In this document: one piece after another, positions 1-64,000 of the stretch | How the letters are laid out: each line of letters begins with the position of its first letter | Numbering within the stretch: position 1 is the first letter of the stretch | Assembly: GCF_030518215.1 (NCBI RefSeq) | Contig: NZ_JAULRT010000062.1 | Span: forward strand, 496,001 to 560,000 | DNA: 64,000 bases | Source: Gilvimarinus algae | GTDB taxonomy: Bacteria > Pseudomonadota > Gammaproteobacteria > Pseudomonadales > Cellvibrionaceae | Direction: 5' to 3' | The notes under the pieces: model-generated | Told to the model about the DNA's origin: nothing | The model's input: only the letters and a program-made list of their open reading frames with translations | Databases searched by the model: none | Made by a program: the position numbers and the translations under genes

Positions 1-1149
1 ATGCGGGTGGTGTTGGCGCTGCGCCGCCGCTTTTTGAGTTTTGCGGTGGTGCTGGCCGGTATTTTGTCCAACATCGCTTTTGACGTCGGTTATGTCTTGC
101 TGATTCCTCTGGCCGGTCTGTTGTTCCAGACGGCGGGGCGGCCGGCACTGGCAGGGATTGCGGCGGGCTTTGCCGGTGTGTCAGCCGGTTACAGTGCCAA
201 TCTGGTGCTCGGTCCGGCCGATATCATTCTCGCCGGCCTGTCCAGCGAAGCGCTGCAGTTGGTGGCGCCTGGCGAGTCGGTAAGTGTGGCGGCTAACTAT
301 TATTTTGCTGCAGTTTCCACGCTGCTGTTGGCGCTCGCCGGGGCCTGGGTCACCGAGCGGGTAGTGGTCCCTTACCTCGGCGAGTTGGATACCGATGCGG
401 CCGAGTTGCCCGAGCAGGACCGGGGCAGTCCGACAGGGCTCAAGGCGGTGGCCCTATGGACGCTGGCTTTTGCGCTGCTGGTCGCTGTGCTGGCGGTACC
501 CGAAGGGGCGCCTCTGCGAGATGGCGAGGGCTCGGGGTTTGCGCTACAGGCCCTGGTGCCCTTGATCGCGATTTATGCGGGTATAGCCGGCTTAATCTAC
601 GGGCGTCTCAGCGGCCGCTTTCGGCAAAGGGGGGATGCCACGGCTGGCATGGAACAGGCCATGTCGGCCCTTGCCGGCTATTTGGTGCTGATGTTTTTCG
701 CGGCTCAGGCGGTGGCGTGGTTTGGCTGGAGCCAGCTTGGGAGTCTGCTGGCGGCCACGGGGGCCGGGGCCCTGGCGGCCTTTGATGGTCAGGTGGTGGT
801 GTTACTCATGGCCTTTATCCTGATCAGCGCGCTGATTAATCTGTTTGTCGGTAGCGCGTCGGCCAAGTGGGGCATACTCGCGCCCGTTTTTGTGCCTATG
901 CTGTTGCTCTTGGGGGTTGCCCCCGAGCAAACTCAAATGGCCTACCGCATTGGCGACAGCGTGACCAATATTGTCACGCCCTTGATGCCGTATTTTGGTG
1001 TGGTGCTGGCCTTTGCTGCGCGCCACCGGCCGGGGATAGGTGTGGGCACTATGCTCGCCATGATGCTGCCTTATTCGCTGGTGTTTTTGCTCGTGTGGAG
1101 TGCGGCCTTCGCGCTCTGGCTTGGCTTAGGGCTACCCTTGGGGTTTTAG
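1..1149 (+). CDS. AbgT family transporter, 5' end cut by the window
   Basis: This is the C-terminal 382 residues of an AbgT family inner-membrane transporter. Family members carry p-aminobenzoyl-glutamate or act as antimetabolite efflux pumps (AbgT, MtrF). The family is usually about 500 residues, so roughly the first quarter lies outside the window and the ATG at base 1 is probably internal. Visible family features are the segment GILSNIAFDVGYVLLIPLAG, the following FAGVSAGYSANLVLGPAD loop, and near the end a conserved SASAKWGILAPVFVPML segment with RIGDSVTNIVTPLMPYF. Many hydrophobic helices are evident. The substrate cannot be told from sequence. Confidence 0.85.
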   Translation: MRVVLALRRRFLSFAVVLAGILSNIAFDVGYVLLIPLAGLLFQTAGRPALAGIAAGFAGVSAGYSANLVLGPADIILAGLSSEALQLVAPGESVSVAANYYFAAVSTLLLALAGAWVTERVVVPYLGELDTDAAELPEQDRGSPTGLKAVALWTLAFALLVAVLAVPEGAPLRDGEGSGFALQALVPLIAIYAGIAGLIYGRLSGRFRQRGDATAGMEQAMSALAGYLVLMFFAAQAVAWFGWSQLGSLLAATGAGALAAFDGQVVVLLMAFILISALINLFVGSASAKWGILAPVFVPMLLLLGVAPEQTQMAYRIGDSVTNIVTPLMPYFGVVLAFAARHRPGIGVGTMLAMMLPYSLVFLLVWSAAFALWLGLGLPLGF

Positions 1150-1165
1150 GCTCGGTGAATGCGCC

Positions 1166-1194
1166 TTGCAAAGCGCGGTCAACTTGCGGATAAT
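1166..1194 (+). promoter_or_regulatory. Sigma-70 promoter of ffs
   Basis: A -35 hexamer TTGCAA (1166-1171) and a -10 hexamer GATAAT (1189-1194) are separated by exactly 17 nt. A GCGCGG discriminator follows, of the kind seen at stringently controlled stable-RNA promoters. Transcription would begin near 1201, about 30 nt before the mature 4.5S RNA, which implies 5' processing. Confidence 0.6.
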
Positions 1195-1231
1195 GCGCGG
1201 CCTCGACAGACTGGCTCTGTCGCTGCAGTGG

Positions 1232-1335
<104 letters not shown>

Positions 1336-1400
1336 CATCTCCAACTTTTCCCCAATCTTGCGCCGTCTGCCCAGCCGTGTTTATTTGCGGCCGGTACCGC

Positions 1401-1406
1401 TATAAT
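1401..1406 (+). promoter_or_regulatory. Candidate -10 element for dnaX
   Basis: A consensus TATAAT sits 32 nt before the dnaX ATG. The matching -35 (TGTTTA at 1378-1383, 17 nt spacer) is poor, so this rests mainly on the -10. Confidence 0.4.
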
Positions 1407-1437
1407 CCGTGCATTTACACGCAATACTGAGGATGGC

Positions 1438-3519
1438 ATGAGTTATCAGGTCCTGGCACGCAAGTGGCGCCCCCGTACGTTTCGCGACCTTGTCGGGCAG
1501 GAGCATGTTCTGCGGGCGCTGGTGAATGCGCTCGATCACGATCGCCTGCATCACGCCTATCTGTTTACCGGCACCCGCGGTGTGGGCAAAACCACCATCG
1601 CCCGTATTCTCGCCAAGTGTTTAAACTGCGAAGTGGGCGTTAGTTCCACGCCCTGTGGCCAATGCGCGGCCTGTGTGGAAATTGCCGAAAACCGCTTTGT
1701 CGATTTGATTGAGGTGGACGCGGCCAGCCGCACCAAGGTGGAAGATACCCGCGAGCTTTTGGAAAACGTCCAGTACGCGCCGACTCGCGGCCGCTACAAG
1801 GTGTACCTGATCGATGAGGTGCACATGCTTTCCAGCCACTCGTTCAATGCGCTGCTGAAAACCCTCGAAGAGCCACCGCCACACGTTAAGTTCTTGCTGG
1901 CCACGACCGACCCCCAGCGGCTGCCGGTGACCATTCTGTCGCGCTGTTTGCAGTTTAACCTCAAGAACATGACCCCTGAGCTGGTTACCGGCCACTTGCA
2001 GCATGTGCTGGAAACCGAAATGGTGCCCTTTGAGCAGAGCGCGCTCTGGCAGCTTGGCCGCGCGGCCGATGGCAGTATGCGCGATGCTCTGAGCCTCACG
2101 GACCAGGCCATTGCTTTTGGCTCCGGCAAGGTCACAGAAGCCGACGTGCGCACCATGCTCGGTACGATTGACCGCAGCGCTGTCTACGATATTTTGCGCT
2201 CGCTTGCCGCCGGCGACGGCAAGGCGGTGCTGGCAGCCGTGGCGCAAATGGCCGAGCACGCGCCGGATTTTGCCAGTGCACTGGCCGACCTGTTGTCGAT
2301 TTTGCACCGGGTCGCCATTGGCCAGGCCCTGCCGGAAGCGGTGGACAACAGTCACGGCGATCGCGAACAGATTCTCGCTCTGGCCAGCCAGTTGCCGCCT
2401 GAGGATGTGCAGCTGTTTTACCAAACCGGGCTGCTCGGACGGCGGGATCTACCCCTGGCGCCCGAGCCCCGCGCTGGCTTCGAAATGGTGTTGCTGCGCA
2501 TGCTTGCCTTCCGCCCGCAGGGCGTCACCGATATTCCTGTACGCAAGCTGGCTGCGCCAGCTCCGGGGGAGGCCAGTCCCGTCGCCCAGACGCCACAACC
2601 CGAAGCCCAAAGCCAGGCCCAGGCCTCCGGTGCACCTCTGGACGCCCCGGCGGATAATGAATCGTCTTACGATGCCCCGGCCAGTTCCGCCGACGAGGCG
2701 CCACAGGCTCAACCCGCGCCAGAAGCGCCTGGGCCCGCAAGGCACGAAGCGCCGGTACCTGCCCAGGCCGACTCATCCCCCGTCTCAGCGCAAACACCTG
2801 GAACGATGGAAGAGCCGCCGCCCTGGGATGAAGAACCGGTACCGGATCACCTTGAATCGCAAGACTCAGGACCGCAAACACGGGCGTCCGAGCCCTTCGC
2901 TGAGCAAGCGCAGGCGATGCCCGCTGACGCAGCTCCGATTGCCGAAGCCGCTGCCACCGAAGCTCAAGCGCCGGCTTATTCGTCGTCCAATGATTCGGCG
3001 CCCGCCGCCCCTCACGCGCCCGAGCCCAATGAGCTTTCGCGTGATAGTGCTCCCGCTGCTGCGCCAGCACCTGCACCTGCACCTGCACCTGCACCGAAAC
3101 CGGCTGTGGCGCGTATACCCTTGGAGCGAAGCGGCCCCGAGGCCTGGCCCCAGATTTTTCTCGGCCTCGATATTGGCGGTGTGGTGCAGAACATCGCCGC
3201 CAACTGCGAGTTGGTGGGCCGTCAGGGCAATGAACTGCACTTTATCTTGGATGAGCACAACAGCAGCCTTTACGGTGAAGGTCAACAACAGCGCCTGGCC
3301 GATGCGCTGGGCGATTACTACGGCGAGCCGGTCAGGGTCGTGATCACCCCAGGGGCGGTGCACACTGAAACCCCGGCCCAGATTGCCGCGCGCAAGCGCA
3401 GCGAGCGGCTGGAGCAGGCGGTTGAAGCGGTGAAGGCCGACCCCATAGTGCAGCAACTGATCGAACATTTTTCTGCCACCCTCGATGAGAGTTCCGTCGA
3501 GCCGGTGGACCATCACTGA
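1438..3519 (+). CDS. dnaX: DNA polymerase III subunits gamma/tau
   Basis: This is the clamp-loader ATPase of the replicative polymerase, 693 residues. The ATG at 1438 (MSYQVLARKWRPRTF) is the standard DnaX start; an in-frame start upstream at 1312 would run through the 4.5S RNA and is rejected. Walker A GTRGVGKTT lies at residues 45-53. A zinc module uses C64, C73, C76 and C79, followed by LIEVDAASRTKVEDTRELL. After about residue 400 comes a long Pro/Ala/Gln-rich linker (2550-3110) that ends in an Ala-Pro run. A conserved C-terminal tau domain follows (EAWPQIFLGLDIGGVVQNIA onward). I saw no E. coli-type AAAAAAG slippery site, so a frameshifted gamma form is not supported here. ybaB and recR follow closely. 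Confidence 0.96.
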   Translation: MSYQVLARKWRPRTFRDLVGQEHVLRALVNALDHDRLHHAYLFTGTRGVGKTTIARILAKCLNCEVGVSSTPCGQCAACVEIAENRFVDLIEVDAASRTKVEDTRELLENVQYAPTRGRYKVYLIDEVHMLSSHSFNALLKTLEEPPPHVKFLLATTDPQRLPVTILSRCLQFNLKNMTPELVTGHLQHVLETEMVPFEQSALWQLGRAADGSMRDALSLTDQAIAFGSGKVTEADVRTMLGTIDRSAVYDILRSLAAGDGKAVLAAVAQMAEHAPDFASALADLLSILHRVAIGQALPEAVDNSHGDREQILALASQLPPEDVQLFYQTGLLGRRDLPLAPEPRAGFEMVLLRMLAFRPQGVTDIPVRKLAAPAPGEASPVAQTPQPEAQSQAQASGAPLDAPADNESSYDAPASSADEAPQAQPAPEAPGPARHEAPVPAQADSSPVSAQTPGTMEEPPPWDEEPVPDHLESQDSGPQTRASEPFAEQAQAMPADAAPIAEAAATEAQAPAYSSSNDSAPAAPHAPEPNELSRDSAPAAAPAPAPAPAPAPKPAVARIPLERSGPEAWPQIFLGLDIGGVVQNIAANCELVGRQGNELHFILDEHNSSLYGEGQQQRLADALGDYYGEPVRVVITPGAVHTETPAQIAARKRSERLEQAVEAVKADPIVQQLIEHFSATLDESSVEPVDHH
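3062..3098 (+). repeat. CACCTG hexanucleotide repeat inside dnaX
   Basis: About five head-to-tail copies of a CACCTG/CTGCAC hexamer encode alternating Ala-Pro in the tau linker. The unit is a multiple of three, so copy-number slippage would change linker length without breaking the frame. Confidence 0.7.
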
Positions 3520-3534
3520 TTGCGAGGTAATACC

Positions 3535-3858
3535 ATGATTAAAGGCATGGGCGACTTGATGAAACAAGCGCAGCAAATGCAAGAGCGTATGCAGCAAATG
3601 CAGGAAGAGCTGGCCAGCGCCGAGGTGGAGGGCCAGGCAGGCGCCGGGATGGTGAAAATCACCATGACCGGCCGTCACGACGTAAAGCGCGTGAGTATCG
3701 ACGACAGTTTGATGAGTGAAGACAAAGAAATGCTGGAGGATCTGCTGGCCGCTGCCGTCAATGACGCTGTGCGCCGCGTCGAGGCCAACAGCAAGGAAAA
3801 AATGTCGGAAATGACCTCGGGCATGGGTATGCCTCCCGGCTTTAAAATGCCGTTTTAA
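3535..3858 (+). CDS. ybaB: YbaB/EbfC nucleoid-associated protein
   Basis: A 107-residue DNA-binding protein of the YbaB/EbfC family, which is almost always found between dnaX and recR. The ATG at 3535 ([16 protein letters not shown]) is preferred over a TTG at 3520; GAGGTAA upstream serves as ribosome binding site. The N-terminal helix is rich in Gln and Met heptads. The core [18 protein letters not shown] and the Met/Gly-rich tail [12 protein letters not shown] are family hallmarks. It lies 15 nt after dnaX and 21 nt before recR, so co-transcription is likely. Confidence 0.95.
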
Positions 3859-3879
3859 TCCAGTGCGAGCAGCTTTCTG

Positions 3880-4473
3880 ATGTTCAGTCCTCTGATTGAC
3901 GAGTTAATGTCCGCGCTTCGCTGCTTGCCGGGAGTGGGCCCGAAATCGGCGCAGCGAATGGCCATGCAACTGCTGGAACACGACCGCGAGGGCGCCAGCC
4001 GCCTGGCCGACTGTCTGAACCGCGCGGTCGAGGGGGTGGCCCGGTGTCGGCGCTGTCGCACCCTGACCGAGCAGGATTTGTGCGGTGTCTGCGCAAACGA
4101 GCGGCGTGACAGCAGCTTGTTGTGTATCGTCGAGACACCCGCGGATGTACTCGCTATTGAGCAGGCGGGCAGTTATCAGGGTAAGTATTTTGTTCTGCTC
4201 GGACATCTGTCGCCCATCGACGGAGTCGGCCCAGAGGACATTGGCGTGGACCAATTGCTGGCGCTGCTCGACAGCGAGCCTATCAGTGAGATTATTCTCG
4301 CCACCAACCCCACGGTGGAGGGCGAGGCCACAGCCTATTACATCAGCGAGCGCGCCCGCCGCGCCGGCGTGACTGTCTCGCGCATCGCCCATGGCGTCCC
4401 CCTGGGGGGGGAGCTGGAATACATCGACGGTGGCACACTGGCTCACGCCTTTTCCAGCCGCCGTACACTGTGA
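3880..4473 (+). CDS. recR: Recombination mediator RecR
   Basis: RecR, 197 residues, acts with RecO and RecF to load RecA at gaps. A helix-hairpin-helix ([13 protein letters not shown]) is at residues 16-28. A zinc module uses C56, C59, C68 and C71 (CRRC...CGVC). A Toprim domain follows, with [12 protein letters not shown] and, later, [13 protein letters not shown]. Length matches the family. Its stop overlaps the GTG start of rnd by four bases (GTGA), suggesting translational coupling. Confidence 0.97.
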
Positions 4474-5624
4474 CTGATCTTATGCCAATTGCGACACATC
4501 CCATTTGGGTGGACGATGAAGCCACCTTGAACCAACTTTGCCTGCGCTGGGCGAGCCAGGCGGCCATTGCCGTCGATACTGAGTTTATGCGCAGCGACAC
4601 TTTCTACCCGATTGCCGGATTGATTCAGGTGGGCGATGGTCATGGCTGTTACCTGATAGATCCCTTGGCGATAGAGGATCTCAGCGCACTGGCCGAGTTG
4701 TGGCGCAACGAGCGAGTCACCAAGGTGCTGCACGCCTGCTCGGAAGATTTAGAGGTGTTTAATGCGCTCCTGGGCACTGTCCCTTCGCCGCTGTTTGACA
4801 CCCAGATCGGCGCCGCTTTTGCCGGCTGGGGCTATTCACTGGGCTATGCCGCGCTGGTGCGCGAGCAGTTGGGGGTGGACATCCCCAAAGGTGAAACCCG
4901 CTCGGACTGGTTGGTGCGACCTTTGAGTAGCGCCCAAAAAGACTACGCCGCGCTCGATGTGGCGCATTTGCTGATTGTCTATGGCAAGCTGCTTAAAGCG
5001 TTAAAGGACAAATCGCGGTTGGAGTGGGTAAAAGCCGATTGCGCCGCGCTGGTGGAGGCGGCGAATGCTGCCCCTGAGCTGGACTCTGGCCACCTCAAAA
5101 TCGGGCTCGGCTGGAAATTGTCGCCCCGAGGGGTAGAAGCACTTCAGCGCCTGTGTCGCTGGCGTGAAATCGAGGCGCGTGAGCGCGACATTCCGCGCAA
5201 TCGTTTGCTGAAGGAGCAGCCGTTGTTTGAGATGGCCCAGCGCCTGCCCGCCGATTTTGGCGCCTTGCAGCGTATTGAGGGGATTCCCCGGCGCACACTG
5301 AAAGACGATGGTGAAACCCTGCTGGATATCGTGGCCAGCGCTCGGGCGGTGGCCGACGATGCGCTGCCCGCACGGCTCGACCCGCCCCTCGGCCGCGAGC
5401 ATGGCCCTGCCATTAAGTCGATGAAAGCCTGGGTGCGTGAGCGCGCCGAGGAACTCGAGTTGCCGCCAGAGGTGCTGATACGCAAGAAAGAATATGAAAG
5501 CATTGTGCGCGCGGTGATTGCGGGCGAGGTGGTGTTGCCCGAGCGATTATTGGGCTGGCGCTACGGTGTGATTGGCGAGGGGCTTGAGCGGTTGGCCACC
5601 CAGGCGCTGGAGGAGCAACAATGA
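4470..5624 (+). CDS. rnd: Ribonuclease D
   Basis: A 3'-5' exoribonuclease of the DEDD family that trims tRNA and other small RNA 3' ends. Exo motif I is [13 protein letters not shown], motif II includes [10 protein letters not shown], and motif III is [17 protein letters not shown]-type helical regions fill the C-terminal half. The GTG at 4470 overlaps the recR stop; an ATG at 4482 is an alternative and would shorten the protein by four residues. 384 residues is normal. Its stop overlaps the start of ycgL (ATGA). Confidence 0.93.
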
Positions 5625-5911
5625 AGGTCATCTGCCAGATTTATCGCAGTACTCGCGACAGCGGTATGTACCTGTACTGCAAGAAAGAAGACGGCTTGAG
5701 CAAAGTGCCCGAGGCGCTGATGCAGCGTTTTGGCCGGCCGGAACCGGCAATGGTGCTGGCTCTGGATGAACAGCGCCGGCTGGCGCACGCCGATATCCAG
5801 AAAGTATTGCAGGCACTGGCTGAGCCCGGTTACTACTTACAAATGCCGCCGGCCGAGACCCTGGAGGCAGAAGCGGCGGCAGTGCGCGAACACAACGCCA
5901 AGCTGTCCTGA
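5621..5911 (+). CDS. ycgL: YcgL domain protein
   Basis: A small 96-residue protein of the YcgL family, typical of Gammaproteobacteria and usually next to rnd. It begins [20 protein letters not shown] and contains the conserved RFGRPEPAMVLAL and LAEPGYYLQMPP segments. No catalytic motif is visible and the function of the family is not established. It is coupled to rnd by a 4-base overlap and to the next gene by TGATG. Confidence 0.9.
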   Translation: MKVICQIYRSTRDSGMYLYCKKEDGLSKVPEALMQRFGRPEPAMVLALDEQRRLAHADIQKVLQALAEPGYYLQMPPAETLEAEAAAVREHNAKLS

Positions 5912-6354
5912 TGGCCGAGCAGGTATTCTGGCAACGCAAGCGCCTTGAGGAGATGACGCCGCAGGAGTGGGAGTCATTGTGCGACGGTTGCGGTAAGTGT
6001 TGCCTGCACAAGCTTGAGGACGAGGACACCGGTGAGGTCTACTACACGGACGTGGCCTGCAAACTGCTCGATCAGGATACTTGCCGTTGTCGCGATTACG
6101 CCAATCGTCAGCAACAGGTACCGGATTGCCTGGTGTTGCAGCCAGCGGAGATCGAGCGTTTCCACTGGCTACCGGCCAGTTGTGCCTACCGTTTACTGGC
6201 CGAGGGCCAGCCGCTGCCGGATTGGCATCCGTTGGTCACTGGCGATCCGGGTTCGACCCTGGCGGCGGGCATATCGGTTGCCGGTTGCACCTTGGCAGAA
6301 GAAGCAGTTGATCCGGACGATCTCGAAGAGCGAATTATTTACTGGGTGAATTAA
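5911..6354 (+). CDS. ycgN: YcgN family cysteine-cluster protein
   Basis: A 147-residue UPF0260/YcgN protein. An N-terminal cluster CDGCGKCCLHK is followed by CKLLDQDTCRCRDY and PDCL, which places seven or more cysteines in the first 75 residues, plausibly a metal or iron-sulfur site. This arrangement defines the YkgJ/YcgN class; the function is unproven. The start ATG overlaps the ycgL stop, and the stop TAA directly touches the ATG of the next gene. Confidence 0.9.
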   Translation: MAEQVFWQRKRLEEMTPQEWESLCDGCGKCCLHKLEDEDTGEVYYTDVACKLLDQDTCRCRDYANRQQQVPDCLVLQPAEIERFHWLPASCAYRLLAEGQPLPDWHPLVTGDPGSTLAAGISVAGCTLAEEAVDPDDLEERIIYWVN

Positions 6355-6723
6355 ATGGATAAACAACTGATTGCCTGGAGCGTCTACCTGGCCGGCGGCG
6401 TCTTGCTGGGGCTTTTTGGCTGGCGTATTACCCGGGGGCTGTCGCGTTACTGGCGGCACTTTTTGCTGGTCTCTTATGCCGTGCTGGTGTTCACGCCCTT
6501 CAGTCTCAACCTCGCGGACAAACCCGATGCCTATGCGCCGGCACTGTTTATTGCAGTGTTAAATACCTTGTTTCAGGGAGCCGAGGCAGGCTTGGATGCG
6601 GCCGTCACCCTGGCGCTGATCTGGGTGGTGGCTCTGGTGATCTCGCTGGTCTACCTGCTGCTCACAGGCCGCCGGAAAAGACCCCCGGAGCCACCGGCTG
6701 GAGAAGCTCCCGCCGTGGATTAA
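6355..6723 (+). CDS. Small inner-membrane protein, function unknown
   Basis: A 122-residue protein with about four hydrophobic segments (near residues 5-25, 38-55, 63-80 and 82-105) and a short charged Pro-rich tail (RRKRPPEPPAGEAPAVD) that is probably cytoplasmic. It begins immediately after the ycgN stop, so it belongs to the rnd-ycgL-ycgN run. I do not recognise a named family. The next gene codes for a membrane-anchored von Willebrand A protein, and a shared membrane role is possible but only inferred. Confidence 0.75.
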   Translation: MDKQLIAWSVYLAGGVLLGLFGWRITRGLSRYWRHFLLVSYAVLVFTPFSLNLADKPDAYAPALFIAVLNTLFQGAEAGLDAAVTLALIWVVALVISLVYLLLTGRRKRPPEPPAGEAPAVD

Positions 6724-6779
6724 TGGCACTTTTATTCCACACTGCTATAAATGGATAGAAGATAACAGTAGGAGCGGTT

Positions 6780-8870
6780 ATGGGATTGATGGCGAAAACT
6801 CTGGCAATGGTTCTGCTGCTGGTCGTGTCGCTGCCTTCAATGGGGCAGGGCGGTGAACCTGCCGATGTGCGCCTGGTGGTCGACATTTCGGGCAGTATGA
6901 AACAGACCGACCCCGAGAACTTGCGGGTGCCGGCCCTCGAGCTGCTGGTCAAGTTGCTTCCCGAATCGTCTCGTGCGGGTGTCTGGACCTTTGGTCAGCA
7001 AGTGAACATGCTGGTGCCCTACGACAGCGTGGACGAGCGCTGGAAAGAGCAGGCGCTGGGCGAGACGGGCAACATCAATTCCGTTGGTCTTTTTACCCAC
7101 ATCGGCAAGGCGCTCGAGCGCGCGACCGAGGTGCCACCCGGCGGCGAGCGAGCCGGCGTGGTCCTGCTGACGGACGGTAAAGTGGACATCGATAAAAGCG
7201 CCGCGCGCAACGCCCGCGAACGCGAGCGCATTCTCGCCGAGCTTTTGCCGCAACTCAAAGTGCGCGGCTTTACTCTGCACACCATTGCCCTGTCGGATGA
7301 CGCCGACATTGACTTGCTGCAGCAGCTATCGGGCAGCACCGATGGCCGTCATGCCGTGGTGCGCAGTGCCGAAGAGCTGATGCAGGCCTATCTGCAGATT
7401 TTTGATCAGGCGGTTCCCGCCAAGCGCCTACCGCTCAAGGACAATCGATTCTTGGTGGATGACAGCGTCGAGGAATTCACCGCACTGATTTTTCGCGCCG
7501 CCGACGGTGAGCCCGCGCAACTCGTGGCGCCCTCTGGCAAGCGACTCTCCGCCAGGGATTATGGCGCCAACACCCGCTGGTACAGCGCCGACGGTTACGA
7601 CTTGATCACTGTGCGTGAGCCCGAAGCCGGCCAGTGGCAAGTGATCGCCGAGCAGGCCCCGCAAAACCGGGTCACCGTGGTCAGCGATCTTGAACTTTTG
7701 GTGGAGCCCCTGCCGAATAATCTGGTGGCGGGTAAGTCGGTCACCTTAAATTTTGGGCTTTACGAAAAGGGCGAGCCGGTTGCCGATACGGATTTTCTCA
7801 GCCTGCTAACGGCCCGGGCGCGTATCTCTCAGGTGGGTTCGCCCGCTTCCTGGGCGATAGAGCTAATCGACGAAACACCGACCAAAGGTGTCTTTAGCGA
7901 GCCGCTACCGGCCTTTACCGAGCGCGGCGAGTATCTGATTTCGCTGGTGGTCGACGGCAAAACCTTTGCCCGCGAATACCAACACCGTCTGCGAGTGGGC
8001 TCGCTGTTTACTGTGGCCATGGACAAGCGCATTGACAGCAAGACCGTCAGCTACACCCTGAGCGTGGAGGCCGATTCACAGTTGATCAACAGCGCTCAGA
8101 GCGCGGTCGTTGCTCATGTTAAGCAGTCTACCGGCGATAGCGCCTTGCGCTCGTTAACGCAGACCGAGCCCGGCCACTGGACGCTGACTCTGGTGCCGGA
8201 ATTACCGGGGCGCTATCTTATTGAGCTCAATGCCAGTGGTGAAGACGCGGCGGGCGCCAGTTTTGATGAGTCTCTGCCCAATCAATACTTCGATTATCCC
8301 GCCGAGGGAGACCCGGTGGTGACCGAGGCTGACCGTGAAATTGAACAGCTGGAGCAGGCCCTGGCCGATGAGCGCGCTGCACTGGCGAGGGAGCTAAACG
8401 GCGAGACGGAACCTGCGCCAGAACCTGAAGCAGAGCCTGAACCGCCGGCAGAAAAGGCACCTGAGCCAGCCCCTGAGCCCGAGGCCGAGCCGGAACAAAA
8501 GGCGGTTGATACGGGGCAGAGCAGCGGCATAAACTGGCTGCTGATTGCCGCGGTGGCGGCGGGCAATCTGGCATTGATCGGGTTGATTTATTGGGCTTAC
8601 CGACGCTTTAGCAGCAAGGATGTGCAGAGCGAGCTGGATGAATTTGAGCAACAGCTCAAGCAAGCGGGCGAGTCCGAGGCGGCACAAGCGACAGCCTCTG
8701 ACAGCGTGGCTCTGGATGACAGTGATCCCATGGCGGCGCTGGATGCCCTGGCCGAGCCGGGTATGGACGATGAAGCGCTGTTTCCGGTGGACGAGGATAC
8801 CGCGAGTGACGATGATGATCTGCCGATGGACGATCTCGGCAGTGACGACGAGGACGATAAAAAGCCCTGA
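6780..8870 (+). CDS. Membrane-anchored von Willebrand factor A domain protein
   Basis: A 696-residue secreted or periplasmic protein. A signal peptide (about residues 1-24, ending SMGQG) leads into a VWA domain. Its MIDAS motif is DISGSMKQTD, with a later VLLTDGKVDI segment. A long beta-rich region follows (about residues 230-510), then a Pro/Glu-rich stretch. One C-terminal transmembrane helix (INWLLIAAVAAGNLALIGLI) comes next, and finally a very acidic cytoplasmic tail of about 90 residues. It resembles the gammaproteobacterial family known as TIGR03503, but I recall this only loosely. An extended -10 (TGCTATAAA, 6743-6751) suggests its own promoter. The next gene starts inside its stop codon (TGATG). 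Confidence 0.85.
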   Translation: MGLMAKTLAMVLLLVVSLPSMGQGGEPADVRLVVDISGSMKQTDPENLRVPALELLVKLLPESSRAGVWTFGQQVNMLVPYDSVDERWKEQALGETGNINSVGLFTHIGKALERATEVPPGGERAGVVLLTDGKVDIDKSAARNARERERILAELLPQLKVRGFTLHTIALSDDADIDLLQQLSGSTDGRHAVVRSAEELMQAYLQIFDQAVPAKRLPLKDNRFLVDDSVEEFTALIFRAADGEPAQLVAPSGKRLSARDYGANTRWYSADGYDLITVREPEAGQWQVIAEQAPQNRVTVVSDLELLVEPLPNNLVAGKSVTLNFGLYEKGEPVADTDFLSLLTARARISQVGSPASWAIELIDETPTKGVFSEPLPAFTERGEYLISLVVDGKTFAREYQHRLRVGSLFTVAMDKRIDSKTVSYTLSVEADSQLINSAQSAVVAHVKQSTGDSALRSLTQTEPGHWTLTLVPELPGRYLIELNASGEDAAGASFDESLPNQYFDYPAEGDPVVTEADREIEQLEQALADERAALARELNGETEPAPEPEAEPEPPAEKAPEPAPEPEAEPEQKAVDTGQSSGINWLLIAAVAAGNLALIGLIYWAYRRFSSKDVQSELDEFEQQLKQAGESEAAQATASDSVALDDSDPMAALDALAEPGMDDEALFPVDEDTASDDDDLPMDDLGSDDEDDKKP

Positions 8871-9307
8871 TGCAACTGTATTTACCCCAGGTGGAGGCGT
8901 TTCCCGAGGCCACGCGCCTTTACCGTCACTGGGGAGAGCGGGTCAAATGCGGCAAGCGTGATCGCCTCTACTGCTTGCGCCAGGGGGAGCAAACACTGGG
9001 TATGGCCCGGGTGCTCGAACCGGACTCCGGCGTTTTTTTGTTGCGCAACTTAACGGTGGCGCCTGAGCGCAGAGGCCAATCGCTGGGGCGGGAATTGATG
9101 CGCCGCCTGTTGGCCGATCGCTCTGTTCAGCCGCTCCACTGCTATGCCCTGGGGCATCTTCAGAGGTTTTACGAGTCGCTCGGTTTTCAGTGTCTGCCAT
9201 TGGATTCAGTGCCCGATGCCATCGCCGAACCCTTTGCACGCTACCAGGCTCGGGGCAAACCATTTGTACTCATGGGTGTGGATCTGCGGGAGAGAGTAGA
9301 TGTGTGA
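8870..9307 (+). CDS. GNAT family N-acetyltransferase
   Basis: A 145-residue acyl-CoA-dependent acetyltransferase. The GNAT core is visible: LLRNLTVAPERRGQSLGRELMRRLL is motif A with the acetyl-CoA pyrophosphate loop (R-R-G-x-S-L-G), and HLQRFYESLGFQ is motif B. The substrate is unknown. Start and stop overlap both neighbours (TGATG with the VWA gene, 8 nt with the amidotransferase gene), so all three are probably translated from one message. Confidence 0.88.
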   Translation: MQLYLPQVEAFPEATRLYRHWGERVKCGKRDRLYCLRQGEQTLGMARVLEPDSGVFLLRNLTVAPERRGQSLGRELMRRLLADRSVQPLHCYALGHLQRFYESLGFQCLPLDSVPDAIAEPFARYQARGKPFVLMGVDLRERVDV

Positions 9308-10085
9308 ACTACTGGGAATGTCGGCCAATGTTCCCACGGACCTTTGCTTTAGTTTTACCGGCCTTTTGCATCGTGGCGGTGGTACCGGCCCCCACCGCGA
9401 TGGTTGGGGCGTTGTGTTCTATGAGGGCAAAGGTATCCGCGCTTTTCGCGACAGTGCGCCCAGTATCGACTCCGAAATTGCCCGTTTGGTCAGTCGCTTT
9501 CCCATGAAAAGCTGCATCGCCATTAGCCACATTCGCGAAGCCAATGTGGGCGCGGTCAATCTGGAGAACACACACCCCTTTGTTCGCGAGCTTTGGGGGC
9601 AAAACTGGACCTTCGCTCACAATGGCCAGCTGGAAAATTCCGCTGATTTGCCCCTTGGAGAATTCACTCCCGTCGGTACCACCGACAGTGAGCATGCCTT
9701 TTGCTGGTTACTGGCCAAAATAAAAAGCCGCTACGGCTCGGCCGATGGTCCCGCTAATGATCGGATCAATTACTGGCGCCAACTAAAGCGCTGGTGTGAT
9801 CATCTTAAAGGTATGGGTGTGACTAATTTGTTGTTCAGTGAAGGGCGGTATTTATACGCTTATTGCTCAACCAAATTAGCCTGGATTACCCGCCGTGCAC
9901 CTTTTGGAGAAGCCCGGTTAAGCGACGCTGAAATGACGGTTGATTTTGGCGAGCACACTACCTGCAATGATGTGGTTACCATAATCGCCACCCATCCTCT
10001 CACCGACAATGAAACATGGAAGCCGATGGAGTCGGGTCAATTTATAGTGTTTGATCAGGGGCAAGTAGCATTCAGCTTGAGTTAA
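9300..10085 (+). CDS. Class II glutamine amidotransferase, YafJ type
   Basis: A 261-residue stand-alone Ntn-hydrolase glutaminase. The start MCELLGMSANVPTDL places the catalytic cysteine at position 2, exposed after removal of Met. Typical segments follow: GLLHRGGGTGPHRDGWGVVFYE, HIREANVGAVNLENTHPF, and FAHNGQLEN with the oxyanion Asn and Gly. No synthetase domain is attached, and the physiological acceptor is not known for this family. It matches E. coli YafJ in length. The gene overlaps the GNAT gene by 8 nt. Confidence 0.9.
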   Translation: MCELLGMSANVPTDLCFSFTGLLHRGGGTGPHRDGWGVVFYEGKGIRAFRDSAPSIDSEIARLVSRFPMKSCIAISHIREANVGAVNLENTHPFVRELWGQNWTFAHNGQLENSADLPLGEFTPVGTTDSEHAFCWLLAKIKSRYGSADGPANDRINYWRQLKRWCDHLKGMGVTNLLFSEGRYLYAYCSTKLAWITRRAPFGEARLSDAEMTVDFGEHTTCNDVVTIIATHPLTDNETWKPMESGQFIVFDQGQVAFSLS

Positions 10086-10155
10086 GTTGATGAGAGCTAC
10101 CTTAGTATTAGGTTTCGTTACCTGTCAGATTCTTAGATTTAAAAAGGGAGAGGTT

Positions 10156-12057
10156 ATGTGCAAAAAAGGGTTTTTTCTGCTATTCGTAGTCACTGTGAGT
10201 GCTTGCGGTGGGGGTGGCCAGCAATACAGCGCTTCAAGCTCCTCCAGTGAGGCCAGCTCGTCAAGCTCAAGCAGTAGCAGTGAGGCTTTGGAGGTTTCAA
10301 CAGAAACGACGGGTCAGGGGACCGTAACACCCTCTCAGATACAACTTGAGCCAGGAGCGGTTGCTGAATTTACCGTTCAACCTGACCCAGGCTATTCCGT
10401 CGAAAGTATTACCGGTTGTCCGGGGCAGCTGGAAGCCATGATTTTCACTGTGGGTGCTCTGCAAAGCTCTTGTGAGCTAAGCGTCACCTTTAGTATGAAT
10501 GCGCTGGCCTCTCCGAGCTTGTCTGTGCAATATCAAACCAATAGACGATTGTTGTTTTCTTGGGAATCGACCGGGAACGCCTACTATAAGCTGATAGAAA
10601 TAGACAGTTTGGGTGAGGAGCATATCGTTGACGAAAGAATTGACTTCGACAGAGATCGGCTTGTTAAAGATATCTTTATATTGGGCCAGCTGGGTTCAGC
10701 CTACCAATTGCTCAGCTGCACTGGTGAAGTATGTGCAGCTTCAGAACAAGTAGAGCCCGAGGGCGAAGCAGCCGCATCCGTACAAGTTTTGCAGCAAGAT
10801 GAGAAAGACGGCTATTCCAAGAATGCGTTTGGACAGCATGCTCTCATTGGTGAGTCTAGCGGAAACATTTATGCGCCCTCTTATTACATAAACGAATCCT
10901 ATATAGGCTATCTTCCTTCTGATTTAGTGATTTTCTCTGAGAGGGAAAGCAACGAGCTGCATTCGGTGCAGCGTATAGAAACTGCTTCTATTGATGGTTT
11001 GGCTATTGATTCTGCCGAAAAGAATATCTTTCTGGCGCTTGCTCCCAGTCTTAGTTCAGCGATTGGGGAATCCTACCTGTCTTGGTACAAGAGCGATGGC
11101 GATGAGTTTTTTCCGCCAGAGGCCCAGTTAAGTGATCTTAACAGGAGAATAAGAAGTATATCTGTCAGTGCAGACGGCGGCTTGCTGGCGCTGGGGGTCG
11201 ACTCTTTCAGCGGTGATCTTAACGAGCTGCCAGAGGTCTGGCTTTACTCCGTTGGAGATGAATTGCCTTTTGTAACGTCGCTTGCTCCTGAGGTTTTGGA
11301 TGCTCAAGATGAATTCGGAGCTTCAATCGCTATGTCAGCCAATGGTGATGTTTTGGTAGTCGGCGCGCCGGGAGAAGACAGTGCACGAATTGATGGGGAA
11401 ATAAGTCCCCATGACAATTCGCAAAACCAAGCCGGTGCTGTGTATGTTTTTGAGCAAAATGGGGACATATGGAGTCAAACGGCCATGTTGAAGTCACCGA
11501 ATCCCAGAGGTAGATGGTGGGATTGCTACATGGAAGATTGTGCCAAGCTCCACCGGCCAGATGATGCGAGTGGCGATTCATTTGGGGCTTCTGTTTCCGT
11601 TAGCGCTGATGGACGTCTGGTGGTGGTGGGCGCGCCTTTGGACGATCAAGGCAAAGGGAGCGTCCACATTTTTAGAGCCTCGTCAACGTGGGAGCATCAA
11701 GAGAGTTTGCAGCTGAATCATGCTGACAGTAAAAGTTGGATCTCTCCTACCGAGCACATGGGGGGAGACAATTTCGGTTACAGCGTGTCGATGAGTGGCG
11801 ATGGGCAATACTTAGCCGTGGGGGCCCCTTATGAAGAGAGCGAGGCGACGGGGTTGCAAGGCAACTCTGCGGACAACTCCAGGCCAAATTCTGGTGCGGC
11901 GATGCTGTACAAGTTAGGCCCGGTTGGTGTTCAAAGCTCGACATATATAAAGTCGAACGACCCGGATAGTTTGTTTTTTGGCGTCTCTGTCGACATCTCT
12001 GAAGGAGGTGGTCGATCTATGGTGGTGTCTGACAGGGCAGGCGTGCACGTCTATTAG
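10156..12057 (+). CDS. Outer-membrane lipoprotein with poly-Ser linker and FG-GAP repeats
   Basis: A 633-residue predicted lipoprotein. The ATG at 10156, preceded by GGGAGAGG, gives MCKKGFFLLFVVTVSAC with a lipobox at C17; a longer frame from 10087 has no signal and is rejected. Directly after the cysteine comes GGGG and then a serine-rich linker of about 25 residues. A domain of about 80 residues (GTVTPSQIQLEPGAVAEFTV...) resembles bacterial repeat modules. The C-terminal half has at least four FG-GAP-like blades, for example GDSFGASVSVSADGRLVVVG and GDNFGYSVSMSGDGQYLAVG, which suggests an integrin-like beta-propeller. Base composition is visibly more AT-rich than its neighbours. Its role is unknown; surface binding is an inference. 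Confidence 0.8.
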   Translation: MCKKGFFLLFVVTVSACGGGGQQYSASSSSSEASSSSSSSSSEALEVSTETTGQGTVTPSQIQLEPGAVAEFTVQPDPGYSVESITGCPGQLEAMIFTVGALQSSCELSVTFSMNALASPSLSVQYQTNRRLLFSWESTGNAYYKLIEIDSLGEEHIVDERIDFDRDRLVKDIFILGQLGSAYQLLSCTGEVCAASEQVEPEGEAAASVQVLQQDEKDGYSKNAFGQHALIGESSGNIYAPSYYINESYIGYLPSDLVIFSERESNELHSVQRIETASIDGLAIDSAEKNIFLALAPSLSSAIGESYLSWYKSDGDEFFPPEAQLSDLNRRIRSISVSADGGLLALGVDSFSGDLNELPEVWLYSVGDELPFVTSLAPEVLDAQDEFGASIAMSANGDVLVVGAPGEDSARIDGEISPHDNSQNQAGAVYVFEQNGDIWSQTAMLKSPNPRGRWWDCYMEDCAKLHRPDDASGDSFGASVSVSADGRLVVVGAPLDDQGKGSVHIFRASSTWEHQESLQLNHADSKSWISPTEHMGGDNFGYSVSMSGDGQYLAVGAPYEESEATGLQGNSADNSRPNSGAAMLYKLGPVGVQSSTYIKSNDPDSLFFGVSVDISEGGGRSMVVSDRAGVHVY

Positions 12058-12173
12058 CTCTTTCGATCCAATTAAATTTGGTAATGGAGCCAATTTATGA
12101 ATTTGATTTTCTGCGACGCCCTGAGACTTGCTAAGATTTCAACTAAATATTTTCAATGTAGTCAGGAGGCGAC

Positions 12174-12644
12174 ATGGACATAGATATTGGTATTGATCAA
12201 TCGGATCGCAAGCAGTTGGCCGAGGGCTTGTCGCGCGTGTTGGCAGACACTTACACGCTCTATCTGAAGACCCATAACTTCCACTGGAACGTGACCGGCC
12301 CGATGTTTCAAACCTTGCATCTGATGTTTGAAACGCAGTACACCGAGCTGGCCGTTGCCGTTGATGACATCGCCGAGCGCATTCGCTCTCTCGGCTACCC
12401 GGCACCCGGCACTTACAAGCAGTACGTTGAGTTGTCTTCGATCAAAGAAGAGGAAGGTGTGCCCACCGCCAAAGAGATGATCGCCAGTTTGGTGGCAGGG
12501 CAGGAGTCTGTTGTCAAAACTGCACGCGCCCTCTATCCCGTGGTGGAAAAATCCAATGATGAAGCCACCGGAGATCTGTTGACCCAGCGAATTCAACTGC
12601 ACGAGAAAACCGCCTGGATGCTGCGCTCGCTGCTCGAAGAGTAA
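12174..12644 (+). CDS. dps: Dps family ferritin-like DNA-protecting protein
   Basis: A 156-residue mini-ferritin that oxidises iron with peroxide and shields DNA. The signature [25 protein letters not shown] carries the ferroxidase histidines (H34, H37, H49), and [12 protein letters not shown] supplies the acidic ligands. The ribosome binding site CAGGAGG precedes the ATG. It stands alone, ending in a strong terminator. Confidence 0.93.
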
Positions 12645-12655
12645 TTGTCCGATAC

Positions 12656-12699
12656 GGCCCGCCGCAGCCACACTGGCTGCGGCGGGCCATTTTATTTTT
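12656..12699 (+). terminator. Rho-independent terminator of dps
   Basis: A perfect 15-bp stem (12656-12670 with 12674-12688) with a 3-nt loop is followed by a T-rich run. The arms read GGCCCGCCGCAGCCA and its complement. Confidence 0.92.
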
Positions 12700-12749
12700 A
12701 AGATCTGCAGGACAGGGTACAATAGCCGCCCCCTGTTTCTGGAGACGCT

Positions 12750-15700
12750 ATGACCAGCCTGCCCCTCAATCTCGATCAACCGCTAGCGCAAGCAATGCTC
12801 ATTGATGCCCAGCGCCTGCGCCGCAAGGCCCAGGATGTGCGCGAGCGCGAAAAGCAGGGCAAGCCAGTGGATCGCATTCTTGCCAAGTGGCACAGTGAGT
12901 GGGAGCAGTCCAGGGCCCGAGCTGAGGCTCGCCGGGGGCAAGTCCCCAGTGAGATCAACTACCCCGACAATCTCCCTGTCAGCGGCAAGCGCGATGACAT
13001 CGCCGAGTTGATACGCGAGCATCAAGTGGTGGTCCTGGCCGGCGAAACCGGCTCAGGCAAGACCACCCAGTTACCCAAAATTTGTCTGCAATTGGGTCTG
13101 GGCGTGCGCGGCATGATCGGTCACACGCAGCCCCGGCGGATTGCGGCACAAACCGTAGCAGCCCGGGTGGCCGAGGAGTTGGGCTCACCGCTGGGCGGTT
13201 TGGTGGGCTACCAGGTTCGCTTTACCGAGCAGGCCACGGACCAAACCCTGATCAAGGTGATGACCGACGGTATTCTGCTGGCCGAAATCCAGCAAGACCC
13301 CTATCTCAACCGCTACGATACCTTGATCATCGATGAGGCCCACGAGCGCAGCCTAAACATCGACTTCCTGCTGGGTTACCTCAAGCAACTGCTGCCCAAG
13401 CGCCCCGATCTCAAGCTGATCATCACTTCGGCCACCATTGATGTCGAGCGCTTTTCCCGTCACTTCAACGGTGCTCCGGTGATTGAAGTGTCGGGCCGCA
13501 CTTACCCCGTGGACGTCTGGTACCGCCCGCCGGTGGACAGCGACAGCGAAGACAGCGATAGCTATCAGGCCATTATCGAAGCCATCGAAGAAATCGACCT
13601 GTACGAGCGTAAGTCGGCCAAAACGCGAGGCGGGGACATTTTGGTCTTTTTAAGTGGCGAGCGTGAGATTCGCGAGGCGGCCAAACGTTTACGCTTGGCT
13701 GAGCTGCGCCACTACGAGGTCTTGCCGTTTTACGCGCGGCTGAGCCTTGCTGAGCAAAATCGGGTGTTCAGTGCGCATAAGGGGCGGCGCATTGTTCTGG
13801 CGACCAACGTGGCCGAAACGTCAATCACTGTGCCCGGCATTCGCTATGTGATTGATACCGGCGTTGCGCGCATCAGCCGCTACAGCGTGCGTACTAAGGT
13901 TCAGCGCTTGCCCATTGAGCCAATCTCCCAGGCGAGTGCCAATCAGCGCAAAGGCCGCTGCGGCCGGGTGAGCGATGGCATCTGTGTGCGCCTTTACAGT
14001 GAAGAGGATTATCTCGGTCGCCCCGAATTTACCGATGCGGAAATTCTGCGTACCAACTTGGCGGCGGTGATTTTGCAGATGTTGCAGCTGCGCATTGGCG
14101 ATATCAACGAATTTCCCTTTGTCGATCCGCCAGATTCCCGGCTGATCAACGATGGTTTTAAGCTCTTGCAGGAGTTGCACGCGGTGGATAAACGCCACCG
14201 CCTTACCGGCGATGGTCGCCGCCTGGCGCAGCTGTCTGTGGATCCCACCTTAGGGCGCATGCTGCTTGCCGCCAACGACCTGGGCGCGCTGGAAGAGGTA
14301 TTGATTATTGTCAGTGCTCTCTCGGTGCAAGACCCGCGCGAGCGACCCGCGGAAAAGCAGCAGGCCGCCGATCAGATGCACAAGCGTTTTGCCGATGAGC
14401 ACTCGGACTTTATCGCCTATGTGAACCTCTGGCATTTCCACGAAAGCAAACGTCAGGAGTTGACGCAAAACCAGTTGCGCAAACTCTGCAAAAAGGAGTT
14501 TCTGTCGTTTTTACGCCTGCGCGAATGGCGGGATATTCATCGGCAGCTAAAACTTATCTGCAAAAAGCTCAACCTGAGTTTTAACACACAGCCTGCTGGC
14601 TACGACCAGATTCATCAGGCTATGGTGGCCGGCTTGCTCGGCAACGTGGGCTTTCACAATGAAGGGCGCGAGTACCTCGGCGCGCGTAACCGCAAGTTCG
14701 CGATATTCCCGGGTTCATCGCAACAAAAAAGGCGGCCCAAATGGCTGGTAGCGGCGCAATTGTTGGAAACCTCGCAGTTGTTTGCCCACGATGTGGCCAA
14801 GGTCGAGCCCGAGTGGTTGCTGCAGGCGGCGAAGCATCTGGTCAAGCGCCATCACTTTGAGCCCCACTATGATCCGCGCTCGGGGCAGGTCAAGGCGTTT
14901 GAAAAAGTGAGTCTCTACGGCCTGACCCTGGTGGAAAAGCAGCGGGTTAATTACAGCCAGATCAACCCACAAGAGTGTCGCGAAGTCTTTATTCGCGCCG
15001 CCCTGGTCGAGGGACGTTATCTCAAGCGCGGGCAGAAACCGCCGGCTTTTTACCGCCACAACCAGGATCTGGTGGCAGAACTGGAAGCGCTGGAGGCCAA
15101 GTCCCGGCGCCGGGACATTCTCGCTGAAGACGAAGTCATCTACGAGTTTTACAACGAGCGCATCCCCGCCGAGGTGATTAACCGCACCGGCTTCGAGGCC
15201 TGGCGCAAAGAGGCGGAGCTCACGCAACCGGAGCTGTTGAAAATTCCGCGCGAGCGGCTAATGCAGCGCGCCGTTGCCGATATCAGTGAAGCGCAGTTTC
15301 CCGATACCCTGCAGTGGCAGGGCATCAGCTATCCACTGAGTTACCATTTTGAGCCGGGGCACCCGGACGACGGCGTCAGCGTCAATGTGCCGGTGAGCTT
15401 GCTGCAAGAGTTGCCCGAGTACCGCCTGCAGTGGCTGGTGCCGGGTATGCTGAGGGATAAATGCATTGATTTGCTGAAGAGCCTGCCCAAGGCTGTGCGC
15501 AAACACTTCGTCCCCGTGCCGGATGTGGTGGACAAAGCCCTGGCGGCCATGTCGCCGGATAATGTACCCCTGACCGAGGCTCTTGGCCATCAGCTCAAGC
15601 GCCAAACTCTGGTGGTTGTTAGAGACGAGGATTGGGCGCAGGCCCGCGTGGAAGACTTTTTCCGCTTTAATATTAAAGTGGTGGATGATCGCGGTAAGAC

Positions 15701-16661
15701 CATTGCCGCTAGCCGTGATCTTGCCGAACTGCGCGAGCGCTACCGGGAGACGGTACAGAGCAATATTCGCGATGCGGCCGATGATATTACTCGCGAGGGC
15801 ATCACCCGCTGGGATCAGGCCCTGCCCGAGACGATTGAGCTCAAGCGTAAGGGCCTGTCCATTCGCGCTTATCCCGCTTTGGTCGATAAACGGGACTCGG
15901 CGGCCATGGAGGTGCTGGACGATCCGCGCCAGGCGCATGATCAGTCGCTGGCTGGAGTCTCCCGGTTGCTGCTGCTCGAATGCCGGGACACCGTTAAATA
16001 CCTTGGGAAAGAGCTGCTAAAAGGCAAGGAGCTCGGGTTGTCGGTGGTGCAGGTTGGCAAACGCGATGCGGTGGTTGACGACCTGTGCCTGGCGGCGGCC
16101 TGCCAGCTGGCCATGGCCGATGGTGCGATTCCGCGCGACGAGCAGGCGTTTGATGCCGCGCTGGCACGGGTGAAACCCGACTTGGTGGAGCGTGCTCAGG
16201 CCCTTGAGGGTATTTTGGTGAAGGCCCTGGCGCAGGTGGTGAGTATCAAGAAAGCCCTCAAGCAAAGCAAGAACGCCCTGACGATCGCTCTGGCGGCTGG
16301 GGATATCAACCATCAACTGGATCGCTTGTTTTACCCCAAAATGGTTTTCCTTACGCCCTACGAGTGGTTTTGCGAGTATCCGCGCTACCTTGAGGCCATT
16401 ACCCTCCGCCTGGAAAAGGCGGCCCTGAACCCGCAGAAAGACCGGATGCTGATGGCGGAGCTGGAGCCATTGGAACAGCGGTTGACGGACTATCTGAGCA
16501 GCCATGGCGAGTATCAGCTGCGCGAGAATCCGGCGCTGGCCCGCTATCGCTGGGCGTTGGAGGAGCTGCGAGTATCGCTCTTCGCTCAGACCCTGAAAAC
16601 GCGGTTTCCCGTTTCGGTGAAACGGCTCAACAAGCTCTGGAGCGAGGAAGTGGGGGCATAA
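12750..16661 (+). CDS. hrpA: ATP-dependent RNA helicase HrpA
   Basis: A DEAH-box RNA helicase of 1303 residues, nearly the same length as E. coli HrpA. Walker A is GETGSGKTT (98-106), the DEAH box is DEAHER (195-200), motif III is SAT (ITSATID), and motif VI appears as QRKGRCGRVSDG. These are followed by winged-helix, ratchet and OB-type regions and the long HrpA-specific C-terminal half. Known roles of the family are mRNA processing and rescue of stalled ribosomes. It appears monocistronic; the next gene is 138 nt away and has its own promoter element. Confidence 0.96.
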   Translation: MTSLPLNLDQPLAQAMLIDAQRLRRKAQDVREREKQGKPVDRILAKWHSEWEQSRARAEARRGQVPSEINYPDNLPVSGKRDDIAELIREHQVVVLAGETGSGKTTQLPKICLQLGLGVRGMIGHTQPRRIAAQTVAARVAEELGSPLGGLVGYQVRFTEQATDQTLIKVMTDGILLAEIQQDPYLNRYDTLIIDEAHERSLNIDFLLGYLKQLLPKRPDLKLIITSATIDVERFSRHFNGAPVIEVSGRTYPVDVWYRPPVDSDSEDSDSYQAIIEAIEEIDLYERKSAKTRGGDILVFLSGEREIREAAKRLRLAELRHYEVLPFYARLSLAEQNRVFSAHKGRRIVLATNVAETSITVPGIRYVIDTGVARISRYSVRTKVQRLPIEPISQASANQRKGRCGRVSDGICVRLYSEEDYLGRPEFTDAEILRTNLAAVILQMLQLRIGDINEFPFVDPPDSRLINDGFKLLQELHAVDKRHRLTGDGRRLAQLSVDPTLGRMLLAANDLGALEEVLIIVSALSVQDPRERPAEKQQAADQMHKRFADEHSDFIAYVNLWHFHESKRQELTQNQLRKLCKKEFLSFLRLREWRDIHRQLKLICKKLNLSFNTQPAGYDQIHQAMVAGLLGNVGFHNEGREYLGARNRKFAIFPGSSQQKRRPKWLVAAQLLETSQLFAHDVAKVEPEWLLQAAKHLVKRHHFEPHYDPRSGQVKAFEKVSLYGLTLVEKQRVNYSQINPQECREVFIRAALVEGRYLKRGQKPPAFYRHNQDLVAELEALEAKSRRRDILAEDEVIYEFYNERIPAEVINRTGFEAWRKEAELTQPELLKIPRERLMQRAVADISEAQFPDTLQWQGISYPLSYHFEPGHPDDGVSVNVPVSLLQELPEYRLQWLVPGMLRDKCIDLLKSLPKAVRKHFVPVPDVVDKALAAMSPDNVPLTEALGHQLKRQTLVVVRDEDWAQARVEDFFRFNIKVVDDRGKTIAASRDLAELRERYRETVQSNIRDAADDITREGITRWDQALPETIELKRKGLSIRAYPALVDKRDSAAMEVLDDPRQAHDQSLAGVSRLLLLECRDTVKYLGKELLKGKELGLSVVQVGKRDAVVDDLCLAAACQLAMADGAIPRDEQAFDAALARVKPDLVERAQALEGILVKALAQVVSIKKALKQSKNALTIALAAGDINHQLDRLFYPKMVFLTPYEWFCEYPRYLEAITLRLEKAALNPQKDRMLMAELEPLEQRLTDYLSSHGEYQLRENPALARYRWALEELRVSLFAQTLKTRFPVSVKRLNKLWSEEVGA

Positions 16662-16704
16662 TCGGCGCTCGGTAAGCAAAGAGTAAGGGGTTTTGCGAGC
16701 TGGG

Positions 16705-16736
16705 TGTAACAAATCGTAAAACAGATACTCTATAGT
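16705..16736 (+). promoter_or_regulatory. ECF-type promoter of the hvfABC operon
   Basis: TGTAAC (16705-16710), 17 nt, then CTCTATAGT (16728-16736). The same layout, TGTAAC, 17 nt, CTCTTTAGT, precedes the hvfX-sigma-anti-sigma operon on the other strand at 37132-37163. The distance from the end of the -10-like block to the ATG is 63 nt here and 64 nt there. Fifteen element positions outside the spacer fit, with one A/T difference. I infer it to be the target of the ECF sigma factor at 35722-36447. Confidence 0.65.
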
Positions 16737-16799
16737 GGGAGCGCGGTGTATCCATAAGGCTCGCTGCGCATCATCAATGAAACAAATGGAGATGGTCCG

Positions 16800-17192
16800 A
16801 TGAATAAGAACTTTAAATCCCCCCTCGCGGCTGCCGTTGGCGCAGCTTTTCTGGCTGGTGCCGCCATGGCGCCGGTAGCCACTGCCGCTGAAAATCCGTT
16901 TGCGGCCGAATCTCTCGGTTCAGGCTACAAACTTGCCGCGCACGATGGTGAAGGCAAGTGCGGCGAAGGCAAGTGCGGTGAGCACAAAGCCGAAAAGGAA
17001 GGAAAATGCGGCGAGGGCAAATGCGGCGAGAAAAAAGCGGCCAAAGAAGGTAAATGCGGCGAAGGTAAGTGCGGCGAGAAAAAAGCCGACAAGGAAGGTA
17101 AGTGTGGCGAAGGCAAATGCGGCGGCGAAAAAGCAGACAAGGAAGGCAAGTGCGGCAGCAAGTCAGATAAAGAAGGCGCTTGCGGCCACTGA
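16800..17192 (+). CDS. hvfA: HvfA-type RiPP copper-metallophore precursor
   Basis: A 130-residue precursor peptide. A Sec signal peptide ends near A29/A30. It is followed by the family-typical NPFAAESLGSGYKLA and then a Lys/Glu/Gly-rich region with ten cysteines. Nine of them lie in EGKCG and the last in EGACG; the first is C54. In the Haemophilus Hvf system, cysteines in EGKCG motifs are turned by an MNIO enzyme into oxazolone-thioamide groups that bind Cu(I). The product would be exported unfolded to the periplasm. The stop codon overlaps the start of hvfB (TGATG), and GGAG (16788-16791) is the ribosome binding site. The high motif number, against only a few in many family members, could mean a high copper capacity. 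Confidence 0.9.
   Translation: MNKNFKSPLAAAVGAAFLAGAAMAPVATAAENPFAAESLGSGYKLAAHDGEGKCGEGKCGEHKAEKEGKCGEGKCGEKKAAKEGKCGEGKCGEKKADKEGKCGEGKCGGEKADKEGKCGSKSDKEGACGH
16950..17153 (+). repeat. In-frame 48-bp tandem repeats in hvfA
   Basis: About four units of 16 codons, consensus EKKADKEGKCGEGKCG, are each present with small codon changes; the last unit is degenerate. Each unit adds two modifiable cysteines, so unit gain or loss changes metal capacity in steps of two without a frameshift. Confidence 0.85.
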
Positions 17193-18061
17193 TGGATAAG
17201 CATCGCTTTGCGATAGCCGGTGCGGGTTTGGGCCTGCGCCGGAGCCTTCTGGCCCCTTTGGCGGATGTCTCCACCAATGAGGTCCAGTTTCTGGAGGTGG
17301 CTCCAGAGAATTGGATTGGTGTGGGCGGCCGTCTAGGGCGCCAGTTTCGTGCCTACACGGAGCGTTTTCCGTTTGTGTGCCACGGTTTGTCTTTATCCAT
17401 TGGTTCGCGTGATCCGCTGAATATTGATCTGCTCAAGGCAGTCAAAGGTTTTATGCGCGATCACGGGGTTATTGGTTACTCTGAGCATCTGAGTTACTGT
17501 AGCGACGATGGCCAATTGTATGACCTGCTGCCGATTCCGTTTACTGAAGACGCCGCCCGGCGTGTGGCTGAGCGCATTGTCCGAGCCCAGGATATTCTCG
17601 GCCAGCGCATCGCCATCGAAAATGCCTCCTATTACTGCGCCCCAGGCGCGCAGATGAGCGAGAGCGAATTTATTAATGCGGTGGTGGAAGAGGCCGATTG
17701 CAGCTTGCTGCTGGACATCAATAACATCATCGTTAACAGCGTAAACCATGGCTACGACGCCGAGACGTTTCTGCGCTCGATGCCTTTGGAGCGCGTGGCC
17801 TACGCGCATATTGCCGGCCATTATCATGAGGCCGAGGATCTGCGCGTTGATACCCACGGTGCGCCCGTCGAGGCGCCGGCCTGGAAGCTTCTCGAGCGCT
17901 TTTATGCCCTGGCCGGGCCAGTGCCGACTTTGCTGGAGCGCGACTTTAACCTTCCGCCGGTACCCGAGTTATTGGGTGAGGTGGCGCAAATTCGAGAGCG
18001 CCAAGTGCGTTGCGACGCCGGTGCCTCTGGCCGTCGTGCGCACGCGGAGTCGTCAGTATGA
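17192..18061 (+). CDS. hvfB: MNIO-type RiPP maturase HvfB (DUF692)
   Basis: A 289-residue multinuclear non-heme iron oxidative enzyme of the DUF692 TIM-barrel family. The ATG at 17192 overlaps the hvfA stop. Conserved metal-site segments are CHGLSLS (H64), SEHLSY (E98, H99), IENASYY (E143), LDINNIIVN with VNHG (D175, N177, H186), HIAGHYH and DTHG, and LLERDFNLPP near the end. The expected reaction is the oxidation of Cys residues of HvfA to oxazolone-thioamide groups using oxygen and an Fe2/Fe3 cluster, with HvfC as partner. It acts in the cytoplasm. Its 3' end overlaps hvfC by four bases. Confidence 0.93.
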   Translation: MDKHRFAIAGAGLGLRRSLLAPLADVSTNEVQFLEVAPENWIGVGGRLGRQFRAYTERFPFVCHGLSLSIGSRDPLNIDLLKAVKGFMRDHGVIGYSEHLSYCSDDGQLYDLLPIPFTEDAARRVAERIVRAQDILGQRIAIENASYYCAPGAQMSESEFINAVVEEADCSLLLDINNIIVNSVNHGYDAETFLRSMPLERVAYAHIAGHYHEAEDLRVDTHGAPVEAPAWKLLERFYALAGPVPTLLERDFNLPPVPELLGEVAQIRERQVRCDAGASGRRAHAESSV

Positions 18062-18804
18062 CAATGGGTGAGTCCGAGCGCTTGCAAGAGGCGCTTTCCC
18101 GTCATTTGCGCCACCCCGGCGTTCATCCTGCACCCGCGGGTATTGAAGACAGACGCCTGGCCATATACCGCGACCTGATTTACAACAACATCGAGGGATT
18201 CATCGCCGGGGGGTTCCCCGTGCTGCGCGAAATTCTCGACGATGACCGCTGGCACGCTCTGGTCAGGGATTTTGTCTCTACCCATCGAAGTCAAAGTCCG
18301 TATTTTCTCGAAATCAGCCAGGAATTTCTGGCCTACCTGCAAAATGAGCGTCAAGGTTCGCCCGACGACCCGCCATTTCTGCTTGAGTTGGCGCATTACG
18401 AGTGGGTGGAGCTGGCCCTAGATGTAGCCGAGGGCGAGTTACCTGCCGCCAGACAAGCTCAGGATCTGCTGGGCGGGCGAGTGCAGGTGTCCCCTTTACT
18501 GTGGTGTTTGAGCTATCGCTATCCGGTGCATCGCCTCGGCCCGGATTTTCAGCCCATGGAACCTCCCCCGGAGCCTACCTTCTTGTTGGTCTATCGCAAC
18601 CGCGCCGAACAGGTAGAGTTTATGCTCTCCAATAATGTCACTGTGCGATTGATCAAGATCCTGCAAGCTGGCACTGAATCCGGTGAGTCGGCGCTGCGCC
18701 AATTGGCTCAAGAGATGGAGCACCCCGACCCGGCACAACTGATTGAACACGGCGCCGGCCTATTAGAAGAGTTGAGCGCCAGAGACATTCTCTGGGCCGA
18801 GTGA
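18058..18804 (+). CDS. hvfC: RiPP maturation partner HvfC (DUF2063)
   Basis: A 248-residue protein with the DUF2063 N-terminal domain (LQEALSRHL...DRRLAIYRDLIYNNIEGFIAGGFPVLREIL) and a C-terminal region (PVHRLGPDFQP...FLLVYRNRAEQVEF...) typical of HvfC. Older annotations call the domain putative DNA-binding. In characterised MNIO systems such partners recognise the precursor and bring it to the DUF692 enzyme. The ATG at 18058 overlaps the hvfB stop as ATGA; an upstream in-frame start at 18010 lies inside hvfB and is rejected. The usual membrane component (DoxX/HvfX) does not follow, but a candidate sits at 36450-37067. Confidence 0.9.
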   Translation: MTMGESERLQEALSRHLRHPGVHPAPAGIEDRRLAIYRDLIYNNIEGFIAGGFPVLREILDDDRWHALVRDFVSTHRSQSPYFLEISQEFLAYLQNERQGSPDDPPFLLELAHYEWVELALDVAEGELPAARQAQDLLGGRVQVSPLLWCLSYRYPVHRLGPDFQPMEPPPEPTFLLVYRNRAEQVEFMLSNNVTVRLIKILQAGTESGESALRQLAQEMEHPDPAQLIEHGAGLLEELSARDILWAE

Positions 18805-18933
18805 GCAGCAAACCCGCCAGTTTCATCTATAGTTACTGTGAAACAACCTATTGTGCGCCAGATGCGTTTTTTTGGTGCTTTTCTCCGGGTCTGTAACATA
18901 AATGAAATATATTCCTCGCACTATACGCGCCGT

Positions 18934-18951
18934 TTGTCATATAACTGTCAC
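18934..18951 (+). promoter_or_regulatory. Pho box 1 upstream of the porin gene
   Basis: TTGTCATATAACTGTCAC closely matches the PhoB consensus of two CTGTCAT-type half-sites 11 bp apart (half-sites start at 18934 and 18945). The porin gene is the only plausible target. Confidence 0.7.
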
Positions 18952-18966
18952 TAAAAATTCATCACC

Positions 18967-18984
18967 TTGACATTTAACTGTCAT
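18967..18984 (+). promoter_or_regulatory. Pho box 2 upstream of the porin gene
   Basis: TTGACATTTAACTGTCAT again has two half-sites 11 bp apart (18967, 18978) and lies exactly 33 bp, three 11-bp steps, after box 1. The first half-site has a mismatch that makes TGACA/TGTCA an inverted repeat. The box ends 20 nt before the porin ATG, which is unusually close for an activating site. Confidence 0.5.
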
Positions 18985-19004
18985 GAGTGGGCGGAGGCGA
19001 TTCA

Positions 19005-19913
19005 ATGAAAAAATCGGTTTTGAGCACGGCTTTCCTTGTGGTCATGGCGGCACAATCCGCCAATGCGGTTACCCTGTATGGCAAGGCCAATGTGGCACTG
19101 CAGCAAGTCGACGAAGCAGGGGACAGCGAGATCGAGCTGATCAGCAACTCCTCGCGCATCGGCCTGATGGGCGACGGCGCGGTCTCTGACAATGTGTTGG
19201 TTCTTTACCGCTTCGAATACGAAACCAGCGTTGACGATGGGGAAAACAGCGGTCAGACTCTGACCCAACGCAACATCTATCTCGGTGTGCAGACCCAGTA
19301 CGGCACACTGATGGGCGGTGTGTTCGATACCCCCCTGAAAACGGCGGCCTCTCCTGTTGACCTGTTCAACGACCTGGAAGGGGATATTCGCAATATCTTT
19401 GCCGGTGAGATCCGTGCCAAAAATATCGTCCAGTACGTCACGCCCAAGTCCTTTGGCGCGGTGACGGGCAAGATCGCCTACATTACCAAGGAGGTAGATG
19501 GTATTGACGGGGTGTCGGCCTCTATCGCCTATTCAGATGGGCCGATTTATCTGGCCGCCGCCATGGATCAGGATGTGGAGGACAATGTCGCCAATACGGA
19601 CACCTACCGTGTTATCGGCGCCTATACTCTTGGCGACTTACAGATCGGCGGCGCCTATGAAAAGTACGATAACGAGCAGGGTGATGGTGACGGTTACTTT
19701 GCCTCTGTTCAGTGGGACATTACCGACCAGTGGGTGTTTAAGACTCAGTATGGCCAGTCGGATATCAAGGTAGAGGGGCGCGAGAGCTTCAGTATCGGGG
19801 GAGACTATAAGTTCACCAAGGCCATCAAGGCGTTTGGCTACTTTACCCAAAATGAGGATGATCTGGTCCGGGATGACGACTACCTGGGTGTCGGTATGGA
19901 AATCAAGTTTTGA
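19005..19913 (+). CDS. Outer-membrane porin, probably phosphate regulated
   Basis: A 302-residue general porin of the Gram-negative porin superfamily (porin_4 type). The signal peptide MKKSVLSTAFLVVMAAQSANA is followed by VTLYGKANVALQQ, the classical first beta strand. RIGLMGDGAVSDNVLVLYRFEYE and RNIYLGVQTQYGTLMGGVFDTP form the early barrel and the loop-3 region, and the protein ends with VGMEIKF, a C-terminal Phe that signals the BAM complex. The ATG at 19005 has GGAGG nearby; a GTG at 18987 would overlap Pho box 2 and is not favoured. Two Pho-box-like sites suggest induction in phosphate starvation, but solute preference cannot be read directly. Confidence 0.88.
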   Translation: MKKSVLSTAFLVVMAAQSANAVTLYGKANVALQQVDEAGDSEIELISNSSRIGLMGDGAVSDNVLVLYRFEYETSVDDGENSGQTLTQRNIYLGVQTQYGTLMGGVFDTPLKTAASPVDLFNDLEGDIRNIFAGEIRAKNIVQYVTPKSFGAVTGKIAYITKEVDGIDGVSASIAYSDGPIYLAAAMDQDVEDNVANTDTYRVIGAYTLGDLQIGGAYEKYDNEQGDGDGYFASVQWDITDQWVFKTQYGQSDIKVEGRESFSIGGDYKFTKAIKAFGYFTQNEDDLVRDDDYLGVGMEIKF

Positions 19914-20350
19914 TGATGCATAGAGCCCTTATCCGTATCGCTTTGGCTGCGTCAGCGACGATCGTCTTTCCCGGCGCTTTGGCGCAACAGGAGTGTGAGC
20001 CGGCTGTGGACATGATTGAAAGCAACGACGCGGTCAATCGCATCAGTGAATGTGACTATAGTGATGAGGGTATTAATGGCTGGTTGTCGGGACTCGGTGA
20101 GCGCAAGCCCACTGATTCCGCGGCGGCCGCGTCTTCCTCCGCCAGCGCTTCAGGGGCCGAGGGCGGTGAGTTCGAGTTGAGCAGCGCGCCTGTGGCCGAG
20201 CCGCTGGCGCTCCTGCAAGCCCGCTTTGCGTTAATCAGCAAGGCGGCGCAGCGCTGTGAGCAGGGCGCCGCCATTGTAAAGCTTGAGCGTTACCGCCCGC
20301 TGGAGGGGGGTAAACTGCGTCTGGAAATGCGGTTTCAGTGTCAGGACTGA
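19913..20350 (+). CDS. Small secreted protein, unknown function
   Basis: About 145 residues. A signal peptide (MMHRALIRIALAASATIVFPGALA) precedes a mature part with four cysteines (QECEP, SECDY, QRCEQG, FQCQD) that could form disulfides. A low-complexity Ala/Ser segment (AAAASSSASASG) lies in the middle. The ATG at 19913 overlaps the porin stop (TGATG); another ATG follows at 19916. Coupling to the porin suggests a joint envelope role, perhaps under the same phosphate control. I do not recognise a family. Confidence 0.7.
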   Translation: MMHRALIRIALAASATIVFPGALAQQECEPAVDMIESNDAVNRISECDYSDEGINGWLSGLGERKPTDSAAAASSSASASGAEGGEFELSSAPVAEPLALLQARFALISKAAQRCEQGAAIVKLERYRPLEGGKLRLEMRFQCQD

Positions 20351-20557
20351 GACCGGCATTGTGTCGCCTGGGTTGTTTCGCTAGAATATGAACAATCGTT
20401 CAGCGGCGGGTGGCGCAGGCCTAGAGGTTAGGCACAGACTTCCCATCGAGTGACCGACGTTGCCGAGGCTTTCGGCTTGCGCGGTCAATCCCCATCGGCA
20501 TGCGGGTTCGTGTGTCGAGAGCTGCTCTTCATCTGCGGATATTACAGGAATGTACCC

Positions 20558-21271
20558 GTGAATTCATTGCACCGAATTTTATTGTTGCTGGCGCTTGCTG
20601 GCGCTCCCGTCTTTGCTCACGCCTCCGATGCGCAAGATCCTTGGGAGGAGTTTAACCGCGCTATGTTCGCGTTTAACGATGCGGCCGATACCTTCGTGAT
20701 CCGGCCCGTGGCCAAGGGCTACAGCACAGTCACCCCGGCGCCCGTGCGCCGCGGCGTCAGTAATGTGTTTAACAATCTTCTCGAAGTGCGCAATGTCTTT
20801 AACGATGTTTTGCAGGGAAAGTTCGCCCAGGCGGGCAAGGACAGCGGACGCTTTTTGGTGAACAGCACGCTCGGCGTTGTCGGGCTGTTTGATGTGGCTA
20901 CCCACATGGGCATGCCCAGGGGGGAGGGTGAGGATTTTGGTCAGACTCTCGCGGTCTGGGGTGTGCCCGATGGACCCTATTTGGTGCTGCCGGTATTTGG
21001 GCCGCGCACCTTGCGCGACGCAGCGGGCACCCCGGTGGATTGGGTCACCGACCCGAAAACCTACATTGGTCATACCCGTACCAGCTATGAAGTGAAGGTG
21101 GCCGAGCTGGTGGATACCCGGGCTGGTCTGCTCGCGCTGGAGCAGGATATCGGCTCTGACAAGTACACCCTCTATCGCGACATCTACCTGCAACGCCGGG
21201 AATATCTGATTAAAGATGGCGAGGTAGAGGACTCCTTCGGCAGCGACGTCGACGATTTTGAGGACTTCTGA
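20558..21271 (+). CDS. mlaA: MlaA/VacJ outer-membrane lipid asymmetry protein
   Basis: A 237-residue component of the Mla system that removes phospholipids from the outer leaflet of the outer membrane. Family segments are DPWEEFNRAMFAFNDAAD, NVFNNLLEVRNVFNDVLQGKF, GRFLVNSTLGVVGLFDVA, and GEDFGQTLAVWGVPDGPYLVLPVFGPRTLRD. The GTG at 20558, with ACAGGAA upstream, gives a signal peptide ending VFAHA. No lipobox cysteine is present, although many MlaA proteins are lipoproteins, so this one may be released by signal peptidase I and sit in the membrane without a lipid anchor. PilZ-rssB-rssC-tal follows, as in Pseudomonas. Confidence 0.93.
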   Translation: MNSLHRILLLLALAGAPVFAHASDAQDPWEEFNRAMFAFNDAADTFVIRPVAKGYSTVTPAPVRRGVSNVFNNLLEVRNVFNDVLQGKFAQAGKDSGRFLVNSTLGVVGLFDVATHMGMPRGEGEDFGQTLAVWGVPDGPYLVLPVFGPRTLRDAAGTPVDWVTDPKTYIGHTRTSYEVKVAELVDTRAGLLALEQDIGSDKYTLYRDIYLQRREYLIKDGEVEDSFGSDVDDFEDF

Positions 21272-21273
21272 AC

Positions 21274-21579
21274 TTAGTCGATCACTTCGATAATCTGCAT
21301 GCCAGTGGCGAAACGCTCGCCTTGAGGCAGGACCCTCACCACTTTGACCACCGCCCGCAGTTGAGGGCTGTGGCCATGATTGGAGGCGATGTTGATTTCC
21401 CACTCGCTGTCTTGTGCCAGCTCGTCGTCCAGCTCCAGCTGCATGCCACCGCCGCTCAGTTCGCGGCAGATCCCTTTGTAGGTGCCCCCATCGCCGGTGA
21501 GAGTGGCTTCCAGCGGGGTTTCAATTTTCATGCGGATAAAATCGCGTTTCTCGTCAAAGGGTTTGCCGGATAGGCTCAT
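21274..21579 (-). CDS. PilZ domain protein
   Basis: A 101-residue single-domain PilZ protein, predicted to bind cyclic di-GMP. An RxxxR-like motif (KRDFIR, residues 11-16) and the (D/N)xSxxG-like motif ELSGGGM are both visible. It is convergent with mlaA (2 nt apart) and divergent from rssB. The same gene pair lies next to vacJ and rssB in Pseudomonas aeruginosa. Confidence 0.88.
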   Translation of the reverse strand: MSLSGKPFDEKRDFIRMKIETPLEATLTGDGGTYKGICRELSGGGMQLELDDELAQDSEWEINIASNHGHSPQLRAVVKVVRVLPQGERFATGMQIIEVID

Positions 21580-21773
21580 CGTTTACTCCTTCGGGTGGGT
21601 CGCTGCGATTGTTGTTATGCGCCTTAAGATTAGCAGCGAAAAGCGTGTAAGACCACTGTCTGTGTAAGGCGGCGGGGACGCTTGCGTGTGACGCTATAAG
21701 GGAGTACTGTAATGCGCCATTACGCTGGCCGGTTCGGGCCGGCGGGCACCAGTTGGGTTCAACGGGTAGAGTA

Positions 21774-22961
21774 ATGACCGATACCAGCCGCACGCTATTG
21801 ATCATCGATGACGATAAACCGGTGCGCCACAGTATCGCTGCTTTTCTGGAAGACAGCGGCTTTCAGGTGGTCGAGGCGGCGGATGGGCCCACCGGGCTTG
21901 CCCTCTACGCCGAGCGAGACATTGACTTGGTGATCACCGATCTGCGCATGCCCTCTATGGACGGTTTGACCGTTCTCAAAAATCTCCACGATATCTCAGC
22001 CGACACGCCCGTTATTGTCATTTCCGGTGCCGGTGTGATGAGCGATGTGGTTTCGGCGCTGCGCCTTGGGGCCAGTGACTACCTGATTAAACCTATTGTG
22101 GATATGGAAGTGCTGGTGCACTCGGTGGAAAAGGCGCTGGAGCGCCGCGACCTCTTGGCGCAGAACAAAAAATACCGGGAAAAGCTCGAGCGGGCCAATA
22201 AGGGCTTGCGGGAAAATTTGCGAGTGCTGGAGCGCGATCAGGTGGCCGGCCGACAGGTGCAAAGACGACTTCTTCCACATCCTCAGACTACGGCTGAGGG
22301 CTACAGTGTCGCTCATCATATTGCGCCCTCGCTCTACCTCAGCGGCGATTTTGTCGACTATGCTCATATTGGCCGTCGCTATCTAGCGTTTTATCTGGCG
22401 GATGTGTCCGGTCATGGGGCTTCCTCGGCGTTTGTGACCATTTGGTTGAAACACTTGGTGAGCCGGATGGTGCGTGAGGAGGGGCTGTTTGGCGATGAGG
22501 CGTCTTTTCAGACCGGGGCCAGCAGTATGCTGGCGGACATCAATCGCGAGTTGAACGAAACCAGCCTGAATCATCACCTCACGTTTTTTGTGGGCGTCAT
22601 CGATACCCAGACACACGAAATGCGCTATGTGGTGGCGGGGCACCTGCCAATGCCGCTGCTGGTGACTGAGGGTAAGGCTGAGTTTTTACAGGGCAGTGGC
22701 AAGCCAGTGGGGATTTTTAAAAACGCCAGTTGGCAGGTCCACTCGTTGACGTTGCCTGAGCAGTTTTCGCTGGTTTGCTTTTCCGATGGAGTTTTGGAAA
22801 TTCTACCGGCGGCAAGTCTCAAGGAAAAAGAGGCCTATTTACTGGAATTAATGGCGCAAAAGGCGCAAAATCTAGAAACCGTATGCAACGCCCTGGCGAT
22901 TAAAGATGTCAGCGAAACACCCGACGATATCGCCATTTTGACCATTACCCGAGGTTATTGA
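21774..22961 (+). CDS. rssB: RssB-type response regulator with PP2C phosphatase domain
   Basis: A 395-residue protein. A receiver domain (residues 6-120) has the acidic pocket IDDDKP, phosphoacceptor D56 in VITDLRMP, and K in LIKP. A coiled linker (about 130-165) follows, then a SpoIIE/PP2C phosphatase domain with SGDFVDY and LADVSGHGASSAF and a late CFSDGVLE motif. In E. coli the RssB output domain is degenerate; here the metal-binding aspartates look intact, so this may be an active phosphatase acting on the STAS protein encoded next. By homology it may link signalling to general stress sigma control. The ATG at 21774 has GGGTAGAG upstream; a TTG at 21753 is rejected. Confidence 0.85.
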   Translation: MTDTSRTLLIIDDDKPVRHSIAAFLEDSGFQVVEAADGPTGLALYAERDIDLVITDLRMPSMDGLTVLKNLHDISADTPVIVISGAGVMSDVVSALRLGASDYLIKPIVDMEVLVHSVEKALERRDLLAQNKKYREKLERANKGLRENLRVLERDQVAGRQVQRRLLPHPQTTAEGYSVAHHIAPSLYLSGDFVDYAHIGRRYLAFYLADVSGHGASSAFVTIWLKHLVSRMVREEGLFGDEASFQTGASSMLADINRELNETSLNHHLTFFVGVIDTQTHEMRYVVAGHLPMPLLVTEGKAEFLQGSGKPVGIFKNASWQVHSLTLPEQFSLVCFSDGVLEILPAASLKEKEAYLLELMAQKAQNLETVCNALAIKDVSETPDDIAILTITRGY

Positions 22962-22963
22962 CA

Positions 22964-23455
22964 ATGCGACCTGGCCAGATTCTGGTTGCCGATCACGATG
23001 GTGTGTTTGTGATTAAGATGGTGGGTGATGTGCGCTTGACCCTGTGCATTTCATTTGATCAGTTTATTGACAACATGTTTGGTCGGGAGGGGTTTGCCGG
23101 CGTCCTGTTTGACCTGTCTGACGCCGAGGCCATCGACAGCACGACCCTAGGGTTGATGGCAAAAATTTCCATCCTCGGGGAGGAGCGCGACGGTTCGCGG
23201 CCGATCATTCTCTCCACCAATGAAAGCATTAACCGCATTCTTGAAACCATGGGGTTTGCCGACATTTTTACCATAGTCAGCGAGCTGGATTCACCGGTTG
23301 AGGCGACAGAGCCTCTCCCCGAAGGCGAACAACCGGATGACGAAGAGGTGGTGAAAGGCAAGGTCATTGAGGCTCACCGCATTCTAATGGGGCTCAACCG
23401 CGACAATGAAAAAACCTTTACCAACCTCGTCAATATGCTAGAGGGCGATCAATAG
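22964..23455 (+). CDS. rssC: STAS domain anti-sigma factor antagonist, RssC type
   Basis: A 163-residue STAS-domain protein with an extra C-terminal helical part. The phosphorylation motif is AIDSTTLGLMAK, where one of the Ser/Thr residues would be the switch residue dephosphorylated by the RssB PP2C domain. FADIFTIV follows in the usual place. It starts 2 nt after the rssB stop. No matching anti-sigma kinase (RsbW type) is in the window, so the third partner must be elsewhere. Confidence 0.82.
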   Translation: MRPGQILVADHDGVFVIKMVGDVRLTLCISFDQFIDNMFGREGFAGVLFDLSDAEAIDSTTLGLMAKISILGEERDGSRPIILSTNESINRILETMGFADIFTIVSELDSPVEATEPLPEGEQPDDEEVVKGKVIEAHRILMGLNRDNEKTFTNLVNMLEGDQ

Positions 23456-23459
23456 GCGC

Positions 23460-23924
23460 TCAGTCTTGCGCCTGTTCCCTGGCCTGATTGCGCGCCACCA
23501 AAAAATCCGTGTGCGACAGATACACCAAATCAGCCACTCTGCGGATAAGGTGCTCCTCGTATTTATCCAGATCCCCGTCGGCCAGAGCAATTTGCCACAT
23601 GGACTTGATCAGTACGAACTTCTCTTCCCGTGAGCAATGATCATTCACCCTTTGAGTAAACTGAAAGAGCGAGGTCGCATCCTGTTGCCTGGATTCGGCC
23701 TGTTGCTGCAGCTCGTTGACTTCCTCGGCAGAGAGTCCGTAAACCTCTGAGAGAATGGATTTGAACGCGGCAAGCTCGGCACCGTCAAACACCCGGTCGG
23801 CCGCGGCTACCTCCATCAACAAAGCGGCGGCGGCTAGGTGCTTTTCGTCGTCGGAGAGCGCTTCTTGATCGCCGCCTGCCTCAGACAGGCGGCTTTCGAA
23901 AAAACGGGCAATGCGATTAAGCAT
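23460..23924 (-). CDS. TerB-like tellurite resistance family protein
   Basis: A 154-residue all-helical protein of the TerB/DjlA N-terminal class. Typical acidic motifs are [19 protein letters not shown] and [26 protein letters not shown], which is a metal-binding duplication. Its ATG overlaps the end of tal by 8 nt, so the two are probably co-transcribed. The name does not imply tellurite resistance here; the function is unknown. Confidence 0.85.
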
Positions 23925-24876
23925 TGGCCAGCTCTTTCAGCAGGTCTTCCAATTTTACCTGATCCTTCGCGAAGTTACGGATACCCTCGGCCAGCTTTTC
24001 GGTGGCCATGGCATCGTCGTTCAGGCCAAAGCGGAACTGGCTTTCATTTTCCAGCAGCTTGTCGATGGCAGAACCGGTGTTGTTCGGTGACAGGACTCGC
24101 TCAAGAGAGCCGGTGTCTTCGTCCAGCTCTTTGAGCAGCTGCGGGCTGATGGTCAGGCGGTCGCAGCCAGCCAGTGCTTCAATTTCGCCGGTGTTGCGGA
24201 AGCTGGCGCCCATAACAACTGTTTCGTAGTTGTGCTGTTTGTAGTAGTTGTAGATGTGGCGCACGGACTGAACGCCAGGATCGGTTTCCGCGGTGTAATC
24301 TTCGCCGGTGGCGTTTTTATACCAATCGAGGATACGGCCGACAAACGGCGAGATCAAAAAGACGCCCGCATCGGCGCAGGCCGCCGCCTGACCAAAGCCG
24401 AACAGCAGCGTCAGGTTACAGTTAATGCCTTCTTTTTCCAGCTGCTCTGCGGCTCGGATGCCTTCCCAGGTAGAGGCCAGTTTGATCAGCACTCTGGATT
24501 TGTCGATGCCGTTTTGCTGATACAGATCGATCAGGTGGTGAGCCTTGTCGATGCTGGCGGCCGAATCAAAGCTCAAGCGCGCGTCCACTTCGGTCGAGAT
24601 GCGGCCGGGCACGAGTTTGAGGATTTCGCAGCCGATAGCAACGGCCAGGTGGTCGCAGGCGTACTTGAGTTGCTGATCGCTGCTGCCGCCTTCTTTTTTG
24701 GCAGCGCTGATACACGCATCGAGCAGAGATTTGTAACCGGGCAGCTGGGCCGCTTTGAGCAGCAGCGACGGGTTGGTGGTGGCGTCCTGCGGCTTGTAGA
24801 GTTTGATGGCTTCGATATCGCCGGTGTCGGCAACCACGTCGGTCATCTGCTTGAGTTGTTCGAGTTTGGTACTCAC
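23917..24876 (-). CDS. tal: Transaldolase
   Basis: A 319-residue pentose phosphate pathway enzyme that transfers dihydroxyacetone from sedoheptulose-7-phosphate. [11 protein letters not shown] near the N-terminus and [20 protein letters not shown], with the Schiff-base lysine in LIKLAST, identify a class I TalB-type enzyme. Length matches E. coli TalB. The location beside rssB/rssC and dusA matches Pseudomonas. Confidence 0.96.
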
Positions 24877-25059
24877 AATTTGGCTCCTAAACGTATTGTC
24901 AAAAGTGCGAAGTTGACGCTAGCGGCACCCCGATTGCTCTCGTGGAGCTTGTAGTTGTGGTAGCCGCCCAGACGGATCCCAGGCGGTGGACTTGCGGGCG
25001 CGTGAGTGGCCGTTCGCGGACAACCACTCCCCAAAACCTCAGAGGCGCTATTGTAAACG

Positions 25060-26067
25060 CTATTGCGGGTCGGGCAAAGCGCGGGCCTCGCCGCCGAGCT
25101 GACTGAGGGCTTTTTCCAGCACCTCAATACCCGCACCTTTCTTGTGGGCATTTTCGCTGATCTCGCGCCGAAACCGCCGGGCGCCGGGTAGTCCCTGATA
25201 CAGCCCGAGGATGTGCCGCGTCAACTGGTTCAACTTGGTACCTTTGGACAGTTCCCGTTCGCAGTAATTCATAAACTGCGCCATGACCTGAGCTCGGCTC
25301 GGTGGTGGCGCCGGGTCGCCATAGAGCGTCTGGTCGACGGTCGCCAGCAGATAGGGGTTGGCGTAGATCTCCCGCCCGAGCATAACGCCGTCGACCTCAT
25401 CGAGCAGGCGCTGACACTGCTCCATGGTCACAATGCCGCCGTTGACAATGATCTCCAGCTCCGGCCTTTCGCGCTTGAGTCTGGCGACAAGGGTGTAGTC
25501 AAGCGGTGGAATGTCGCGGTTTTCTTTTGGGCTCAACCCCTGCAGCCAGGCCTTACGGGCATGCACAATAAACGTGCGGCAGCCGCTTTCGGCAACGGTA
25601 TCGACAAAGCGCATCAGACCGTCGTAATCGTCCATGTCGTCTATGCCAATGCGGTGTTTGATGGTCACCGGGAGGTCCACGCGCTCGCTCATGGCGCTCA
25701 TGCAGTCTCTTACCAACTCGGGTTCAGCCATGAGGCAGGCGCCAATTCTCCCGCTCTGCACGCGGTCCGAGGGGCAGCCGCAGTTGAGATTGACCTCGTT
25801 GTAGCCCCACTGCTGAGCAAATTGGGCGCAGCGCGCCAGCGCCTGTGGGTCAGAGCCGCCCAATTGCAGCGCTACGGGCTGCTCGGCCGGGTCAAACGCC
25901 AAAAAGCGCTCCCGGTCACCGTAAATCAGCGCGCCGGTGGTGACCATCTCGGTGTAGAGCACAGCCCGCTGACTCAACAGTCGCCAGAAATAGCGGCAGT
26001 GCCTGTCCGACCAGTCCATCATCGGGGCACAGGTGAAACGGCGGTTGAGTTCGGGACGTGCAGACAT
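25060..26067 (-). CDS. dusA: tRNA-dihydrouridine(20/20a) synthase DusA
   Basis: An FMN-dependent tRNA dihydrouridine synthase, 335 residues from the ATG at 26067 (MSARPELNRRFTCAPMMDWSD); an ATG 33 nt further upstream would add 11 residues unlike the family. The catalytic cysteine lies in NLNCGCPSDRVQSGRIGACLM. KHRIGIDDMDDYD and VNGGIVTMEQCQ are DusA-specific. It reduces U20/U20a in the D-loop. Confidence 0.94.
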   Translation of the reverse strand: MSARPELNRRFTCAPMMDWSDRHCRYFWRLLSQRAVLYTEMVTTGALIYGDRERFLAFDPAEQPVALQLGGSDPQALARCAQFAQQWGYNEVNLNCGCPSDRVQSGRIGACLMAEPELVRDCMSAMSERVDLPVTIKHRIGIDDMDDYDGLMRFVDTVAESGCRTFIVHARKAWLQGLSPKENRDIPPLDYTLVARLKRERPELEIIVNGGIVTMEQCQRLLDEVDGVMLGREIYANPYLLATVDQTLYGDPAPPPSRAQVMAQFMNYCERELSKGTKLNQLTRHILGLYQGLPGARRFRREISENAHKKGAGIEVLEKALSQLGGEARALPDPQ

Positions 26068-26370
26068 GGTGTTCTCGTGGCTGGTTTCGGGCCCGGGCAT
26101 TTTACCCGTTTCCGGTGAGCTTGGACAAAGGGCGTTGCAGAGCTTTTGTACGCGGTGCCCTTAATGCGCAGTTTGGCTTTCAAGGGTGTATCAAAATACA
26201 CAACATCAACCGTTATTCGTGCTTTGTGTCACCATGCATTACTTGGCGCTGCATCCAATCAACAAAAGCGTGCGTAGTACCCCACATTTCTCACTGGGCA
26301 GAAACTCAACCATCATCTCAGCCTGTGTATAATATCGCTCAGACATATTATCGACTCATAAGGGGATGTG
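26068..26370. other. Divergent intergenic region dusA / DUF481 gene
   Basis: 303 nt between divergent genes. On the plus strand a consensus TATAAT (26328-26333) lies 37 nt before the DUF481 gene ATG and is a likely -10, with no good -35. I see no convincing gene here. Confidence 0.5.
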
Positions 26371-27138
26371 ATGAAAACCTTATACTTAAGTGCCGCTGCG
26401 CTGCTGTTCAGTGCAGGTATTGCCCACGCTCAGGATGAGGCAGAAGAGACGCCGCCATGGGTGGTATCTGCCGAGCTGGGCGCGATCAATACCACGGGTA
26501 ATACCGAAACAACCTCGGTCAACGGCAAGCTGGACATTACCCAGAATCTTACTCACTGGAAAAATCAGTACATCGCCAGCGTGCTCTATAAAGAGGACAT
26601 GGTAGAGAACGACGATGGCAGCGAAGACAAAGAGACAACGGCGGAGAAGTATTTTGTCTCGGCGAAAAGCGCTTATTTGCTCTCCGGGGAGCACGGGAAT
26701 CTGTTTGTCTTCGGCTCGCACACGCATGATGAGTTTGGTGCGTATCGCAAGTACACGACCTTGTCAGCCGGTTACGGAAATCGGCTGATTGACCGTAAGA
26801 AGTTAACGCTCGATGCGGAAATCGGCCCGGGTTATTTCTGGGGCGACAAGGTCGAAGATGAAGAAAACGATATCATCGTCAAGGAAGAAGGTTTTATGGT
26901 GCGCGGCGCCGCAGAGCTTAAGTGGCTGATCACAAGCAACGCGACCTTTAATCAAAAGTTCGGCGTGGAAGCGGCGGATGATAACACTCGCTACCAGAGC
27001 GATACGTCACTGAGTACCAAAATCAGTGACCGTATGCAGATGAAAGTCGGTTATGCTGTCAGCCACGATACCGATGTCGCTGACGATAAGGAAAACACCG
27101 ACACCACCACCTACATCAATCTGGTTTACAACTTTTGA
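26371..27138 (+). CDS. DUF481 family outer-membrane protein (YdiY-like)
   Basis: A 255-residue beta-barrel protein. The signal peptide MKTLYLSAAALLFSAGIAHA is followed by PPWVVSAELGAINTTGNTETTSV, the DUF481 hallmark, then alternating amphipathic strands ending in YINLVYNF with a terminal Phe. The ATG at 26371 is chosen over a GTG directly before it. The family is common in marine and salt-tolerant Gammaproteobacteria (acid or salt inducible in E. coli); the function is unproven. Confidence 0.88.
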   Translation: MKTLYLSAAALLFSAGIAHAQDEAEETPPWVVSAELGAINTTGNTETTSVNGKLDITQNLTHWKNQYIASVLYKEDMVENDDGSEDKETTAEKYFVSAKSAYLLSGEHGNLFVFGSHTHDEFGAYRKYTTLSAGYGNRLIDRKKLTLDAEIGPGYFWGDKVEDEENDIIVKEEGFMVRGAAELKWLITSNATFNQKFGVEAADDNTRYQSDTSLSTKISDRMQMKVGYAVSHDTDVADDKENTDTTTYINLVYNF

Positions 27139-27170
27139 GTCAAGTGCCCACCGGCCAACGCCTGTTTCAC

Positions 27171-27863
27171 TTAGAGTGAACAGACCTCTCGCGCCTTGCC
27201 ATAGGCTGGGCGCGAGGTGCACGCCTGCTGCCAGCGGTTGACCGCCTTGAATTCATCGAGTTGGAGCGGCTCGCTGGCCTGGTAAAAACCTCCCAGGCAC
27301 TCCACCCAGGGCACTATGGCCATATCCGCGATGCTGTAACTTTCGCCCAGCATATACTCGTGGCGTTCAAGGTGATGCTCAAGCACGCCTAATAAGCGTC
27401 GAGTTTCATCGGTGTAGCGCTTGAGCGGATAGGGATGGTCGCACTTGTCGCGGGCGTATTTGAAAAAGTGCCCAAACTGCCCGAACATGGGGCCGATGTG
27501 CCCTACCTGAAAATAGAGCCACTGATCACAGGCACTTTTGCCTGCCCGGTCCAGCGGGATAAATTCGCCGGTTTTGTCAGCCAGATAGCGCAAAATGGCA
27601 CCTGACTCCATCAAGCTGATGGGGTGGTCATCGGGGCCATTGGGGTCGATCAGGGCGGGAATTTTGCTGTTGGGGTTTATAACTTTAAAAGCTTCGCTAA
27701 ACTGATCGCCTTCGAGTATGTTGATGGTGTGTGGCTCGTAGGCGAGATGCATTTCCTCAAGTGCCAGAGCCACCTTGATGCCGTTGGGCGTGTTCATGGA
27801 GTAAAGCTGGATGTGTGAGGGGTGGCTGGCAGGCCAGCGCTCCCTAACCAGGTGCAGCTGCAT
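27171..27863 (-). CDS. Glutathione S-transferase, YfcG/Nu-class like
   Basis: A 230-residue GST. The TPNG motif (T25-P26-N27) replaces the usual Tyr or Ser and is shared with E. coli YfcG and YghU, which act as disulfide-bond reductases using glutathione. NPNSKIPALIDP carries the cis-proline and MESGAILRYLADKTG the gamma-Glu site, followed by an all-helical C-terminal domain. It is convergent with the DUF481 gene and divergent from moaC. Confidence 0.9.
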   Translation of the reverse strand: MQLHLVRERWPASHPSHIQLYSMNTPNGIKVALALEEMHLAYEPHTINILEGDQFSEAFKVINPNSKIPALIDPNGPDDHPISLMESGAILRYLADKTGEFIPLDRAGKSACDQWLYFQVGHIGPMFGQFGHFFKYARDKCDHPYPLKRYTDETRRLLGVLEHHLERHEYMLGESYSIADMAIVPWVECLGGFYQASEPLQLDEFKAVNRWQQACTSRPAYGKAREVCSL

Positions 27864-27914
27864 AGGGGCCTCCGGGGCAGTCCGTTTGCGGTCAATCCGC
27901 AGTGAGAGAGATAA

Positions 27915-28397
27915 ATGACTTTAACACATTGTGACGACAGCGGTGCCGCCCGCATGGTGGATGTCTCGGACAAGCCGGTAAGCCAGCGAGAGGCCCGTGC
28001 CCGCGCCTATGTTGCCATGTCGGCAGTAACCCTTGAGGCGGTGGCTGAGAACCGTATGAAAAAAGGCGATGTACTGGCTACCGCGCGCATTGCCGGCATC
28101 CAGGCGGCGAAAAAGTGCAGTGACCTTATTCCCTTGTGCCACCCGCTGGCGCTGTCGAAAGTAGAGATCAACTTCGAGCTTCAGCCATCATCGGGTAGAA
28201 TCCGCATCGAGAGTTACTGCAAGCTGGCCGGCCAAACCGGCGTAGAGATGGAGGCACTGACGGCGGCCAGCGTCGCGGCACTGACGATTATCGATATGTG
28301 TAAAGCCATGGATATGGCCATGGAGGTGACACAGCTCTGCCTGCTGGAAAAAAGTGGCGGCAGGCGTGGGCATTACCAGCGAGGCGACGATGATTAA
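27915..28397 (+). CDS. moaC: Cyclic pyranopterin monophosphate synthase
   Basis: A 160-residue MoaC that, with MoaA, makes cyclic pyranopterin monophosphate in molybdenum cofactor synthesis. [44 protein letters not shown] and [21 protein letters not shown] are diagnostic. It is first of a moaC-moaD-moaE operon; moaA and moaB are not in this window. Confidence 0.96.
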
Positions 28398-28638
28398 ACT
28401 GGTGTTTTTTGCCCGTCTGCGAGAAACCCTGGGCTGCGATGCGCTGACGCTGGATCTGGACAAGCCCGCCACCGCGGCCGAGGTGATCGAACGATTGAAA
28501 GTGCGCGAACCTCACTGGCGCCAAGCACTGGACGATACCCGCTTGTTGATGGCGCTCAACCAGCAGATGATAAAACCCGATGCTGAAGTTCGCCCGGGCG
28601 ATGAGCTGGCGCTGTTTCCACCGGTCACTGGGGGCTAG
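28390..28638 (+). CDS. moaD: Molybdopterin synthase small subunit
   Basis: An 82-residue ubiquitin-like sulfur carrier. It ends in PVTGG, the double-glycine tail that is thiocarboxylated. The ATG at 28390 ([15 protein letters not shown]) overlaps moaC by 8 nt; an upstream start at 28354 is rejected. Confidence 0.95.
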
Positions 28639-28640
28639 CG

Positions 28641-29099
28641 GTGACTGGCCAAGTGCAGGTGCAGACAGGGGATTTTGATGTGGGCGAGCAATACCGTGCC
28701 CTGCTCGCATCGGGCGCCGACTCGGGTGGCTTGGCCCTGTTTATTGGCCGGGTACGCGCCGATGAGGGCGCCGACCCGGTGGTGGCTTTGGAGCTCGAGC
28801 ATTACCCTGCCATGACCGAGCGCTCGTTGCAGGCGCTGGTGGGCCAGGCGCAGGAGCGTTGGGCGCTCGATCAGGTGAGTGTGGTGCACCGGGTAGGGCG
28901 GTTGAGTGTCGGTGACCAAATTGTCTTTGTCGGAGTCGCTGCTGCGCACCGGCGTGAGGCCTTTGCGGCGGCGCAGTTTTTGATGGATAAGCTCAAAACC
29001 ACCGCACCTTTTTGGAAAAAAGAGTTTCGGCGCAGTGGCGCCAGCGCCTGGGTGGAGGCGAAAGCGAGCGACGAGGCCGCGGCCAGCTATTGGGCTTAA
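28641..29099 (+). CDS. moaE: Molybdopterin synthase catalytic subunit
   Basis: A 152-residue MoaE that takes sulfur from MoaD to make molybdopterin. LFIGRVRADEG, LELEHYPAMTERSL, VVHRVGRLSVGDQIVFVGVAAAHR and the KLKTTAPFWKKE active-site lysines match the family. It starts with GTG, 2 nt after moaD. Confidence 0.95.
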   Translation: MTGQVQVQTGDFDVGEQYRALLASGADSGGLALFIGRVRADEGADPVVALELEHYPAMTERSLQALVGQAQERWALDQVSVVHRVGRLSVGDQIVFVGVAAAHRREAFAAAQFLMDKLKTTAPFWKKEFRRSGASAWVEAKASDEAAASYWA

Positions 29100-29239
29100 G
29101 GTCAGTGCACTATCTGGGGCGTAGGGGCTGATCTGGTTGCTGGGCTATCAACGCGCCGCTACACGGAGCCTAGCGCCCAGAGGGGCGCTGCCTCAATGTG
29201 CGGCCTCTGCGCGTGTCTCAGCCCCCAAGCTCAGAGGCG

Positions 29240-29596
29240 CTATTCTTCGATGGCCTCATCAACGGCGTCGGCGGTTTTGCGTCCCGCCTCTTTGGTTTTT
29301 TCCCAGCCCTCGCGCCCCAGATCCTTGGCGGTATCCACGCCTTCGCGGGTCACCTCTTTGGTTTTCTCCCAGCCCTCTTCGGCCGCATCGCCGGCGTCAT
29401 CGGCCATGTCGGCGGCCTTGTCTTTCAGTTCGCGCGCTTTTTCACCGGCCGCCTTGGCGGCTTCCTGTGCGGTTTGCTTGGCGCTCTCAAGCGTTTGCTC
29501 GGCGGATTGCTCCAGTTTGGATTCTTCGCCCTCGGGGCTGCAGGCGGTAATGCTTGTCAGCAACGCCAGCGCTGGCAGTAGCAGAGATTTTGTCAT
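29240..29596 (-). CDS. Small lipoprotein with amphipathic repeats
   Basis: A 118-residue predicted lipoprotein with a signal peptide and lipobox SITAC (C19). The mature part is almost entirely Ala/Glu/Lys-rich amphipathic helix with 11-residue-like periodicity, including two near-copies of EGWEKTKE separated by about 20 residues. Such LEA- or YtxH-like repeats suggest an extended helix lying on a membrane or peptidoglycan. The function is unknown. Confidence 0.75.
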   Translation of the reverse strand: MTKSLLLPALALLTSITACSPEGEESKLEQSAEQTLESAKQTAQEAAKAAGEKARELKDKAADMADDAGDAAEEGWEKTKEVTREGVDTAKDLGREGWEKTKEAGRKTADAVDEAIEE

Positions 29597-29756
29597 GGTC
29601 GGTCCCTATATCGGTTGTCAGGGCGCTCTGGTTATCTTGAGGCCTGCGAAAGTGTAAAAGAGTTTTAGCGTCTGTGGTAGCGGGCATGGATGCGGGGGCA
29701 GGTCAAGTTGGTTACAATGGTGGCTTGTGTGAAGCGCTTCCCGATCGGAACAGATC

Positions 29757-29957
29757 ATGTCATTTGAGCAGTTTGAAACCTGGTCGCTCTATCTGGGCGT
29801 TGGCGGCCTGATCGCCTTTATGGTGTTTATCGTCTGGGACCTTGCAAAAAAGTCCAAAGCCGGGCGATTCGGGACCTTCATCCTGTTTCTGGCGTTGGGG
29901 TTGGGGCTTCTCGGGTTTATCATCAAGACGCTCTTGGTCGAGGTTATCGACAAATAA
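29757..29957 (+). CDS. DUF2788 small membrane protein
   Basis: 66 residues with two transmembrane helices (about 12-28 and 40-60) joined by the conserved loop DLAKKSKAGRFGTF. The family is small, found in Pseudomonas and relatives, and of unknown function. It lies 23 nt before the hybrid kinase gene and may be co-transcribed with it. Confidence 0.85.
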   Translation: MSFEQFETWSLYLGVGGLIAFMVFIVWDLAKKSKAGRFGTFILFLALGLGLLGFIIKTLLVEVIDK

Positions 29958-29980
29958 AGAGCCTCTGCGGACAATAACCT

Positions 29981-32218
29981 ATGTTTGATTTGTTTACGCC
30001 CACCTCCAAAGTGCAAAAAGACCGCCAGGTCATTCACGACACAGATGCTCGGGTGGCCAAATATAGTCGGCGTGGCCTAGTGCTCAATTTTCTCGTCTTT
30101 GCCTTGAGCTTGGCCTTTGGCGACTTTTTTTACCGCGAAACCAATCTTGCCATTGTCCTGGTGACGGGGCTTTTGCTCGTGACCTTGCTGCGCAGTTACT
30201 ACTTGTTCCGCTTTGAGGCGCTCTACGCCCGAGCGCCCAAGCGCTGGCGCACTCAATATTTTCTCGCGTCGTTTTTTGGGGCCGTCTGGTGGAGCGTTAT
30301 TCTGGTCAGTCTGACCTGGGTACTGGGCATGCGCGAAGAAACCTTGGTGATGTGGCTCTACACCGTGGTGTTTTACTCTTCGGTGGCGAATGTGTTTGCT
30401 CCTTATATCCGCTTTTTGAAGATTTACCTATTTATAGGCATGATTCCGGCCGCCTTAACGGCCATGCTGCTCGGCACCATTGACGGTTACCTCTACGCGG
30501 CAATCATGGTGCTGTTCTACATGATGCTGGTGCACCAGGCGCGGGTGACCGGCGTGGGGTACTGGGAGCGCCTGGAGGCCAACCATGTATTGCACGAGCG
30601 CGCCAGGGGGCTCGAGAATGAGCAAAAAAGCTCCCGCGCAGCCATCGAGCTGAAAAACGAGTTTTTGGTGAATCTGGGGCATGAATTTCGCGCCTCGCTC
30701 AATGATATTCTCGGCACCTTGTCACTGGTGGACGATGCTGAGTTGTCGGATCGCCAGCGCGACTTGTTGAGTATGGCCAGCAAGGCCGGCGAGCGGCAGT
30801 TGGACTTGGTGAACAACGTGGTGGACTTCTCCAAAATCACCACTAAGTCATTGGAGCTGGATGAATCGGTGTTTGATCTGCGCCGTCTGGTGGCTAAGCT
30901 GGTGCGGGATTTTTCCCTCGAAGCGCACCAGCAGGGGGTCGAGCTTAACTATCTGATGGACTCTGACTTGCCGGCGCGCGTGAGGGGTGATGCTGCGCGC
31001 CTGCGCCAAATTGTTGCCACCTTGCTGGGTCACTCGCTCAAGTTTTCAGTCACCGGTAACGTATTTGTCGAGGTGACTTACAACACCAGTCAAGGTGAAA
31101 ACGGTGAGTTGCAGATCGTAATCAGCGACAGCCACTACCATCGCACCGACGAGGCCAAGGCTGAAGTGGACGAGTCGCGGCTGCAAGAGGCCGAGCAGAC
31201 CGGCCGGGTAGGTATTGGTTTATCCATCAGCAAGGGGCTTGCAGAGTGTATGGAGGGGAGCGTTCATTTGCTGAAAACCCCCTCAGGCGGCAACCGTGCG
31301 GTTATCAACGTGCACTTGCAGACTATCAGTCATCACGGTAAATCCTTAGGCGCCGACCAGCGTTTGCGCGGCAAGCGCCTGCTGTTAGTGGACTTGCCGG
31401 ACCGGGTGGCGCTGGATTTGGTGGACGAGCTGGGCAATTGGGGTGTCCAGGCGCAGACAGTCTATGGCTACGAGCAGGCGGTGGATCGAGTGGCTGATTG
31501 CGCAAGCAGTGGCGAGCCGGTAGATCTTGTGCTGATTTATAACCGTTTGAACAGTTTCAATGCGCTGGCGCTGTCCAAGGAGTTGGCGGGCGCTGAGACC
31601 ACCGCCGATCTCAAGCAGGTGATTGCCATGAGTGTGCTTCAGCGCGATACCGAAGAGGTCCACCAGCACTTGTCGCGCTTCGAGCAAGTGAGTTGCCTGG
31701 AAAAGCCGATTATGTACAAGCAGCTCTACGATGCTTTGTGCCAGCGGCTTCTCACTCAGGTGCCCGCAGACCCCGAGCCCCCGGCCTCTAGGGCCGAGCC
31801 TGTGGCTCCGGTGGCAGACGGCCCAGGCATTCAGCGAGTGCTGGTGGTGGAGGATCACCGGGTCAATCAGATGGTCGCCTCGGGAATGCTGAAAAAGCTT
31901 GGTTGTTACGTGCAGTTGGTGAGTTCTGGGCCCGAGGCTGTGGCTATTTTGGAAAAAGAGCGTTTTGACTTAGTGTTGCTTGACAGCGAGCTTCCCGATG
32001 GCTCGGGAGTGGCCGCCGTGCAAAAAATCCGTGAGCAGGAAAAAGCCGCAAACAGCCGCCGCCGTGTGCCAGTGATTGCAATGATACCGGAGCTCAATGA
32101 GGAGCAGGTCAGTGCTTTGTTTTCAGCCGGTTTCGACGATCAGCTCAGCAAACCCCTGCGCTACGATGCTCTGGAGGGGAGGCTGCAGCGCTGGCTGGGC
32201 GTCGCCAGCGCCGGTTAG
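29981..32218 (+). CDS. Hybrid histidine kinase with degenerate ATPase and first receiver domain
   Basis: 745 residues. About six transmembrane helices (35-185) precede a HisKA domain with H234 in LGHEFRASLN. An HATPase-like region follows (about 300-450), then a receiver (465-590), a Pro-rich linker, and a second receiver (618-742). In the HATPase the N-box asparagine is replaced (LLGHSLKFS, H351) and the DxGxG box reads DSHYH (383-387), while the GxGL motif (411-414) is kept. In receiver 1 the phosphoacceptor position is Y520; receiver 2 is canonical with D668 in LLDSELP. It may act as a phosphatase, a dimerisation partner or a sensor without kinase activity. No response regulator or HPt gene lies beside it. 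Confidence 0.85.
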   Translation: MFDLFTPTSKVQKDRQVIHDTDARVAKYSRRGLVLNFLVFALSLAFGDFFYRETNLAIVLVTGLLLVTLLRSYYLFRFEALYARAPKRWRTQYFLASFFGAVWWSVILVSLTWVLGMREETLVMWLYTVVFYSSVANVFAPYIRFLKIYLFIGMIPAALTAMLLGTIDGYLYAAIMVLFYMMLVHQARVTGVGYWERLEANHVLHERARGLENEQKSSRAAIELKNEFLVNLGHEFRASLNDILGTLSLVDDAELSDRQRDLLSMASKAGERQLDLVNNVVDFSKITTKSLELDESVFDLRRLVAKLVRDFSLEAHQQGVELNYLMDSDLPARVRGDAARLRQIVATLLGHSLKFSVTGNVFVEVTYNTSQGENGELQIVISDSHYHRTDEAKAEVDESRLQEAEQTGRVGIGLSISKGLAECMEGSVHLLKTPSGGNRAVINVHLQTISHHGKSLGADQRLRGKRLLLVDLPDRVALDLVDELGNWGVQAQTVYGYEQAVDRVADCASSGEPVDLVLIYNRLNSFNALALSKELAGAETTADLKQVIAMSVLQRDTEEVHQHLSRFEQVSCLEKPIMYKQLYDALCQRLLTQVPADPEPPASRAEPVAPVADGPGIQRVLVVEDHRVNQMVASGMLKKLGCYVQLVSSGPEAVAILEKERFDLVLLDSELPDGSGVAAVQKIREQEKAANSRRRVPVIAMIPELNEEQVSALFSAGFDDQLSKPLRYDALEGRLQRWLGVASAG

Positions 32219-32250
32219 TGTCCCGCCAGGGCCAAGTCAGTGGCGCCGCT

Positions 32251-33072
32251 TTACGTGCTCGCTTTAAAACTGGCCCAAATGGGGCAGTGATCTGAGGGCT
32301 TTTCCATACCGCGCAGTTCATAATCGATACCTGCATCGACGCACTGGGGCGCCAGTGCCTGACTGGCAAGGATCAGGTCAATCCGCAGGCCTCGTTTGGG
32401 CTCTCTTTCAAAACCGCGGGAGCGATAATCAAACCAGCTAAAGGTGTCCTTGTCTTCGGGGTGCAGTTGTCGGTAGGTGTCAACCAGCCCCCAACCCAGT
32501 AAATGATCCAACCACTCGCGCTCCTCGGGAAGAAAGCTGCATTTGCCAGTGCGCAACCAGCGTTTGCGGTTATCTTCGCCAATGCCAATATCATCGTCGC
32601 GGTGGGAGACATTGACATCGCCCATCAACAGCAGAGGCTCGGTGGCGTTGTGCTGGGTTTGCAGCAGCTGATTCAGGTCGGCGTAGTACTTTTCTTTCGC
32701 CGGAAATTTAACCGGGTGGTCGCGACTCTCACCTTGCGGGAAATAGCCATTGTAGACACGGATGGGGCCAAAATCCGGTACCTCAAAGGTTCCGCCGATA
32801 AAGCGGCGTTGTGACTGCTCGGTATCACCGGGGAAACCCTTAAGCGTTTCTACAAACGGGTGACGGGACATCAGCGCCACCCCATAGTGTGTCTTCTGCC
32901 CGTGGAAGGCGACGTGATAGCCCATAGCTTCCACATCGGCCAGGGGGAACTGGTCGTCGGCGACCTTGGTTTCCTGCAGACCAATAAAATCGGGATTGTA
33001 TTTATCGACAATCGCCTGCAATTGATGCAGGCGCGAGCGTATGCTGTTGATGTTAAACGATATGGCTTTCAT
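32251..33072 (-). CDS. xthA: Exodeoxyribonuclease III
   Basis: A 273-residue AP endonuclease and 3'-5' exonuclease of base excision repair. The ATG at 33072 ([15 protein letters not shown]) is the usual start; the reading frame continues 30 codons upstream into the end of prc, which is rejected. [31 protein letters not shown] and RIDLILAS plus the final KPSDHCPIW catalytic DH pair are all present. Confidence 0.95.
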
Positions 33073-33130
33073 GACAAGTCTGGTTGTTGTGGGGTTGTGG
33101 AGGGGCCGGTGGCTAGCCACCGGCGGAGTC

Positions 33131-35278
33131 TCAGAAGTTGGCAACCTTGGGAGCTTCATCACTTTGGGTGCCGCGAATAAAATCCATAAGAATAAAACCG
33201 GCTTCCGTCAGAAATGGGTCTTTCTCTGGCTCAATTTTATCTGGGCCCGTGTCCATGGCCTGCTCTTCAGGGTCGGCCTCGACACTGCTCTGCTCGCTGT
33301 CAATGTCTTCAAAACTCTCGTAAACGGCGAGGCCCTTGGCTTTGCGGCGCTTGTTCTCAAGTGACAGAAGCTGTTGTTCAAAGCCCGCCTTCTCGCTCAG
33401 GCGGGTCTTCTCGCTGAGCGAAATTCGGTCTTTGCTTGAGTTCTCCTCCACCAGGGTCTGCTGCTCGGTGAGGAAAATGAAATCTGGATCGGATTTCACC
33501 CTATCGCGATGAGTTTGCTCAATCGCTGGCAGCAGTTTGGCGATGTCAAAGTAGCGGTCGTGTTTGACCGCGTGAATGTTGTCCCAGGGCAGGGCGTAAT
33601 CGTAACTACTTTCGCCGACCTCACTTGGGTCGATTAGCTCTGGCAGCTCGATATCGGGCAGCACGCCACGGTGTTGGGTGCTGTCCCCGGAGACGCGGTA
33701 GAACTTGGATTCGGTAATCTTCAGCTGTCCGTACTTCAGAGGTTGCAGCGACTGCACCGAGCCTTTGCCGAAGGACTGGCTGCCGACAATAATACCGCGG
33801 CCGTAGTCCTGAATGGCGCCAGCAAAAATTTCAGAGGCCGAGGCACTGAGTCTGTTGATCAGTACGACGATGGGGCCGCGGAACACCGCCTTGGAGTGAG
33901 AGCGGTAGTTGCGCGAAATGAGTTGATTGGTTTGGCGAATCTGTACCACCGGGCCCTGGTCGATAAACAGGTCGGTCAGCGACGTGGCCTCGTGCAGAGA
34001 GCCGCCGCCGTTGTTGCGAAGATCGACAATGATGCCATCCACGTTTTCCGCTGCCAGCTCGCCGAGTAGCTTAAACACATCCCGCGTGGTGCTTTTGTAG
34101 TTGGGGTCGCGTTTGCGGTAGGCCTCGAAGTCCATGTAAAAGGTTGGGATGTCGATCACGCCAATTTTATAGCTGTTCTCGCTCTCATCGGTCAGCTCGA
34201 ATACGGCTTTTTGAGCCGCTTGTTCTTCCAGTTTTACCTTGTCGCGCTTGATGCTCACGATGTGGGTCGTGCTGCCGGCGGCGGCCTTGGCAGGCAGTAC
34301 CTCAAGACGCACTATGCTGTCTTTTTTGCCGCGAATTAGATCGACCACTTCGTCCAGTCGCCAGCCCACCACATCAGCGATTTCACCATCAGTGCCCTGG
34401 CCGACACCGACGATGCGATCGGCCGGTTTGAGCTGACCCTGCTTGTCTGCTGGGCCAGCGGGAATCAGGCGGACAACTTTGGTGTATTCGTCCTCGCTTT
34501 GCAGCATGGCACCAATACCTTCGAGCGACAGCGACATGTTGATGTTGAAGTTTTCCAGCATGCGCGGTGACAAATAATTGGTGTGGGGGTCGTAGAGCAT
34601 GGTGAAGGCGTTGATGACGGCATTGAAGGCGTCTTCACCGGTTTGTTGGCTCATGCGCCGCGATTGGTTACTGTAACGCTTGACGAGCAACTCGCGGGCC
34701 TCATCAACTGGCTTTCCCGCGAGTTTCAGATTGAGTACATCGGCCTTCACGCGTTTGCGCCAGAGCTCTTTGGCGGCCGCCTCATCGGCTGGCCAGCTGG
34801 CCTTGTCCCTATCTACCAACAAGCTTTCCTCGGTGTCAAAATCAAAGGTGTGCTCTTTGTTTTCCAGCAGGGCAACGGCGGTATCCATGCGGGCGATAAA
34901 CCGCTCGCGATAGAGTTTGTAAATGTCAAAGGCCGGCTTCAACTCTCCTTTCTGGAAGTCATCATCGAATTGATTGCGATGCTTATTGAACTGCTCAATA
35001 TCGGCCTGAATAAAGTAGCTTTTCCCTGGGTCGAGGGTTTTCAGGTAGTTATCGAGAAATTTCTGCGACAGTTCGTCGTTGATGTCCTGATCCCGGTAAT
35101 GGTGCTCGTGCAGAGCACTGACAATGTCTGCAGTGGTCTTTTTCTGTTCGGCGGTGATCTCCAGTGGTTCGGGCTGCAGAGCCTGAGCCAGTTGCGAGAG
35201 CAGAAGCAGAAAACAAAACGCCAGGGAAAAGTTCACACCTGAATGCAGGCGGGGCAGGGGGTTGGATTTTTCCAGCAT
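33131..35278 (-). CDS. prc: Periplasmic carboxy-terminal processing protease Prc
   Basis: A 715-residue tail-specific protease. The signal segment is about residues 15-35. An N-terminal domain, a PDZ domain (around [13 protein letters not shown]...[21 protein letters not shown]) and an S41 peptidase domain follow. The catalytic serine is in [20 protein letters not shown] and the lysine in [13 protein letters not shown]. The acidic C-terminal tail ends APKVANF. The family trims FtsI and degrades peptidoglycan hydrolases with the NlpI adaptor. Confidence 0.95.
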
Positions 35279-35497
35279 AGGTAACTCTTGGCTCCGGGTG
35301 TACTACTGAGGTGGCTTAAGGCGGGAGGTTCGGCTCCAGCGCCCGTGTCACCGTTATACGGACTCTTGGCTCATTTCAGACTAAGGCCCCGATAGGCCTA
35401 AGACAGCAACATAGCATTATTTGTTCGCCTAGCCCAGCAAGGCTCCCGGGTAAATAAGTGTTGATCGGGTTAAAGGCCGGTAAATACCCCCGCTGAA

Positions 35498-35728
35498 TCA
35501 GTCTCGACTACGCAATATTTGCACTATTTTGGCGCTTTGCCCTTTGGGGGCCGGCTCCAGAGCACTCACTCGAGCGGCCAATTCCCGAGTGGTTCGCAGG
35601 TGGCGCACGAACCGGCGGCAGTTATGACACAGGGCCAAATGCAGCCGTATTTGCCATTTGAGCGATTTGGGCCCTGAGCCGTCCAGATATTCACTGGCCA
35701 GTTGGGCGAGTTCGCGACACTTCAACAT
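35498..35728 (-). CDS. Short zinc-binding anti-sigma factor (zf-HC2/ZAS type)
   Basis: 76 residues from the ATG at 35728 (MLKCRELAQLASEYLDG). The ZAS motif is HLALCHNC (H-x3-C-x2-C), with an earlier cysteine at position 4, as expected for a zinc-dependent anti-sigma domain. There is no transmembrane helix, so it should be a cytoplasmic regulator able to sense metal or redox state directly. Its start overlaps the sigma factor gene stop by 7 nt, the standard sigma/anti-sigma arrangement. A longer frame from 35830 lies within the sigma gene and is rejected. Confidence 0.85.
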   Translation of the reverse strand: MLKCRELAQLASEYLDGSGPKSLKWQIRLHLALCHNCRRFVRHLRTTRELAARVSALEPAPKGQSAKIVQILRSRD

Positions 35729-36447
35729 TGGCCGGTCTCCTGATAGCGATCGATCACTTGCATCAAACTCAGGCGTGCCCGATGAACCAACACCCGGGCG
35801 TTGGCGCTGGAGATATCCAGTAGCTGGCAAATCTCCTCAAAGCTTCTCTGCTCTAAGTCGCGAAGCACAAAAGCGGCCTTTTGTGCAGGCGGAAGCAGAG
35901 CCAGTGTTTTGTTGATGCATCGGTGCAGTTGCGTTTGTTCCAGCAGAGCCTCGGGGCTGTCGAGGTGCCAGTGCGCTGGCGCGTTGGCCCAGTGGCCGTC
36001 GGCGCGAAACTTCATGCCCTCCAGGCCGTCGGTTTCGCCTGGCAGAGCGTCCAGTGACTGCTGGCGGGATTCGCGTTTCGCCCGGTTTTTCGCTTCGTTG
36101 CTGACGATGCGCAACAGCCAGGTTTTCAGGCTGGCGCGGCCTTCGAACTTGGACAGGGCGCGGTGGGCAGAAACCCAGGCTTCCTGTACCACTTCCTCTG
36201 CCAGTGAGGAGCCGGCAATGCCAGTGGCGACGGTGAGCATCACGCTGTAGTGGCGCTCGATAAGGCGGATATAGGCCTGGTCATCCCCGGCCAGGGCTGC
36301 CTCGATCAGTGCGGCCTCTTCGGTGTCGGTGTTGTCAGTATCCGTCAAAGGCTGTACTCGCGTTCTAGTGTTACGCCCCTGAAGCGGGGAAGTATCGAGA
36401 AAGGGGATGGCCGGCGGCCGGTGCCTGAACAGGGCGCAATATATCAT
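35722..36447 (-). CDS. ECF RNA polymerase sigma factor, candidate regulator of the Hvf genes
   Basis: 241 residues from the ATG at 36447, which follows the stop of the DoxX gene by only 2 nt. The sigma-2 region runs from LIEAALAGDDQAYIRLIERHY through VVQEAWVSAHRALSKF to LKTWLLRIVSNEAKNR. The sigma-4 region is CINKTLALLPPAQKAAFVLRD...SFEEICQLLDISSANARVLVHRARLSL. There are about 45 extra residues before sigma-2, so a TTG start at 36348 (LTDTDNTDTEE) is a real alternative. It is flanked by hvfX upstream and a ZAS anti-sigma gene downstream. The operon carries a promoter element shared with hvfABC, from which I infer autoregulation and control of the metallophore. Confidence 0.9.
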   Translation of the reverse strand: MIYCALFRHRPPAIPFLDTSPLQGRNTRTRVQPLTDTDNTDTEEAALIEAALAGDDQAYIRLIERHYSVMLTVATGIAGSSLAEEVVQEAWVSAHRALSKFEGRASLKTWLLRIVSNEAKNRAKRESRQQSLDALPGETDGLEGMKFRADGHWANAPAHWHLDSPEALLEQTQLHRCINKTLALLPPAQKAAFVLRDLEQRSFEEICQLLDISSANARVLVHRARLSLMQVIDRYQETGQC

Positions 36448-36449
36448 TG

Positions 36450-37067
36450 TTAGCGGCTCTTTGAGGCGAGGCGGCTGAATGCGTAGCGGACGATCCAATA
36501 ATCTGCGCTAAGATACCGCCCTGGGCCCCAGACCAGCAGGGCCAGTAACATAATTAAATAGGTAGCGGCGAACTCGATGCCATTATTAAGCACCACGAAG
36601 GAGCCGCTTGAGGTGAGCCAGTCGTAGTGACCGTGTTCGCGCAGTATATCCCGCGCGCGCTCCAGTTTAATGGCTGCCTGCTCGACCCGCTCGGTGGCAA
36701 AAGGGGCGCCCGGGTCGGCGATGGCCTGCCAGCCATAGTCCCGGTGCACCGTGCCGATGGCGACGAGCATGGTGATAATCAGCGGTATGACTGTCGCCCG
36801 GGTAAACAGGCCAAGCGCCAGCAGTATCGCGCCGCCGAGCTCGGCGGCAGTGGCAAGCGCCGCCATCAACCAAGGCAGCGGCAATCCCAGTCCCCAGTCG
36901 CTGTTGCCAAACCAGGCCACGGTATCGCTGAAGTGACTTAGCTTCTGTGTACCTGCCATCCAGAATATCGGCACGAGGTAGACTCTTAAGGCGAGCCCGG
37001 CAAAGACGTCGAGCTTCTGCAGCGCGGCGACAGCCGAGCGATACTGGTGGAACAAGGTGCTGAGCAT
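36450..37067 (-). CDS. hvfX: DoxX family membrane protein, HvfX-like
   Basis: 205 residues with four to five hydrophobic helices. LVPIFWMAGTQKLSHF, WFGNSDWGLGLPLPWLMAALATAAELGGAILLALGL (two helices), TMLVAIGTVHRDYGW and GSFVVLNNGIEFAATYLIMLL agree with the DoxX subgroup that accompanies HvfA/B/C copper-RiPP genes (annotated HvfX in such clusters). The precise role is not settled; copper handling or redox support of maturation or export at the membrane has been proposed. In most clusters it sits beside hvfABC, but here it lies about 18 kb away, first in an operon with an ECF sigma factor and its anti-sigma factor. Confidence 0.82.
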   Translation of the reverse strand: MLSTLFHQYRSAVAALQKLDVFAGLALRVYLVPIFWMAGTQKLSHFSDTVAWFGNSDWGLGLPLPWLMAALATAAELGGAILLALGLFTRATVIPLIITMLVAIGTVHRDYGWQAIADPGAPFATERVEQAAIKLERARDILREHGHYDWLTSSGSFVVLNNGIEFAATYLIMLLALLVWGPGRYLSADYWIVRYAFSRLASKSR

Positions 37068-37131
37068 AGGGGGCTACCTTTTGGAGTCGCTTGGGTTACT
37101 GATTCCGAGGCCCATTGAGCGCCGGCTTTTG

Positions 37132-37163
37132 ACTAAAGAGGCTCAAAAAGGCATTTCGTTACA
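37132..37163 (-). promoter_or_regulatory. ECF-type promoter of the hvfX-sigma-anti-sigma operon
   Basis: On the minus strand TGTAAC (37163-37158), 17 nt, CTCTTTAGT (37140-37132). It matches the element before hvfA at every non-spacer base except one A/T. The end of the element is 64 nt from the hvfX ATG. It lies in the divergent region shared with thrS. Confidence 0.65.
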
Positions 37164-37193
37164 GTGGCGGTGGTTTAGCCGCGCCACTTTTTA

Positions 37194-37199
37194 TATACT
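37194..37199 (+). promoter_or_regulatory. Candidate -10 element for the thrS operon
   Basis: TATACT within a T-rich stretch, 77 nt before the thrS ATG. No convincing -35 at 17 nt. It is placed between the divergent hvfX promoter and thrS. Confidence 0.35.
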
Positions 37200-37276
37200 G
37201 GCCCGCTTTTAACGGCGCCACGAGCGCAAACACACAAGTGGCCTTTGGTAGGGGTCACCACTGAGAAGGATAGACA

Positions 37277-39217
37277 ATGCCTGTTATTACCCTCCCCGAC
37301 GGTTCAAAGCGCGAGTTTCCCCAGCCGGTTACCCTGCTGCAAGTGGCTGAAGACATAGGTCCGGGCCTTGCCAAGGCCACAGTCTGCGGTCGCATTAACG
37401 GTCGCCTGGTGGATGCCTGCGAACTCATTGAGCAAGATGCCGAGATTACGCTGATTACCGGCCGCGATGACGAGGGTTTGGAAGTGATTCGTCACTCCTT
37501 TGCGCACCTGGTCGGCCATGCCATCAAGCAGCTGTTTCCCGAGGCCAAAATGGCCATTGGCCCTGTGATTGATGATGGTTTTTACTACGACATTGATTAC
37601 GAACGCCCGCTGACACCGGAAGATCTGGAGGCGATCGAAGCGCGCATCGGCGAGCTGATCAAGAAAGATTACGACGTGATCAAACAGATGACCCCCATCG
37701 CCCAGGCGCGTACCGTCTTTGCCGAGCGTGGAGAGGATTACAAGGTTGAGCTGGTGGATGGCCTGATCGCCGAAGGCGAGCAGGCAGTGGGCCTTTACCA
37801 CCACGAAGAGTACGTGGACATGTGCCGCGGCCCCCACGTGCCCAATACCCGGGTGATGCGCCACTTTAAACTGATGCGTGTGTCAGGCGCCTACTGGCGC
37901 GGCGATGCCAGTAACAAGCAGTTGCAGCGCATTTACGGCACCGCCTGGAACGACAAGAAAGAACTGAAGGCCTATTTGCGCCGCTTGGAAGAGGCGGAGA
38001 AGCGCGATCACCGCAAGCTGGCGAAGAAGTTCGACCTTTTCCACATGCAGGAAGAGGCGCCGGGCATGGTGTTCTGGCACCCTAAGGGTTGGTCGGTCTA
38101 TACCACCATTGAACAGTACATGCGCCAGGTGCAGCGCGACAACGGCTATCAGGAAATCAAAACCCCTCAGGTGGTGGATTTGAGCCTGTGGCAAAAATCC
38201 GGTCATGCCGACAAGTTCGGCGATGACATGTTTATGCTCAAATCCGAAGACCGTGAATTTGCGGTCAAGCCCATGAACTGCCCCTGCCACGTGCAGGTGT
38301 TTAACCAGGGGCTGCGCAGCTACCGCGATCTGCCGCTTCGTTTGGCGGAGTTTGGCTCCTGCCACCGCAACGAGGCTTCAGGCTCTTTGCACGGTATTAT
38401 GCGGGTGCGCGGCTTTACCCAGGATGATGCGCATATCTTCTGTACCGAGGCGGCCATTCAGGAAGAGGTGTCAGCGTTTACTGACCTGCTGTACAAGGTC
38501 TACGCTGACTTTGGTTTCAATGAGGTGATTATTCGCCTGTCGACTCGTCCCGAGCAGCGCGTCGGCGATGACGCGGTCTGGGACAAGGCGGAAAAAGCCT
38601 TGTCCGACGCGCTTGATGCCAAAGAGCTCGACTGGAAGCTCTTACCGGGTGAGGGGGCGTTTTACGGACCGAAAATCGAGTTCTCCCTGAAAGATTGCCT
38701 GGGTCGGGTATGGCAGTGTGGCACCATTCAGGTGGACTTCTCCATGCCTGGACGCCTGGATGCCCAGTATGTGGCCGAAGATGGCTCGCGACAGGTGCCG
38801 GTTATGCTGCATCGCGCGATTCTGGGTTCGTTTGAGCGTTTTATCGGTATTTTGATCGAAAACTACGAGGGCGCTTTCCCCACTTGGTTGGCGCCGGTGC
38901 AGGTGGTGGTGGCCAATATTACCGACAATCAGGCCGAATACGTGCAAAAAATCGAAAAAACCCTCTCAGAACGTGGGTTTAGGGCGGTTTCGGACTTGAG
39001 AAACGAGAAGATCGGCTTTAAAATCCGCGAGCACACCATTCAGCGGGTTCCCTACTTGATCGTCGTGGGTGACAAAGAGGTGGAATCCGGCCAGGTAGCC
39101 GTGCGTACGCGCGACGGTAACGACCTGGGTGTAATGAGTCTGGAAGCCTTTACCGACCTGTTGGCAGCGGATGTTGCTAACCGTAGTCGGGTATTGGCGT
39201 CTGACTCGCAAGATTAA
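37277..39217 (+). CDS. thrS: Threonine-tRNA ligase
   Basis: A 646-residue class II aminoacyl-tRNA synthetase. An N-terminal TGS domain (residues 1-62) is followed by the editing domain with [16 protein letters not shown] and later CRGPHVPNT. The catalytic core has [12 protein letters not shown] (zinc cysteine) and [20 protein letters not shown] (motif 2), and the anticodon-binding domain has [10 protein letters not shown]. It leads the thrS-infC-rpmI-rplT-pheST operon. Confidence 0.97.
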
Positions 39218-39236
39218 TTGACAGGAGAAAGATACT

Positions 39237-39773
39237 ATCAAAAGAGATAACGCTAAAGGCAAATCCAAGAAAGCCCGTATTAACGATCAAATTGAAGCGG
39301 ATGAAGTCCGGCTGATCGGAGCCGACGGGGATCAGGTGGGAGTCGTCTCTCTCACAGAAGCCCTGAAAGTGGCTCAGGACGCCGATTTGGATCTGGTTGA
39401 AATAGCGCCTGATAGTACACCCATAGTTTGTAAGGTTATGGACTATGGCAAACACCTGTTTGAGATTAAGAAGACCAAGGCCGCTGCCAAGAAAAAACAG
39501 AAGCAGCAGCAGGTCAAGGAAATGAAGTTTCGTCCAGGGACGGAAGAGGGAGACTATAAGGTCAAACTACGCAACCTTATGCGTTTCCTCGAAAATGGGG
39601 ACAAGGCCAAGGTGTCATTGCGATACCGCGGCCGGGAAATGGCTCACCAGGAGCTCGGGATGGAAATGATGCAGCGCATCGAAGTTGATCTTGAGGAACT
39701 GGCCACAGTTGAGCAGCGACCGAAAATGGAAGGTCGTCAGCTGATTATGGTGCTGGCCCCGAAAAAGAGATAG
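39237..39773 (+). CDS. infC: Translation initiation factor IF-3, ATC start codon
   Basis: 178 residues beginning [18 protein letters not shown]. No ATG or GTG start is available; ATC at 39237 follows AGGAGAAAG at a proper distance. This fits the known use of rare AUU/AUC start codons in infC, which lets IF-3 repress its own translation. [38 protein letters not shown] and [11 protein letters not shown] are typical. An ATG at 39336 would delete the N-terminal domain and is rejected. Confidence 0.93.
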
Positions 39774-39838
39774 TAGCCGGGCTTTTAGCTGCCTTTGGTT
39801 ACTGAATATTATCCATTGCAAATGCGGAGTTTTATCTC

Positions 39839-40036
39839 ATGGCAACAAAAGCTAAAGTACACTCTGGCGCCGCCAAGCGCTTTAAAAAGACGGCCTCTGG
39901 TTATAAGCACAAGCACGCTAACAAGAGCCACATCCTCACCAAAATGACCACCAAGCGCAAGCGCCAGCTGCGCGGTACCAGCACGCTCAACGCCGCTGAT
40001 ACCCCGCTGGTAGATCGTATGCTTCGCGCCAAGTAA
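39839..40036 (+). CDS. rpmI: Ribosomal protein bL35
   Basis: 65 residues, [24 protein letters not shown]..., a complete bL35. It lies between infC and rplT as in most Proteobacteria; L20 usually represses this part of the message translationally. Confidence 0.97.
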
Positions 40037-40068
40037 TTGGTTCATTGAGAATTTAAGAGGAGTTTATT

Positions 40069-40428
40069 ATGGCCCGTGTAAAACGTGGTGTAGAGGCGCG
40101 TCGTCGTCACAAGAAAGTTTTAAAAGCTGCAAAAGGTTACTACGGCGCTCGTTCGCGCGTATTTCGTGTTGCTAAGCAGGCGGTCATTAAGGCCGGCCAG
40201 TACGCGTACCGCGACCGTCGTGTCAACAAGCGCAATTTCCGCGCTCTTTGGATTACCCGTATTAACGCTCAGTCCCGTGCAGAGGGCATGACTTACAGCC
40301 AGCTGATTGCTGGTTTGAAGAAAGCCAACATCGCACTGGACCGTCGTGTTCTGGCGGATCTCGCCGTATACGACAAAGCGGCCTTTGCTGCCGTTGTTGC
40401 TCAGGCAAAATCAGCTCTGGCTGCTTAA
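40069..40428 (+). CDS. rplT: Ribosomal protein bL20
   Basis: 119 residues, [26 protein letters not shown]..., a complete bL20 with the basic N-terminal arm that enters 23S rRNA. AGAGGAG precedes the ATG. A hairpin with a T run follows before pheS. Confidence 0.98.
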
Positions 40429-40440
40429 TCGCCGCAATGA

Positions 40441-41607
<1,167 letters not shown>

Positions 41608-41660
41608 GCGCAGGCTACCGACCAACAGCACGAAAACCGAACAGGCTAAGAGATTGGATT

Positions 41661-44039
41661 ATGAAAGTAAGTGAATCCTGGTTGCGCGAATGGATCAACC
41701 CAGACATCAGCACCCACGAGGTGATAGATCAGCTCACCATGGCGGGCATTGAGGTGGACGCAGCCGAACCGGTTGCTGGCGCGTTTAGCGGTGTGGTGGT
41801 GGGGCAGATCGTCAGCATTGCGCCACACCCGGATGCGGATAAGCTGCGTGTGTGTCAGGTGGCCGGTCACCCGGATGGTGCTGAGGTTCAAGTGGTCTGC
41901 GGTGCGCCCAATGCACGGGCAGGGCTGAAAGTTCCCTTTGCGACCGTAGGCGCCCAGCTGCCCGGCGACTTTAAAATAAAAAAAGCCAAGCTGCGCGGTG
42001 TCGAATCCTTTGGCATGCTCTGCGCTCAGACTGAGCTTGAGGCCGGCGATGACGACGACGGTTTGTGGGAGCTGGTCGAGGACGCACCAGTGGGGACGGA
42101 CTTGCGTGAGTATCTCAATCTCGATGACACCGTGATCGAAGTGGACATTACACCCAACAGGGGCGATTGCCTGAGCGTTCGGGGGTTGGCGCGCGAGCTG
42201 GGTGTTATCAACCGCCTGCCGGTAACCCAGGTGCAGGCCCCGCAGGTCCCAGCGGTCATTGACGATACCTTGCCGGTAACCCTGGAGGCGGGAGAGGCCT
42301 GTTCGCGCTACCTGGGTCGTATCATTCGCGGCGTGGCCGTCGATGCCCCAAGCCCCCTGTGGCTGCAGGAAAAGCTGCGCCGCGCCGGCCTTCGCTCCAT
42401 CGATGCGATTGTCGATGTTACCAATTATGTGTTGCTAGAGCTCGGCCAGCCCATGCACGCTTTTGACTTGGCAAAAATCGACGGCGCGGTGCGCGTGCGT
42501 GAGGCCCGCGTCGGTGAGCGCCTGACGCTCTTGGATGAGCAGGACATCGAATTGTCCCCAGGGACATTGATAATTGCCGATAATCGCGGTCCTCTAGCGG
42601 TAGCCGGTATCATGGGTGGGCTGGCAAGCTCGGTAACGGCCCAAACTCGCGATATTTTCCTGGAGAGCGCCTTTTTTAATCCCTTGGCGATTGCCGGTCG
42701 CGCCCGCAGCTATGGACTGCATACGGATTCATCGCACCGCTTTGAGCGCGGTGTCGATTACGAGCTGGCGCGCACGGCCATCGAGCGCGCCACAGGCTTG
42801 CTGCTGGAGATCGTCGGCGGGCAGCCCGGCCCGGTAATTGAGCAAGTCAACGAGCATTTGCCCCAGCCCGCGGCCATCGAGCTGCGCGAGGAGCGCATCG
42901 CCAGTGGTCTGGATATTCAGATGGACGCGGCCACCGTTGAGGATATCCTCGGCCGCCTCGGCTTTACCGAGACGGCCACAAGTGCCGGGCAGTGGCGTTT
43001 CGCCGCCCCCAGCTGGCGCTTTGACTGCAGTATCGAGGCCGATCTTCTCGAAGAGCTGGCGCGCATTTACGGCTACAATCGCTTGCCGACCAAAGTGCCC
43101 GGTCAGAGTATGGATATCAAACCCCATACCGAGTCCCGCCTGAAACTTGGTGCTTTGCGCCGTCATCTGATTTCCAGAGGTTATCAGGAGGTCGTGACCT
43201 ACAGCTTTATCGACCCGAAGCTCTGTGCTCAGTTTGAGCCGCAGATCGACCCAGTGGTGCTGCAAAACCCGATCAGCGCCGATATGGGCGTGATGCGCAC
43301 CAGCCTCCTGCCCGGGCTGGTGAGCACTCTGCGCTATAACCTCAACCGGCAGCAGCAGCGCGTTCGATTGTTTGAGTCGGGTCAGAAGTTCGTGCCCGGT
43401 AGTGGGGGGGTGGCCCAGGAGCCAACGCTCGCAGGCCTAGTCTACGGTCCCGTGGCGGAGGAGAGCTGGGCCAACGAGAGCCGGGCAGCAGACTTCTTTG
43501 ATCTCAAAGGCGACATTGAGGCCCTGCTGGGGCTGACGGGGCAGGCCGCGCGGTTTGACTTCCAGGCGGCGACGCATCCAGCCCTGCACCCCGGTCAAAC
43601 AGCGCAGTTGCTGTTTGAGGGCGAGCGACTCGGCGTGCTGGGCGCTCTGCACCCACAGTTGCAGGACGATCTGGATCTGCCCGAAGGTGTTTTCGCCTTC
43701 GAGTTGTCGCTTAAGTCTCTGCTCAGCGCCCGGGTGCCAGCCTTTACCCCCCTGTCGCGTTTCCCGGCTGTAAGGCGTGACTTGGCGCTCCTGGTCGGGC
43801 GTGATTTGCCCGTGTCCGAGCTGCTGGCCAGCATCAAAAATGTGGCGGGAGAGCATTTGTCAGACTTAAAGGTATTTGACCTTTATATGGGCAAAGGCAT
43901 TGATCCGCATAGAAAAAGTGTGGCTTTGGGCTTGACCTTTCAGCATCCTTCCCGCACTCTTAACGATGAGGAAATCAACGGGTTCATCGAGCGTGTGATG
44001 GACCATGTGACCCAAACCTACGGTGCAACCCTGAGATAG
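41661..44039 (+). CDS. pheT: Phenylalanine-tRNA ligase beta subunit
   Basis: 792 residues. An N-terminal tRNA-binding OB fold ([21 protein letters not shown]) is followed by B3/B4 editing domains, B5, a catalytic-like core ([13 protein letters not shown]...[12 protein letters not shown]) and a C-terminal FDX-ACB domain ([12 protein letters not shown]...[18 protein letters not shown]). This is the normal length. ihfA follows after 11 nt. Confidence 0.97.
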
Positions 44040-44050
44040 GCGGGAAACCT

Positions 44051-44359
44051 ATGCCCAACGGCGCGCTGACAAAAGCGGACTTGGCAGAAAAACTCTACGA
44101 AGAGCTGGGCCTGAACAAGCGCGAGGCCAAGGAGCTGGTCGAACTGTTTTTTGAAGAAATCCGCCGCTCGCTGGAGTGCAATGAGCAGGTCAAGCTATCC
44201 GGCTTCGGCAACTTTGATCTGCGCGATAAAAGCCAACGCCCCGGTCGCAATCCCAAGACCGGGGAAGAAATCCCCATCAGTGCACGTCGGGTTGTTACCT
44301 TCAGACCGGGACAAAAACTGAAGGCCCGAGTAGAGACCTATGCTGGAACCAAGTCATAA
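44051..44359 (+). CDS. ihfA: Integration host factor alpha subunit
   Basis: 102 residues. [55 protein letters not shown] with the intercalating proline, and [17 protein letters not shown]. Partner IhfB is not in the window. The end overlaps the MerR-type gene by 20 nt. Confidence 0.97.
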
Positions 44360-44696
44360 CGACGAACTGCCGGTTATACCCGGCAAGCGCTATTTCACCA
44401 TTGGTGAGGTGAGCGAGCTCTGTGCGGTAAAACCGCACGTGCTGCGTTACTGGGAGCAGGAATTCCCCCAGCTCAAGCCGGTCAAACGTCGCGGTAATCG
44501 CCGCTACTACCAGCGCCAGGACGTACTGACCATTCGTCAGATACGCTCGCTGCTCTACGATCAGGGCTTTACCATTGGTGGTGCTCGTCAGCAAATGAGC
44601 GGTGAAACCGCTCAGCAGGATGCCAGCCAGTTCAGCCAGCTGGTCAGCCAGATGATTTCGGAGCTTGAGCAGGTGCTCGATGTTCTGAAAACCTGA
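44340..44696 (+). CDS. MerR family transcriptional regulator
   Basis: A 118-residue MerR-like protein. A winged-helix domain [25 protein letters not shown]...[13 protein letters not shown] is followed by a short helical tail ending in a coiled coil. It has no metal-binding cysteines in the C-terminal part. The pairing with ihfA is widely conserved in Gammaproteobacteria; target genes are unknown. Confidence 0.9.
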
Positions 44697-44737
44697 GCTT
44701 CTCGTAAGTTATTGAAAACTAAGGCAGCTATTGCGTA

Positions 44738-44765
44738 TTGCAATCTGCCAGAATTCGGGTATTAT
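44738..44765 (+). promoter_or_regulatory. Sigma-70 promoter of tRNA-Pro
   Basis: TTGCAA (44738-44743), 16 nt, TATTAT (44760-44765), followed by GCCC. It lies 52 nt before the tRNA. Confidence 0.5.
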
Positions 44766-44817
44766 GCCCACCTCGTTTGGCGAGCCGAGCTCATCAAACG
44801 CACGAAAATACCTCTGT

Positions 44818-44894
44818 CGGAACGTAGCGCAGCCTGGTAGCGCACCACACTGGGGGTGTGGTGGTCGTGGGTTCGAATCCCGCCGTTCCGACCA
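44818..44894 (+). tRNA. tRNA-Pro (anticodon GGG)
   Basis: 77 nt including an encoded CCA end. The acceptor stem CGGAACG pairs with CGTTCCG. The anticodon arm CCACA-CTGGGGG-TGTGG gives GGG at positions 34-36. The T-arm contains GGTTCGAATCC. It reads CCC and CCU proline codons. Confidence 0.96.
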
Positions 44895-45092
44895 TTTTCC
44901 CTTTAATTTTCATCAGCTTGCCACTTCTTGGGTGGATCATTTCATCCCCTAGCTTGAATTTCTTCCGTCCGCCCCAACGTCTTCAGTTCTTGCCCCGTGA
45001 GTGGTGGCAGTACCGGCATAAGATGCTACTATGTGCACCTGATTTTGAGTGGAGAAGCGCAGCGCGCTCGACAATAACAACGAGGTATTTAC

Positions 45093-45857
45093 GTGACCAA
45101 ACAGTTAATGATTTACGACAACATCCAGCCGGTAACCAGTGATAAGCATCGCAACTTGGCGGTAAAGGTAACATCCCACGACTTTGCCGGTGAGCTCACC
45201 TCCGTGCCCCTGCTGGCGACTGAGATTCCTTTTGCCTCAGCTGAATTCCCAGTGATTTTCTCTGCCCCTAATCAGGATGGCGAGCACACACCACTGGCGG
45301 TTGTCGGTGTGCAGCAGGGCGAAAACCTGATGCTCAATGACGAGGGGATTTTTGATACCCGTTACGTGCCTGCATTTATTCGTCGCTATCCGTTCGTGTT
45401 TGCCGGCGACAAAGACAGCCAGAATCTGACTCTGTGCATCGATGAAGACAGCAAGGCGCTGGTTGCTGATGGCAGTGAAGGCCAGCGTTTGTTTGACGAT
45501 AACGGCGAGCAGACTGAATACCTGAAAGAAATCCTGAAGTTTTTGCAGGACTACCAGTATCGCGCTGAGATGACCAAGGTTTTCTGCAGCAAGCTGAAGG
45601 AATTGGATCTGTTAGAGCCGATGCAGGCGAATATTGAGTTTCGCAATAACGCGGGCAACAACATGAGCATCAAGGGCTTTTACACAGTGAAGCGTGAAAA
45701 GCTCAAGGCGCTGACCGATGAGCAGGTGACCGATCTGTTTAAGCGCGACGGGCTAGAGCTGATTTACGCTCACCTCAACTCTCTGGGAAATCTCAATACC
45801 TTGGTTGAGCGCAAAAACGCCAAATTTGGTGATGCGCCGAAAGCGGCCAACGGCTAA
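45093..45857 (+). CDS. SapC family protein
   Basis: 254 residues starting with GTG (MTKQLMIYDNIQPVTSDKHRNLAV), with ACGAGG upstream. The SapC family (named for a Campylobacter S-layer protein) is recognised by EFPVIFSA, VPAFIRRYPFVFAG, LCIDEDSKAL and the C-terminal GFYTVKREKLKALTDEQV. There is no signal peptide. The role in this group of bacteria is unclear. A strong terminator follows. Confidence 0.85.
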   Translation: MTKQLMIYDNIQPVTSDKHRNLAVKVTSHDFAGELTSVPLLATEIPFASAEFPVIFSAPNQDGEHTPLAVVGVQQGENLMLNDEGIFDTRYVPAFIRRYPFVFAGDKDSQNLTLCIDEDSKALVADGSEGQRLFDDNGEQTEYLKEILKFLQDYQYRAEMTKVFCSKLKELDLLEPMQANIEFRNNAGNNMSIKGFYTVKREKLKALTDEQVTDLFKRDGLELIYAHLNSLGNLNTLVERKNAKFGDAPKAANG

Positions 45858-45884
45858 TAGACTGCTGTACAGTCCCTTCGAATG

Positions 45885-45911
45885 AGCCGGCTCACAGGAG
45901 CCGGCTTTTTT
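45885..45911 (+). terminator. Rho-independent terminator after the SapC-like gene
   Basis: AGCCGGCT (45885-45892), loop CACAGG, AGCCGGCT (45899-45906), then six T. Confidence 0.9.
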
Positions 45912-45917
45912 GCCGGG

Positions 45918-46352
45918 TTACCCGTCTGTGTACACCATCAAAGTATCCATCCTGGCGCTATGGACAATGTCGTCTGCCGTCGTGCCAAACAGCCTTTTCA
46001 GCCCTCGAGAGCCGTGACTGCCAATAACCACCAAATCGCTTGGTAGCTTTTGGGCCAGTGCGTGAATCTCCGGTGCTGGGTCTCCAAAGACAATGTGCAA
46101 GTGCTCTGAATTGAGCCCATAGGCGTCGCTGAGCTCGCGCAAAGCCGGAAAGACCCGCTGGCGAATTTGTGCCTCGTTCATGGCGTGATTGCGACCGGTG
46201 AGATCACCCAGCCCCGTCACCGGATGCTCCTCAACGTGAACCACATGAATATTCCGGGCGCTGGTCAGGCTTAAGGCTTTTTCCAGTAACTGCCGAGCCT
46301 GATGGTCATCGCCCAGAGCGACTGCTACTAGGATGCGCGTGTAGGATGCCAT
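45918..46352 (-). CDS. Universal stress protein UspA family
   Basis: 144 residues, single Usp domain. It starts TRILVAVALGDDHQARQLLEKA and carries the ATP-binding G-x2-G-x9-G-type motif in VVIGSHGSRGLKRLFGTTADD. It is monocistronic on the minus strand, convergent with the SapC-like gene. Confidence 0.92.
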   Translation of the reverse strand: MASYTRILVAVALGDDHQARQLLEKALSLTSARNIHVVHVEEHPVTGLGDLTGRNHAMNEAQIRQRVFPALRELSDAYGLNSEHLHIVFGDPAPEIHALAQKLPSDLVVIGSHGSRGLKRLFGTTADDIVHSARMDTLMVYTDG

Positions 46353-46678
46353 GGTTTACCACTCCTCTTTTGCCTAAAGTCTGGACCGGCACTCGTCAAA
46401 TCACAACAGTCTGCCAGGAAACCGCTGAAAATCGACTGTGCTCGGCATTTGGGTGGCTGGCGGCGCTCGGATGTGCATTGATTTTCGCCTAAACCCTGTG
46501 CTCTGTGCTCCGGCGGCGCCCTACCTGCCTTCGTTAGTGAGCTCGTCAGAGATTCCCCAGGGCCTGGTGCCCCTGAGCTGGACAGCGGCGGAATTATCAA
46601 CCACGCTCAATGAACCAGCTTTCCATTGTGGCGTACATAAGGCCATTGGCAAATGAGCGAGCAGGAGGTGTAAAGCAC
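46353..46678. other. 326-nt intergenic region without a supported gene
   Basis: It lies between divergent uspA-like and epimerase genes. Short open frames are present (for example 46438-46656) but none has a good ribosome binding site or a recognisable product. GGAGGTG just before 46679 serves the next gene. Confidence 0.5.
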
Positions 46679-47620
46679 ATGCAAGCGGGCGAGGTGTTGG
46701 GGCAGCGGCTTCAGGGGAAATCCATTTTGTTGACAGGGGCAACCGGCTTTGTCGGCTCGGCGCTGGTGCCGCAGTTGCTAGAGAGGGGCCTCAAAGTCAC
46801 AGTCTTCACTCGCCGACCTAAGGTGGCGAGGGCACAGTTTGGCGAGCGGGTGGAAGTGCTGACCGACCTGATGCAGCTATCGCCCGCGGGCTATTACGGC
46901 GTTGTCAATCTGGCCGGTGCTCCGATTATGGCAGGGCGCTGGAGTCGCTCGCGGCGTGAGTTGTTGCTGCAAAGCCGTGTTGGGACCACCTCGGCCCTCC
47001 TTGAGCACTTGCGCAGTCTGGCCGTGTTCCCTGAGGTGGTGATCAGCGGCAGTGCCATCGGATTTTACGGTGATACGGGTGAGGCGCCCGCCACTGAGGC
47101 GACCCCTTCTGGCAGTGGCTTCGCTCCACAGCTGTGCCGGGAATGGGAAGCCGAGGCGCGAGGTTTTGAGCACGCTGGCGCACGCTTGTGCCTGTTGCGC
47201 ACGGGAATCGTTCTAGGGCAGGGCGGCGGCGCCCTGGCGCAGATGCTGCCAGCGTTTCGCTTGGGCCTTGGTGGACCTATTGGTCAGGGGCAACAGTGGA
47301 TGAGCTGGATTCACCGGCAGGACTTGATACATTTGATCATTTGGCTATTGGTCGATCATACAATCGAGGGGCCGGTTAACGGCACCGCTCCAGAGCCTGT
47401 GCGTAACGCCGACTTTACCCGCACCTTGGCCGAAGCTCTGGGGCGTCCCTGTTGGTTGCACATGCCAGCCTGGGTTCTTAAGGCGGCACTGGGTCAGGCG
47501 GCCGAGGAGCTCTTGCTCGCGAGCAATAGGGTTTTGCCACAAAAAGCCTCGAGTCACGCCTTTGGCTTTTCTTATCCCGAGCTGGCCGGAGCGCTCGATA
47601 ATATTGTGAAAAAAAAATAA
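46679..47620 (+). CDS. TIGR01777 family NAD(P)-dependent sugar epimerase-like protein
   Basis: 313 residues of the YfcH/SDR39U1 type. Rossmann motif LLTGATGFVGSALVPQLLERG, then VVNLAGAPIMAGRWS, ISGSAIGFYGDTG and RTGIVLGQGGGALAQMLPAF, and DUF1731-like C-terminal NGTAPEPVRNADFTRTLAEALGRP. The ATG at 46679 with AGGAGGTG upstream is preferred over a start at 46610. The substrate is unknown. Confidence 0.9.
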   Translation: MQAGEVLGQRLQGKSILLTGATGFVGSALVPQLLERGLKVTVFTRRPKVARAQFGERVEVLTDLMQLSPAGYYGVVNLAGAPIMAGRWSRSRRELLLQSRVGTTSALLEHLRSLAVFPEVVISGSAIGFYGDTGEAPATEATPSGSGFAPQLCREWEAEARGFEHAGARLCLLRTGIVLGQGGGALAQMLPAFRLGLGGPIGQGQQWMSWIHRQDLIHLIIWLLVDHTIEGPVNGTAPEPVRNADFTRTLAEALGRPCWLHMPAWVLKAALGQAAEELLLASNRVLPQKASSHAFGFSYPELAGALDNIVKKK

Positions 47621-47629
47621 TACCCGCAC

Positions 47630-47657
47630 CTTGAATTATCTACGGCAGACCTTAAAT
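47630..47657 (+). promoter_or_regulatory. Sigma-32 heat-shock promoter of hsp20
   Basis: CTTGAA (47630-47635), 14 nt, CCTTAAAT (47650-47657). The -35 matches the RpoH consensus CTTGAAA well and the -10 partly (CCCCATNT). It sits directly before the structured leader of a small heat-shock protein. Confidence 0.65.
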
Positions 47658-47659
47658 AA

Positions 47660-47751
47660 GGGTTGTGCCGGCTCTATTGAGGGGTACGCAACCCGCCCGA
47701 TCCGATGGATGGGCACTAGTTTTTATATTGCTCAAAATTGAGGATATTGCT
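47660..47751 (+). promoter_or_regulatory. ROSE-type RNA thermometer in the hsp20 leader
   Basis: A 5' leader of about 90 nt with three hairpins. Hairpin 1 pairs 47660-47667 (GGGTTGTG) with 47687-47694 (CGCAACCC). Hairpin 2 is around GCCCGATCC/GGATGGGC (47695-47714). The 3' hairpin TTGCTCAAAATTGAGGA (47728-47744) pairs TTGCTC with the ribosome binding site GAGGA. The TTGCT against AGGA pairing with an opposed G-G is the ROSE signature known from ibpA and hspA leaders. Heat should melt it and free the start site. Confidence 0.75.
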
Positions 47752-48243
47752 ATGCGTAATTTTGATTTTTCTCCACTGTATCGTTCTTCCATTGGCTTTG
47801 ATCGAGTCGCCAGTTTGCTCGACTCCCTGTCGCGTACAGAGCAGAGCCAACCCAGTTATCCGCCCTACAACATCGAGTTGACCGGCGAAGATCACTACCG
47901 AATTTCTATGGCCGTGGCTGGTTTTGATCGCAGCGAATTAACCATTGAAGTGAACCAGAACCACCTGACGGTTGCCGGCCAGAAAGCCGCAGACGATGAC
48001 TCGCGCACCTACCTGCACCGAGGGATTGCCGCGCGCAATTTTGAGCGCCGGTTCCAGTTAGCGGATCATGTGCGTGTGGATGCCGCCAACATTGAAAATG
48101 GCTTGCTGCACATTGATCTCGTGCGGGAAGTGCCCGAGTCGGTAAAGCCGCGCACAATTGAAATTGGCAACGCAACAGCTCAGCCGCGTGTCGAGCAGAA
48201 GTCGTCTGAAAATGCCGACAAAGACAGCTCTCAAGCGGCCTAG
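47752..48243 (+). CDS. ibpA: Small heat-shock protein Hsp20 (IbpA family)
   Basis: 163 residues. It begins MRNFDFSPLYRSSIGFDRVASLL as IbpA does. The alpha-crystallin domain follows (YPPYNIELTGEDHYRISMAVAGF ... RGIAARNFERRFQLADHVRV ... NGLLHIDLVREVPE), then a polar tail. It is a holdase that binds unfolded proteins. The ATG at 47752 lies 7 nt after the thermometer AGGA; the longer frame from 47665 is in the leader and is rejected. A terminator follows. Confidence 0.94.
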   Translation: MRNFDFSPLYRSSIGFDRVASLLDSLSRTEQSQPSYPPYNIELTGEDHYRISMAVAGFDRSELTIEVNQNHLTVAGQKAADDDSRTYLHRGIAARNFERRFQLADHVRVDAANIENGLLHIDLVREVPESVKPRTIEIGNATAQPRVEQKSSENADKDSSQAA

Positions 48244-48276
48244 CCTTGCTGCCCTCCCTTTAACCCCCAAGCTTTT

Positions 48277-48302
48277 GTGCCGGCATACGCCGGCACTTTT
48301 TT
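48277..48302 (+). terminator. Rho-independent terminator of hsp20
   Basis: GTGCCGGC, loop ATAC, GCCGGCAC, then six T. It ends only 8 nt before the ATG of the next gene, so that gene depends on read-through or on an internal promoter. Confidence 0.92.
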
Positions 48303-48309
48303 GTTGAGT

Positions 48310-48951
48310 ATGGACAAAATTGCCTGCCCATTGTGTGGCCGCGAGGGGGCTATCCCCTTTTATCGGGATCGCAGACGTGAGTACTGCCGCTGTCGCCAAT
48401 GCCAGTTGGTGTTTGTGCCACCTTCTTTCTATTTAAGTGCCGTGGATGAAAAGGCCGAATACGACCTGCATGAAAACACGGTCGAAGACTCCGGTTATCG
48501 GCGCTTTTTGCAGCGCGCACTATCGCCACTGTTACCGAAGTTGCGGCCGGGGATGACCGGGCTGGATTTTGGTTGTGGCCCTGCTCCCGCGCTACAAGCA
48601 ATGCTTTGCGAGCAGGGATTTGACGTGAGCGTGTACGATGTTTTCTACGCGCCCGAGTCCGCTGCCCTTGCAAGGACTTACGATTTTATTACGGCCACCG
48701 AAGTGGTCGAGCATCTGCATGATCCTGCGAGTGAGTTGGAGCGTCTTTGGCGGCAGTTGCGCTCTGGCGGTTGGCTCCTGTTGATGACTAAGCGGGTGCT
48801 AGACGTTGAGGCTTTTGCCAGCTGGCATTATAAAAACGATCCTACGCATGTGTGCTTTTTCAGTGAGGCGACCTTTGCCTGGTTGGCAAACCGGTGGTGC
48901 GCCACTTTGGAAATCGCAGGCGCAGATGTGGTGTTGCTGGGCAAAGCTTAG
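48310..48951 (+). CDS. Class I SAM-dependent methyltransferase with N-terminal zinc ribbon
   Basis: 213 residues. An N-terminal CPLC...CRCRQC (residues 5-8 and about 29-34) resembles a rubredoxin-like zinc knuckle. The SAM motif I is LDFGCGPAPALQAML, and TATEVVEHLHDP is the post-II motif. The C-terminus has MTKRVLDVEAFASWHYKNDPTHVCFFS, typical of small methyltransferases found next to stress genes in marine Gammaproteobacteria. The substrate is unknown. An earlier ATG at 48277 lies in the terminator stem and is rejected. Confidence 0.85.
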   Translation: MDKIACPLCGREGAIPFYRDRRREYCRCRQCQLVFVPPSFYLSAVDEKAEYDLHENTVEDSGYRRFLQRALSPLLPKLRPGMTGLDFGCGPAPALQAMLCEQGFDVSVYDVFYAPESAALARTYDFITATEVVEHLHDPASELERLWRQLRSGGWLLLMTKRVLDVEAFASWHYKNDPTHVCFFSEATFAWLANRWCATLEIAGADVVLLGKA

Positions 48952-48987
48952 TGGCGTTCCAAACGCTCTGTGGCAGTTGGAAAGGCG

Positions 48988-49983
48988 TCAACTGGTTCGA
49001 AAGAGTTTGGCCCTGACGGTTGAGCGATAATCACTGGGTGTGGTGTCGAGCTGGCTCTTAAACAATTCAGTGAAATAGGTGGTGTCCTGATAACCCGTGC
49101 GCTCGGCGATTTCCGCAATGGACAAGTTGCTGGTTTTCAAAAGATCCTTCGCGGTATTGATGCGGGTGCGGCGCAAGTACGCCAAAGGTGTGCTACCGGT
49201 GGCGCTTTTGAAGCGGCGGTTTAGGGTGCGGGTACTCATATCAAAGCGCTTGGCCAGAGTGCTCATAGTAATGTTTCTGGCGTAGTTGTCCCTGAGCCAC
49301 ATTTGTACCTGGACGATTTGCTCATCCGGGTGCGGGTGATCGGCGTCTTCATAGTAGGCCATGCTTTCGTAGGAGCGGCGTATTTCGTGAGAAAAGTGGC
49401 GCTCGACGTGTGAGGCAAGCGAGCGATCCAAAAACCTGCCAATAAAATGCACGGTCAGGTCAGCAAGCGAGTTGACACTCGCCGCGCAATAGACGCGCCC
49501 GGCCTGGGTGATAAAGTGTTGGCGCTTTAAATCCACATTGGGATAATCCTTTTGAAACTGGTCAAAGTAATGCCAGTGGGTTGTCGCTACCCGGCCGTCC
49601 AGAAGTCCGGCCTCGGCCATAAAGCAGCAGCCCGTGCTCACGGCGCAAAGAATGGCACCCTGCTGGTGGCACTCTCGCAGCCACTGGATCAGCGGTTGCG
49701 AACGTTGCAGTGTCGGGCGCGGGTTTCGCCAAAGCGCCGGAAGGTAAATGATATCGCTGTCCCTGGCCTGCTCCAGGCTGAGCTCCGGCTGCCAAGTGAA
49801 TCCATGCGGCCCTTGTGGCACCGCAGCATCGATAGACGCGGTTCTAATCTCTAGGCGGGGCGATGCTTTTTTGTCTCTGCGGGCACTGGCGAGCGAGGCG
49901 GTGTGCAGCATCTCCATGGGCAGCACGGTGCCTGTGGCCAGCATGTTGTCAGTGAGGATAAAGGTGATCTTCGTGGTTTCCAT
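48988..49983 (-). CDS. GlxA-type AraC family transcriptional regulator
   Basis: 331 residues. An N-terminal DJ-1/PfpI amidase-like domain (ITFILTDNMLATGTVLPMEML..., SDIIYLPALW, AILCAVSTGCCFMAEAGLLDG) is fused to a C-terminal AraC helix-turn-helix pair (NITMSTLAKRFDMSTRTLNRRFK, SIAEIAERTGYQDTTYFTELFK). It is divergent from fabY, so fabY may be a target. The inducer is unknown. Confidence 0.9.
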   Translation of the reverse strand: METTKITFILTDNMLATGTVLPMEMLHTASLASARRDKKASPRLEIRTASIDAAVPQGPHGFTWQPELSLEQARDSDIIYLPALWRNPRPTLQRSQPLIQWLRECHQQGAILCAVSTGCCFMAEAGLLDGRVATTHWHYFDQFQKDYPNVDLKRQHFITQAGRVYCAASVNSLADLTVHFIGRFLDRSLASHVERHFSHEIRRSYESMAYYEDADHPHPDEQIVQVQMWLRDNYARNITMSTLAKRFDMSTRTLNRRFKSATGSTPLAYLRRTRINTAKDLLKTSNLSIAEIAERTGYQDTTYFTELFKSQLDTTPSDYRSTVRAKLFRTS

Positions 49984-50121
49984 GGCTATCGCGAGGGTGA
50001 AGCGTGTGATGGCCAGAATACCATAGGTTTTGTCTTAAATGTCCCTGACGGTTGCCGCGCCATGGCTCTACACTCTCAGACCTTCGATCACGTCCCCCGA
50101 GTTAAACAGCTGGAGAGCAAG

Positions 50122-52020
50122 ATGTCCCGATTGCCCGTTATTGTTGGTTTTGGCGGTTACAACGCCGCGGGGCGCAGTTCGGGGCATCACGCCTTTCGGC
50201 GCATGGTTATCGAAAGCCTGCCTGCCAAAGAGCGCCAGGAAACTCTGGCCGCGCTCGGCGTAATGATGGGGATCATCCGCTTTCAGGAAGGGCAGTGGCG
50301 CGATGAAACCGGCGAAAGCCTAAGTCTTGCAGCTATTGAGACGCGCCACGGTCAAGCCATACTGGATGGCAGTCTGATTCGTCGCATAGACACCTCTTTT
50401 TTTGACGTGGATTCTGCCGCCTGGCAGAAATCGGCGAGTCTGGGCGGTGAGACTGAGACCCAGACGTTTATCCTCAAGGCGCGCGACTTGCCAGAACCTG
50501 TGCCCGCCAATTGGCAGGTGACAGAGCTTGAGGGGCGCAAGGTCAAAGTCGAGGTCACCGGCCCCGTGGAGGTAAAGCTCGATAGCTACCGGGACATCCC
50601 GGTGAAATCTGCCGGGCAACTGCCGGCGGGGTTTGACCCGGCTCAGTTGTACAACGCGCGCTTTCATCCCCGCGCCTTGCAGCTGGCGGTGATCGCCGCC
50701 TCGGATGCGGTGCGCTCTTTGGGTATTGCCTGGGAGGCCGTGGCGGCCAGTGTCAAGCCGGACGAGGTGGGCGTTTACGCCAGCAACGTCATGAGTCAGA
50801 TGGATGAAGACGGCTTTGGCGGTCTCCTGCAGGCGCGCCTGCGGGGCGGGCGGGTCACCACCAAGCAGTGCCCGCTTGGTCTCAACAGTATGCCGGCGGA
50901 TTTCGTCAACGCTTATATCTTGGGCAGTGTAGGGCATACGGGGGCGATAGCCGGTGCCTGCGCGTCTTTTCTTTACAACCTGCGCTCGGCGCTGGAGGAC
51001 ATCACCAGTGGCCGCTGCCGTGTGGCGGTGGTGGGTAACGCCGAGGCGCCCATAACCCAAGAAATAATCGATGGCTACGCCACCATGGGCGCTTTGGCCA
51101 GCGAAGACAAACTGAAAAAAATCGATGGCAGCGATAGCACCGATCCGCGTCGCTCCAGCCGGCCGTTTGGTGATAACTGCGGGTTTACCATCGCCGAATC
51201 CGGCCAGTATGTCGTGCTGATGGACGATGCGCTGGCGCTGGAGTTGGGGGCGGATATTCACGGGGCGGTGAACGATGTGTTCATCAACGCCGATGGCTTT
51301 AAAAAATCTATCTCGGCTCCAGGGCCGGGCAATCACATTACCTTTGCCAAGGCTGTGGCCTCGGCGCGCGCTATTGTTGGCGATGAGGTCATCCGCCGGC
51401 GCTCTATGATTCATGCGCACGGCTCCAGCACGCCGCAGAATCGGGTGACAGAGTCGCAGATATTCGACCAGATTGGCGCTTACTTCGGTATTGAAAGCTG
51501 GCCTGTTGCGGCCATTAAGGCCTATGTGGGCCACTCCTTGTCGCCTGCCAGTGCCGATCAGTTGATTGCCAGCCTGGGCACTTTTAAGTACGGCATAGTG
51601 CCGGGCATCAAGACCATTGACCGGGTGGCGGAGGATGTCTTCAGCGATCGCTTGCATATTCCCGTCACCGATTACACCCCCCAAGAGCCCATAGATGTGG
51701 CCTTTTTGAACTCCAAAGGCTTTGGTGGCAACAATGCCACTGCCAGTGTGCTCTCGCCGCGGGTGGTCGAGGCCATGCTTGAAAAGCGCTATGGCGGTGC
51801 GGTATACGCCCGCTACGCGGCCAAGCGCGAGGCGACCCGGGCGGCGGCGCAGGCCTATGACGAAGCGGCAGCGAGAGGCGAGTTTGCGACCATTTATCAG
51901 TTTGGCGAGGGCCTTATCGATGAAAGTCAGATACGCCTGGAAAACGGCGAGCTGCGTCTGCCGGGCTTTGCTCAAAGCATTAATCTCGATTTGCCCAACC
52001 GCTTTGAGGATATGGTCTAG
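50122..52020 (+). CDS. fabY: Beta-ketoacyl-ACP synthase FabY
   Basis: 632 residues. MSRLPVIVGFGGYNAAGRSSGHHAF and overall length match FabY of Pseudomonas aeruginosa, which starts fatty acid synthesis from acetyl-CoA and malonyl-ACP. The thiolase fold has the catalytic cysteine in AGACASFLYNLRSA and histidines in IHAHGSSTPQNR and KAYVGHSLSPASADQ. The ATG at 50122 with GGAGAGCAAG upstream is preferred; the open frame extends further up without family similarity. Confidence 0.93.
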   Translation: MSRLPVIVGFGGYNAAGRSSGHHAFRRMVIESLPAKERQETLAALGVMMGIIRFQEGQWRDETGESLSLAAIETRHGQAILDGSLIRRIDTSFFDVDSAAWQKSASLGGETETQTFILKARDLPEPVPANWQVTELEGRKVKVEVTGPVEVKLDSYRDIPVKSAGQLPAGFDPAQLYNARFHPRALQLAVIAASDAVRSLGIAWEAVAASVKPDEVGVYASNVMSQMDEDGFGGLLQARLRGGRVTTKQCPLGLNSMPADFVNAYILGSVGHTGAIAGACASFLYNLRSALEDITSGRCRVAVVGNAEAPITQEIIDGYATMGALASEDKLKKIDGSDSTDPRRSSRPFGDNCGFTIAESGQYVVLMDDALALELGADIHGAVNDVFINADGFKKSISAPGPGNHITFAKAVASARAIVGDEVIRRRSMIHAHGSSTPQNRVTESQIFDQIGAYFGIESWPVAAIKAYVGHSLSPASADQLIASLGTFKYGIVPGIKTIDRVAEDVFSDRLHIPVTDYTPQEPIDVAFLNSKGFGGNNATASVLSPRVVEAMLEKRYGGAVYARYAAKREATRAAAQAYDEAAARGEFATIYQFGEGLIDESQIRLENGELRLPGFAQSINLDLPNRFEDMV

Positions 52021-52051
52021 CCGGATCTGCACAAAACTCGCGCAGCAAAGC

Positions 52052-52080
52052 TATACAAACCCAGATCTTTCCCTTAGAAT
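52052..52080 (+). promoter_or_regulatory. Candidate sigma-70 promoter of the rpsP operon
   Basis: TATACA (52052-52057), 17 nt, TAGAAT (52075-52080), followed by a GC-rich ACGGCGCC discriminator. It lies 93 nt before rpsP. Confidence 0.45.
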
Positions 52081-52173
52081 ACGGCGCCTTTCGCAACCGG
52101 ATAGAGTCCGGTCGCTTGCAACAGTTAATCGCGGGCAGGCGCAGCCTGTCCGCACAACCACAGGAAAGTATCA

Positions 52174-52413
52174 ATGGTAACTATTCGTCTGTCACGTGGT
52201 GGTTCTAAGAAGCGTCCTTTTTACCACCTGACCGTAACCGACAGCCGCAGTGCACGTAACGGCCGCTTTATCGAGCGTGTGGGCTTTTTCAACCCCATCG
52301 CCCGCGGTCAGGAAGAGCGCCTGCGCGTGGATCAAGAGCGTGTAAACTACTGGGTTGGCCAGGGCGCGCAGTTGAGTGAGCGCGTTGCCAAGCTGGTTAA
52401 AGAAGCCGCTTAA
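52174..52413 (+). CDS. rpsP: Ribosomal protein bS16
   Basis: 79 residues, [25 protein letters not shown]..., complete. It leads the rpsP-rimM-trmD-rplS operon. Confidence 0.98.
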
Positions 52414-52427
52414 TCGCTGCTTGCCCG

Positions 52428-52967
52428 ATGTCGGCGGGATCTTCCAATCTGGTAGATGTTGGGCGCATAAGCGCGGTGTTTGGCGTAAAGGGCTGGGTCA
52501 AAGTTCAGTCGTTTACCGAGCCGGCGGAAAACCTGTTTGACTACGCCCCCTGGTGGTTAAAAACCGCTCACGGGGTAAAAACAGTCGAAATAGACGAGGC
52601 AAAGCCCCACGGTAAGGGCTTTGTCGCCCATCTGAAAGGGGTGGATGACCGCGACTTGGCGGCCAGCTATGCGGGCCTAACCATCGCGGTTGAACGGAAT
52701 TTGCTGCCCGAGCTTGAGACCGGTGAATTTTACTGGCACCAGCTCCAGGGTTTGAGCGTAATTAGCCGCTTTGAGAGTGGTGAGTATCGTCTGGGGCGAG
52801 TGGCCCGCCTGCTGGAAACCGGAGCCAACGATGTGTTGGTGGTGGCAGCCGATGCGGACAGCGTGGATGAGCGCGAGCGCCTGATTCCCTATGTGCCGGA
52901 GCAGTATGTGGTCGATATCGACCTGGCAGCGGGCACCATGATCGTGGATTGGGATCCGGAATTCTGA
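52428..52967 (+). CDS. rimM: Ribosome maturation factor RimM
   Basis: 179 residues. The RimM barrel starts VDVGRISAVFGVKGWVKVQSFTEP; the PRC-like domain has GEFYWHQLQGLSV and ETGANDVLVVAAD, and the end reads LIPYVPEQYVVDIDLAAGTMIVDWD. It assists 16S rRNA 3' domain assembly with S19. Confidence 0.97.
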   Translation: MSAGSSNLVDVGRISAVFGVKGWVKVQSFTEPAENLFDYAPWWLKTAHGVKTVEIDEAKPHGKGFVAHLKGVDDRDLAASYAGLTIAVERNLLPELETGEFYWHQLQGLSVISRFESGEYRLGRVARLLETGANDVLVVAADADSVDERERLIPYVPEQYVVDIDLAAGTMIVDWDPEF

Positions 52968-52991
52968 CCACAGGGTAACCCAGGAGCCAGT

Positions 52992-53765
52992 GTGAGCGCT
53001 GATTTAAGCGGACATTCACCGCTGAAAATAGCCGTGGTTACGCTCTTCCCGGAAATGTTTCAGGCGGTGCGTGACAGTGGCATTACCGCGCGCGCTGTGA
53101 AAGAGGGGCGTGTTGCTATCGAGTGCTGGAATCCGCGAGATTTCACCACTGACAAGCATCGCACGGTCGACGACCGCCCTTACGGTGGTGGCCCGGGAAT
53201 GTTGATGAAAGTCCAGCCTCTGGCCGATGCGGTGGCAAGTGCTAAGGCCTGGACGGGCGAGGCCCGAGTGATTTACCTGTCGCCACAGGGGCGGGTTTTC
53301 CATCAGGCCGCCGCCAGAGATATGGCCCTCGGCGGCAACCTGATATTGCTTGCCGGGCGCTATGAAGGCATAGACGAGCGCCTGATTGAGGCGGTCGTGG
53401 ATGAAGAGTGGTCCATTGGCGATTATGTCTTGTCCGGCGGTGAGTTGCCGGCCATGGTGCTGATGGATGCGGTGATACGGCTTTTGCCTGGTGCGCTGGG
53501 CGACAAGCAGTCGGCGGTAGAGGACTCTTTTACCGATGGCTTGCTGGATCACCCACACTATACGCGCCCAGAGGCGCTCGAAGGTGTGGCGGTTCCCGAC
53601 GTCTTGCTCTCGGGAGATCATGAAAAAATTCGGCGCTGGCGCCTGAAACAGGCGTTGGGGCGGACCTGGCTGAGAAGGCCAGATTTGTTGCAACAAAAAG
53701 ACTTAACCGAGGAGCAGCAGGTGCTGCTGACGGACTTTCGTCGGGACCTTAATGACTCACTCTAG
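52992..53765 (+). CDS. trmD: tRNA (guanine(37)-N1)-methyltransferase
   Basis: 257 residues, SPOUT family. [53 protein letters not shown] and [16 protein letters not shown] form the trefoil-knot SAM site. A GTG start at 52992 with AGGAGCCAG upstream. It prevents +1 frameshifting by modifying G37. Confidence 0.97.
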
Positions 53766-53797
53766 CTGTGAAGCTACAGACTCTCAGGAGAAACGAG

Positions 53798-54151
53798 ATG
53801 ACCAACAAAATCATTCAAGAGCTCGAAAACGAACAGCTCAAAAAAGACGTACCTGATTTTTCCCCAGGCGACACCGTTGTGGTGCAGGTAAAAGTGACCG
53901 AGGGTAACCGCGAGCGTCTTCAGGCGTACGAAGGTGTGGTAATCGCCAAGCGTAACCGTGGACTTAACTCTGCTTTTACCGTGCGTAAGATTTCTCACGG
54001 TGTTGGTGTAGAGCGTACCTTCCAGACTCACAGCCGCCAGGTGGACAGCATTGCTGTTAAGCGTCGCGGTGATGTGCGTCAGGCCAAGCTTTACTACCTG
54101 CGTGATCTGACCGGTAAGGCGGCTCGCATCAAGGAAAAGCTGGGCGCCTAA
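53798..54151 (+). CDS. rplS: Ribosomal protein bL19
   Basis: 117 residues, [21 protein letters not shown]..., complete. The ATG at 53798 is preferred over 53768. It ends the operon with a strong terminator. Confidence 0.98.
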
Positions 54152-54167
54152 TCGCGTTTGGCAAGAC

Positions 54168-54204
54168 AAAAAGCCGGTGCAGCACGCTGCACCGGCTTTT
54201 TTTG
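54168..54204 (+). terminator. Rho-independent terminator of the rpsP operon
   Basis: AGCCGGTGCAG, loop CACG, CTGCACCGGCT with flanking A/T pairs and a T-rich run (stem about 54168-54200). Confidence 0.93.
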
Positions 54205-54261
54205 TTTTTGCCAACCGAGCTCTGAGATGCCCATAATGAACCTCAAAGGGCTCGGACGACA

Positions 54262-55161
54262 ATGACAGCGCCACATCACATACAAATTCAATCCTATCTT
54301 GACAGTCTCTGGCTGGAAAAGGGGCTCTCCGCTCATACCCGAGACAGCTATGGCCGCGACCTCAAGGCTTTTGGCCGTTGGCTCGAGGAGAGGGGCACCT
54401 GTGAACTCAACGCCGTTGAGCAAGAGCAGGTTATGGCCTATCTCGCCTGGCGTCACTCCCAGCACTATTCAAGCCGGTCCACGGCCAGGCTGCTCTCCTG
54501 CCTGCGCGGTTACTATCGGTATCAGATCCGCGAGGGCAAGCTGACGGCGGACCCTATAGCCGCCATTGATAACCCCAAGCTGCCACGCGCACTGCCCAAA
54601 CTTTTGACCGAGGCGGATGTCGAAGCTTTGCTTGGCGCACCCGATACTGATGATGCGATTGGCCTGCGGGATCGGGCGATGCTTGAGTTGCTCTACGCCT
54701 GCGGCCTGCGGGTGTCTGAGTTAACGGGTCTAACCCTGGCCATGTTGAATTTGCGCCAGGGCGTGGTTCGGGTTGTGGGCAAAGGCAGTAAGGAGCGGTT
54801 GGTGCCGCTGGGGGAGGAGGCGAGTCACTGGCTCAATCGTTATTTGCAGGGTGGGCGAGCGCAATTGCTGGGTAATAAGCCCGTGGATACACTCTTTCCC
54901 AGTACCCGTGGCGGCCAGATGACGCGTCAGACCTTTTGGCACAGAATAAAGCACTGGGCCCGGGTGGCGGGGATCGAAAAGCCGCTTTCGCCCCATACGC
55001 TGCGCCACGCCTTTGCCACCCACCTGCTGAATCACGGCGCCGACTTGCGGGTGGTTCAGCTGTTGCTGGGACACAGTGATTTGTCGACCACGCAGATCTA
55101 CACCCATGTAGCTCAGGCCAGAATGCAGTCTCTGCACCGCCAGCACCATCCGCGTGGCTGA
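54262..55161 (+). CDS. xerD: Tyrosine recombinase XerD
   Basis: 299 residues. It acts with XerC at dif to resolve chromosome dimers. The N-terminal SAM-like domain (YLDSLWLEKGLSAHTRDSYGRDL) is followed by a catalytic domain with R in YACGLRVSELTGL, K in GKGSKERLVPLG, HTLRHAFATHLL, LLGHSDLSTTQIYTH (H and nucleophile Y). The XerD rather than XerC identity is supported by the dsbC-hom-thrC-recJ neighbours. Confidence 0.95.
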   Translation: MTAPHHIQIQSYLDSLWLEKGLSAHTRDSYGRDLKAFGRWLEERGTCELNAVEQEQVMAYLAWRHSQHYSSRSTARLLSCLRGYYRYQIREGKLTADPIAAIDNPKLPRALPKLLTEADVEALLGAPDTDDAIGLRDRAMLELLYACGLRVSELTGLTLAMLNLRQGVVRVVGKGSKERLVPLGEEASHWLNRYLQGGRAQLLGNKPVDTLFPSTRGGQMTRQTFWHRIKHWARVAGIEKPLSPHTLRHAFATHLLNHGADLRVVQLLLGHSDLSTTQIYTHVAQARMQSLHRQHHPRG

Positions 55162-55232
55162 GGCTTTAACCTTATCTTGTGTTAAACTGCGTGGCCTTAA
55201 TTGGCTATCGCCGGAATGAAAGAGACGTAGTT

Positions 55233-56036
55233 ATGATTTTGACCGCTGTTCGCTCCTGCCTGCTCTGCCTTGCCTTCTGGGCTGTTACCGCCGGTGCGCA
55301 GGACGCTGCTGAAACCGAGTCCTCGCCCAGTGCGGTACAAACGCCTGAGCAAACCATCACCGCCAAGCTCAATAAAATCACCGGCGGCGCCCCTCTGGGT
55401 GATATTCGCCCCTCGGTGATTGACGGTTTGTACAATGTGCAGATCATCGGTGGGCCGGCCGTGATGATTACCGGTGACGGTCAGCACGTGATTATGGGTG
55501 ACATGTACGAGGTAACGGACGGCGGTTTGGCCCCCATTCAGGACCCCTACTTGCTCAATGCTCGCAAGGACTTTGTTGCCAGCCTGAAAGAGGGTGATAC
55601 CATCAATTTTGCCCCCGAGGGTGAAACCAAGCACGTCGCCTATGTATTTACTGACGTGGATTGCGGCTATTGCCGTCGGCTCCACACTCAAATGCACAGC
55701 TACCGCGAGCGCGGCGAGAAAAAGCCCGGCTACAACGATTTGGGTATTGAAATTCGCTATCTCGCCTTTCCGCGCGCCGGTGCGAACAGCCCCTCAGCGG
55801 CCAAACTCGAAAGCGCTTGGTGTGCGAAGGACCCGGTAGCGGCCCTGGACAAGCTTAAGAACCTTGAGCAAGTCGAGCCTGCTACTTGCGACAGCGCCCC
55901 GATTGAACACCAGTACGTAAAAGGTGGCGAGCTCGGGGTGAACGCAACACCGACGATTCTCTTGCCCGATGGCCGCCTTTTTGTCGGCTTTCAGTCACCG
56001 GATCGCTTGCTGGAAAGCATCGAACAGGGCCAGTAA
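55233..56036 (+). CDS. dsbC: Periplasmic disulfide isomerase DsbC
   Basis: 267 residues. The signal peptide (LLCLAFWAVTAGA) precedes an N-terminal dimerisation domain (KITGGAPLGDIRPSVIDGLYNVQI) and a thioredoxin fold with the CGYC active site in DVDCGYCRRLH and cis-Pro in VNATPTILLPDGR. The ATG at 55233 is chosen over 55179. Confidence 0.93.
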   Translation: MILTAVRSCLLCLAFWAVTAGAQDAAETESSPSAVQTPEQTITAKLNKITGGAPLGDIRPSVIDGLYNVQIIGGPAVMITGDGQHVIMGDMYEVTDGGLAPIQDPYLLNARKDFVASLKEGDTINFAPEGETKHVAYVFTDVDCGYCRRLHTQMHSYRERGEKKPGYNDLGIEIRYLAFPRAGANSPSAAKLESAWCAKDPVAALDKLKNLEQVEPATCDSAPIEHQYVKGGELGVNATPTILLPDGRLFVGFQSPDRLLESIEQGQ

Positions 56037-56180
56037 ACTGCCCGGAGTCTGCCAGCCCCTGCGCTATGCTAGGCGCCTGTTAGGCTCCGGAAACCCCAAA
56101 AGGCACCCCTAATTGACAGCAACCTTCCGCCTGAGTAAGGTTGCCGTCTTTTCTATATACAGACTCCATAAGAGGAATCA

Positions 56181-57488
56181 ATGTTGAAACCGGTCAGAAT
56201 AGGTATCTGCGGTCTGGGCACCGTAGGCAGTGGCACCGTCAATGTTCTCGCGCGCAACCAGCGCGTCATTAACGCCCGCGCCGGTAGTGACATTATTGTG
56301 GAGCAGGTGGGTGCCCGGCGTGACAATCCGCAGGTGGATATGACGGCGCTGAATGTTACCCGCGATATTTTCGAGGTGGCCAGCAACCCGAACGTGGATG
56401 TGGTGGTCGAACTGATCGGCGGCATCACCGTGGCGCGCGAGCTGATTCTCAAGGCCATTGCCAATGGCAAGCATATTGTAACGGCCAATAAAGCGCTGAT
56501 TGCCGAGCACGGCAACGAAATTTTTGCTGCCGCCGATGCCGCCGGTGTGACCGTGGCGTTTGAGGCGGCCGTGGCTGGTGGTATTCCCATTATCAAGTCG
56601 ATTCGCGAGGGGCTGTCGGCTAACCGAATCGAGTGGCTGGCCGGAATCATTAATGGTACGGGCAACTTTATCCTCACTGAAATGCGCGACAAAGGCCGCG
56701 CGTTTGAAGACGTTTTGGCGGAAGCGCAGGAGCTCGGTTACGCCGAGGCCGATCCGACCTTTGACGTCGAGGGGATAGACGCGGCCCACAAGTTGGTAAT
56801 TCTCGCCTCCATGTGCTTTGGTATTCCACTGCAGTTCGACAAAGTCTTTACCGAGGGTATCAGCAAGATCGAGCCTGTGGATGTGGCCTACGCCGATGAG
56901 CTGGGCTATCGTATCAAGCACTTGGGCATTGCCCGTAGGGTGGCCGATGGCATCGAGCTGCGGGTGCACCCGACCTTGATCCCCGAGCGCCGTCAATTGG
57001 CGAATGTCGATGGGGTCATGAACGCGATTATGATCAAAGGCGATGCCGTAGGGCCGACCATGTACTACGGCGCTGGTGCCGGTGCCGAGCCCACGGCCTC
57101 CTCGGTGATTGCCGATATCGTCGATGTTGCCCGCACTCTGACCGCAGACCCCGAGCATCGCGTTCCCTACCTGGGCTTTCACCAAAGCAGCCTGGTCGAC
57201 AGCGCTATTTTGCCGATCGAGGACATTGAAACGGCGTATTACCTGCGTATGTCGGCGCTGGATAAGCCCGGTGTTTTATCTCAGGTGGCGACGATTCTCA
57301 GCGACTCCGGCATCAGTATTGAAGCACTGATTCAGAAAGAGGCGGATGAAGACGAAGAGATTGTCCCCCTGATTTTGCTGACCAACCGCGCGGTTGAAAA
57401 AGATCTGGCAGCGGCCATCAGTAAAATTGAAGCGCTGAGCTCTATTACCGGGCCCATTACCCGTATCCGTTTAGAGCCGTTAAAATAA
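56181..57488 (+). CDS. hom: Homoserine dehydrogenase
   Basis: 435 residues, monofunctional with a C-terminal ACT domain. NAD(P)-binding GICGLGTVGSGTVNVL, then VVELIGGITVARELIL, TANKALIAEHG, VAGGIPIIKSIREGLSANRIEWLAGIINGTGNFILT and YAEADPTFDVEG. The ACT domain (about 345-430: LRMSALDKPGVLSQVATILSDSGISIEAL) suggests threonine feedback. thrC follows, for threonine synthesis. Confidence 0.97.
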   Translation: MLKPVRIGICGLGTVGSGTVNVLARNQRVINARAGSDIIVEQVGARRDNPQVDMTALNVTRDIFEVASNPNVDVVVELIGGITVARELILKAIANGKHIVTANKALIAEHGNEIFAAADAAGVTVAFEAAVAGGIPIIKSIREGLSANRIEWLAGIINGTGNFILTEMRDKGRAFEDVLAEAQELGYAEADPTFDVEGIDAAHKLVILASMCFGIPLQFDKVFTEGISKIEPVDVAYADELGYRIKHLGIARRVADGIELRVHPTLIPERRQLANVDGVMNAIMIKGDAVGPTMYYGAGAGAEPTASSVIADIVDVARTLTADPEHRVPYLGFHQSSLVDSAILPIEDIETAYYLRMSALDKPGVLSQVATILSDSGISIEALIQKEADEDEEIVPLILLTNRAVEKDLAAAISKIEALSSITGPITRIRLEPLK

Positions 57489-57533
57489 TCGGGCGCCTAG
57501 CGCCCCTTCCATGATTGCATTCAGGTTATCGAC

Positions 57534-58931
57534 GTGAAATACATCAGCACCCGCGGCCAGGCGCCGTCACTGTCCTTTGAAGAAGTGGTTTTGACTGGCC
57601 TTGCCTCTGATGGCGGCCTCTATGTGCCGGAAACTCTGCCGCAGTTTTCCCACGAAGAAATCGCCAGCTGGGCTGGCCTGTCCTATCAGGAGCTGGCGTT
57701 TAAGGTGATGTCGCCTTTTGTCGCCGGTGAAATTCCCGATGCGGATTTGCGCCGGCTGATTGACGATGCCTACGCCGGTTTTCGTCACGAGGCGATAGCG
57801 CCGCTGGTACAGACCGGTCACAACGAGTGGATTCTCGAGCTGTTTCAGGGGCCAACCCTGGCGTTTAAAGACTTTGCGTTGCAGTTTCTCGGTCACTTGC
57901 TCGATTACATTTTGAAAAAGCGCGATCAAAAAGTCGTGGTCATGGGAGCTACCTCGGGTGATACCGGCTCGGCCGCTATCGAGGGTTGCCGGCGCTGCGA
58001 GAATATCGATATTTTTATTCTTCACCCACACAATCGGGTATCCAACGTGCAGCGTCGCCAGATGACAACAGTGCTGGAAGGCAATGTGCACAATATCGCG
58101 CTCGACGGTAACTTTGACGACTGCCAGAACATGGTCAAAGCCAGTTTTGCCGATCAGTCCTTTTTGCCGCAAGGGCGCCAGCTGGTAGCGGTTAACTCCA
58201 TCAACTGGGCGCGTATTATGGCTCAGATCGTTTATTATTTTTATGCCTCATTGGCGCTTGGCGGCCCGGCGCGCCCGGTGTCTTTCTCCGTGCCGACCGG
58301 TAATTTCGGTGATATTTTTGCCGGCTACCTGGCATCGCGCATGGGCCTGCCAATTGATCAGCTGGTGATCGCCACCAACAGCAACGATATTTTGCACCGC
58401 GCTATCAGCAGTAACGATCACAGTAAGCACGAGCTGCAGCATACCTTGTCGCCGAGCATGGACATCATGGTATCCAGTAACTTTGAGCGCATGCTGTTTG
58501 ACCTCTACGATCGCGACGGTGCGGCCATTGCCGCCTTGATGGAGGAGTTTAAGTCAGGCGCCATGCACTTGAGCGAAGGAGCGCTGACCCGAGCGCGCGA
58601 GCTGTTTGCAAGCCACAAAGTGGATGACGCGCGAATGCTTGAAGTCATTCGCGATGTGTTTGAAAAAACCGAGTATCTGCTGGACCCTCATACTGCTATC
58701 GGGGTAGAGGCCGCCCGAGCTACCCGTCGTAATCGGGATCTGCCTATGGTCTGCCTGGCGACGGCGCACCCGGCCAAGTTCCCCGAGGCCGTGCGCCAAG
58801 CCGGCCAGGAAACCGATCCTCAGTTGCCTCATCATATGGCTGATCTTTTCCAACGAGAAGAGCGCTATGAAGTCCTGCCCAACGATACCGAGACCGTGCA
58901 TAAATTTATGCGTGAGCATTTGGCTTGCTGA
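57534..58931 (+). CDS. thrC: Threonine synthase
   Basis: 465 residues, PLP enzyme, long (fungal/proteobacterial) class. It begins MKYISTRGQAPSLSFEEVVLTGLASDGGLYVPE with GTG. The PLP lysine is in GPTLAFKDFALQFLG; GATSGDTGSAAIEG and VPTGNFGDIFAGY are cofactor phosphate-binding parts. It is 45 nt behind hom and ends in a terminator. Confidence 0.97.
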   Translation: MKYISTRGQAPSLSFEEVVLTGLASDGGLYVPETLPQFSHEEIASWAGLSYQELAFKVMSPFVAGEIPDADLRRLIDDAYAGFRHEAIAPLVQTGHNEWILELFQGPTLAFKDFALQFLGHLLDYILKKRDQKVVVMGATSGDTGSAAIEGCRRCENIDIFILHPHNRVSNVQRRQMTTVLEGNVHNIALDGNFDDCQNMVKASFADQSFLPQGRQLVAVNSINWARIMAQIVYYFYASLALGGPARPVSFSVPTGNFGDIFAGYLASRMGLPIDQLVIATNSNDILHRAISSNDHSKHELQHTLSPSMDIMVSSNFERMLFDLYDRDGAAIAALMEEFKSGAMHLSEGALTRARELFASHKVDDARMLEVIRDVFEKTEYLLDPHTAIGVEAARATRRNRDLPMVCLATAHPAKFPEAVRQAGQETDPQLPHHMADLFQREERYEVLPNDTETVHKFMREHLAC

Positions 58932-58934
58932 TGT

Positions 58935-58981
58935 GCGAGCCTGAGGGTCGATATCGCCCCTCAGGCTCGCGTAAATTTTTT
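58935..58981 (+). terminator. Rho-independent terminator of hom-thrC
   Basis: A 13-bp perfect stem GCGAGCCTGAGGG/CCCTCAGGCTCGC (58935-58947 with 58958-58970). The T run begins four bases after the stem, so termination may be partial. Confidence 0.8.
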
Positions 58982-59051
58982 GCACAAGGCACACTGTGAG
59001 TTTGTCTTGTACGCCGGCCCTCAGACCTCAGTCGACCGACGAGTTCTCCCC

Positions 59052-60782
59052 ATGCAGAAAACCATAAAACGCCGTCCCCTTCCCGCCCACCGGTTGGTGG
59101 ATACCGGTTTGCCGGCGTTGCTGGAAAGACTCTATGCCGCCCGGGGCATCGATAGCCCAGAGCAACTGGAGCTGACGCTCAAGCGGCTGCTAAAGCCCGG
59201 CATGAAAGGGCTTGATGAGGCGGCCGAGCTACTTGCCGATGCAGTAGTCGCTCAGGCGCGGATTTTGATTGTCGGCGATTTTGACGCTGACGGCGCCACC
59301 AGCTCGTCTCTGGCGGTATTGGCACTTAAGGCCATGGGGGCGCAGCATGTGGATTTTCTGGTGCCGAACCGATTCGAATATGGTTACGGCTTGACACCGG
59401 AAATTGTATTGGTTGCGGCCGAGCGCGAACCCGATGTCATCGTTACAGTGGACAATGGTATCTCCAGTGTTGAGGGTGTGAGGGCCGCGCAGGCGCTCGG
59501 TATGGCCGTGGTGGTAACCGACCATCACCTGGCCGGCTCAGTGTTGCCTAAGGCGGAGGCCATCGTTAATCCCAATCAGCCGGGCTGCGACTTCCCCAGT
59601 AAAAACCTTGCGGGTGTCGGCGTTATTTTCTACGTTATGAACGCCCTAAAGAAGGTGCTTTCGACCATGGGCTGGTTTACCGAGGTGGGGGTCGAAGAGC
59701 CCAATATGGCTCAGTACCTCGATCTGGTGGCTCTGGGTACGGTGGCCGATGTGGTGCCGTTGGACAGCAATAATCGCATTTTGGTCGAGCAGGGTATTCG
59801 CCGTATTCGTGCCGGTGTCGCCCGCCCGGGTATTTTGGCCTTGCTGGAGGTATCCGGTCGGCAGCGTGAGCGGCTCGTGGCCAGTGATCTTGGCTTTGCA
59901 CTGGGCCCGCGCCTCAATGCCGCGGGCCGGCTTGATGACATGAGCATTGGTATTCGCTGCCTGCTAGCCGATGACTACCCGCAGGCGAGGGAGTTGGCCG
60001 CCGAGCTGGACGGATTTAACCGCGACAGGCGTGCCATTGAAAGCGGAATGCAGCGCGAGGCGATGGACATGCTGGACAAGCTCAGTGTCGACGAGGCCAA
60101 TCCGCTGCCCTGGGGGCTCTGCCTGTACGATGCCAGTTGGCATCAGGGGGTGATCGGTATTCTCGCCTCGCGCATTAAAGACCGCTTTCACCGCCCGGTG
60201 ATTGTGTTTGCCGACGCCGCTGAAGGTGAGATCAAAGGTTCGGCGCGTTCTATTCCGGGGCTGCACATTCGCGACGTCCTGGATGCGGTCGCCACGGCGC
60301 ACCCCGGTTTATTGCAAAAGTTTGGCGGTCACGCCATGGCCGCCGGGATGAGTCTCCAGGCGCAAGATTATGCAGCGTTTTGTGAAGCGTTTGACCAGGA
60401 GGTGAAACGTCAACTCCGCGAAGAGGATTTGCAGGTTGTACTGCTTAGTGACGGCGAGCTTCGCGCCGAGGAGTTTCAGCTGGAACTGGCACGCCAGTTG
60501 CGCGAAGCCGGCCCCTGGGGACAGCACTTCCCAGAGCCATTATTCGACGGTGAATTTTACCTGGTGCAGCAGCGGATTGTCGGCGACAAGCATTTAAAGC
60601 TGGTGTTGGCACAGGACCCGTCGCGCCGGCAGTTGATTGACGCCATTGCCTTTAACGTTGACCTGGCGGTGTGGCCCTGCCAGACGGCCGAAAAAGTGCG
60701 CGCTGCGTTTAAGCTGGACGTGAACGAGTTTCGCGGGCACGAATCGCTGCAGCTGATGATCGATTACTTGGAGCCACTCTGA
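59052..60782 (+). CDS. recJ: Single-strand-specific exonuclease RecJ
   Basis: 576 residues. The DHH phosphoesterase motifs are GDFDADGATSSSLAV, VDNGISS and VVTDHHLAG. DHHA1 follows, with GSARSIPGLHIRDVLDAV and FGGHAMAAGMSL, then an OB fold. The ATG at 59052 (MQKTIKRRPLPAH) is preferred. Its 3' end overlaps tesA, on the other strand, by 19 nt. Confidence 0.96.
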   Translation: MQKTIKRRPLPAHRLVDTGLPALLERLYAARGIDSPEQLELTLKRLLKPGMKGLDEAAELLADAVVAQARILIVGDFDADGATSSSLAVLALKAMGAQHVDFLVPNRFEYGYGLTPEIVLVAAEREPDVIVTVDNGISSVEGVRAAQALGMAVVVTDHHLAGSVLPKAEAIVNPNQPGCDFPSKNLAGVGVIFYVMNALKKVLSTMGWFTEVGVEEPNMAQYLDLVALGTVADVVPLDSNNRILVEQGIRRIRAGVARPGILALLEVSGRQRERLVASDLGFALGPRLNAAGRLDDMSIGIRCLLADDYPQARELAAELDGFNRDRRAIESGMQREAMDMLDKLSVDEANPLPWGLCLYDASWHQGVIGILASRIKDRFHRPVIVFADAAEGEIKGSARSIPGLHIRDVLDAVATAHPGLLQKFGGHAMAAGMSLQAQDYAAFCEAFDQEVKRQLREEDLQVVLLSDGELRAEEFQLELARQLREAGPWGQHFPEPLFDGEFYLVQQRIVGDKHLKLVLAQDPSRRQLIDAIAFNVDLAVWPCQTAEKVRAAFKLDVNEFRGHESLQLMIDYLEPL

Positions 60783-61408
60783 GCGAGCATGGGCTCAAGC
60801 ACCCGCCAGACGTTGTCGAGTAAGATCGGTTGCGCTTCTGCCTTGGGGTGAATACCGTCGTTTTGCATCAGGTTGTTATCCAGGGCCACTCCTTCCAATA
60901 AAAAGGGCACCAACGCCAGCTCGTACTCATCCGCGAGAGCGGGAAACACATCGCTAAATGCGTCGGCGTAACGCGCCCCATAATTGGGGGGTATCTGTAT
61001 GCCCACCAGCAGCACCTGAGCCTCATGCGACTTGGCCGTTTCGATCATAGCAGCGAGATTCGATTGCATGATTTTGATGGGCTGGCCTCGCAGACCATCG
61101 TTGCCGCCGAGCTCGAGAATTACAAGGGTGGGGGAGTGGGTGGTCAGCAGCTTTTCCAGCCGTGCGCGGCCGCCTGTGGTCGTCTCACCACTGACACTGG
61201 CATTAATGACACGCTGTTCGTAGCCCTGATCGCGCAATTTTTCTTGCAATAAATTGGCCCAGCCCTGCTCAAGATCGATACCGTAACCGGCACTCAAGCT
61301 GTCGCCCATCACCAGAATGCGGCCCGGCTCGGCCATCGCTTGCAGCGCAAAAAGCAGCGCCAGCATGCATCCATTTACCAAAATTAAACGTCTTAAGCTA
61401 TTAAGCAT
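60764..61408 (-). CDS. tesA: Periplasmic thioesterase/arylesterase TesA
   Basis: 214 residues, SGNH hydrolase. A signal peptide (LALLFALQAMA) then block I VMGDSLSAGYG with the nucleophile Ser, block III GGNDGLRG, and block V DGIHPKAEAQ with the Asp-His pair. Known members hydrolyse acyl-CoA and esters and have lysophospholipase activity (TAP). It is divergent from ybbA, as in E. coli and Pseudomonas. Confidence 0.94.
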   Translation of the reverse strand: MLNSLRRLILVNGCMLALLFALQAMAEPGRILVMGDSLSAGYGIDLEQGWANLLQEKLRDQGYEQRVINASVSGETTTGGRARLEKLLTTHSPTLVILELGGNDGLRGQPIKIMQSNLAAMIETAKSHEAQVLLVGIQIPPNYGARYADAFSDVFPALADEYELALVPFLLEGVALDNNLMQNDGIHPKAEAQPILLDNVWRVLEPMLAQSGSK

Positions 61409-61464
61409 TGTAGAATCCAGTGAAATTCAAACCGTTTACAGACCCGCCTATCCAGGGAGACTCC

Positions 61465-62154
61465 ATGGCTTATATGCTCCAGGCCGCCCAGTTGGGAAAA
61501 ACAGTTACGACCGCCGCCGGTGATCTTACCATTCTCAAAGACATTAATCTCAGCGTTGCCAAAGGGGAGAGCCTGGCGATTACGGGGGCCTCGGGTTCTG
61601 GTAAATCCACGCTTCTCGGACTGCTCGCGGGTCTGGATGTTCCCACCACCGGCCGGGTTGAACTTGCCGGCATCAATCTAGGTGAGCTGGACGAAGAGGG
61701 GCGTGCGCGCGTGCGTGCTGAGCATGTTGGCTTTGTGTTCCAGTCGTTTCAGCTGCTGCCTGGGTTGACGGCACTGGAAAACGTAATGCTGCCGCTTGAG
61801 CTGGTCGGCGATGCCAAAGCGCGCCAGCGCGCCAGCGAATACCTGGAGCGGGTGGGGCTGGCGGCTCGCCTCGGACATTATCCGCCGCAGCTTTCCGGCG
61901 GAGAGCAGCAGCGCGTTGCCATTGCCAGAGCCTTTGCCTGTGAGCCGGACATCCTGTTTGCCGATGAGCCCACCGGCAACCTCGACAGCAGCACTGGCCA
62001 TACGATTAATGATTTGTTGTTCGGCCTGAACGAGGAGGCCGGCACTACGCTGGTGCTGATTACCCATGAAGAGCGGTTGGCCAATCGCTGTGCCCGCCAG
62101 TTACAGCTCGCGGGTGGGGAGTTGATGATAGCCAGCGCCGAGGCTATTGCCTGA
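61465..62154 (+). CDS. ybbA: ABC transporter ATP-binding protein YbbA
   Basis: 229 residues, MacB/LolD-like ATPase. Walker A GASGSGKST, Q-loop FVFQSFQLLPGL, signature LSGGEQQRVAIARA, Walker B ILFADEPTGNLDS, H-loop ITHEE. The ATG at 61465 with GGGAGAC upstream is preferred; GTG at 61420 would add 15 residues. It partners the large permease that follows. Confidence 0.94.
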   Translation: MAYMLQAAQLGKTVTTAAGDLTILKDINLSVAKGESLAITGASGSGKSTLLGLLAGLDVPTTGRVELAGINLGELDEEGRARVRAEHVGFVFQSFQLLPGLTALENVMLPLELVGDAKARQRASEYLERVGLAARLGHYPPQLSGGEQQRVAIARAFACEPDILFADEPTGNLDSSTGHTINDLLFGLNEEAGTTLVLITHEERLANRCARQLQLAGGELMIASAEAIA

Positions 62155-64000
62155 TGTTGGCCTGGCGATTGTTGTGGCGTAATTGGCGCAGTGGCGAAAT
62201 CAAATTACTGTCCGTCGCGTTGGCGCTGGCGGTTACTGTGGTCAGTGCGATTGCTCTGTTCACTGACCGGCTTGAGGGCACGTTACTCGAGCAGAGTAAC
62301 TCCCTGCTCGGTGCGGATCGACTGGTCACCAGTAATCAACCTCACAGACGCGAATGGGCCGATGAGGCCAGGCGGCGCGATCTTGCACAAACTCGCGTGG
62401 TGCACTTTGCCTCCATGGTGTTTGCCGGCGATGAAATGCACCTGGCATCGGTTAAGGCCGTTGCTGAGGGGTATCCGCTGCGCGGTTACATCGATACCAG
62501 CCAAACGCCCTTTGCGCTTGAGCCCGAGCTGATCGAGCGTGCCCAGGGAATTCCAGCGGCCGGAGAGGTCTGGGTGGATTCGCGACTCTTGCCTCTGCTG
62601 CACATAGAGCTTGGAGATACGCTGCAAGTGGGGGAGGGGCGTCTTAGGGCTACCCGTGTGATTACCAGTGAACCCGATGGCAGTGGCCCCTTCAGTGTCA
62701 TGGGTGCCCGTATTCTGATGAATTGGGCCGATCTGGAGCGCACCCGGGTAATTCAGCCGGGCAGTCGGGTGGAGTATCAGTGGTTGTTGGCTGGCGAGGA
62801 GGCGCAAGTCTCTGAGTTTATGCAGTGGCTGGAGCCCAAGCTCTCCGAGCATGAAGAAGTCATGGACATTGAAAACGCGCAACGCCGCTTGCAGGGCACC
62901 TTGCTGTCCGGGCGACGCTTTTTGGTGCTGGCTGCGGTGATGGGTGTGCTTCTGGCCGGCGTTGCCATCGCCCTAGCGGCACGCCAGTTCGCCGACCGCC
63001 ACATTAATCAGGTGGCGCTTTTGAAAAGCCTGGGCACCTCGGCCGGGCGTATTCGTGGTCTTTATCTAGCTCAGCTGCTGATTCTCGCCGCCCTGGCATC
63101 GTTGCTCGGCCTGGCATTGGGAGCACTCTTGCAGGAGGTGATTGCCCGAGTGGTGCTCAAGCTTTACCAGATCGAGATGGCGCCCAGTGGCCTGATACCG
63201 ATTGCGCTGAGCCTTCTGAGCGGGCCTTTGGCGCTTGTGGGCTTTGCGCTGCCAAGTCTTTGGTTTTTGCCGGGTGTGCCGCCGATTAAAGTGTTGCGCC
63301 AGGAAATGGTCATACCGCGCGGAGCCTTTGTCTGGCAAGTGATTCTGGCGTGCGCGGTTTTGATTCTCTTGGTCGGTGTGTTCGGGCGCGATCTGGTGCT
63401 CGGTTTGACGGTACTGGCGGCCCTTGCGGTTGTTGGCAGTCTCGCCAGTGCATTGGCTCTGGGGCTTTTGGCCACCAGCCGGCGCGCCGGTGCTCAAGCC
63501 GGTAGCCGCTGGCGTTTGGCGCTGGCCAGTATCCAGCGTCGCCGCGGTGCCAGTGTTTTACAGGTGGTAGTCTTCGCTACAGCCATTATGCTGTTGTTGA
63601 GCCTAACCATTGTGCGAACGTCGCTTATTGAGGAGTGGCAGGTTAAGGTGCCGGACAACGCGCCCAACCATTTTCTCCTCAACATTGCGCCGTCGCAGGT
63701 TGAGGATTTCAGAGCGCTGTTGACCGCCGACTCGCTGAAAGTAGAGCAGCTCTACCCAATGGTGCGCGGGCGGCTGACGCACATAAACGATGAACCCAAA
63801 CCCGAAGATACCCTGAACAGAGAAGCCTCTTTGACCTGGACCGCTGAGCTCGCCGAGGATAATCAAGTGGTGGCTGGTAAGTGGTGGGGCGAGTGGCAGC
63901 GCGGCGAGGCAGACCTGCCGGGTGTGTCGGTGGAGCAGGAGGTGGCCGAGCGCTTGGGCATAGCTTTGGGAGACCGCCTGAGCTTTTCGATCGGGGGGCT
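62154..64000 (+). CDS. ybbP: ABC transporter permease YbbP, 3' end cut by the window
   Basis: About 615 codons are visible and the frame is open to the window end; the family is about 800-840 residues. It starts MLAWRLLWRNWRSGEIKLLSVALALAVTVVSAIALFTDRL with the first helix and a large periplasmic domain (about residues 40-250). FtsX-type helices follow (RRFLVLAAVMGVLLAGVAIALAARQ, then QVALLKSLGTSAGRIRGLYLAQLL), with a second group after about 395. The ATG overlaps the ybbA stop (TGATG). The substrate of YbbAP is thought to be a lipophilic compound, not established here. Confidence 0.93.
   Translation, partial: MLAWRLLWRNWRSGEIKLLSVALALAVTVVSAIALFTDRLEGTLLEQSNSLLGADRLVTSNQPHRREWADEARRRDLAQTRVVHFASMVFAGDEMHLASVKAVAEGYPLRGYIDTSQTPFALEPELIERAQGIPAAGEVWVDSRLLPLLHIELGDTLQVGEGRLRATRVITSEPDGSGPFSVMGARILMNWADLERTRVIQPGSRVEYQWLLAGEEAQVSEFMQWLEPKLSEHEEVMDIENAQRRLQGTLLSGRRFLVLAAVMGVLLAGVAIALAARQFADRHINQVALLKSLGTSAGRIRGLYLAQLLILAALASLLGLALGALLQEVIARVVLKLYQIEMAPSGLIPIALSLLSGPLALVGFALPSLWFLPGVPPIKVLRQEMVIPRGAFVWQVILACAVLILLVGVFGRDLVLGLTVLAALAVVGSLASALALGLLATSRRAGAQAGSRWRLALASIQRRRGASVLQVVVFATAIMLLLSLTIVRTSLIEEWQVKVPDNAPNHFLLNIAPSQVEDFRALLTADSLKVEQLYPMVRGRLTHINDEPKPEDTLNREASLTWTAELAEDNQVVAGKWWGEWQRGEADLPGVSVEQEVAERLGIALGDRLSFSIGG

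Follow-up and report, generated by a model that had tools for sequence, protein, structure and literature searches.

In Neisseria and Haemophilus, the regulons of the ECF sigma factors SigE and RpoE2 include the methionine-sulfoxide reductase MsrAB, according to the accessible text of the reports (PMC2893595, PMC3240639, PMC7907618). Under HOCl, Haemophilus RpoE2 drives a cluster of DoxX, COG3220 (UPF0276) and DUF2063 genes, and both factors are called ECF group 13 in the portions seen of the same source (PMC7907618); they are likened to the system below by published description. In Caulobacter, the accessible text describes two separate DUF2282/DUF692/DUF2063 operons under one ECF16 factor, SigF, paired with NrsF; SigF also drives, in part, its own operon and a YedY gene, the boxes are GTAACC-N16-CGAA, and the stress is chromium (PMC3511200). 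A survey of such peptide clusters, as far as its text was accessible, noted that Buf1 clusters can be accompanied by sigma and NrsF genes, and a few EGKCG clusters by Oxidored_molyb and ferric-reductase genes (PMC12452194). For the ZAS protein RsrA, the text seen reports that disulfide stress leads to disulfide formation and loss of zinc (PMC3961337).

The stretch of Gilvimarinus algae DNA analysed here, 64,000 nucleotides long and called the window below, carries hvfABC and, 20 kb away, hvfX followed by genes for an ECF sigma factor and a small anti-sigma factor (Table 1). A signal sequence is apparent in HvfA (judged by eye); the protein scored below the cut-off of the equivalog family NF050188 (53.9 bits vs. 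95) and had no Pfam match. COG3220 of the Haemophilus cluster is presumably an MNIO protein.

Table 1. Genes and predicted promoters of the two hvf clusters, in window coordinates
Feature	Position	Strand	Basis
Predicted ECF-type promoter of hvfABC	16705..16736	+	TGTAACAAATCGTAAAACAGATACTCTATAGT, exact match to TGTAAC-N17-CTCTWTAGT; -35 TGTAAC 16705-16710, 16-nt spacer, -10 core ACTC 16727-16730, then TATA
hvfA, 130-aa precursor with repeated EGKCG units	16800..17192	+	NF050137 82.9 bits (cut-off 19.5)
hvfB, MNIO maturase	17192..18061	+	PF05114 329 bits; NF003818 417 bits (cut-off 360)
hvfC, DUF2063 partner protein	18058..18804	+	NF050145 325 bits (cut-off 142)
ZAS-type, predicted zinc-binding anti-sigma factor, 76 aa	35498..35728	-	zf-HC2 27.4 bits; NF052368 57.7 bits (cut-off 50)
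ECF sigma factor, 241 aa from ATG 36447	35722..36447	-	Sigma70_r2 55 bits; Sigma70_r4_2 52 bits; TIGR02937 86 bits (cut-off 42.9)
hvfX, DoxX-family protein	36450..37067	-	NF050144 223 bits (cut-off 80); PF07681 76 bits
Predicted ECF-type promoter of hvfX-sigma-antisigma operon	37132..37163	-	TGTAACGAAATGCCTTTTTGAGCCTCTTTAGT read 37163-37132, exact match to TGTAAC-N17-CTCTWTAGT; -35 TGTAAC 37163-37158, 16-nt spacer, -10 core CCTC 37141-37138, then TTTA

The hvfX-linked sigma factor matched regions 2 and 4 and, in the profile search, gave no region-3 match, which is the composition of an ECF factor. A putative promoter box lies ahead of the hvfX-sigma operon, and the anti-sigma gene lies downstream of the sigma gene, its start overlapping the sigma stop by 7 nt. 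Cys4, His30, Cys34 and Cys37 of the anti-sigma factor were invariant in 16 of 16 aligned sequences and form the H-x3-C-x2-C motif with an upstream Cys that defines a ZAS protein. Profile searches with this 76-aa zf-HC2 protein gave no NrsF match, which sets the pair apart from the SigF/NrsF type of ECF16. Searches of the PDB returned a weak match only for the anti-sigma factor (RsiW, E 0.011) and general ECF factors for the sigma factor.

Several features of the sigma gene were seen besides. An alternative start is the in-frame TTG at 36348. The stretch ATGATATATT at 36447-36438 (-) marks an in-frame start, use of which would give the sigma factor an N-terminal extension of 33 aa that is poorly conserved, and ATGCTATATT or a near form stands at the matching place in six other sigma-bearing Gilvimarinus genomes; alternatively, the ATGATATATT stretch could be the extended -10 element of a basal promoter. 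The C-terminus carries an ETGxC motif that is invariant in 14 of 14 aligned relatives (window 35722-35736). A scan of viral contigs returned one relative of this factor, 41% identical, encoded on the IMG/VR contig L341.

The first-pass annotation of this DNA had placed one motif, TGTAAC-N17-CTCTWTAGT, before both hvfA and hvfX, and both sites were exact at those positions, with 63 nt (hvfA) and 64 nt (hvfX) from the end of the motif to the ATG. Of the proposed layout, TGTAAC was kept as it was, while the conserved form proved to be N16 to NNTC (N18 to TC), with a CTCTWTAGT tail that is partly conserved. Both sites are therefore described here as putative ECF promoters of the refined pattern TGTAAC-N16-NNTC, and transcription of hvfABC is predicted to start at about 16737. 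The boxes have the -35 word and spacing of the ECF16 pattern TGTAAC-N16/17-CGAA, but their -10 word is NNTC.

When the motif was searched in the window alone at up to three mismatches, shuffled sequences gave a mean of 0.70 matches and reached at least two in 20 of 100 cases, so that the match count in the window proves little; this test was replaced by a matrix from outside, all-hexamer rankings and genome scans. The genome-wide scan that had been named as a check on the motif found it exactly at the two window sites only and nowhere at one mismatch (4,198,283 bases in 62 contigs; 0.007 exact matches predicted from base composition). Four sites were found at two mismatches, and the reversed-control motif had eight matches at up to two mismatches. 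Since the motif was drawn from the same two sites, further, less circular tests were needed. When the 127,942 window positions were scored with a matrix built from 18 promoters of other genera, the hvfA site (18.6 bits) ranked first and the hvfX site (14.9 bits) second; because TGTAAC, the word seen in the window itself, had served to select those 18 sites, the matrix is independent only in its -10 part and its spacing. The best matrix scores in 20 Markov-shuffled windows were 10.4-17.2, so that the score of the hvfX site taken alone is not beyond chance for the whole window.

Across 58 genomes, the original string and its reversed control were matched 26 and 25 times, respectively, at up to one mismatch. 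Seven of the 26 matches were exact, namely both sites of the window, those before hvfA in genomes G003, G004, G006 and G007, and one in G049 (L081). The string, which is in part genus-specific, was replaced by TGTAAC-N16-NNTC. Short patterns were not over-represented genome-wide, as TGTAAC-N18-TCYAW occurred 31 times in eight Gilvimarinus genomes against 68 times for the reversed control.

Seven Gilvimarinus genomes bear the sigma factor (G000, the window's own genome, G001 and G003-G007; 54-66% identical to that of the window), and hvfA is preceded by a box in all seven. This box reads TGTAAC-N16-CCTCTATAGT in four genomes, has ACTCTATAGT as its -10 part in the window and CATC in G001 and G005. 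At the sigma operon, TGTAAC-N16-CGTC was found in G001, G004, G005 and G006 and CGTAAC-N16-CGTC in G003; the -10 word of the window is CCTC, and that of G007 is TCTC. A close HvfX was not found in G001 and G007, and there the box stands ahead of the sigma gene. Spacers and leaders diverge widely among these boxes. Genome G002 had no close sigma relative (best 30% identity), no close HvfX and no remnant at the prc-thrS junction, and its hvfA box is altered at two bases of the conserved part (AGTAAC-N16-CCAC).

Relatives of the sigma factor were sought in 84,980 species, each represented by one genome, and the best 80 loci were kept. From these, 19 hvf upstream regions outside Gilvimarinus were taken, and two more came from G035, which belongs to another genus of the family. 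Each of the 21 regions lies ahead of hvfA, or ahead of an hvfX that follows neither hvfA nor hvfC and was assumed to lead its operon; L173 (Gilvimarinus), L205 and L236 (hvfB alone detected) and any hvfX behind hvfC or hvfA were left out. TGTAAC-N16-NNTC was present in 18 of the 21 regions, 14 of them with the CNTC form, and was absent from the three hvfX regions of Pleionea. Fourteen regions combine TGTAAC and CNTC at N16, and each of the other spacings between 5 and 30 gave 0-2 such regions. When all hexamers ahead of N16-CNTC were ranked without presetting the -35 word, TGTAAC came first with 14 regions and the next hexamer had 3. The same ranking was repeated over 881 kb from 79 named sigma loci, leaving out L173 and masking the sigma gene; some of these loci are close relatives of one another. 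TGTAAC was the top hexamer at N16 before [ACG]NTC[TC]A (25 vs. 0.87 expected), the runner-up had 14 (0.69 expected), and at the other spacings from 8 to 25 TGTAAC occurred 0-2 times.

Boxed hvfA or hvfX genes were seen in Cellvibrio, Spongiibacter, Pseudomonas, Halopseudomonas, Kangiella, Alcanivorax and one further genus of the family, and a relative of the hvfX-linked sigma factor is encoded at the locus or in the genome of these boxed loci. Gene order varies. In Spongiibacter marinus (L189), hvfA and hvfX-sigma are divergent with one box each; in several Pseudomonas (L198, L200, L208, L219 and L227), the sigma-antisigma pair is followed by a boxed hvfABCX; and at L202, L232, L234 and L237 the boxes lie immediately ahead of the sigma gene. 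The hvfA and hvfX-sigma genes of Cellvibrio (L314, L320) are on separate contigs, each boxed, and the hvfA and hvfX of G035, also each boxed, are 2.5 Mb apart on one contig. It was also seen that the region-4 codons of the sigma gene spell TGTAAC-N16-CATC in many relatives (e.g., L215:6520 and L221:6508). Such matches inside the sigma gene were rejected as promoters, being a coding coincidence that pollutes the scans, and were masked or set aside.

Co-occurrence of the hvfA box and the sigma factor was counted in the 30 best hvfB loci of the 48 genomes that had a match (58 searched, the window's own included), hvfA being readable in 29 of them and not in G039. A genome was counted as sigma-bearing if its match covered most of the protein at an identity of at least 33%, a level well clear of the next matches. 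A single fixed pattern found the box ahead of hvfA in 7 of the 11 genomes that have a sigma relative and in none of the 18 that have none (Fisher 2e-4); with the CATC variant of G001 included, the count became 8 of 11. Seven of the 11 sigma-bearing genomes belong to one genus, and collapsed to genera the comparison was 2 of 5 vs. 0 of 18, which weakens the Fisher value to about 0.04, so relatedness matters. The hvfA box was absent in G017, G047 and G049 despite their sigma relatives (56%, 41% and 36%, respectively).

In the window's own genome, TGTAAC-N18-TCT occurred at 16 sites (28 for the reversed control, about 19 expected from composition). Twelve of the 16 lie inside open reading frames of at least 150 codons, and the four intergenic sites precede hvfA, hvfX-sigma, msrP (NF003767, 482 bits, cut-off 207) and gor, the glutathione-disulfide reductase gene (NF004776, 620 bits, cut-off 480). 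The msrP gene was found in 15 of 22 genomes searched, and 200 nt upstream of it were read. A box was present in all eight Gilvimarinus genomes, intact even in G002, which has no close sigma relative; near forms stood in G008 and G020 (AGTAAC and CGTAAC), G008 (AGTAAC) likewise being without a close sigma relative, and no box was found in the 200 nt of the five other genomes. The msrP box of G002 may be explained by recent loss of the sigma factor or by a second factor that reads msrP. For gor, promoters were read in the own genome and in G006; a separate scan found the box in G006, where the orthologue is 66% identical (NF004776, 498 bits). A gene for a DUF6596-type ECF sigma factor is divergent from msrP in the own genome, outside the window (L252:206-1450, -).

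Further boxed genes were found in other genera. The box lies ahead of msrB and of a peroxiredoxin-like gene in G035, and ahead of a gene for a glutathione-dependent disulfide oxidoreductase in Spongiibacter (NF008731, 509 bits, cut-off 325). ArsS genes are boxed in P. indica (446 bits) and at L242 (469 bits; cut-off 300), and in Alcanivorax (L221) the boxed gene resembles an arsenite methyltransferase below the cut-off (160 of 263). The boxes at L221:10775, L242:5976 (-) and L312:1501, upstream of the arsenite-methyltransferase-like gene and ArsS genes, suggest that metalloid functions belong to the regulon of some relatives. A cytochrome P460 gene is boxed at L186, and one at L187 was recognised by likeness only, with no NCBIfam match. 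Some boxed genes of other genomes may be chance matches, the counts there being near those of the reversed control. In the window, the porin gene that follows hvfC is preceded by TGTAAC-N16-CCTC (at 18892), which was tried as a third target and rejected: a GTAAC stretch recurs at this place in five of seven other Gilvimarinus genomes, but the -10 word is not conserved in relatives, and Pho-box-like repeats are found next to it (18860-19004).

From what the DNA shows, namely the boxes with their conserved words and spacing, their occurrence together with the sigma factor, the gene order and the zinc residues, we consider it likely that one sigma factor, encoded behind hvfX, reads both TGTAAC-N16-NNTC promoters as part of an ECF regulon gated by redox state or metals. 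The two clusters, 20 kb apart, probably make and support a copper-binding peptide, and they are very probably switched on together. The first-pass annotation had made the same proposal of one ECF factor for both units, and the recurrence of the box together with its co-occurrence with the sigma family (7 of 11 vs. 0 of 18) argues well for it. The name given there, a copper-RiPP regulon, is too narrow, as the remaining two intergenic boxes precede msrP and gor. The scan of relatives that it had called for found the box again at hvf loci; the original string at up to one mismatch hardly exceeded its control, and the boxed genes were not limited to metal or RiPP genes. On these sequence grounds, the name should read oxidant/metal stress regulon including the RiPP.

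Several other explanations would account for the shared words. The boxes might be read by a different sigma factor, such as another ECF factor of the genome or the DUF6596-type factor encoded divergently from msrP in G000, with the hvfX-linked factor merely nearby; the intact msrP box of G002 and the near one of G008, genomes that lack a close relative of the hvfX-linked factor, fit such a reading, as does the position of the DUF6596-type gene. We hold it to be unlikely: the hvfA box tracks the hvfX-linked family (7-8 of 11 genomes vs. 0 of 18), Spongiibacter, Cellvibrio and several Pseudomonas have the box at the sigma factor's own or next operon, and the sequence upstream of msrP in G004 looks different, with the box kept.

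Chance resemblance, or a pair of ordinary sigma-70 promoters, is very improbable, even though 20 of 100 shuffled windows yield at least two matches at up to three mismatches and the TATAGT at hvfA resembles a sigma-70 -10 word. Both elements are kept at fixed spacing across species and genera while the spacers diverge, the outside matrix retrieves both sites, and a consensus scan of 35300-37300, which covers the hvfX side only, found no sigma-70-type promoter where 0.9 were expected. Alternatively, the box might be no promoter but a site bound by an activator such as a copper-responsive regulator, and some of the targets are indeed metal-linked. The -35/-10 layout, the orientation towards the gene, the fixed 16-nt spacing and the link to an ECF gene are, however, traits of an ECF promoter, and promoters of Caulobacter SigF, Brucella BcrS and Neisseria SigE, as described in the accessible reports, have similar -35 or -10 words; an activator site is accordingly given very little credence.

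Oxidation of RsrA releases its sigma factor. With the hvfX-linked factor as the reader of the boxes, we infer, on the model of RsrA and MseR, that oxidants or thiophilic metals operate the switch. As long as there is no stress, the 76-aa anti-sigma factor, predicted to bind zinc, would hold the sigma factor; oxidation or metal attack at the Cys4-His30-Cys34-Cys37 site, the presumed inducing event, would free it. The free factor is predicted to bind the boxes and to transcribe its own operon, with hvfX, sigma and anti-sigma genes as one unit, together with hvfABC at its distance of 20 kb; msrP, for methionine-sulfoxide repair, and gor are less certain targets. The outcome would be a small stress regulon in which a copper-binding peptide, of predicted thiooxazole chemistry, is made while oxidised methionine and thiols are repaired.

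A wider reading has, in our estimate, an even chance of being right: that a gammaproteobacterial ECF-ZAS pair with its own promoter word makes copper-binding thiooxazole peptides one arm of a response to thiol and methionine oxidation, coupling hvfABC and hvfX to MsrP/MsrB and glutathione reductase and, in other lineages, adding peroxiredoxin, the glutathione-dependent disulfide oxidoreductase and ArsS/ArsM-like genes. If this is true, oxazolins are products of oxidant defence and not of copper defence only. A promoter word for which any genome can be scanned, which one zinc-gated sigma factor apparently reads and which methionine-sulfoxide and glutathione repair genes share, offers a direct and cheap test of the cellular trigger of copper-binding MNIO peptides, discriminating among copper, reactive chlorine and disulfide stress. 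With this word, hvf genes that are not linked can also be assigned to a common pathway.

Like the system described here, Neisseria SigE-MseR and Haemophilus RpoE2-HrsE consist of an ECF factor and a small ZAS anti-sigma factor that control a DoxX-containing cluster, in the accessible text of the reports (PMC2893595, PMC3240639, PMC7907618). The zinc residues of Neisseria MseR (NMB2145) carry the same numbers as those of the window anti-sigma factor (Cys4, His30, Cys34 and Cys37), and the Neisseria -10 word CGTCTAAH, in the text seen, resembles the CGTCT boxes of Gilvimarinus sigma operons. The Neisseria -35 word, GTMAGBWTT with a 12-13-nt spacer as printed there, differs from TGTAAC-N16, and the boxes here do not fit the SigE promoter pattern; the methionine-sulfoxide reductase of those descriptions is MsrAB instead of MsrP, and hvfABC and hvfX occupy two loci here. 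Caulobacter SigF, in the portions seen, differs by its -10 word CGAA, by its anti-sigma factor NrsF and by its precursors, DUF2282 bufferins in place of EGKCG peptides. Brucella BcrS-AbcS and Bradyrhizobium EcfF (ECF16), described as induced by HOCl or H2O2 in the accessible text (PMC8315932, PMC3420878), share the -35 word TGTAAC or GTAAC, and their -10 words are of the GCGAAA or CG type, unlike NNTC. Acinetobacter SigAb was set aside as a precedent, as its boxes GTCAAC and CGTT differ and its anti-sigma factors AabA and AabB are described on an RpoE-like model in the text seen (PMC12153292). Beyond the Neisseria, Haemophilus and Caulobacter cases, no earlier report of an ECF-ZAS promoter at EGKCG or hvf clusters was among the matches listed in the open-licence literature. 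In oxazolin, bufferin and captophorin clusters, as far as the sources were accessible, hvfABC and hvfX are the usual genes, as they are here (PMC12452194; PMC13097082), and for EGKCG clusters the accessible part of the survey names no ECF-ZAS pair and no promoter (PMC12452194). The outline of such a regulon is thus known; what is new, as far as the literature was searched, is the promoter word itself, the pairing of a ZAS-gated factor with EGKCG peptides and the separation of the operons.
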